Below are positions 1 to 33,761 of a DNA stretch of 33,761 nt, piece after piece. The translations under genes were made by a program, and so were the position numbers. The notes below the pieces were generated by a model, which saw only the letters and a list, made by a program, of their open reading frames with translations, ran no database searches and was not told the origin of the DNA. Within the stretch, counting starts at the first letter, position 1, and each line of letters opens with the position of its first letter. This stretch comes from Oscillospiraceae bacterium (GTDB lineage: Bacteria; Bacillota; Clostridia; UMGS1883): contig SVJI01000003.1 of the NCBI GenBank assembly GCA_015069065.1, positions 1 to 33,761 of the forward strand, read 5' to 3'.

Positions 1-152
1 ACTTAAATGTGGAAGTTATTCTATTGTATTCCCACACTCTACATCAATTACGACTCTTACGTTAATGTAGTTTTTTATCTCCTTATTTCGGAATTTATCG
101 CCCTCTGCGTTAAACACCGTATGCTTCACAAAGTGCCTAAAATAAAGGATTT

Positions 153-1502
153 CTACGTATTTTGTCTTTGTAGCAAAACCACAGTCTCGACGTGGCTTGT
201 CTGCGGGAATTGGTCAAAGACGTGAGTTTCTCTTAATTTATAGCCGTACTTTGTCAGATGCTTTGCATCCCTTGCCATAGTAGCACAGTCACAGGAAACA
301 TAGACAATGCGTTTGGGGCACATTTTTCCTATTGCATCAAGGAGCTTTACATCACATCCCTTTCTCGGCGGGTCAAGAACTACTATGTCGGCAGTGTCCC
401 CCTGCTTAATAAGCGCAGGTGCAATTTCCTCTGCCGCGCCGCAATGAAACTCTGCATTCACGATTGAGTTAAGCTGAGCGTTCTCCCGTGCATTTTCAAC
501 GGCATCTTCAACAATCTCTATGCCCACAACCTTTTCCGCCGCTCTGGCAAGAAACAGACTGATGCTGCCTGTTCCGCAGTAGAGGTCAAATACTGTGCTG
601 TTTTTGTCACAATCGGCAAGCTCCAGTGCCTTTTCGTAGAGAAGCCTTGTAGTGTAGGAATTGACCTGATAAAAGCTTTTGTAATGAACCTTATATTTTA
701 CATCACCGATGCAGTCATACATATAAGGAACGCCGTAAATGACAATATTCGTTTCTCCGTAAACATTATTTGTCCGGTCGGGATTTATATTTATTACTAT
801 TCCCTTTACGAATGGAAAATCTCTGGTAATTTTATCAACAAGACCCTCTGTGGATGGCAGAGCTTTCTTTGAAACGAGAACGAGTACCGCCTCGTCTTTT
901 CCGCAGCGGACGCATATTCTGCGCAGTGTACCCTTGCCGCTTTCTTCATTATACACACTGATGCCCTCGGCACTTGCCCAGTTGCAGACAGCTTCTACGA
1001 GCTGATTGATGCGTTCATCCTGCAGTGAACATTCTTCGGGTACAACCACTCGATGGCTGTGGGGTGCATAAAACCCTGCCTTTACACCCTCCGGTGTCTG
1101 AATGACAGGGAATTGTGCTTTGTTCCTGTAATGATAGCACTTGGGACTTCCTGTAACACTGTTTATTTCAGCCTTTTCAAAACCACCTATTCTGCGTAAT
1201 GCCTGAAGTACAAGATTTTTTTTATACTCAAGCTGATGTGTGTAGAGAACACTTTGCATACTGCAGCCGCCGCATTTTTCAAAGATATCGCACTCAGGTT
1301 TTGTACGCAGCGGTGAAGGCTCAATTATTTCAAGCAGCTTACCGTAGCCGAAATTCTTATTTTCCTTGACAATGAGAATTCTCACTAAATCACCCTTTAC
1401 TGCGGAGGGAACAAAAACGGTGTAGCCCTCAGGCTTTGCAATACCCTCGCCGTTAGAGCCGAAATCTATTATTCTTACTGTATGTTCTGTATTTTTGTAC
1501 AT
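153..1502 (-). CDS. 23S rRNA (uracil-5-)-methyltransferase, RlmD/RumA-like (TRAM + SAM methyltransferase)
   Basis: 449-aa ORF; CxxxxCGGCxMQ Fe-S cysteine motif (CDIFEKCGGCSMQ), FDLYCGTGSISL SAM motif, VVLDPPRKGC and YVSCDCATMARD motifs typical of RumA/TrmA family. Confidence 0.93.
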   Translation of the reverse strand: MYKNTEHTVRIIDFGSNGEGIAKPEGYTVFVPSAVKGDLVRILIVKENKNFGYGKLLEIIEPSPLRTKPECDIFEKCGGCSMQSVLYTHQLEYKKNLVLQALRRIGGFEKAEINSVTGSPKCYHYRNKAQFPVIQTPEGVKAGFYAPHSHRVVVPEECSLQDERINQLVEAVCNWASAEGISVYNEESGKGTLRRICVRCGKDEAVLVLVSKKALPSTEGLVDKITRDFPFVKGIVININPDRTNNVYGETNIVIYGVPYMYDCIGDVKYKVHYKSFYQVNSYTTRLLYEKALELADCDKNSTVFDLYCGTGSISLFLARAAEKVVGIEIVEDAVENARENAQLNSIVNAEFHCGAAEEIAPALIKQGDTADIVVLDPPRKGCDVKLLDAIGKMCPKRIVYVSCDCATMARDAKHLTKYGYKLRETHVFDQFPQTSHVETVVLLQRQNT

Positions 1503-3418
1503 ATTTCTTTCTTCCTTTCAGGGGAGAGAAGTCTGTAGGAAAGGGGGGCAAGCTCAAGTGAAACTATGCCGCTTTCCGAAATAAGCTCACCGCTCAGGGA
1601 ATCCTTGACGGCACATACGTGCAGGTGCTCAAGCGATAAACTGATATGTGTGCTGCTCTCTGCGGCATTTATTAGCACAATTATATCTTCCCCATCGCAT
1701 TCCTTGCCGAAAACGTCTTTTCCGTTGTCAGTACCGCGCAGAAAGGCGGTAACACTACCCTGTGCATAAAGAGGCATATAAAATCCTGTTCTGAGAGCGG
1801 CGTTATTTTTACGCAGATGTGTAAAAAGCTTTATTTGGCGAGAAATTTCGTTTTCTGTGTTTTCCCAATCCATGGGCTTGCGGTTAAAGGGGTCTGCATA
1901 ACCGTGCATTTGTGCCTCGTCTCCGTAATAGACAGATGGCACCCCGGGTAGCGTCATCTGCAGTGCAACGGCAAGCACGGCCCGACGTTTTGCCAGATGA
2001 AGTTTTTCATCGGGAATCACATAATCGTGTTGCTCAATGCGTGACATACTGCGAAAATCGGGGGAATCTGCAAGGACGGTCAGCGCCCTTGGAACATCGT
2101 GGGATGAAATCAGATTCATTGCAGTGTAAAGAGACTGAAGAGGATAGTTTTCAATCATGGAGCCTATGCGCATGGAGAAAAGCCATGCATCACAGCCTGT
2201 CAGGTATCCAAGCACTGCTTCGCGAAATACGTAGTTCATTACACAGTCAAGCTCTTTTCCCCACAAAAATGCGCGCTGCTCTCCGTAGCTGACTTTATTG
2301 CTGGCATCCTCCCACACTTCACCCATAAGAAGTGCATCGGGATTTTCATTTTTCAGTGCAGAGCGGAGCTTTTCAATAAATTTGTCGGGCAATTCATCCG
2401 CCACGTCGAGGCGGAAGCCATCAGCACCGCGCCTGAGCCATTTGCGTATAACAGAGTCTTTCCCCTCGGCAATGTAGCGGACAAAATTTTCATCAAGCTC
2501 ATTTACGTTAGGGAGTGTTTCAAACCCCCACCATGAATCATATTTATTTGGAAAATCAGAAAAATTGTACCAACTGTAGTAGGGGGAATCCTTGCTCTGG
2601 TATGCACCCAGACTGCCGTAGGTGTTATATTTGTTGAAATATCTGCTGTCTGCTCCTGTGTGGCTGAATACACCGTCGAGGATTATTCTTATTCCCATCT
2701 TTTTTGCCGCAGCAGAGAGTTTTTTGAAATCCTCAACACTTCCTAAAAGCGGGTCGGGATTTTCATAATCACCTGTATCGTAGCGGTGATTTGAGAATGC
2801 TTTTGATATTGGGTTAAGATATATTGCTGTTATTCCAAGCTCCTTAAGGTAGGGGAGCTTTTGTCTTATGCCGTCAAAATTACCGCCGTAAAAATCATTG
2901 GACAGATATTCACCGCCAAATTGCTCGGCACGGTAGAAAGGCTCATCGGACCAATTATGCTTTATCCCGTGAAAGGGGGTTTCTTCACCGCGGAAGAATC
3001 TGTCAGGGAAAATCTGGTAAACCACCGCGTTTTTCATCCAGTCGGGAGTTTCGTAATCCTTTGTGTGAACCGTTATCTGGAATTTGCTTTCGGGCGGGTT
3101 ATCATACATGCCGCCCTCACCGCCCAGATGCAGACTATTGTTTCCGTAATAGGCGCAATTACCGTCTGCAAGTGCATAAAATGAGTAAAAGAGAAGCCCC
3201 GGCGAAGATGGAGTTTCGATAATACACTCATACATACGGATGCCGCTCAGGTTGAAAACAAAGTGCATGGGAATTTCTTCGCCTGATATGATACAGCAAA
3301 CCTTTTGAGGCGCGGCAAAAGACTCTACCGCAAGGCGGAGAGTTATTTTTGTATCTACACTGCAAGCTCCGACAGGATTTCTGTAGAGAAGCTCGCGGGA
3401 ATTATGCTCTAAACGCAA
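1475..3418 (-). CDS. Alpha-amylase family glycoside hydrolase (GH13; neopullulanase/cyclomaltodextrinase-like)
   Basis: 647 aa; VVYQIFPDRF, GITAIYLNPI, RIILDGVFSHTG, DGFRLDVADE, MGEVWED and NLISSHDVPR GH13 motifs; TTG start after GAGGTG; 28-bp overlap with downstream methyltransferase. Confidence 0.93.
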   Translation of the reverse strand: MRLEHNSRELLYRNPVGACSVDTKITLRLAVESFAAPQKVCCIISGEEIPMHFVFNLSGIRMYECIIETPSSPGLLFYSFYALADGNCAYYGNNSLHLGGEGGMYDNPPESKFQITVHTKDYETPDWMKNAVVYQIFPDRFFRGEETPFHGIKHNWSDEPFYRAEQFGGEYLSNDFYGGNFDGIRQKLPYLKELGITAIYLNPISKAFSNHRYDTGDYENPDPLLGSVEDFKKLSAAAKKMGIRIILDGVFSHTGADSRYFNKYNTYGSLGAYQSKDSPYYSWYNFSDFPNKYDSWWGFETLPNVNELDENFVRYIAEGKDSVIRKWLRRGADGFRLDVADELPDKFIEKLRSALKNENPDALLMGEVWEDASNKVSYGEQRAFLWGKELDCVMNYVFREAVLGYLTGCDAWLFSMRIGSMIENYPLQSLYTAMNLISSHDVPRALTVLADSPDFRSMSRIEQHDYVIPDEKLHLAKRRAVLAVALQMTLPGVPSVYYGDEAQMHGYADPFNRKPMDWENTENEISRQIKLFTHLRKNNAALRTGFYMPLYAQGSVTAFLRGTDNGKDVFGKECDGEDIIVLINAAESSTHISLSLEHLHVCAVKDSLSGELISESGIVSLELAPLSYRLLSPERKKEICTKIQNIQ

Positions 3419-3475
3419 AGCAAATCACCTCTTTATAATATTATAAACGATTTTTCGTAAAAGGCAATAAATTTC

Positions 3476-3504
3476 TTGTAAAAACGGCTTTTATACTATA
3501 TAAT
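3476..3504 (+). promoter_or_regulatory. Sigma-A-type promoter for THUMP methyltransferase
   Basis: TTGTAA (3476-3481), 17-nt spacer, TATAAT (3499-3504); RBS AGGGGGAAG before ATG 3535. Confidence 0.65.
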
Positions 3505-3534
3505 AATAAGGATAAAGTATAAGGGGGAAGACTT

Positions 3535-4659
3535 ATGGCAGGAAGTAGACTGCTTCTTACGGTGCCCACATTTTTCGGAACTGAATCAATACTTGCCCAC
3601 GAGGTGCGTTCGCTTGGTTACGAAACGACGGAGGTTACCGACGGTAAGGTAACTTTTGAGGGCGATTTTGAGGCAATTGCTCTGGCAAACGTGAATATAC
3701 GCTGCGGTCAGCGCGTGCTGATTAAAATGGCGCAGTTTACTGCCGAAACCTTTGAAGAATTGTTCGAGGGCGTGAATAAAATCCGCTGGGAACAGTTTAT
3801 TCAGAAGGATTGTGCATTTCCGGTTAAGGGAAGCTCCCTTAAAAGCGTTCTTTCCAGTGTGCCTGCCTGTACAAGCATAGTGAAAAAGGCTGTGGTAAAA
3901 AGGCTGGTGGAAAAATACGGCATTGAGTATTTTGAGGAAACAGGTCCGATGATGCGCATACAATTTACTATTATGCGTAACACGGTTACAATATATCTTG
4001 ACACCACAGGTGAGCCTCTTTATAAACGCGGCTACAGGGAAAAGGGAGTTGTAGCTCCAATGCGTGAAACACTGGCTTTTGCCATGGTGGATATAACCAG
4101 ATGGCGAGGTGACAGGCCATTTGCAGACCCCTTTTGCGGCAGCGGTACAATCCCCATTGAGGCAGCTCTTTATGCAAAGAAGATTGCCCCCGGTCTGAGG
4201 CGCAGCTTTGTGAGCGAAAAGTGGAGGATTATGGGGCAGGGTATTTACGAGGATGTCCGGGAGGAGGCACGAAGCCTCATTGACAGAGAGCTTCAGCCCA
4301 GAATATATGCATCGGACATAGACAGTGCTGCCGTGTCACTTGCCAAGGAGAATGCACGCAAAGCAGGGGTGCTTGAATATATAGATTTTTCAGTGTGTGA
4401 TGCTGCAAAAGCGCCACTTTTTACCGATAAGGGCGTGATTGTATGTAACCCACCCTATGGCGAGCGGCTTATGGATAATACAAGCTGCGAATCATTGTAC
4501 AGGAAAATAGGACGGCATTTCTCGCAGTTTGATAATGCAGGCAAGTATATTCTTACCAGTCATGAGGGCTTTGAAGATTGCTACGGAAAGGCAGCAGACA
4601 AAAAGAGAAAACTTTATAACGGAATGTTAAAATGTTATTTATATCAATATTTTAGATGA
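3535..4659 (+). CDS. THUMP-domain class I SAM-dependent RNA methyltransferase (RlmL/YpsC-like)
   Basis: 374 aa; THUMP-type N-terminus, DPFCGSGTIPIEAAL and VCNPPYGER motifs. Confidence 0.92.
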   Translation: MAGSRLLLTVPTFFGTESILAHEVRSLGYETTEVTDGKVTFEGDFEAIALANVNIRCGQRVLIKMAQFTAETFEELFEGVNKIRWEQFIQKDCAFPVKGSSLKSVLSSVPACTSIVKKAVVKRLVEKYGIEYFEETGPMMRIQFTIMRNTVTIYLDTTGEPLYKRGYREKGVVAPMRETLAFAMVDITRWRGDRPFADPFCGSGTIPIEAALYAKKIAPGLRRSFVSEKWRIMGQGIYEDVREEARSLIDRELQPRIYASDIDSAAVSLAKENARKAGVLEYIDFSVCDAAKAPLFTDKGVIVCNPPYGERLMDNTSCESLYRKIGRHFSQFDNAGKYILTSHEGFEDCYGKAADKKRKLYNGMLKCYLYQYFR

Positions 4660-4702
4660 TAAAAAAGTCTTACCGCGCATACCTTGTAGAGAGGTGAGCG
4701 TG

Positions 4703-4912
4703 ATGAAGATGAATGAAAGATTAAGAAAATTCTTACTGTCACTTGCATACCGCACTATCGCGGCGGTAGTATTGTTTGCAGTGCTGTGGGTGCTTCGGGA
4801 TATTTCAAAAACGGCACTGGAGAAGGTAAGTGCGGTGTGGACCAAAAATACGGATATTAAAAAGGCGGCAGAGCTTCTGTCTGAGCTTATGAGGATGAGT
4901 GTGCCTTTTTAA
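4703..4912 (+). CDS. Small single-TM hypothetical protein
   Basis: ORF between two co-oriented genes, RBS GAGAGGTGAG, one hydrophobic segment (TIAAVVLFAVLWVL). Confidence 0.55.
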   Translation: MKMNERLRKFLLSLAYRTIAAVVLFAVLWVLRDISKTALEKVSAVWTKNTDIKKAAELLSELMRMSVPF

Positions 4913-4935
4913 AAGAAGAAAAACAGGAGAAAATT

Positions 4936-6786
4936 ATGAGTATAAAAAATCTGGACAAGCTTTTGTCACGTGTACAGAAAGCCACCCACTACAGCGGAGG
5001 GGAGCTTAACAGTGTAATAAAGAATCCTGACGAGGTTGAAATCAGGTATGCATTTGCATTTCCTGACACCTACGAGGTAGGAATGAGCCATCTGGGAATG
5101 AAAATTCTTTACCACATACTTAATATGCGTCAGGATACCTATTGTGAAAGGGTTTTTGCACCGTGGATTGACATGGAGGAGGAAATGCGTAAGGAGGGTG
5201 TACCCCTCTTTTCAAATGAAACCCACACTCCTGTCAGGGAATTTGATTTTTTAGGAATAACACTGCAGTATGAGATGTGTTATTCAAACATTCTGAATAT
5301 GCTGGAGCTTTCGGGTATTCCCCTGCGCTCTGTGGACAGGGGGGAGGATGACCCATTTGTAAATGCAGGTGGCCCCTGTGCATATAATCCCGAACCGCTT
5401 GCAGATATTGTTGACTTTTTCACCATGGGCGAGGGTGAGGAAGTCATCGGCGAGCTTATGGATGCCTTTAAAGAGTGGAAGAAATCAGGCGGGAGGAGAA
5501 TCGATTACTTAAAGCGTATTGCGCAGATTGAGGGTATATATGTCCCCTGCTTGTATGATGTTGAGTATAACGAGGATAACACAATCAGAAGTATCACTCC
5601 CAATTGTCCTGAGGCAAAGCCCAGAATAAAGAAAAGAATTATATCAGACCTTGATAAGGTTGTATTCCCCGATAAATTCATAGTTCCGTTCTGTGATATA
5701 GTGCATGACAGGTCAAACATTGAGGTTTTCCGTGGATGTATCCGCGGCTGCAGATTTTGTCAGGCAGGAATGATTTACCGTCCTGTCCGTGAAAAATCAC
5801 CCGACACGCTTCTTATGGATGCCTGCGCGCTTATCAATTCAACAGGCTATGAGGAAATGGGGCTTTCGAGTCTGTCAACAAGTGACTATACGCGTCTGGA
5901 GGAGCTTACGGACAAGCTTTTGGAGCTTACAGAAAAGGAAAAGGTAAGCTTGTCGTTGCCGTCGTTGAGGGTGGATAATTTCAGCCTTGATTTAATGCAG
6001 CGCGTCCAGAAGGTGCGTAAGAGCGGACTTACCTTTGCCCCTGAGGCAGGAAGTCAGCGTATGCGTGACGTTATAAATAAAAATGTAGAGGAAAAAGACC
6101 TTATAAAATCAGCTACACTTGCCTTTGAGGGCGGATGGAGCAATGTAAAGCTGTATTTCATGATAGGACTTCCCTATGAGGAGTATGACGATATCGCAGG
6201 AATAGCACGCCTTGCCGAAAAGGTGGTTGATTGTTATTACCAAAGTGATAAAACAAATAAGAGGCGACCTGTCAGCGTGCATCTGAGTGTGGCAGGCTTT
6301 GTGCCAAAGCCCTTTACTCCATTCCAGTGGGCGGCACAAAATACCATGGAGGAGCTTTCCGAGAAACAGCAGTTCCTTAAAAATGAAATCAGAAACAGAA
6401 AAATCCGCTACAACTATCACCAGAGTGATATAAGCGTGCTTGAGGGCGTTTTTGCCAGAGGTGACAGACGTTTGGGAGAGGTGCTTATCCGCGCCCACGA
6501 AAAAGGATGTAAGCTTGACGGATGGAACGAATGCTTTAACCTTGATGCATGGAAGCAGGCGTTTGATGAATGTAATATTGATATGGCATTTTATACACGC
6601 GCCAGAGAGTATGATGAAATTCTCCCCTGGGATATTGTGGATATAGGTGTTTCACGTGAGTTTATGATAAGTGAAAACGAAAAGGCTAAAAAAGCCGCGA
6701 CAACGCCTAACTGCCGCGAAAAATGCAGTGGCTGCGGAGCGGCTGCACTGTGCAAAACGAAGGAGAGGTGTGTCTGCTTTGAATAA
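4936..6786 (+). CDS. TIGR03960-type B12-binding/radical SAM protein
   Basis: 616 aa; CIRGCRFCQAG radical SAM CxxxCxxC; N-terminal motifs (PDEVEIRYAFAFPDTYEVGMSHLGMKILYHILN) characteristic of the family; Cys-rich C-terminus. Confidence 0.93.
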   Translation: MSIKNLDKLLSRVQKATHYSGGELNSVIKNPDEVEIRYAFAFPDTYEVGMSHLGMKILYHILNMRQDTYCERVFAPWIDMEEEMRKEGVPLFSNETHTPVREFDFLGITLQYEMCYSNILNMLELSGIPLRSVDRGEDDPFVNAGGPCAYNPEPLADIVDFFTMGEGEEVIGELMDAFKEWKKSGGRRIDYLKRIAQIEGIYVPCLYDVEYNEDNTIRSITPNCPEAKPRIKKRIISDLDKVVFPDKFIVPFCDIVHDRSNIEVFRGCIRGCRFCQAGMIYRPVREKSPDTLLMDACALINSTGYEEMGLSSLSTSDYTRLEELTDKLLELTEKEKVSLSLPSLRVDNFSLDLMQRVQKVRKSGLTFAPEAGSQRMRDVINKNVEEKDLIKSATLAFEGGWSNVKLYFMIGLPYEEYDDIAGIARLAEKVVDCYYQSDKTNKRRPVSVHLSVAGFVPKPFTPFQWAAQNTMEELSEKQQFLKNEIRNRKIRYNYHQSDISVLEGVFARGDRRLGEVLIRAHEKGCKLDGWNECFNLDAWKQAFDECNIDMAFYTRAREYDEILPWDIVDIGVSREFMISENEKAKKAATTPNCREKCSGCGAAALCKTKERCVCFE

Positions 6787-7405
6787 TTATTACATGCGAT
6801 ATGAGAAAACAGAAAATGCAAAGTATGTATCCCATCTGGATTTTGTAAGAATGTTTGGCAGAGCGATGCGCAGAGCGCATCTTCCCATCGCGTATTCAGA
6901 GGGATTTAATCCGCATCCGCTCCTCGGATTTGCGCTGCCCTTGTCTGTTGGCTATACCAGTGAGTGCGAGCTTCTTGAAATCACGCTGACAGAGGCAGTT
7001 CCCTGTGAGGAAATTATGCATAGGCTCAACAGTGTTTTACCCATTGGGGTAAAAATAAACGAAGTTTTTGAGGGGAAAAGCCGCATGAAAAAGCTGGAAA
7101 TTGCGCGCTATGCCGTTTACCCCGAAAAAACGCCGTCGGGAATTGCTCTGTTTATGGCGATGGATGAAATCCGTATAGACAAAAAGACGAAGAGCGGAGT
7201 TAAGGAATGTGATATTCGCCCTGATATAAAGGATATAAAGGTAACATGTGGGAAAATAGAAATGGTTCTCAGTGCAGGAAGTCGTGCCAATCTGAAGCCC
7301 GAGGTAGTTATAAGTGCTATGAATAAGTATATTTCGGGGTATTCAAGCGGTGATTGCCACTATCACAGAATGGAAATTTACGATGCGGATATGAATATTA
7401 TCTGA
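6779..7405 (+). CDS. TIGR03936-type radical SAM-associated protein (DUF2344)
   Basis: MRYEKTENAKYVSHLDFVRMFGRAMRRAHLPIAYSEGFNPHP motif; TTG 6779 overlaps upstream stop (ATG 6794 alternative); listed ORF start 6671 is probably too far upstream. Confidence 0.88.
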   Translation: MNNYYMRYEKTENAKYVSHLDFVRMFGRAMRRAHLPIAYSEGFNPHPLLGFALPLSVGYTSECELLEITLTEAVPCEEIMHRLNSVLPIGVKINEVFEGKSRMKKLEIARYAVYPEKTPSGIALFMAMDEIRIDKKTKSGVKECDIRPDIKDIKVTCGKIEMVLSAGSRANLKPEVVISAMNKYISGYSSGDCHYHRMEIYDADMNII

Positions 7406-7490
7406 TTGTAAATTTTAGTCCCCTCTGCTTGCACATGAAAAAAACTTGTGTTATACTTACTATAAATGTTTACTTAGGAGGAAAAAGAAA

Positions 7491-8399
7491 ATGGCAGGCT
7501 TTTTCGGATTTTTCGATTATACAAAGCCCGGAAAGGGTCTTAGTAAGGAAGATGTTGACAAGAAAGGCGTCGCACTGTATTTTGATATACTGGGAAGAAG
7601 ATTCTGGAAATTTATTCAGCTTAATCTACTGTTTCTCGCAGCATCAATTCCTGCGATAATAATAGGCTGGCTTATATCATTGTTTGGGGTGACGTGGCTT
7701 GCGGCACTTTCGCAGGTTGAACTCAGTCAGGAGTGGATTAACGGACTCACTCTGCTCGGAGCATTCGTGACGGTTATATTTTTGCAGTTATGCGGCAGCG
7801 GACCTGCAAGTGCAGGCATGAGCTATGTTCTGCGTAAATATGCCAACGATACTCATTCATGGGTATGGAGCGATTTTTGGGATAATTTCAAGAGTAACTT
7901 TAAGCAGTCTGTGGCAGTATATATTATCAATGTATTTGTTACCTGCATCATGGCGGTAAGCTTCGTTTTCTACCGAAGAGTTATGGAGGGGTTTTCCGCA
8001 ACACTGCTGTCAACTGTTATCGCAATAGCTTTTGCTATATTTTATATGATGCAGATGTACACATATCAGCTTATGGTAAGCTTTGAGCTTAAACTAAAGG
8101 ATATATATCGTAATGCACTGATTCTTGTCCTTGCCAAGCTGCCGTGGAATGTTCTTACTGTGGTTGTGACATTCTTTTTATTCCGCGGACTTTTTGCACT
8201 TGCCATGTCAGTGCCGATTGGTGCAGTAGCTATTGTTTTTGTGATTTTTTACGTTCTTGTAAATTTCACTCAGATATTTATGTCTAACAACGTTATTAAA
8301 AAGCTCTTGCTTGAACCTGCACTGGAAAGGACGCAGAACGATTCTGCTGAAGAAACAGAGACAGAAGAAACAGCGGAAGAAGAAAATACGGAAGAATGA
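7491..8399 (+). CDS. YesL/DUF624-like multi-pass membrane protein
   Basis: GFFDYTKPGKGLSKEDVDKKG N-terminus and hydrophobic segments; AGGAGG RBS at ~7476; start moved to ATG 7491. Confidence 0.75.
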   Translation: MAGFFGFFDYTKPGKGLSKEDVDKKGVALYFDILGRRFWKFIQLNLLFLAASIPAIIIGWLISLFGVTWLAALSQVELSQEWINGLTLLGAFVTVIFLQLCGSGPASAGMSYVLRKYANDTHSWVWSDFWDNFKSNFKQSVAVYIINVFVTCIMAVSFVFYRRVMEGFSATLLSTVIAIAFAIFYMMQMYTYQLMVSFELKLKDIYRNALILVLAKLPWNVLTVVVTFFLFRGLFALAMSVPIGAVAIVFVIFYVLVNFTQIFMSNNVIKKLLLEPALERTQNDSAEETETEETAEEENTEE

Positions 8400-8405
8400 T
8401 TTTTT

Positions 8406-9887
8406 ATGAAGAAACAAAGCTTTGTTCATGGAGCGGCGGTTTTGGCCGCCGCTTCTATTTTATGTAAAATAATGAGTGCAGCACTCAAAATACCGCTTGA
8501 CCGTTTTTTTCTGCATGAAGAGGGTATAGCAGTTTACCAGAGTGCGTATTCCATTTATAACGTTTTTCTTGCAATTTGTGTGACAGGAATCCCCATTGCA
8601 CTCTCCAGCCTTGTTGCAGGAAGTGACAAGCGGGAGGCTGCAACGTTGTGCAAATCCACCTTTGTTGTGATAACCGTGTTTTCCGGCTTGGGAGGAGTGC
8701 TTTTGTTCCTGTTTGCAAATCCGCTGGCAAGACTCCTTTCGGGCGGAGGACGCCCTGTGGCGGCGCTTTCCTTAATGATACTCTCTGCAGCACTTCCTTT
8801 GATGGGATTTATAAGCTCGCGCAGGGGGTATTTTCAGGGAATCGGGAATATGACTCCGTCGGCACTTAGTCAGCTTGCAGAAAGTCTGGCAAAGGTTGTT
8901 CTGGGAATAGGCATTTGTGCTCTCCTTGTGGGAAAAGGCATTTCCTACGGTGCCGCAGGTGCGATTTGCGGTGTTACGATTGGCGCATTTGCAGCGGCAA
9001 TGGTGCTTGAAATATATTTTCGCCGTGAAAAATGCGAAAAGGGAAGCTTCTCCATGCAAAAGGCTCTTTTGGTGGTTAAAACCTCTATCCCCATGACCTT
9101 GGGTGCTTTTGGTTTTACAGCGGTACTGCTGACAGACACTCTTACTGTTCCGAAGTTGCTTGCCGTAGCAGGGGTGGAAACATTGGACAGGCTCAGGATG
9201 TTTGGCTATCTGACACGCGCAAACACCGTATATAATCTTCCTGCTACGATAATTACAGCATTTACGGCGAGTGCCGTACCTGCCATTGCGGCAGCGCGTG
9301 CGGAAAATAACGAAAAGTCACTGGGGGAAAATTCGCTTAAGGCAATAACTCTTATCTTTCTGGCAGCGATGCCCTGTACGCTCGGCATGGTTTTGTTTTC
9401 TCGTGAAATATTGACACTTCTCTATTCTTCGGGGGTGTACAGTATTCTCCTTGCGATGACAGGGGTGATGGTTCTCATCATGCCCTATATACAAACATCT
9501 ACGGCGATGCTTCAGACCTTGGGAAAGGTATGGGCGCCCATCCTTGTAAGCGGTGGGGCAGTTGTTTTAAAAGCCGTGCTGAATTTTGCCCTGATACCTG
9601 CTTTGGGAGTAGTGGGAGCTACAGTTGCAACTGTAGCAGCATTTTTGCCCGCACTTGTTATAAATACGGTCATGCTTTCTAAGTCGGTTTCGCTCAAAGG
9701 AGCAGGGATTGTTCTTTGTAAAATTGCTTTTTGCAGTGTTGCTGCGTGCACTGCGGCAAAGCTCATATACGTTTTGACAGGCGGTACTTTGGCACTTTTG
9801 GGCTCGCTTGGTGCTGCAGTTATAATATACGGTATTCTCGTGGTATTATTAAGGTGTATTACCGCAGAAGATTTAAGGGGAAAGTAA
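8406..9887 (+). CDS. MurJ/SpoVB-like polysaccharide flippase (MOP superfamily)
   Basis: 493 aa, ~12-14 TM; SxxxKxxGxxxxIPLDRFF..GIAVYQSAYSIYNVFLAIxVTGIPIALSSLVA pattern. Confidence 0.85.
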   Translation: MKKQSFVHGAAVLAAASILCKIMSAALKIPLDRFFLHEEGIAVYQSAYSIYNVFLAICVTGIPIALSSLVAGSDKREAATLCKSTFVVITVFSGLGGVLLFLFANPLARLLSGGGRPVAALSLMILSAALPLMGFISSRRGYFQGIGNMTPSALSQLAESLAKVVLGIGICALLVGKGISYGAAGAICGVTIGAFAAAMVLEIYFRREKCEKGSFSMQKALLVVKTSIPMTLGAFGFTAVLLTDTLTVPKLLAVAGVETLDRLRMFGYLTRANTVYNLPATIITAFTASAVPAIAAARAENNEKSLGENSLKAITLIFLAAMPCTLGMVLFSREILTLLYSSGVYSILLAMTGVMVLIMPYIQTSTAMLQTLGKVWAPILVSGGAVVLKAVLNFALIPALGVVGATVATVAAFLPALVINTVMLSKSVSLKGAGIVLCKIAFCSVAACTAAKLIYVLTGGTLALLGSLGAAVIIYGILVVLLRCITAEDLRGK

Positions 9888-9889
9888 AT

Positions 9890-10531
9890 ATGAAAAAGAA
9901 AAAGGATTTTTATGAATTGTGTAATATAGTGGAAAAGCTTCGCGCTCCTGAAGGATGTCCGTGGGACAGTGAACAGACTCATAAAACCCTCGCAAAGCAT
10001 TTGTTGGAGGAGGCATATGAGGCGTGCGATGCCATTGATGACGCAGTGCCTGAGAAAATGGCAGATGAACTGGGAGATGTTTTGCTGCAGGTTGTTATGC
10101 ATGCGCAAATCGGTAAGGAAGAGGGAACGTTTGATATTGACGATGTCACAGATGCAATATCAAATAAAATGATAGAGCGACATCCTCATGTTTTTGGAGA
10201 TGTCAGCGTCAAAAACAGTCAGGAGGTATTAGATAACTGGGAGGAGATAAAGAAGACTCAGCGCGGGCAAAAAAGCGCTTATGAGGCAATGCTTTCTGTA
10301 ACCAAATCTCTGCCTGCACTATCTAAAACGGAGAAAATTATAGGCAAGGCAGTAAAGGCGGGACTTTACTGCACAGAGGATATCCCCACCTTTGCAGCAG
10401 ACGAAATAGGTGAGCGGTTGTTTGAGCTTTGCGCACTTGCCTATATGAATGGAATTGACGCGGAAGAGGAACTTAGTGCCTATACGAAAAAATTTATCAA
10501 AAATTTGAAGAATATTGCAGAAAACACTTGA
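9890..10531 (+). CDS. mazG: Nucleoside triphosphate pyrophosphohydrolase MazG
   Basis: LRAPEGCPWDSEQTHKTLAKHLLEEAYEACDAID and ELGDVLLQVVMHAQIGKEEGTFDIDDV motifs; ATG at 9890. Confidence 0.95.
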   Translation: MKKKKDFYELCNIVEKLRAPEGCPWDSEQTHKTLAKHLLEEAYEACDAIDDAVPEKMADELGDVLLQVVMHAQIGKEEGTFDIDDVTDAISNKMIERHPHVFGDVSVKNSQEVLDNWEEIKKTQRGQKSAYEAMLSVTKSLPALSKTEKIIGKAVKAGLYCTEDIPTFAADEIGERLFELCALAYMNGIDAEEELSAYTKKFIKNLKNIAENT

Positions 10532-10623
10532 ATATGGCAAAATCTTATGATATTATATGAAAGACGGAATGTTGCGAATAGGTAGCAAGACATATTAAAT
10601 AATATATTTTAGGAGGAGAAATT

Positions 10624-10896
10624 ATGAATAAGACAGAACTCGTAGCAGCTATTGCTGCAAAAGCAGAAATTTCTAAGAAGGATGCAGAAAAGGCTCTCAA
10701 CGCTTTCGTTGGCACAGTTGAGGACGCTCTTAAGAAGGGCGAAAAGATTCAGCTCGTTGGCTTCGGTACTTTCGAAGTTAGAGAGAGAGCAGCTCGTGAG
10801 TGCATCAACCCCCAGACTAAGGCTAAGGTTAAGGTTCCTGCTTCTAAGGTTCCCGCTTTCAAGGCTGGTCAGGCTCTTAAGAACACTGTTAAATAA
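10624..10896 (+). CDS. HU-family DNA-binding protein
   Basis: 90 aa MNKTELVAAIAAKAEISKKDAEKALNAF...GFGTFEVRERAARECINPQTKAKVKVPASKVPAFKAGQALK; GGAGGAG RBS. Confidence 0.97.
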   Translation: MNKTELVAAIAAKAEISKKDAEKALNAFVGTVEDALKKGEKIQLVGFGTFEVRERAARECINPQTKAKVKVPASKVPAFKAGQALKNTVK

Positions 10897-10899
10897 GTT

Positions 10900-10956
10900 A
10901 ATTAACATAATAAAACAGGGTATCCAATTTGGATACCCTGTTTTATTATGTTAATT
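10900..10956. terminator. Bidirectional intrinsic terminator downstream of HU
   Basis: Perfect 26-bp inverted repeat 10900-10925/10931-10956, 5-nt loop (AATTT), A/T-rich outer stem. Confidence 0.9.
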
Positions 10957-10988
10957 TTAAATATCAAAGTTCAGTTGTGTGCAGAGGA

Positions 10989-11483
10989 TTAAAAGTTTAC
11001 CACGTTCCACATCTGCAGCGGAAAACAACCCAAAGCAAGCACTGCAATAAAAGCTATGCATACGCCAACGAATACATTTTTAATAATTTTGCTGTCAAAC
11101 TTACTGCGGATTTTAAGTGCGTAGTAAATCTGAGCCATAACGAAAGCAAATGCCAGTGCGATATAGTTTATCGGATAAGCTCTGTTATCATTAACGAAGA
11201 TAAGAACTGTCGTACTGAAAAATACAAAGATGCACATTGCACAGTAAAGGAAGAAATCCTTCTTCTCCTTATATGCACTCCATGCGGCGCAAGCCATCGC
11301 ACCACAGAGAGAGGACCATCTCAAAAGACTTATAAGAGCCACAGCACCACTCACCGTCAAAGAGGATGATGCCATTTTCTGAATAAATAAAAGCAATAAT
11401 GCGTAAGAAATCGTAACAGAGGAGAAAAAGACAGTCTTATTACTCAGACGCTCCTTATCCTGCTTGGTAAGCTTAGTTTTCAT
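10989..11483 (-). CDS. Hypothetical multi-TM membrane protein (164 aa)
   Basis: Hydrophobic segments; GGAGGG RBS upstream on minus strand. Confidence 0.7.
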   Translation of the reverse strand: MKTKLTKQDKERLSNKTVFFSSVTISYALLLLFIQKMASSSLTVSGAVALISLLRWSSLCGAMACAAWSAYKEKKDFFLYCAMCIFVFFSTTVLIFVNDNRAYPINYIALAFAFVMAQIYYALKIRSKFDSKIIKNVFVGVCIAFIAVLALGCFPLQMWNVVNF

Positions 11484-11592
11484 TTTATCCCTCCGGGTAT
11501 TTTATCTACCTGTTTATTTTACAATGCATGGGGGAAAAAGTCAATGTTTTTAATTAAAAATTCACATAATTTACTAAATATGCCGTAAATTT

Positions 11593-12642
11593 TTAGCGGT
11601 AAAATCTATCTTTTATATTCTCGAAAAAGCTGTCCATACGGCTGAAATCCATAGCTTGCACATAGTATGCTTCCAGCTCGTCATGCAGCCTTTTTGCCTT
11701 TTCTACATTGTTACAGGCGCGTGCAAGAAGCTTTTCTGCGCTGGCCAGACGTTCCTCCATAACTCCCTCGAGCGGCATTGAGTGATAAAACTTCAGGCAG
11801 TCTGTACGCGCCCCTGATGAAAATGGGAGAAAATTGTTCTCCGTTACCACGGCAAGACTCTTTTCAGGGAAAATAAGGTGGTCGGTTTTCTGGGGAATGA
11901 TTGAGCATGGGCAGTGGATAAAATCACTTCCGCTCAGCTTCGCTGCGTCATAAATACGGCTTAATATATAGCTTGATGCTCCGCCCCAATTGTCCTCAAG
12001 GATATAAATTTTATCGGCAAAGGCATTGGGAGTTTTGGAAAATAGCTTGATTTCCCCCACACTGACCGCACTGAGTAGCCGATGCTTTTCAGCTGAAAAC
12101 TTTCCGTCATCAAGCTTTTTAACTATTTTCTTAATAAATTCAGCGGCAGCATCTTTGTTGATATAGTTTTCTGAGTAACGGATATTTTCCTGAAGAAGTG
12201 ACGCTGCTGCCTTTATATATGCGCCTGCACCCATGTGAAGGTCAGAGATACTCTGACTCAGCTTTTTTATCTTATCTTTATTTTTATACAGCTTATCAGT
12301 ATCCCACAGGTCACCTGTGTAAATAATATGGTGGAGCGCCCCCGGGACAGAGGGGTCCTGTATATGCGGAGCGGTTCCGTCCATCATGGCAAAATTTGCA
12401 GTAAGGTCAATCAAAGCATCCAGAGAACTGGGGTCTGATGCGCAGGGGATAATTTCAAGCATATGTCCCCTCTCCTGTGCGAAAGCGGCAACACGCTTCA
12501 TCAGAGAGGATTTACCGCTGCCCGGTCCTCCTTTTAAAATAAGCAGCTGCATGGAGTCTGATTGCTCCTGCAGCTGCTTAAAGTAAGAAACAAAACCCAT
12601 ATTTGAATTAGCACCGAGAAAAAAGTTTGATTTGTAATTCAT
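11593..12642 (-). CDS. PRK06851-like P-loop ATPase
   Basis: LLILKGGPGSGKSSLMKRVA Walker A near N-terminus and second P-loop-like half; AGGAGG RBS before ATG 12642. Confidence 0.75.
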   Translation of the reverse strand: MNYKSNFFLGANSNMGFVSYFKQLQEQSDSMQLLILKGGPGSGKSSLMKRVAAFAQERGHMLEIIPCASDPSSLDALIDLTANFAMMDGTAPHIQDPSVPGALHHIIYTGDLWDTDKLYKNKDKIKKLSQSISDLHMGAGAYIKAAASLLQENIRYSENYINKDAAAEFIKKIVKKLDDGKFSAEKHRLLSAVSVGEIKLFSKTPNAFADKIYILEDNWGGASSYILSRIYDAAKLSGSDFIHCPCSIIPQKTDHLIFPEKSLAVVTENNFLPFSSGARTDCLKFYHSMPLEGVMEERLASAEKLLARACNNVEKAKRLHDELEAYYVQAMDFSRMDSFFENIKDRFYR

Positions 12643-12693
12643 TATATTCAGCCTCCTTGTCACATTTATTATATGCAAAAGGCTGCTTTTAAG

Positions 12694-13107
12694 TTATTTT
12701 TCTATTGTAACTGTAGAAGTTTCCTTGTCCCAGTTAACTGTTGCACCGAGTCCCTTTTCAAGAACAACGTTATTTACCAGTGTTCTGTCTGTGGAAAGAA
12801 TGGGTGCATTGTCCAGAAGAACCTCTTCATCATTTAAAAACATCTTATTGTTTCCAATCTGGATTGTTGTCAGAACATCGCCGCAGCTTGTAAATATTGT
12901 CTGGGTTTCACCCTGCCAGTTTACAATCGCTCCAAGCTTTTCTGCAACAAAACGAAGCGGAATCATAACGGTTTCTCCGTCAAGAACAGGCTGGCGGTCA
13001 AATTCTACAGCCTCGCCGTTTACCAGGACCTTAATATCTGCTGCAAGTGATGCAGTTGCGGTGAAAATCATCACCATAGCAAGTAATAATGTTACTACCT
13101 TTTTCAT
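12694..13107 (-). CDS. Stalk-domain (copper amine oxidase N-terminal-like) secreted protein
   Basis: Signal peptide; IKVLVNGEAVEFDRQPVLDGETVMIPLRFVAEKLGAIVNWQGE...TVNWDKETSTVTIEK. Confidence 0.9.
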   Translation of the reverse strand: MKKVVTLLLAMVMIFTATASLAADIKVLVNGEAVEFDRQPVLDGETVMIPLRFVAEKLGAIVNWQGETQTIFTSCGDVLTTIQIGNNKMFLNDEEVLLDNAPILSTDRTLVNNVVLEKGLGATVNWDKETSTVTIEK

Positions 13108-14957
13108 ATTCCATCTACCTCCGTAATTTTATCTTTCTCGGGCTTTGTTTGTTCGTTTTTGGGATTTTCCTGCGAAGTGTCGGTATCCATGCTGTCATTT
13201 TTTAAATTTTCAGAATCAGCCATGATAGCTGAAACATCTGCATCAATGCTGTAAAACTCGCGTCCGTTTTCACTGTTTACGTACCATACAACCTTTCCGT
13301 TAGAAACCACAGGCTTACAGCTTGAAGAAAGTCTGCCGCTGACAGAGTATGTTTTTCCGAGCTGATTTCCCTCGCTGTCTGCTATTGCATAGCACAATGT
13401 GTTACTGTCCTCGCTGTAATCGTTAAAGCGCTGCCATAATACCATGAATTTTGAATCGGGCAGCTTAACGAGGTAGGGAACACTGCCACTTGAGCCTACT
13501 CCTGTGTAACGTGCCAGACAGGTGTGGCGCTGCTCCCATGTGTTCTTGTCTGTCCAAAGGAGGTATATATCGCGGTTTTCGCGGTCTATGCCCTCAATAT
13601 TAACATTACTGTAGCCTGTTGCGAGGGCGTGGTCAATTGTGTTCATCGAAACCAGATAACCCTCAGGCGAAACCTCAAAACCGCCTATCATTGCGCCTGT
13701 GCAGTTGGCACCTGCAGGACCGCCTACATTAAATATGCTTTGAGTATAAAGTACCTTTCCGCTAAAGTCAAGCTCCTGCAAAAAAGCTCCGCGCAGCGGT
13801 GCGGCATCAGAGAAGTTAGCGGTTATGAGCCTGCCGTCGTCAATGCGTACAAATTCACGCAGAGCGTGACTTGTGTGGTTGTATTGGAATTTTGACAGGA
13901 TATTAACCGGTTTCCATGAGGTCTTGTCTATTATAACTGTCAGCTGTGTTTGCGGGCGGGAGCCGTTTTCATCAGCATACTGACTGCGTGATGTATGGAG
14001 TACAAGATACCTCTCATCCTCAAACATTTCTCCTCCCGATGCGTCAAACGGAACAGCGGTTTTGCAGTTGTTTATTGAAACCTCACTGATTTTTACAAAG
14101 CTTTTATCGTAAATTGCGATTTTTATAACCTCGCGCGAATTATCCTCCAGCAAATTTTCCTGTCCGAATGCAATGTAGTTATAATCCTTGCCGACATAAA
14201 GTCCGCCAAAGAGCGGAAGCTCCTTTTTAATTGCAAAGGAGGAAAGGTGATTAAAGGATGAATCGTAATTTTCTATGTTTATATGCTCGGAAACTTCTAC
14301 CGCAGTAAAGGAGCCGTCACTGTTTGGTATAAGATGTGACGTTGCCGCCTTTCCCCACCTGTCAAAGGTTTGGCTTTTTGTTATCACAGAATCATCTGCA
14401 TCCAGAACGTGGTAGGAATTAACCTTGCTGATTGACGGAACATAAACTCCATCACGGTAAACATTTACCGTGCGGGCAGCTTCATCCCATACATATGTTC
14501 CGCACTGCTTTGCCAGATCGTCGGAGTATATACAGGTAAAACCGCCTATATTAAAGCTTTCAAGCACGGCAGTGTTAAAAACTGTCTTTATATCTGTGTA
14601 CAAAACGTCCATTACAGGAGTTCCCACAGGGAGAGAGGACACACTGTTTTCAAAGTGGAAATAACCGCGCCCGCCTGTTTGATAAATATCGCTGCCGGCT
14701 ATTGTGAGCATACGGTTGGAATCGTCGTAGTTTACACCGAAGGATAGCCCCATGGCGTTAAGGTTTTCCACGACAATAGCTGTTCGTCCGTTTATGTTAA
14801 AGGACGGAACCTGTATGCCGTCAATATATGTTACAATATCGGTGCTGAGAACTTTCCCCACAACATCACCCACATTTGCGGAGAAAACCGCGTGGCTTGA
14901 CAGTGTTAAAATGGAGGCAAGCGCACTGCATAGTATTTTTTTTGTTTTATTATTCAT
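13104..14957 (-). CDS. Secreted protein with N-terminal stalk-like domains and a large repeat-containing (propeller-like) region
   Basis: Signal peptide MNNKTKKILCSALASILTLSSHAVFSA; NINGRTAIVVENLNAMGLSFGVNYDDSNRMLTI; stop overlaps ATG of next gene (ATGA). Confidence 0.75.
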   Translation of the reverse strand: MNNKTKKILCSALASILTLSSHAVFSANVGDVVGKVLSTDIVTYIDGIQVPSFNINGRTAIVVENLNAMGLSFGVNYDDSNRMLTIAGSDIYQTGGRGYFHFENSVSSLPVGTPVMDVLYTDIKTVFNTAVLESFNIGGFTCIYSDDLAKQCGTYVWDEAARTVNVYRDGVYVPSISKVNSYHVLDADDSVITKSQTFDRWGKAATSHLIPNSDGSFTAVEVSEHINIENYDSSFNHLSSFAIKKELPLFGGLYVGKDYNYIAFGQENLLEDNSREVIKIAIYDKSFVKISEVSINNCKTAVPFDASGGEMFEDERYLVLHTSRSQYADENGSRPQTQLTVIIDKTSWKPVNILSKFQYNHTSHALREFVRIDDGRLITANFSDAAPLRGAFLQELDFSGKVLYTQSIFNVGGPAGANCTGAMIGGFEVSPEGYLVSMNTIDHALATGYSNVNIEGIDRENRDIYLLWTDKNTWEQRHTCLARYTGVGSSGSVPYLVKLPDSKFMVLWQRFNDYSEDSNTLCYAIADSEGNQLGKTYSVSGRLSSSCKPVVSNGKVVWYVNSENGREFYSIDADVSAIMADSENLKNDSMDTDTSQENPKNEQTKPEKDKITEVDGI

Positions 14958-15197
14958 TTTATCCTCCTTTTTCGGGGACAGAATCTTTTCTACAGAACAA
15001 AAGTCCAGAAATATTGTAACATAACGTACGATATTATTCAACAATTTTAAAGAAAATTTAAAAAGTTTAGGACACATCGCGTTCAACTCTTCCCCATAAC
15101 TCTTAATTTTTGTGGAATGGAAGAAAATGTTGAGATTACACACAAAAATTGATTTAAGGTGTTGCGAAAATCAGCAGAGTTCGTTGGTGTGCTGAAA

Positions 15198-15290
15198 ATA
15201 TTTTTTGTCGGCTTTTTATATAGCCGATGTCAAGTCTTTTATAACAAAGACGAAAAGTTTTATAAAATTATCAAACTTTTTTATAAAACG
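15198..15290. repeat. Left-edge TTTATAAA-rich region, direct copies of right-edge sequence
   Basis: ATATTTTTTGTC 15198-15209; GAAAAGTTTTATAAAA 15252-15267; TTTATAAAATTAT 15259-15271, each exact at 25746-25757, 25844-25859 and 25895-25907. Confidence 0.6.
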
Positions 15291-15320
15291 GCATCTGTCC
15301 ATCCAAATTTGTGTCTTCTA

Positions 15321-15349
15321 TTGAAATCATGCCCCTTTTACGCTATAAT
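15321..15349 (+). promoter_or_regulatory. Transposase promoter with overlapping inverted repeat
   Basis: TTGAAA (15321-15326), 17-nt spacer, TATAAT (15344-15349); flanked by inverted repeat GCCCCTTTTACGCT (15331-15344)/AGCGTAAAGGGGC (15361-15373). Confidence 0.65.
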
Positions 15350-15380
15350 ATAAGAAAAGTAGCGTAAAGGGGCGTTTGTC

Positions 15381-17033
15381 ATAAGTATAAAGAAAAAAGC
15401 ATTGGAATTACGGGCGAAACAACAACGGCAAGCCGAGCTTGATGAAATTGCCGAGAGGCTGACACCCGAAGAGATTGAAAGACTAATTTCGGTCTATGAG
15501 AAAAAGACGGGAAGAAAGGCACTAAATCCAGCACCACAGCCTGACAAATTTGTGCAGTTCTTGAAACGGCAGGATTTTCACATGCTCTGCCCGTTCTGTA
15601 AAGGCAGAAATTATTATTCGCACAGCAATCCTCTTAGTCGGGATATTAGATTTTATTGTAATGATTGTAAAAAGGCATTCTCACCTTTTATAGGGACATT
15701 GGTTCAAGGGTCAGGGCTCTCTTGGGATGCATGGGTTGAATTGGTGCGTTGTACTTTGGAAAATAAGTCACTTGTAGCAACCAAACATCTACTTGAAGCT
15801 GATTATGGTGTATCTATGAACCAACAAACAATACTATCATACCGCCACAAAATACAAAAGGCAATCACCCTGACATTCCCGATGCCAAAGCTTTCGGGAG
15901 TAGTACAGGTTGATGAAACTTACTTTCGGGAGGGGCAAAAAGGCTCAAGAAGCCTTGTAAATGTTGCACCCACCGCCATTGACAAGAGAGAGGCACGCCT
16001 GCATACAAAATCACATCCAGGGAAAATGGGTATCAATGGTTCAGAATATTCCTGCATTGTTACTGGATATGAGAGTTCATCGGGAGGTGGAGGTCATATA
16101 GCAGCCGTGATGACAGGCCTTGGCAAAAGTTCCTCACAGCCTTTTGAAGATTATTTTGCAGACTACCTTGGTGATGTTACCTTTTTATGTAGTGACGGGT
16201 TTGAGGCATATAGCAGATACGCCGACAAACACGCTATTCCGCATTATGTGCAGATGTCTGAGGCAAGGTCAATAATTAAGAAAGAAATGCAGGATTATAA
16301 AGAACGCTATAAAACCGCAACAACAGCCGAAGCAGTAAGGGAAAGGCTTTATGGAACAAGACAGCTTGACTATATAGACAATTATAGCAATCTGAATTAT
16401 AAGCAGTTTGTAGAATTAAAAGTGGCAAAAGGTTTAACCTTAGATAATATTGACAACTACCACGCCGAGTTGAAACTTCGTATTAATAAAGAATTAAGGG
16501 GTGTTTCAACTGTTTATCTGCCTTTATATATAGGTTTTAGGGTATTTATACATAATTGGCGGGTAGACCACAATGACACCCCACCATCTTCAAGGGCTGA
16601 TGCTGAACAAATTTTTACTGCTTTACTTATGGCAGGTGATAATTATGTAAGCCGCAAAGATTTTGAGGGACTGTCAATTCTTGATTTTAATAGACCTGCA
16701 ACTAAATATATAAATCACCTGAAAAAATCACTTGATGAAATCCGCAGACAATCGGGAATAAAAGGTTTTACCTTTGATGATAATGACAGATTACTGACCT
16801 TTAATAAAAGAAAATATTTTGAAGATACACCAATGGCAAGATTAAAAGAAATCAGTAAGCAGTATCATATAAAAGGATATACTAAAATGACGGCGTATCA
16901 ACTGGCACGGGAAATTTGCAAGTTGCCCGAAGTTAATGACATTTTCCTGCGGCTTGTGGCAGCGGACGCCGTCCACTCACACTATATAGATGATTTAGCG
17001 GAATTGCTAAAAAAAGAAGAACAGGGAATTTAA
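15381..17033 (+). CDS. IS1595/ISXO2-type transposase with zinc ribbon and extended C-terminus
   Basis: CPFCKGRNYYSHS...RFYCNDCKKAF zinc ribbon; QVDETYFREGQKGSR, LCSDGFEAYSRYA, NYHAELKLRINKELRGVSTVYLPLYIGFRVF. Start is either TTG 15402 (ORF track) or non-canonical ATA 15381. Confidence 0.88.
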   Translation: MSIKKKALELRAKQQRQAELDEIAERLTPEEIERLISVYEKKTGRKALNPAPQPDKFVQFLKRQDFHMLCPFCKGRNYYSHSNPLSRDIRFYCNDCKKAFSPFIGTLVQGSGLSWDAWVELVRCTLENKSLVATKHLLEADYGVSMNQQTILSYRHKIQKAITLTFPMPKLSGVVQVDETYFREGQKGSRSLVNVAPTAIDKREARLHTKSHPGKMGINGSEYSCIVTGYESSSGGGGHIAAVMTGLGKSSSQPFEDYFADYLGDVTFLCSDGFEAYSRYADKHAIPHYVQMSEARSIIKKEMQDYKERYKTATTAEAVRERLYGTRQLDYIDNYSNLNYKQFVELKVAKGLTLDNIDNYHAELKLRINKELRGVSTVYLPLYIGFRVFIHNWRVDHNDTPPSSRADAEQIFTALLMAGDNYVSRKDFEGLSILDFNRPATKYINHLKKSLDEIRRQSGIKGFTFDDNDRLLTFNKRKYFEDTPMARLKEISKQYHIKGYTKMTAYQLAREICKLPEVNDIFLRLVAADAVHSHYIDDLAELLKKEEQGI

Positions 17034-17283
17034 AATTCGCTGAATGACGGCATTCCCCGAAAATTCAAAAAGTGTTTGTCTAAAAGTGTTTGAAAATCGG
17101 CGAATAATGACCGAACCGCCGTTTTTGATGTTTTTTTGCCTGCTTTTTCATAAAAATTTAAAGATATCAGAGGTTAGAATTCCAAAAAAGTTAAAAAGTG
17201 TTTGACAGTTTTTTCAGCGTGGTTTTTTCTTCAACCAATACAGATAGTGTTTCCGGCACCGGAAGATGTGCCGATATGCAAAT

Positions 17284-17319
17284 AAGGTTATCTCTAAACA
17301 GAGGTAGCCTTTATTTTTT
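17284..17319 (+). terminator. Intrinsic terminator downstream of transposase
   Basis: AAGGTTATCTCT (17284-17295)/AGAGGTAGCCTT (17300-17311), 12 bp with 2 G-U, followed by TATTTTTTG. Confidence 0.65.
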
Positions 17320-17348
17320 GTGCAAAAGTGAAAAAATCATAATTTTTA

Positions 17349-17377
17349 TTGTAATTACGGCAGCATTGTGGTATAAT
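17349..17377 (+). promoter_or_regulatory. Extended -10 promoter for the SLH protein leader
   Basis: TTGTAA 17349-17354, 17-nt spacer, TGGTATAAT (TG at 17369-17370, TATAAT 17372-17377); predicted +1 near G17384. Confidence 0.75.
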
Positions 17378-17383
17378 ATGTAA

Positions 17384-17589
17384 GCTACAACTTTTAATTT
17401 TTAAAACACAATTTAATATTTTACTTGCGTGAGGAGTACACTACTGTAAAAAGTGTACACTCTTGTTTCTCATACCCTTATGCAAGTAAGTTGTGTTATG
17501 AATTAAAAGTGTGTAGCAACCTTTTGAAACAGAGTCACTGCATTTTTTGGTGTGTGGCTCTTCTTTCGGGGGGAGCTACACATTTTTTT
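17384..17589 (+). ncRNA. Candidate structured leader RNA/attenuator (riboswitch-like)
   Basis: P1 17384-17399/17501-17517 (16 bp, one G bulge), P2 17405-17411/17491-17497, P3 17421-17428/17482-17489, P4 17436-17442/17452-17458, then terminator 17552-17589; competing 13-bp pairing 17505-17517/17575-17587. Confidence 0.65.
17552..17589 (+). terminator. Intrinsic terminator inside the 5' leader of the SLH protein
   Basis: GTGTGGCTC (17552-17560)/GAGCTACAC (17573-17581), 9 bp with one G-U, followed by T7 (17583-17589). Confidence 0.75.
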
Positions 17590-17641
17590 AATTCTTGAAA
17601 AATTAAAGTGTAAATATTTTATATAAAGGAGTTCAAGAAAA

Positions 17642-20600
17642 ATGAAACGGAAACAAAGTAAAGTATTGTCAATTCTGCTTTCGATTGCTATGCTGTGCAG
17701 CATGGTTGTGCCTACTGCTTTTGCAGCTGATAGCAGATATATTGACACAACCGACCATTGGGCAGAAACAGCCATTGAGCGGTGGAGTGATTACGGGATT
17801 ATTGAGGGATACGGCGATGCCTTTAACCCCGACTACTCAATCACACGCGGGCAAATGGCAACTATTCTGTCAAAGACATTAGGGCTAACAGAAGAAGCAG
17901 AAAATCCATTTAGTGATATCTCTGCCGATGAATGGTATGCTCCCTATGTTCTGCGTTGCTATAAAGCAGGCATAATGCTTGGAGATAACGGCAAGGCTAA
18001 TCCCGATGCGGAAATTACCAGACAAGAGGCAATGACTATGTTTTGCCGTGCTTTTGGTATTAAAGCAGATGAATCAGCAGACTTGACCTCTTTCAAGGAC
18101 AGCAGAGAAATTGCTGATTGGGCTTTACCTTATGTTTCCGCTTTAATAGACGGCGGTATTGTAAGCGGTGTTTCAAGTGATATGATTGCACCTGCTGAAA
18201 GTATGAGCAGAGCGGCACTTGTAACCATACTTGACCGTGCTGTGGTACAGTATGTTAATACAAGCGGGGAATATGACCTGACAGACAGCAATGGCATTAT
18301 TCTTGTAACTGCTGGCGATACCATCTTAAAGGGTGAGACAAAGGCTGACATTCTTATCACACAGGCGGCTGACGGAAAAGCTGTAACCTTTAAGGATGCA
18401 GCTGTTACGGGCGAGGTTACAGTTCAGGCTGACACAAAAATTATAAGTAACAATTCCAAGCTTCCCCAAATTGATGCAACTGTTGAGGAGGTTAAAAAGG
18501 AAACCCCTAAAAAACCTAGCGGTGGAAGCTCTGGTGGTAGTTCCAGACCCACTATCTCTAACCTGACAATCAGCGAGGAAAAAGCCTTAACAAGCGGTAC
18601 ATACAACAATGTAACTATAACCGATGCAGTAGCAGATGGTGAAGTTACTTTGAGCAATGTAACAATAAATGGTGATTTAACAATCAAAGGCGGTGGCTCA
18701 AGTTCTATCAAACTTGATAATTGTACCATTCAGGGTAAGGTTATTATGGCAAAAGAAACGGGCGAGACTCCCCGTCTTGAATTGACAAATACACCTGTTG
18801 CAACTGTTGAGGTACAGAAACCCGCTATCATTGAGGCAGTAGATAATGCCTCTGCTGTTACAAAGATTGAGGCAACCGCGAACATTGAAATCAAGGGTGA
18901 AAACACAAAGATTGAAACACTTGCAGTTCCTGAAACTGCGGAAAGTGCCGTAGCTGTAATTGTAACGGCTGGTAATGTTGCAACTGTTGAGGCAAAGGCT
19001 GAAACAAGTGTAACAGGTGCAAGCAATTCAGTTAATACAATCGTAGCAATAGCAGCGGTAACTGCTGATTCTGAGACAGTTCAAAAGGTGGAAATCCCCG
19101 AAACTGCAACAGAGAGCGTAAGCGTAACTGTGACAGGCGATGCATCTGTTGATGTTGAAATCAACTCAACAAGTGGTGCGGCTGTTATGGGTACAAATGT
19201 AACTGTTTCAACTACTCTTGAAACCGCTCCCGATAATATAACAGTAGGCGGTGAGGCTGTAAGTCACATCCATAAGTGGGGTGAGCCTGTTACCACACCT
19301 GCAACCTGTGAGCAGGATGGCGAAAATGTATATACCTGTATTGCTGACGGATGCGATGATACTGCTAAAACAAAGACAGAAGTAATCCATTCATTAGGTC
19401 ATAAATATGGTGATTGGAAGAAATCGGATGATGATTTGCATGTCCGTGAGTGTGCTAATGATAAAGACCACTATGAAAAACAAGAGCATACTTGGGACGA
19501 GGGTAAAATAACAACAGAAGCAAACTGCGGCCAAGATGGTGTAAAGACCTATACCTGCTCTGTATGTAAAGGTACAAAGACAGAAACAATAGGTAAACCT
19601 GAACATAACTGGGGTGACTGGGTAAAGGTAGATGCTACAAGCCACAAGAGGGTATGTAAGAACAATGCAACTCATATCGAAACAGCGGACCATACACCGA
19701 TTATTGATAGTGCAGTAGATGCTACCTGTACCGAAACAGGAAAAACAGAAGGCTCACATTGCGATGTTTGTAAGAGCGTGATTGTTGAGCAAACCACAAC
19801 ACCCGCATTAAAACACGATTTCACAGGGGAATATGAGAAGGATGCTGATGGTCATTGGCATATCTGCGAGCGTGATAACTGCGAAGAAACCGACACAAAG
19901 GCAGGTCATACCTACAACACAACAAATTGTGCAGAGGTTGCAACCTGTACTGAATGTAAATATGAAAAGCCAGCGGGCGAGCATACTTGGAGTGATTGGG
20001 AAAAGGTAGATGATACCAACCACAAACACACCTGCTCCTGTACCGCAACAGAAACAGAAGAGCATAAATGGGATGACGGCGAAATCACAACCGAGCCGAC
20101 AGAAACAACAGAGGGTGTAAAAACCTATACTTGCTCTGAATGTAAAGGAACAAAGACCGAGGCTGTGCCTGTGATTGTTTCAGCAAATTATGCATTTGTT
20201 GAAAACCACGAAGGGAATCCATTAAGAATTTCTTGGAAAGAATCTGCTCTTGCTGCTGAAAATGGATACAAGCTGAAATTTGATGGATATAATACGACTA
20301 TGGGAACAGCACGCACTGTAGTTAATTTAGCACCTATTTTAGTGCTTGATAGTTTGCAAAACGGAAAGCTTTCTATGGCGGTTTATACAGGTCCTGATTG
20401 GGTAAATCTTACACCGATATATTCTTCAAAGGAAATAGGAAATATTACTATTAACAACAAAACACCTGAATTCGAAATTGAGAAGGATGAAAGCGGAAAT
20501 TACAACTTCGTTTCTGAATTGACAGGCGGAATGTGGGTTTACGAGCTTTATAATAATGACACCATCTATTATGCAAATAATGATGTTAATGGTGCTATCG

Positions 20601-23600
20601 ATTCGTATGCTAATTTTGCTGACGGACATACTGTAAAAGCACGTTATGTTACTTGGACACTTAACGATGATAAAACTTTTGCTGAATTTACGGTGTCTAA
20701 CATTGCAACCTATACCTACAAGGAATCTGTTGCAAGCGATGTAACAATCACATTAGTTCAGGAAGGCGACAGTATTAAGGCAACTTGGACGGGAACAGAC
20801 TTACCCAATTACTATTTCGAAATTGAAGATAGCAACGGAAAATATGTAACAAGCGGCTGGACAAATGGAGATGAATGTTGCATAGCAGACCTTTCGCTTT
20901 ATCTTCCCAGAGCGGATGAGGACAGTAATTACACTCTTGTAGTATATTCTGCGAACGAGAATTGGATTGTAGTTGAAGAAATAGCAAGGTTGTACAACTG
21001 CTTTGAAATTACTGTTTTAGGAAATGTCGTTGAATATAATATGGTATTTAATGATGGCGAAGACGGCGTGCATAGTGTTACGCTGGCAGGTGATACATTA
21101 CCCAGCGGTATTCGATTGCTTGATGCTTGGTATGATAGTTTAGGAAAGCTAAGAAGTTCTGGGTCTTCAAGCATAAGTAGAAATAAAACGGAACATCAGG
21201 CAATTCAAAATGGCTATGATTATGATTTAAGAGTTTTAACTGCCTATGCGCTTGATGGGCAGACTATAAAGGCAACAATGACTCCTCCTTCAAAGAAAAC
21301 ATATGTAAATGAAGATGAACCGAAAATTAAATGGAATGACGGCGGAACAATTGCATGGCAGGCAGTAGCAAATGCCGATGATTACAAGTTGAATATCTAT
21401 TCAGGAGATACTGTTGACAGCACCAAGCTTGTCGCAACCAAAAACATAGGTACTTATAGCACAGTATATCAAATTAGCAGTAATTTTGATATAGCAGAAC
21501 TGGCTGACAATAAAGATGCTACCTTTACTGTTGAACTCTTGGCACTTGATACAAATGATAATGTAATCGAAACTGTCGGGGTATTGGCAGAGGGTATAAA
21601 TTTAACCTTTACCGAATCCGCTCCCGAATTCAGCTTTGAAGTAACAGGCGAAAAGACCTACACCATAACCTTTGCCGAGGGAACACCCAACGGAATGCGA
21701 TACAGCCAATGGTATGATGCTGAAGGAAATAAGTCGGGTGGAATGTCAGGTTTTGGCATGACACAATTAACAAATGCTGGAGAAAGAGCCTATGCCTTTG
21801 CTGATGGAGATACAATCAAAGTTTATATTGCAACAGTAGATACTATCACAGATACTGTATGGACTATTACCAGAACACCTGATGCGGTACAGATATATAC
21901 CACAGAAGAAACAGATGCTTCTCTTATTTCATTCCGCAAATGGAATACAGACATAATGTTTGACGGATACGATGATGTTGCAGATACAAAGAGCCTTGAA
22001 GTAGACGGAATTAAGGTGTTGTCAAAGAAGACAGAAACAATGAGTGAGTTTCTCTTTGATTATGACCAGACAAAAGGAAATATTACAGATGCAGATTTCG
22101 TTGTAGAACTTGATGGCGTTGAAAAGGAAAGAATTAAGGGAAATGTTGATGTAACACTTTCAAATACAGATGTTGCATTTACAATAAATACAGACGGAAC
22201 ATTGTCTTTTGATGCAACCACACACGGCAGCTTTGCTTATGAGACAACAACAAAGGACGGAATGACTCATCAAGTAGGTAGAATAGCCTTTAATAATGGT
22301 ACATTGGTGGATGGTTGGACGCTTCCGACTCTTGCTGATGGTGAAACAATTGACATTATGCACATTGATTGTACCTATGACGAAACCACTAAATCAATTT
22401 CTGCAACTATATCAAAGCATACAACAAAAACCCATACCGCAACAAGTGATAAAAACATTTGGTTTAGTGAAGATGGCGACGGAATATATGTAGAGTGGAA
22501 AGAAACAGAGCTTGCAGATGGTGAAAAGTATTTTATCACAATGCGGAACCCCGAAAGCCTGTTTACCCGAACAAAAGCAAAGTTGGATTTAGGTACTTTT
22601 TTTGATGAAAGTGATATTGTAAACGGCAAACTTGCAATAAAGGTTGATACAGGAACAAGCTGGAGCGATGTTGAAAATCTTTATGATGAAAAGGAATTTG
22701 CCAATGTTACTTTAACCAATACTACCCCCGACTTCACTATTGAAAAAGATAGTACAGGAAAATATAAGTTTGTATCCGACCTATCAGGTGGAGCTTGGGT
22801 TTATACCACATATGACGAAAATAGCAACCTTATGTATGTAGGAAATGTGGTTAATGGAGCAATAGATACTTATGCTAATTTTGCTGACGGACATACTGTA
22901 AAAGCACGCTATATAACTTGGACACTTAACGATGATAAAACTTTTGCTGAATTTACGGTGTCTAACCTTGCAACATACACCTACAATGAGCCTGTCGCAA
23001 GCGATACAAATGCCCATCTTATGATGGACGGTGATTATCTTTATCTTGTGTTTGAGGATGAAGAGGGACTCGGAGCAAATGAGTGGTATTATGTTCTTCA
23101 AAACGGGGAGAATATCACAAGCGAAGACCTTAAGGAAATAGAACTCACATGGCTTTTGCCGGGAATTAGCGAAAATACGGTCTTAAATTACGAAATTCAA
23201 AAAGGAACATGGCAGACAAAGGAAACTTTTGTAAAGCTTGACAATGCAATCAATATTACTGTAACTGATTCTGCACCTAATCTGTCACTTGTTCCACAAG
23301 CAGATGGTACATACAAAATAACAGGCGGCGGGGACACAGGATATTTTTACCGTGTGACAACACCCGAGGGCGACCGCCTTGCAACAGATTATACACTTGA
23401 CGATACATTCCTTTGTTCAATATACGAAGGATGCACAGTAGAACTCCAGACCGGAACAATAACAGTTGCCGAGGATGGACTTTCTGCAAATATCACAATG
23501 AGTCCGGTTGTTAAAATAGAAAATCCCACACTCCCGACAGGACTTAACACTGTGGTTGAAGTTGATACGGCAGACAAGCTTCTTGATGCGGTAAACAGAG

Positions 23601-24553
23601 GTGCGATTGCAACGCTTACCGCAGATATCACAAGCGAAAATGTGTTTAAGTTCAAAACCGGCGCACCTGCAACAATTGACCTTAACGGGCATACACTTAC
23701 TGCACCTACTGTGAGAGCATATTACGGTAAAGAGCTTACAATTGATGCAACCAAGGCCGGCAGTGCTATTAACGCAACTCTTACGACCAATCTCAAGGGA
23801 AGCTTTATTTTAACCGGCGGAACATATGAGCGTATCAGACTCAGTGGAGGTAAAAAGTTTATAGCAAACGGAATTACGGTACAAAGCTCCGGGGCATATG
23901 AACCTGTAGAAATAGGCGCTATGGATTATGTTGAAATAAACAACTCAAGTTGCATAAGCACATCAACCGCCGAACTAACAAGTGGTCTATACATATGGGA
24001 ATGTAACGAAGTAAAGCTTACTAATGTTACTGCAAGTGCAATAAGTAATTGGTTTGGTGCAGACATTGCATGGTGCGAAAAGGTGAATATCACCGGCGGA
24101 AGTTTCAGCGCAGAGAACAACGATGGACTTCGTTTTGTGGAATGCGAAAGTGCAACTATTGATGGTGCAAGCGTAAGCGGTAGCACAACTGCGCTTCTTG
24201 TTCAGGATGGAGCGGTTGCAGAGATTAATGGTGGAACATTTACATCAGCAGGGAACTCAGCAATTCAGCTTTCAAGAGAAGATTCTGCGCTTACGATAAA
24301 CAACGGAACATTCATTGCAAATGGTGATGGCTCTATAAAGAATATTGTAATAATGGAAGATACAAATACTTTCATTATTAATGGTGGAACATTTGAAGGA
24401 TTTTCCGGTGTTACATACTCTGATACTGCTACTGTAAGTATAAACGGTGGCACATTCAGCTTTGACCCCACAGAATATGTGGATACTGCTACTCATACTG
24501 TAACTGATAACGGAGACGGAACATTCGTAGTAACGGCAATCAAAACTGAGTAA
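17642..24553 (+). CDS. Giant SLH-domain cell-surface protein (2303 aa) with Cys-pair repeats and C-terminal beta-helix
   Basis: Signal peptide; three SLH domains (ITRGQMATILSKTLGL, ITRQEAMTMFCRAFGI, MSRAALVTILDRAV); GG/S linker; CxxC-containing repeats; duplicated modules; C-terminal INGGTF-type beta-helix. Confidence 0.95.
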   Translation: MKRKQSKVLSILLSIAMLCSMVVPTAFAADSRYIDTTDHWAETAIERWSDYGIIEGYGDAFNPDYSITRGQMATILSKTLGLTEEAENPFSDISADEWYAPYVLRCYKAGIMLGDNGKANPDAEITRQEAMTMFCRAFGIKADESADLTSFKDSREIADWALPYVSALIDGGIVSGVSSDMIAPAESMSRAALVTILDRAVVQYVNTSGEYDLTDSNGIILVTAGDTILKGETKADILITQAADGKAVTFKDAAVTGEVTVQADTKIISNNSKLPQIDATVEEVKKETPKKPSGGSSGGSSRPTISNLTISEEKALTSGTYNNVTITDAVADGEVTLSNVTINGDLTIKGGGSSSIKLDNCTIQGKVIMAKETGETPRLELTNTPVATVEVQKPAIIEAVDNASAVTKIEATANIEIKGENTKIETLAVPETAESAVAVIVTAGNVATVEAKAETSVTGASNSVNTIVAIAAVTADSETVQKVEIPETATESVSVTVTGDASVDVEINSTSGAAVMGTNVTVSTTLETAPDNITVGGEAVSHIHKWGEPVTTPATCEQDGENVYTCIADGCDDTAKTKTEVIHSLGHKYGDWKKSDDDLHVRECANDKDHYEKQEHTWDEGKITTEANCGQDGVKTYTCSVCKGTKTETIGKPEHNWGDWVKVDATSHKRVCKNNATHIETADHTPIIDSAVDATCTETGKTEGSHCDVCKSVIVEQTTTPALKHDFTGEYEKDADGHWHICERDNCEETDTKAGHTYNTTNCAEVATCTECKYEKPAGEHTWSDWEKVDDTNHKHTCSCTATETEEHKWDDGEITTEPTETTEGVKTYTCSECKGTKTEAVPVIVSANYAFVENHEGNPLRISWKESALAAENGYKLKFDGYNTTMGTARTVVNLAPILVLDSLQNGKLSMAVYTGPDWVNLTPIYSSKEIGNITINNKTPEFEIEKDESGNYNFVSELTGGMWVYELYNNDTIYYANNDVNGAIDSYANFADGHTVKARYVTWTLNDDKTFAEFTVSNIATYTYKESVASDVTITLVQEGDSIKATWTGTDLPNYYFEIEDSNGKYVTSGWTNGDECCIADLSLYLPRADEDSNYTLVVYSANENWIVVEEIARLYNCFEITVLGNVVEYNMVFNDGEDGVHSVTLAGDTLPSGIRLLDAWYDSLGKLRSSGSSSISRNKTEHQAIQNGYDYDLRVLTAYALDGQTIKATMTPPSKKTYVNEDEPKIKWNDGGTIAWQAVANADDYKLNIYSGDTVDSTKLVATKNIGTYSTVYQISSNFDIAELADNKDATFTVELLALDTNDNVIETVGVLAEGINLTFTESAPEFSFEVTGEKTYTITFAEGTPNGMRYSQWYDAEGNKSGGMSGFGMTQLTNAGERAYAFADGDTIKVYIATVDTITDTVWTITRTPDAVQIYTTEETDASLISFRKWNTDIMFDGYDDVADTKSLEVDGIKVLSKKTETMSEFLFDYDQTKGNITDADFVVELDGVEKERIKGNVDVTLSNTDVAFTINTDGTLSFDATTHGSFAYETTTKDGMTHQVGRIAFNNGTLVDGWTLPTLADGETIDIMHIDCTYDETTKSISATISKHTTKTHTATSDKNIWFSEDGDGIYVEWKETELADGEKYFITMRNPESLFTRTKAKLDLGTFFDESDIVNGKLAIKVDTGTSWSDVENLYDEKEFANVTLTNTTPDFTIEKDSTGKYKFVSDLSGGAWVYTTYDENSNLMYVGNVVNGAIDTYANFADGHTVKARYITWTLNDDKTFAEFTVSNLATYTYNEPVASDTNAHLMMDGDYLYLVFEDEEGLGANEWYYVLQNGENITSEDLKEIELTWLLPGISENTVLNYEIQKGTWQTKETFVKLDNAINITVTDSAPNLSLVPQADGTYKITGGGDTGYFYRVTTPEGDRLATDYTLDDTFLCSIYEGCTVELQTGTITVAEDGLSANITMSPVVKIENPTLPTGLNTVVEVDTADKLLDAVNRGAIATLTADITSENVFKFKTGAPATIDLNGHTLTAPTVRAYYGKELTIDATKAGSAINATLTTNLKGSFILTGGTYERIRLSGGKKFIANGITVQSSGAYEPVEIGAMDYVEINNSSCISTSTAELTSGLYIWECNEVKLTNVTASAISNWFGADIAWCEKVNITGGSFSAENNDGLRFVECESATIDGASVSGSTTALLVQDGAVAEINGGTFTSAGNSAIQLSREDSALTINNGTFIANGDGSIKNIVIMEDTNTFIINGGTFEGFSGVTYSDTATVSINGGTFSFDPTEYVDTATHTVTDNGDGTFVVTAIKTE
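20606..20721 (+). repeat. Copy 1 of 116-nt near-identical intragenic repeat
   Basis: 6 mismatches in 116 nt relative to 22871-22986 by hand alignment. Confidence 0.9.
22871..22986 (+). repeat. Copy 2 of 116-nt near-identical intragenic repeat
   Basis: Encodes YANFADGHTVKARYITWTLNDDKTFAEFTVSNLATYTY, matching YANFADGHTVKARYVTWTLNDDKTFAEFTVSNIATYTY of copy 1. Confidence 0.9.
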
Positions 24554-24568
24554 AATTAGATGATTTTG

Positions 24569-24609
24569 GCGGCACCCTTGCGAAATGCAAGCGGTGCCGC
24601 TGTTTTTTT
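24569..24609 (+). terminator. Intrinsic terminator after SLH protein
   Basis: GCGGCACC (24569-24576)/GGTGCCGC (24593-24600), inner TTGC/GCAA, followed by T8. Confidence 0.9.
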
Positions 24610-24801
24610 TGTTCCGATAAGAAATGAGTGAAAATTTTTAAATTTAAAAAGGAGAACTGGACATATACAGGCTTGGGGTGGTCAACAAAATATATTTTTA
24701 TACAGAAGCAAAAAATCAAGAAAACAGTTTTTGCTGTGATTTCAAGGTTTTATGTTTCACTCACCAACAGGTGAAATTTAATATAGAAGGAGGGTTGGAA
24801 A

Positions 24802-25230
24802 ATGAAAAAAGATTATGTAATTAAAAATGAAGCTACTAATGATTTTTCTGCTATGGGTACTCTTAATGTTAAAGTGGGTCCAAGATTTGGTAGGGTTTTA
24901 AGAGATTTAATAGAGGAAAATTTAATTGCTGGCGCTACTGTTGATATGGCTAATGAAAATCAGATGGCAATTCATTTTATTGCAGGTGACCCTATGGCTA
25001 CCAGTGATGAAAATGATAATGGTTTTGTTAATGGTTTTTCTGGTGATAATGGTTTTTTAGTTAAAGTAGGCTCACGCATAGGTAGAGTTTTAGTAAAGCT
25101 TGGTGAAGATTTTCTTTTAACAAGTGCAAGTTTGTCTATGATAAATGAGACAACAGTTTCAGTTAATCTTAATATCGGGGATATTGGTATTGAGTTAATA
25201 GAAACAGATAATGTGGAAGGAGATGATTGA
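24802..25230 (+). CDS. Internally duplicated hypothetical protein (142 aa)
   Basis: RBS GAAGGAGGG; two ~41-aa units starting VKVGPRFGRVL and VKVGSRIGRVL, 18/41 identical by hand alignment. Confidence 0.85.
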   Translation: MKKDYVIKNEATNDFSAMGTLNVKVGPRFGRVLRDLIEENLIAGATVDMANENQMAIHFIAGDPMATSDENDNGFVNGFSGDNGFLVKVGSRIGRVLVKLGEDFLLTSASLSMINETTVSVNLNIGDIGIELIETDNVEGDD

Positions 25231-25232
25231 GT

Positions 25233-25616
25233 ATGAGTCAATCAAATGCTTTTACAGGTGTGCCTTATGTGTATGCAAATAGAAGGGGTTATCCCGACAT
25301 TGCATACACAAAGGCAATGTATCTAAACATAGAGGTTCCAAGAGAGAACTATTATGTTGATAATGCTGGTGAAGACAAACAGCTAATGTATTTATTTCAA
25401 GAGTTAAATGATGGTGATGTTGTTATTATTGGTACAATAACAGACCTTATGATACCTGAAATTAGTGATATGTTAAACCATTTAGAGCATTTTGATGAAT
25501 TAGGAGTGCAGGTTATATCAGCTTTACAACCAGACTATAACATAGAAGATTACAGAGAGATAGTAAGGTTAGCTGATATAATCAGCAGGGTAAGATTAGG
25601 GCAAAAGCCTGTATAA
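25233..25616 (+). CDS. Serine-recombinase (resolvase) N-terminal-like protein lacking catalytic motifs
   Basis: LNDGDVVIIGTITDLMIPEISDMLNHLEHFDELGVQVISA aligns by eye with the [33 protein letters not shown] region of gamma-delta resolvase; YANRRG in place of YxRVST; RBS AAGGAG before ATG 25233. Confidence 0.7.
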   Translation: MSQSNAFTGVPYVYANRRGYPDIAYTKAMYLNIEVPRENYYVDNAGEDKQLMYLFQELNDGDVVIIGTITDLMIPEISDMLNHLEHFDELGVQVISALQPDYNIEDYREIVRLADIISRVRLGQKPV

Positions 25617-25625
25617 GTTAAATTT

Positions 25626-25671
25626 AAAGTAGCAGTTGTGTAGGTAGGAGCGCACAACTGCTACTTTTTTT
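25626..25671 (+). terminator. Intrinsic terminator of the two-gene cassette
   Basis: Perfect 15-bp stem AAAGTAGCAGTTGTG (25626-25640)/CACAACTGCTACTTT (25653-25667) plus T tract. Confidence 0.95.
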
Positions 25672-25682
25672 GATAATTTTTT

Positions 25683-25907
25683 ACGATGCCGGAAATCAGC
25701 ATCGCATTTGTACGGAATTCGTGCATCGGGGGTATAAAGCTCCCGATATTTTTTGTCTTAATATTTTATAAAAAATCCGCTGCTTTTTATAAATAAAGCG
25801 AAATATTTTATAAAAGCTTATAGTCATTTTTATAAAATCATATGAAAAGTTTTATAAAAAGGCAAAAAAACTTAACCACACCATAACAACAAACTTTATA
25901 AAATTAT
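25683..25907. repeat. Right-edge hairpins and cluster of TTTATAAA palindromes
   Basis: CGATGC...GCATCG and ATCGGG...CCCGAT inverted repeats followed by about six TTTATAAA copies between 25764 and 25903. Confidence 0.6.
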
Positions 25908-26005
25908 GAGCATTTTAAAGCGGTAGAAACAGCGTTTTTTGTTGTAATCTCAACATAAAAATTTTTCCCACAGAAAAAAAGAGTTATAGGAACTCTTCAA
26001 AATTC

Positions 26006-26034
26006 TTGACTTATATATTTGAAAATGTTAAAAT
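26006..26034 (+). promoter_or_regulatory. Promoter of thyA-dfrA operon
   Basis: TTGACT 26006-26011, 17-nt spacer, TAAAAT 26029-26034. Confidence 0.65.
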
Positions 26035-26066
26035 CAAGAGAGGTAATGAAAGCGAGGATTAACATT

Positions 26067-26897
26067 ATGAGCTATGCTGATATTGTATTCAAACAAAATT
26101 GTGAGGATATACTGCGCAACGGTTATTCTGACGAGGCACTTGACGTGCGTCCTGTCTGGGAGGACGGTGCCAAGGCACATACAGTAAAAAGATTTTGTAT
26201 AGTAAACCGTTACAATCTTCAGGAGGAATTTCCTGTTATCACTCTGCGTAAAACGAACCTCACCGCCGCAGTTGATGAGCTTTTGTGGATATGGCAGAAG
26301 AAAAGTAATAATATAAAGGACCTTTCCAGTCATATCTGGGATTCATGGGCAGATGAAAACGGCTCCATAGGAAAGGCATACGGTTATCAGCTGGGAGTGA
26401 AGCATAAGTATAAAGAGGGCGAGTTTGATCAGGTTGACAGGGTGCTTTACGACCTTAAGCATAATCCCCAGAGCAGGCGCATTATGACAAATATATATAA
26501 CCACAGTGACCTCAGTGAAATGGGACTTTACCCATGCGCTTATTCTGTAACGTTCAATGTAAGCGGAGATACCTTAAACGCAATTCTTAACCAAAGGTCA
26601 CAGGATATGCTGACGGCAAACAACTGGAATGTGTGTCAGTATGCCGTTCTTGTCCATATGATGGCACAGGTGAGCGGACTTAAGGCGGGCGAGCTTGTAC
26701 ATGTAATTGCCGACGCTCATATATATGACAGGCATATCCCGATTGTAGAGGAGATTTTGTCAAAAAATCCTTATGATGCGCCCGAGTTTAAGATGGACAA
26801 ATCTATTGATGATTTTTACAAGTTTACAACCGAGAGCTTCTCTTTTGAAAATTATAATTTCCATACTTTGGGTAAGAAGATTCCTGTCGCCATTTAA
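26067..26897 (+). CDS. thyA: Thymidylate synthase
   Basis: LGKAYG-type motif (IGKAYGYQLG), LYPCAYSVTFNV catalytic Cys, LNQRSQDMLTANNWNVCQYAVLVHMMAQ, ADAHIYDRHIP; start set at ATG 26067. Confidence 0.95.
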   Translation: MSYADIVFKQNCEDILRNGYSDEALDVRPVWEDGAKAHTVKRFCIVNRYNLQEEFPVITLRKTNLTAAVDELLWIWQKKSNNIKDLSSHIWDSWADENGSIGKAYGYQLGVKHKYKEGEFDQVDRVLYDLKHNPQSRRIMTNIYNHSDLSEMGLYPCAYSVTFNVSGDTLNAILNQRSQDMLTANNWNVCQYAVLVHMMAQVSGLKAGELVHVIADAHIYDRHIPIVEEILSKNPYDAPEFKMDKSIDDFYKFTTESFSFENYNFHTLGKKIPVAI

Positions 26898-26915
26898 TTT
26901 AAAGGACTGATTTTT

Positions 26916-27419
26916 ATGAAAATGATAGTTTGTGTTGCTGAAAATTTCGGCATAGGTTTAAATAACGATTTGCTGTTTTCACTACCGCCTGATATGAAAC
27001 TTTTTCGTGAGACAACCATGGGAAAGGTTATTATTATGGGCAGGGGAACACTGGATTCATTTCCCGGGGGAAAGGCACTGAAAAACAGAGTTAATATAGT
27101 CCTCACACGGGATAAAGACTTTGAGAGGGAGAATGTGACGGTTCTTCATTCCAAACAGGAAGTTCTTGATTATGCAGGGCAGTTTAAAAGTGACGATGTT
27201 TATGTAATAGGCGGCGGACAGATTTATGAAATGTTTAAGGATTGCTGCGACTGTGCCATTGTAACCAAAGTCAGGAAAACAGTTCCCTGTGACACTTACT
27301 TTTTTAATATTGACGAAGAGCCTTCGTGGGAGCTTGCAGAGGAAAGTGAGCTTATGGAGTACGAGGGCACTCAGTTTAGTTTCTGCACATATAAAAAGTT
27401 GACAAATTCTCAAAATTAA
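26916..27419 (+). CDS. Dihydrofolate reductase
   Basis: GIGLNNDLLFSLPPDMKLFRETTMGKVIIMGRGTLDSFPGGKALKNRVNIVLTR and VIGGGQIYEMF motifs. Confidence 0.95.
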   Translation: MKMIVCVAENFGIGLNNDLLFSLPPDMKLFRETTMGKVIIMGRGTLDSFPGGKALKNRVNIVLTRDKDFERENVTVLHSKQEVLDYAGQFKSDDVYVIGGGQIYEMFKDCCDCAIVTKVRKTVPCDTYFFNIDEEPSWELAEESELMEYEGTQFSFCTYKKLTNSQN

Positions 27420-27426
27420 GTATAAT
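27399..27426 (+). promoter_or_regulatory. Consensus promoter inside 3' end of DHFR gene
   Basis: TTGACA 27399-27404, 16-nt spacer, TATAAT 27421-27426. Confidence 0.75.
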
Positions 27427-27459
27427 ACAGATAGTATTTGTTGAAAGGTGGCCAAGAAT

Positions 27460-27687
27460 ATGTTTTGTCCAAAATGCGGTAAAATAAACCCAGACGATGC
27501 ACAGATGTGCAGTGGATGTGAGGCTGCGCTGCAGGAAGAGCATGCAGTAAAAACTCCTAAGAAAAAGAAAAACACAATAAAGTTTTTTTTGGTAGGACTG
27601 GCACTTTTGATAATAGTTTTCGTTATAGTATTTCTTCTGAGCGGATGCGCAGGCACAGAACTGCCGCCGGAGAAGATGACATTCTAA
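27460..27687 (+). CDS. Zinc-ribbon small membrane protein
   Basis: MFCPKCGKINPDDAQMCSGCEAAL zinc ribbon followed by one TM segment. Confidence 0.8.
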   Translation: MFCPKCGKINPDDAQMCSGCEAALQEEHAVKTPKKKKNTIKFFLVGLALLIIVFVIVFLLSGCAGTELPPEKMTF

Positions 27688-27699
27688 GAAGGTGTTTTT

Positions 27700-29766
27700 T
27701 TGAAAGTTGCAAAAAATATTTTTTCTTTTCTGAAAAGGGCGCTTGATGCACATCCGATTATTTTCTTCTGTGTGTTGAGCGTTGTGGAGAATTTTATTAT
27801 CGAGAGTATGAGCCGGCACAGCGTAATTGCCGGTTTTGAGCATGTTTTTGAAACACCGGTGGTGTTTTTTTATAACTCATTGATAATAATGCTGACATTA
27901 TCGTTTTCGCTCCTTTTCAGGAGAAGAGTTTTCGGCGTGGTGCTTCTTTCAGCACCGTGGCTGATTTGCGGATTGATAAACAGTGTAGTGCTTACCTACA
28001 GGGTTACTCCCTTGGGAGCTATTGATTTTCAGGTGGCAAAGCTCAGCCTTATTCTCATGTATCTTACAAAGCCGCAGCGTATAATGCTCTACTTTGCTGT
28101 AGGATTTCTTTTAGTAGCGATTGTGGCACTGTGGATTGTAGGCCCTAAAATCAGCGGAAAGCTTAGCTACGGCAGAAATGTGGCGTCAATTGTAGGAGTT
28201 CTTGCGGCGGTTTTGGTTGCAACGGGCGTTGCCCACAGCATAAGTGCAGTAAGCACTGATTTTGGTAATCTTGTCGGTGCGTATAACAACTACGGATTTG
28301 TGTACTGTTTTTCCAGCAGTATGATTGATACAGGTATCAATAAGCCCGATGGCTACGGTGAAGAAAAGACGGCAGAGATACTCGCACAATTTTCAGGAAA
28401 TGAGAGCTTACAGCAGGGCGTAAAGCCGGATGTTATACTCATTCAGCTTGAGTCATTTCTCGATCCAAAGACCATCCGCGATATGTCGTTTTCCGATGAC
28501 CCTGCGCCTATTCATACTTATTTAAGAGAACGCTTTTCAGGAGGAATGTTATCGGTTCCGTCCTTTGGCGGAGGTACTGCAAATACGGAGTTTGAGGTTC
28601 TGACAGGAATAAATCTTGACAATTTTGGTCCGGGTGAATATCCGTATAAGACCATAATGCTTGAGGAAACCTGTGAATCTCTGGCATATAATCTTAAAGA
28701 GCAGGGGTACAGCGCGCACGCTATCCACAATCATACAGGTAATTTTTATGACCGTGACAAGGTTTATCCCAGAATGGGATTCGACAGCTTCCAGTCAAAG
28801 GAATACATGTACGATTTTGAAACAACCCCCTACGGCTGGTGTAAGGACAAGGTCCTGACAGAGGAAATAATGACTGCATTAACCTATACAGACGAGGAAA
28901 AGGGAGTCACTGCTGACAACCCGCGTTTTGTGTGGACGGTATCCGTTCAGGGGCACGGGGCATATCCGTCAGAGCCGATAGCGGGCAGTGATAATGTCAT
29001 AAAAATACAGAGTGATAATTTCACACCTCAGGAGCTTTGCGCACTGCAATACTACATCAATCAGGTGTGGGAAATGGATATGTTTCTCGGAAGTCTGATT
29101 TCCGCTCTTGAAGAGAGGGGCAAGCCTACTTTATTGATAGCATACGGTGACCATTTGCCGTCAATCGGGCTTGAAGCACAGGACCTTACTACAAATGACG
29201 CATATGTAACAGAATACGTTACATGGAATAACTTCGGGCTGGAGAAGAATGTTCGGGATTTGCGTACTTATGAACTGGCAGGGGAAATTATGAGAATGCT
29301 GGGATATAACAACGGAAATCTGACTAAGCTTCATCAACTGAAAAACAGTGAGAATTCACCCCTCGATGAAGAAACGTATCAAAAACAGATTGCATATCTG
29401 GCATATGATATGCTTTATGGTGACAATATGCAGTTTGGCGGAGTTAAGCCGTTTGAAAAAACAGATATGCGCATGGGTACTCGCCCCATTACGGCTGACA
29501 GCATAAAGGTTATGGGAGACTCGCTTTATCTGCAGGGAACAGGCTTTACTGAAAAAAGTAAGGTTTTCATAAACGGCGAAAAAAAGTCTACAACGATGCT
29601 GAGTCAGTACAGTCTTATGGTGTCGGGAGTAACACTTTCTGAGGGGGATGAAATAACAGTCGGACAATCCTCCAGTAAGAGAGAGGTACTCAGTTATTCA
29701 AACCCGATTATATATAACGAAGAGGAGCATTTTGTTCCCGAAGAAAATGATGTCGTAGCACAATAA
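27700..29766 (+). CDS. LTA synthase family sulfatase/phosphoglycerol transferase with C-terminal Ig/IPT-like extension
   Basis: N-terminal TM segments; VILIQLESFLDP, FGGGTANTEFEVLTG, HAIHNHTGNFYDRDKVYPRMGFD, VSVQGHGAYP, IAYGDHLPS motifs; TTG start. Confidence 0.92.
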   Translation: MKVAKNIFSFLKRALDAHPIIFFCVLSVVENFIIESMSRHSVIAGFEHVFETPVVFFYNSLIIMLTLSFSLLFRRRVFGVVLLSAPWLICGLINSVVLTYRVTPLGAIDFQVAKLSLILMYLTKPQRIMLYFAVGFLLVAIVALWIVGPKISGKLSYGRNVASIVGVLAAVLVATGVAHSISAVSTDFGNLVGAYNNYGFVYCFSSSMIDTGINKPDGYGEEKTAEILAQFSGNESLQQGVKPDVILIQLESFLDPKTIRDMSFSDDPAPIHTYLRERFSGGMLSVPSFGGGTANTEFEVLTGINLDNFGPGEYPYKTIMLEETCESLAYNLKEQGYSAHAIHNHTGNFYDRDKVYPRMGFDSFQSKEYMYDFETTPYGWCKDKVLTEEIMTALTYTDEEKGVTADNPRFVWTVSVQGHGAYPSEPIAGSDNVIKIQSDNFTPQELCALQYYINQVWEMDMFLGSLISALEERGKPTLLIAYGDHLPSIGLEAQDLTTNDAYVTEYVTWNNFGLEKNVRDLRTYELAGEIMRMLGYNNGNLTKLHQLKNSENSPLDEETYQKQIAYLAYDMLYGDNMQFGGVKPFEKTDMRMGTRPITADSIKVMGDSLYLQGTGFTEKSKVFINGEKKSTTMLSQYSLMVSGVTLSEGDEITVGQSSSKREVLSYSNPIIYNEEEHFVPEENDVVAQ

Positions 29767-29771
29767 CAAAC

Positions 29772-29801
29772 ACCGCTCTTTGGCTTCTGCCAAAGGGCGG
29801 T
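29772..29801 (+). terminator. Intrinsic terminator after LTA synthase-like gene
   Basis: ACCGCTCTTTGGC/GCCAAAGGGCGGT, 13 bp with one G-U; weak T tract. Confidence 0.65.
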
Positions 29802-29807
29802 TTCATG

Positions 29808-29836
29808 TTGATTTTCTTGTCACTGAATGATATAAT
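29808..29836 (+). promoter_or_regulatory. Putative promoter for membrane protein pair
   Basis: TTGATT 29808-29813, 17-nt spacer, TATAAT 29831-29836. Confidence 0.5.
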
Positions 29837-29855
29837 AAAAATGAGGTGAGTAGGC

Positions 29856-30221
29856 ATGAAAAAAGCATTGATAAGAATGTTGCTGGTTTTACTTTATTGT
29901 ATTCCTTTTGTATTTTTAGCAATGAACGAGGATGCGACGGCAGGAACATTGTGGTTTTACCTTGTTATGATAATCAGCTTTGGTGCTTTATGTTTCGGAA
30001 GTGTAAGGGCTAAAGCCCCATGGATGGTAGCTGTCGGCAATATATTGAGCTTTGTTTCTTCGTGCATCTTTGTGTGCTTTTTTCAAACAAAAAAATGGGG
30101 ATGGTACTTTAAACCATTTACCCCATATCAGTTTGTTATTTTTGAAACGATGATTGCATTTGTAATTCAGATTATAATTACGGCTTGTCTTGTTAAAAAA
30201 TACAGGGAGGACGGAAAATGA
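29856..30221 (+). CDS. Hypothetical membrane protein (121 aa)
   Basis: Multiple hydrophobic segments; GAGGTGAG RBS. Confidence 0.65.
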   Translation: MKKALIRMLLVLLYCIPFVFLAMNEDATAGTLWFYLVMIISFGALCFGSVRAKAPWMVAVGNILSFVSSCIFVCFFQTKKWGWYFKPFTPYQFVIFETMIAFVIQIIITACLVKKYREDGK

Positions 30222-30664
30222 GAATATTAAAAAAGATGTCACCGATTATTATACCAGTTTTAATCATAGTACTTATTTATTCGTTTTTCCATATCAGCGG
30301 TTGGGAGATTAGAAACGCGAAGAGGCTTAGCTCAGCAAAGGATGTTACTGTTATCGTCAGAAACGAAGAAAGTAACGAAAGCACAGAATATGATTTAAAT
30401 ACAAAGCAGATAAAGCTTCTCCAGAAACTTCTGGAGGAAAATTCATACACACGGAGAATTACCTCTACAATTATAGGCGTATTGCCTGATAAGAGGTACA
30501 CTATATTTGCAAACTGGAATGATAACGGACAGAAGCATTTACATATAAGCATAATAGGCGGAGAATACATACAGTTCCTAGGACAGTTTGGAAGTAATTA
30601 TCACAAAATCAAAAATCCTGATTTTGAAAAGGAGTTAATTTTTATTCTGCAAACGGAGAAATAG
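30218..30664 (+). CDS. Hypothetical N-terminally anchored protein (148 aa)
   Basis: ATGA overlap with upstream gene; N-terminal TM then soluble region. Confidence 0.65.
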   Translation: MRILKKMSPIIIPVLIIVLIYSFFHISGWEIRNAKRLSSAKDVTVIVRNEESNESTEYDLNTKQIKLLQKLLEENSYTRRITSTIIGVLPDKRYTIFANWNDNGQKHLHISIIGGEYIQFLGQFGSNYHKIKNPDFEKELIFILQTEK

Positions 30665-30764
30665 GCGGCGCGGAATTGTTTGTGCGCACTGCATGGATAG
30701 TTCACATTTAAATATTGAAACTAAGAAAAGAGAAGAAACCCTACTTTGTAGAGATTCTTCTCTC

Positions 30765-30793
30765 TTGAACCTGCGGCATCCTGCTCCCAAACG
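30765..30793 (-). other. tRNA-Pro-like 3'-half fragment (anticodon loop to T loop)
   Basis: Minus strand TTTGGGAGCAGGATGCCGCAGGTTCAAG resembles the tRNA-Pro(UGG) anticodon-to-T-loop segment, but T-stem partner and acceptor are absent. Confidence 0.35.
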
Positions 30794-31057
30794 GATAGGC
30801 GGCAGCGTGAGAAATTTTCTGTAAATTCAATTTTTCTATGATAAAACATTCGGGTTTAGAGGCAGGAACAGCCGCATTCCGGCTTTCCTGCCTTAATTGC
30901 AATATAGCACGGATTTTAGCCCTTTTCGCTACATTCAAAATACTCTTTAGCCATCTTATCTCCACTGTTTCCGTCTGTTGCATTTCTAGCTGTGGGATAA
31001 ACTGTGGTCAAAAAGTTCATCCATAATATGAAATATAACGGTCTGCTTTGACAAAAA

Positions 31058-31570
31058 TTATAAAACCAACGACGGAGCGGTATAAACTCGTGCCGCAAGT
31101 TCCTGATTAAGCATATAAAGACTTTTTGGATCCGAACCAAAAAGTTCCATCTTTGTGATCAAATCATTTGCGTTTGTTTCCTCTTCCCCTTGTTCCTTAA
31201 CAAACCAATCAAGGAACTGCATTGTACGGAAATCTTTAACATTGTATGCTGCTGCATAAATATCATTTATAAGAGAGGTTACATATTCTTCGTGTTCAAG
31301 TCCCGCCTTTAAAACATCCATGTGACAGGAAAACACCTTGTCAGGCTTTGCGATAGCCTCAAGAGTTACTTTTTGATTCTCGTTTTGAAGATACTGATAG
31401 AAAAGCATTGCATGGTCACGTTCCTCCTGAGCCTGAATCTTATACCAGTTGGCAAATCCATCAAGACCTACATCCTCAAAATAGTTTGAGAAATCAAGGT
31501 AGAGGTACGCAGAATAGAATTCTTTGTTAATCTGTTGATTTAGAAGTTCATGTACTTTTTCGTTCATCAT
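31058..31570 (-). CDS. Ferritin
   Basis: LLNQQINKEFYSAYLYLDFSNYFEDVGLDGFANWYKIQAQEERDHAMLFYQYL; ferroxidase-type Glu/His pattern. Confidence 0.96.
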   Translation of the reverse strand: MMNEKVHELLNQQINKEFYSAYLYLDFSNYFEDVGLDGFANWYKIQAQEERDHAMLFYQYLQNENQKVTLEAIAKPDKVFSCHMDVLKAGLEHEEYVTSLINDIYAAAYNVKDFRTMQFLDWFVKEQGEEETNANDLITKMELFGSDPKSLYMLNQELAARVYTAPSLVL

Positions 31571-31619
31571 AATATAACACCTCCATTATTTGTTTTTATT
31601 ATACTATGGATACGGAAAA

Positions 31620-31671
31620 AAATCAACAAAAAAACACAGATGGATAAATTATACTCCGTCTGTGTTTTTTG
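31620..31671 (-). terminator. Terminator of SDR gene (minus strand)
   Basis: AAAAAACACAGATGG (31629-31643)/CCGTCTGTGTTTTTT (31656-31670), 15 bp with one G-U; T-rich downstream on minus strand. Confidence 0.85.
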
Positions 31672-31672
31672 T

Positions 31673-32470
31673 CTATCTACGGCTTGTTTTATCCGATAAA
31701 TCTCCATATACAGGTGTTGCCAAACCAAACCCGCCAGAAACTGTCAGTATTTGCCCCGTGGTATAAGCAGAGTCGTCTGATGCAAAATAAACAGCGGCAG
31801 CAGCAATTTCTTCTGGTGTACCCATTCTTTTAAAGGGAATATGGCGCATAAATAGTTCTCTGAATCCCTCTGTAAGATTTTTCTCTACTGCATCAGTCGC
31901 AGTCATTCCCGGCAATATTGCATTACATCGAATGTTATTTTTTGCTTCGTGTACTGCTATCAGCTTTGTCAGGTAGTTGATAGCAGCTTTACTTGTTCCG
32001 TATGCAACCTGAGAAATATCAGGAACAAGACCTCCTACAGAGGAGATATTTATAATACTTCCTCCGCCGTTTTTCGCCATATGGTTTGCTGCCTTTTTGC
32101 TTGCCATAAAAACGCTTCTTAAATTGATATTTACAATATCAAAGAAAACCTCTGTATCGGTATTTGAAAAGTCAAGGTCTTTTCCTGGATTTGAAGTTCC
32201 GAAGTTATTAACCAGTACATCAATACGGCCTGCATCTTTTATCACTTCATCGGTCATGGAAATATAAGATTCGCTCTTGCTCGCATCGTTGTAAACATAT
32301 TTTACTCTGCATCCCTGGTCATTTAGCTTGTCAGCTTCTTGTTTTGCAAGCTCCAAATTCCTTGCCGCCATATAAACTATGGCACCCTCTTTGGCAAAGA
32401 CTTTGGTAATGGCAAGACCTATTCCTCGGGTTGAGGCAGTAATTAAAACTACTTTGTCTTTTAATTTCAT
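31673..32470 (-). CDS. SDR-family oxidoreductase, 7alpha-hydroxysteroid dehydrogenase-like
   Basis: TASTRGIGLAI, VLVNNFGTSNPGKDLDF, INISSVGGLVPDISQVAYGTSKAAINYLTK, RCNAILPGMTATDA. Confidence 0.88.
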   Translation of the reverse strand: MKLKDKVVLITASTRGIGLAITKVFAKEGAIVYMAARNLELAKQEADKLNDQGCRVKYVYNDASKSESYISMTDEVIKDAGRIDVLVNNFGTSNPGKDLDFSNTDTEVFFDIVNINLRSVFMASKKAANHMAKNGGGSIINISSVGGLVPDISQVAYGTSKAAINYLTKLIAVHEAKNNIRCNAILPGMTATDAVEKNLTEGFRELFMRHIPFKRMGTPEEIAAAAVYFASDDSAYTTGQILTVSGGFGLATPVYGDLSDKTSRR

Positions 32471-33756
32471 GATTGTTCTCCTTTTTTGATATAAATTTTA
32501 GGCAGGAACAACACTATCGCAATTCCTGCAACAATACAAATAATTTCCGCTGCAGCAAGAAACTTTATGGATTTTACTGCGGCGGTTATTTCACTTGCAC
32601 CGCTACTTATAATATTTGTTACTCTGTTTGTGAAAAGAGGAACAAATATTGCTACACCAAAGGGTGCTGCAAGGTCACGGAATAAGCCATAAGTTCCGGT
32701 TCCTGCTCCTGCAGTTTCAGCAGGCATACCTGACAGTACAACTTTCATAAAAATTGCGGCATTTCCGCCAAGCCCAAAGCCCAAGATGCCAAGAGATGCG
32801 GCAAGAATAATTACAGAAGTTTGGGCAGCAAATAAAAGCATAATAGCGCATCCAACCCCTGTAAGAGTCAGAGAATCAGCCAAAACCTTTTTAGGCTCTA
32901 TGCGGTCTGCTAACGGTCCTAAAACAACTGAACCGAGGGACATTCCGATATACATAATTGAAATTGCATAGCTGGATATAATAGTATTATCAGGCTGTGT
33001 GTAGTTGATAAATACAATTATATTTGTCATATTCGCCTGCATAAGTCCCTGAGTAAGAAACAGAGCAATAACAGAAAGAAAAAACTTTTTTCTCTTCATA
33101 AACTTCCAACTGAGAATTGGATTTATTGCCTTTTTTTCTGCATAAAACAAACCGACAAATGAAATTACCGATGCAATAAAAATAATTAAAAACCATATTG
33201 ACCTGATACCAAAATTCTGACCAAAGGACGGCAGGCACAACATAAGAGTAAAGAAAATCAATACCCATACAGAACCGATGCCGTCAAAATCTGTAAGCGG
33301 TCTTATGCTTAGGCCATCTTTTCTGTGTGTTACAAGGCAAAGCAAAAAAATGATAACGGAAATTGCAACGCATACCCACATCATTGCACGCCAGCCGTAA
33401 AATTCAATAAGTAATCCACCAAGTGTAGGTCCGAAAATTACTGCACTGCTTGAAATAAGCATATATAAAGAAAAACCCTTTGCAATTTTCTCACGCGGAA
33501 ACTCTGTAACAATGTATGACATTACCACCGGTGCAACGGCTGCACTTCCTATTCCTACAATAAAACGGGCAACAATCATAAAAAATAGCGATGGAGCTAC
33601 TGCCGTAAGTATATTACCCAAAGTAAAAATCGCTATACCAATCAATAATGTTGCTTTCCTGCCTATTACATCACCCAGCTTGCCGAGAATAGGTGCAAAC
33701 GCTGCTGTTGAAGCTGCCATTGCTAAAGCGGTCCATGTTGTGTTATTATACGGCAA
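32467..33756 (-). CDS. MFS transporter (DHA2-like; probably 5'-truncated by window end)
   Basis: GKLGDVIGRKATLLIGIAIFTLGNILTAVAPSLFFMIVARFIVGIGSAAVAPVVMSYI; many TM; ATGA overlap with SDR start. Confidence 0.9.
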   Translation of the reverse strand: MPYNNTTWTALAMAASTAAFAPILGKLGDVIGRKATLLIGIAIFTLGNILTAVAPSLFFMIVARFIVGIGSAAVAPVVMSYIVTEFPREKIAKGFSLYMLISSSAVIFGPTLGGLLIEFYGWRAMMWVCVAISVIIFLLCLVTHRKDGLSIRPLTDFDGIGSVWVLIFFTLMLCLPSFGQNFGIRSIWFLIIFIASVISFVGLFYAEKKAINPILSWKFMKRKKFFLSVIALFLTQGLMQANMTNIIVFINYTQPDNTIISSYAISIMYIGMSLGSVVLGPLADRIEPKKVLADSLTLTGVGCAIMLLFAAQTSVIILAASLGILGFGLGGNAAIFMKVVLSGMPAETAGAGTGTYGLFRDLAAPFGVAIFVPLFTNRVTNIISSGASEITAAVKSIKFLAAAEIICIVAGIAIVLFLPKIYIKKGEQS

Positions 33757-33761
33757 ATTCA

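Follow-up and report, generated by a model that had tools for sequence, protein, structure and literature searches.

Architecture of the leader

The window analyzed here—a 33,761-nt stretch of contig SVJI01000003.1 from an Oscillospiraceae bacterium—contains a promoter, a structured leader and an intrinsic terminator arranged in series ahead of a gene encoding a giant SLH protein (Table 1). The preceding gene is a 543-aa ORF (15402–17033) without a Pfam match, and a second terminator-like hairpin (17284–17311) is located immediately upstream of the leader promoter. This hairpin probably terminates the preceding gene, in which case it would insulate the leader. Elsewhere in the window, an ORF at 11593–12678 with weak matches to STAND-type NTPases (NPHP3_N and nSTAND3) adjoins a protein with a copper amine oxidase N-terminal domain (12694–13107) and, at 26019–27419, thymidylate synthase is directly followed by dihydrofolate reductase.

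Table 1. Features of the source leader and positions of tandem copies in related loci
Feature	Position	Strand	Basis or remark
Promoter: TTGTAA -35, 17-nt spacer, TG-extended TATAAT -10	17349–17377	+	-10 ends 6 nt before P1
P1 5' strand	17384–17400	+	starts at the putative +1; fold and P1 covariation
P2 5' strand	17405–17412	+	partner 17490–17497; fold
P3 5' strand	17421–17434	+	partner 17476–17489; fold and covariation
P4 5' strand, GTACACT	17436–17442	+	covariation and duplex computation
P4 loop (A-rich) and P4 3' strand	17443–17458	+	17448–17457 can alternatively pair with linker 17539–17548
J, one-sided loop 3' of P4, ACTCTTGTTTCTCATAC	17459–17475	+	swapped-partner tests, duplex computation, fold
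P3 3' strand and P2 3' strand	17476–17497	+	fold
P1 3' strand, bulged G17511	17500–17517	+	alternative partner is the terminator 3' arm, weakly maintained in the family
Linker (switching strand)	17518–17548	+	AAC, pseudoknot strand GAAACAGAGT, then TGCATTTTTT (similar to P4 5' strand)
Intrinsic terminator and T tract	17549–17590	+	arms B (17549–17559) and C (17574–17584); covariation
Ribosome-binding site, AAAGGAG	17625–17631	+	sequence
Controlled gene: 2303-aa secreted protein, three SLH domains	17642–24553	+
Tandem copies before one gene	L031:7349–7821
Tandem copies before one gene	L110:1231–1709
Tandem copies before one gene	L112:1099–1697
Tandem copies before one gene	L154:121–499
Tandem copies before one gene	L161:64–625
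Tandem copies before one gene	L184:102–498

The elements that an earlier note had drawn at this locus—an extended -10 promoter of the form TTGTAA-17-TATAAT, a P1 helix with G17511 as its single bulge, the helices P2, P3 and P4, and an intrinsic terminator downstream—were all recovered, with the terminator hairpin spanning 17549–17584 ahead of a run of Ts. The leader of this window (hereafter, the source leader; 17384–17592, 209 nt) folded at -75.4 kcal/mol, compared with -41.0 ± 3.6 kcal/mol for dinucleotide shuffles, none of 200 of which was as stable (z = -9.5); these thermodynamic folds leave out of account a pseudoknot of 10 bp with one bulged T, in which J (17459–17469) pairs with the linker (17526–17535). 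An alternative, antiterminator pairing is also available in the source leader, connecting linker positions 17531–17543 with 17550–17561. Duplex computations assigned -17.8 kcal/mol to the 20 pairs between the P4/J strand and the linker, -14.7 kcal/mol to the linker paired with terminator arm B and -14.2 kcal/mol to the terminator stem itself (B paired with C).

A family of leaders in Clostridia

A search within the genus returned three true homologous leaders, which have in common the sequence GCTACA...TGTAGCAAC, a conserved P4 hairpin and a CAGAGT...TTTTT block before the terminator. A DNA pattern derived from this block and run over 85,462 genomes identified further true members in metagenome-assembled genomes of Clostridia, the type of assembly from which nearly all members come. 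Covariance models were built from 16 aligned leaders (R1) and from 42 members (R2). The former matched in 26 of the 28 genomes of the order and the latter in 77 of the 292 Clostridia genomes sampled at class level, whereas the source genome was the only match in a sample of 399 genomes of the phylum (none of the 398 others), in a search whose stricter large-sample filters miss some weak matches. No family match was found in 16 unrelated genomes. When 32 carriers were searched more thoroughly, up to 28 copies per genome were detected, with six in the source genome. Switches this common—present in about a quarter of the sampled genomes of a class—seldom remain uncatalogued. Moreover, several loci contain tandem copies before one gene (Table 1), as also seen in L100, and the second copy of such cassettes often has a -10 promoter of its own. 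Since viral-contig hits of the DNA pattern looked random on inspection and a conserved 20-mer had no match in 2.9 million viral contigs, the family is apparently not phage-borne; similarity searches with the source leader in phage and plasmid collections also returned nothing.

Conservation and covariation, which the earlier note had proposed to look for in homologous leaders, are both present. Family sequences diverge strongly while their pairs are kept, as illustrated by the P1 variants GCTACA/TGTAGC, ACCACA/TGTGGT, GTCACA/TGTGAC, GCCACG/CGTGGC, GCGACA/TGTCGC and GCAACA/TGTTGC, and the intrinsic terminator is conserved with covariation across members. In an alignment of 109 members, 96.8% of cells were paired, 28 of the 31 consensus pairs had changes on both sides, and the covariation score was 0.592, compared with 0.227 for shuffled alignments and at most 0.138 with slid structures—figures that lean towards the structure, to which this alignment was fitted.

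Competing pairings of the linker strand

After P1, members of the family present the same order of elements: AAC, a strand complementary to J and then TGCGTTTTT or a variant thereof, resembling the P4 5' strand. The swapped-partner tests described below reveal a chain of mutually exclusive pairings, in which P4-5' pairs with P4-3'/J, P4-3'/J with the linker, the linker with B, and B with C. Matched changes accompany this layout, e.g., AAAAAGCGUGC with GCGCGCUUUUU (L087), AAAAAGGCG with CGCUUUUUU (L031, L110 and L112), UGUACG with CGUACA (L083) and CUCUGAUU with AAUCAGAG (L078).

The native strand duplexes of 114 members were compared with duplexes in which partners had been exchanged between members. 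Mean energies (native vs. swapped, in kcal/mol) were -9.56 vs. -6.81 for J:linker, -8.75 vs. -7.23 for the P4 loop plus P4-3' with the linker, -14.15 vs. -10.83 for linker:B, -16.11 vs. -10.95 for B:C and -10.56 vs. -9.39 for P1-3':C. Swaps restricted to within clusters, where relatedness among members cannot be wholly removed, gave z values of about -9 for J:linker, -6 to -7 for P4:linker, -9 to -11 for linker:B and -16 to -17 for B:C, while negative pairs (e.g., P4-5':linker, J:B and linker:C) stayed near zero, from about +1 to -2.4. With reversed partners, J:linker and P4:linker dropped to approximately zero; linker:B and B:C retained z values of -4.0 and -7.8 (native, -14 and -23, respectively), and the z values of these two pairings are therefore partly compositional. 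The antiterminator formed by linker:B, which excludes the terminator, is maintained by covariation. Unconstrained minimum-energy folds of 120 members divided into 59 with the terminator and 61 with the antiterminator, as would be expected of a balanced switch.

These results bear on the strand assigned to switching. The earlier note had proposed a cis-acting transcription attenuator, a reading that the family supports, but had given the main switching role to the 3' strand of P1, a role that falls instead to the linker (17518–17548). The 13-bp duplex between P1-3' and arm C of the terminator, on which the former proposal was built, does exist in the source leader (-16.2 kcal/mol) and can form in several members, yet it is weakly maintained in the family, with within-cluster z values of just -2.8 to -3.7, and is poor by eye where P1 ends in TCTAGC (e.g., L117 and L132). 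Fold snapshots of the growing source transcript indicated that P1 is complete and linker:B formed before the 3' arm exists, and that P1-3':C displaces the outer six pairs of P1 once this arm emerges. Because P1 and linker:B coexist in the predicted source fold until that point, the further proposal that a formed P1 equals the OFF state is not established. Plausibly, P1-3':C acts here as an extra stabilizing step rather than as the core of the family mechanism.

Promoter spacing and proposed mechanism

A promoter scan returned five promoter-like matches where 3.8 were expected by chance in the stretch covered; hence, the match at the source leader is weak on its own. Across the family, however, the end of the -10 hexamer lies exactly 6 nt upstream of P1 in 97 of 119 homologues, and the TGn extension of the -10 element is present in 97 of 115 members. 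Promoter spacing played no part in the covariance models, and its recurrence across homologues turns the promoter assignment into a strong one. At the other end of the element, the start codon follows the terminator at a median distance of 29 nt, with a Shine-Dalgarno sequence in 78 of 117 members (at ≤60 nt), and there is therefore little space for another promoter. The element thus combines a same-strand promoter upstream with a nearby start codon downstream, the arrangement of a cis-acting attenuator.

This geometry also bears on two other explanations of the element. With a promoter and a terminator in one complete cassette, and with some cassettes arranged in tandem (L031, L110, L112 and L154), the element could represent a stand-alone gene for a small RNA of ~205 nt, the adjacency to coding genes being secondary; we regard this as improbable given the short distance to the start codon, a ribosome-binding site right after the terminator and a maintained antiterminator pairing that would be senseless for a plain small RNA. 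Less probable still is a MITE-like, dispersed inverted-repeat mobile element inserted upstream of genes. Its copy number and a long P1 reminiscent of terminal repeats would fit such an origin, but 120 of 130 copies are left after dropping those >90% similar, the helices diverge with compensating changes, and the positions of promoter and start codon are fixed.

With considerable confidence, we read the source region as a transcription attenuator close to its promoter that belongs to a large family in Clostridia, in which the ON/OFF choice would turn on the linker. The computed support for this reading consists of the family itself, its covariation, the promoter spacing and the competing complementarities. 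In the mechanism that we propose, the RNA would begin with the first nucleotide of P1. Its 5' domain (P1–P4) bears the one-sided loop J and the A-rich P4 loop, and the linker that follows has two complementary partners, namely the P4 loop/P4-3'/J strand and terminator arm B. The linker and P4-5' would be rivals for P4-3'/J. Because the pairs are mutually exclusive, a captured linker would correspond to the terminator and a free linker to the antiterminator: capture by the 5' domain, through the J:linker pseudoknot and strand exchange into P4, would allow the terminator to form and yield an RNA of ~205 nt (OFF), while a free linker would pair with the 5' arm, releasing the 3' arm and letting the polymerase read through (ON). 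We infer this direction of the switch, with the captured linker as the OFF state, from the exclusivity of the pairs. In the source leader, the 3' arm, once released, may additionally replace the outer pairs of P1 by pairing with P1-3'. The balance would be tipped by a signal, for which a ligand of the 5' domain is the likeliest candidate. Such strand-swapping probably decides between an early stop and continued transcription of surface and regulatory genes, and the strand-exchange layout yields clear mutational predictions.

Relation to known leader RNAs

No gathering-score match to Rfam 15 (4227 families) was found over the element in the source stretch or in 43 related loci, in keeping with the earlier view that the leader lies outside recognized riboswitch classes. 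The only gathering-level match, RT-14 RNA (RF02921; L133:1073–1249), lies ~800 bases downstream of a member. In general layout, the element resembles transcription-terminating riboswitches and leader attenuators, which likewise combine a promoter-proximal fold, mutually exclusive antiterminator and terminator, and a close start codon; it differs from general attenuators in having a conserved sequence and architecture of its own and a linker that copies the P4 5' strand, joining an aptamer-like domain, a pseudoknot and the antiterminator.

Three known systems are closer in individual traits. T-box leaders occur in many copies per genome in Firmicutes, sometimes in tandem, and use an antiterminator/terminator switch, as the element does; however, the genes downstream of the element are not amino-acid genes, and no T-box match was found in the source stretch or the 43 related loci. 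Class I and II c-di-GMP riboswitches are clostridial, present in several copies per genome and located, as the element is, upstream of surface and adhesion genes. In contrast to these, neither class was matched by Rfam in the same set of loci, and c-di-GMP is unlikely to be the general ligand: GGDEF proteins were found in 27 of the 32 carriers but not in the other five—among them the 28-copy genome, ~94% complete—with the caveat that the assemblies are incomplete. Finally, leaders of processive antitermination (LoaP/dfn) also precede long genes or operons in Firmicutes, whereas the RNA described here has its own terminator and antiterminator. LoaP is an unlikely regulator, as none of the 32 carriers had a LoaP above the cut-off and the weaker matches did not exceed about one per genome, the number expected for general NusG.

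While the element is a transcription attenuator in kind, the family and its strand-exchange layout appear to be new. Our search of the open-access literature found no description of the family, although the unnamed candidates that Fremin and Bhatt (2021; PMC8040213) predicted by the thousand among the RNAs of human microbiomes may overlap with it.

Downstream genes and candidate signals

Most of the genes downstream of the family code for SLOG proteins, AbrB-like regulators, or proteins that are secreted or located at the surface. Pfam analysis of 96 downstream proteins identified BspA-type LRR (14), Cu_amine_oxidN1 (8), SLH (7), MazE/AbrB-like (6) and YpsA SLOG (6) domains. Simple motif matching identified a signal-peptide-like N-terminus in 55 of 117 downstream proteins and classed 16 entries as SLOG-like. 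The element is not specific to SLH genes, although the member in L047 precedes another giant SLH protein. The family delimits a ready-made regulon. Among its products are adhesin-like proteins with BspA repeats, SLH proteins and proteins of the copper-amine-oxidase-N type, through which it could influence the way Clostridia of the gut and rumen interact with their environment.

What sets the switch may be considered at two levels. As a more specific form of the attenuator explanation, P1–P4 may act as a strict riboswitch, binding a putative small molecule that stabilizes either the J:linker pseudoknot or the local P4; we see the arguments for and against as evenly balanced. The domain is elaborate and conserved, and its one-sided loop and pseudoknot lead into the terminator; this, together with the many and tandem copies per genome, would suit second-messenger or metabolite riboswitches, but the downstream genes (surface, SLOG and AbrB-like) are diverse instead of belonging to one pathway. 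We tentatively entertain, at slightly below even chances, the broader idea of a new riboswitch class responding to a global signal, with a surface/SLOG/AbrB-like regulon across Clostridia and a linker that mimics P4-5' to relay the signal by strand exchanges to the terminator. Alternatively, a protein (an antiterminator or RNA-binding repressor) or a trans-acting RNA might set the switch via J or the linker, both of which are conserved, potentially single-stranded targets, and a single regulator would suit the regulon-like spread over surface genes. This is rather unlikely: no LoaP-type factor exceeded the family cut-off among the carriers, and the covarying complementarity of J and linker is not obviously demanded by a protein site. 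The signal of the family is open to direct search by probing.

Two minor observations concern individual members. Small Cys-rich proteins (TPGN..GKxCLGNGEH...ECCCDECxY) recur downstream of the element in different genomes (L120, L136, L141 and L174). In addition, P4 is longer or shifted in a sub-type represented by L031:3184–3371 (+), L031:6999–7193 (-), L088 and L090, where a J like CAAATTCC pairs with a linker like GGAGTTTG; the copy in L090 lies upstream of a SLOG gene and that at L031:6999–7193 upstream of an AbrB-like gene.
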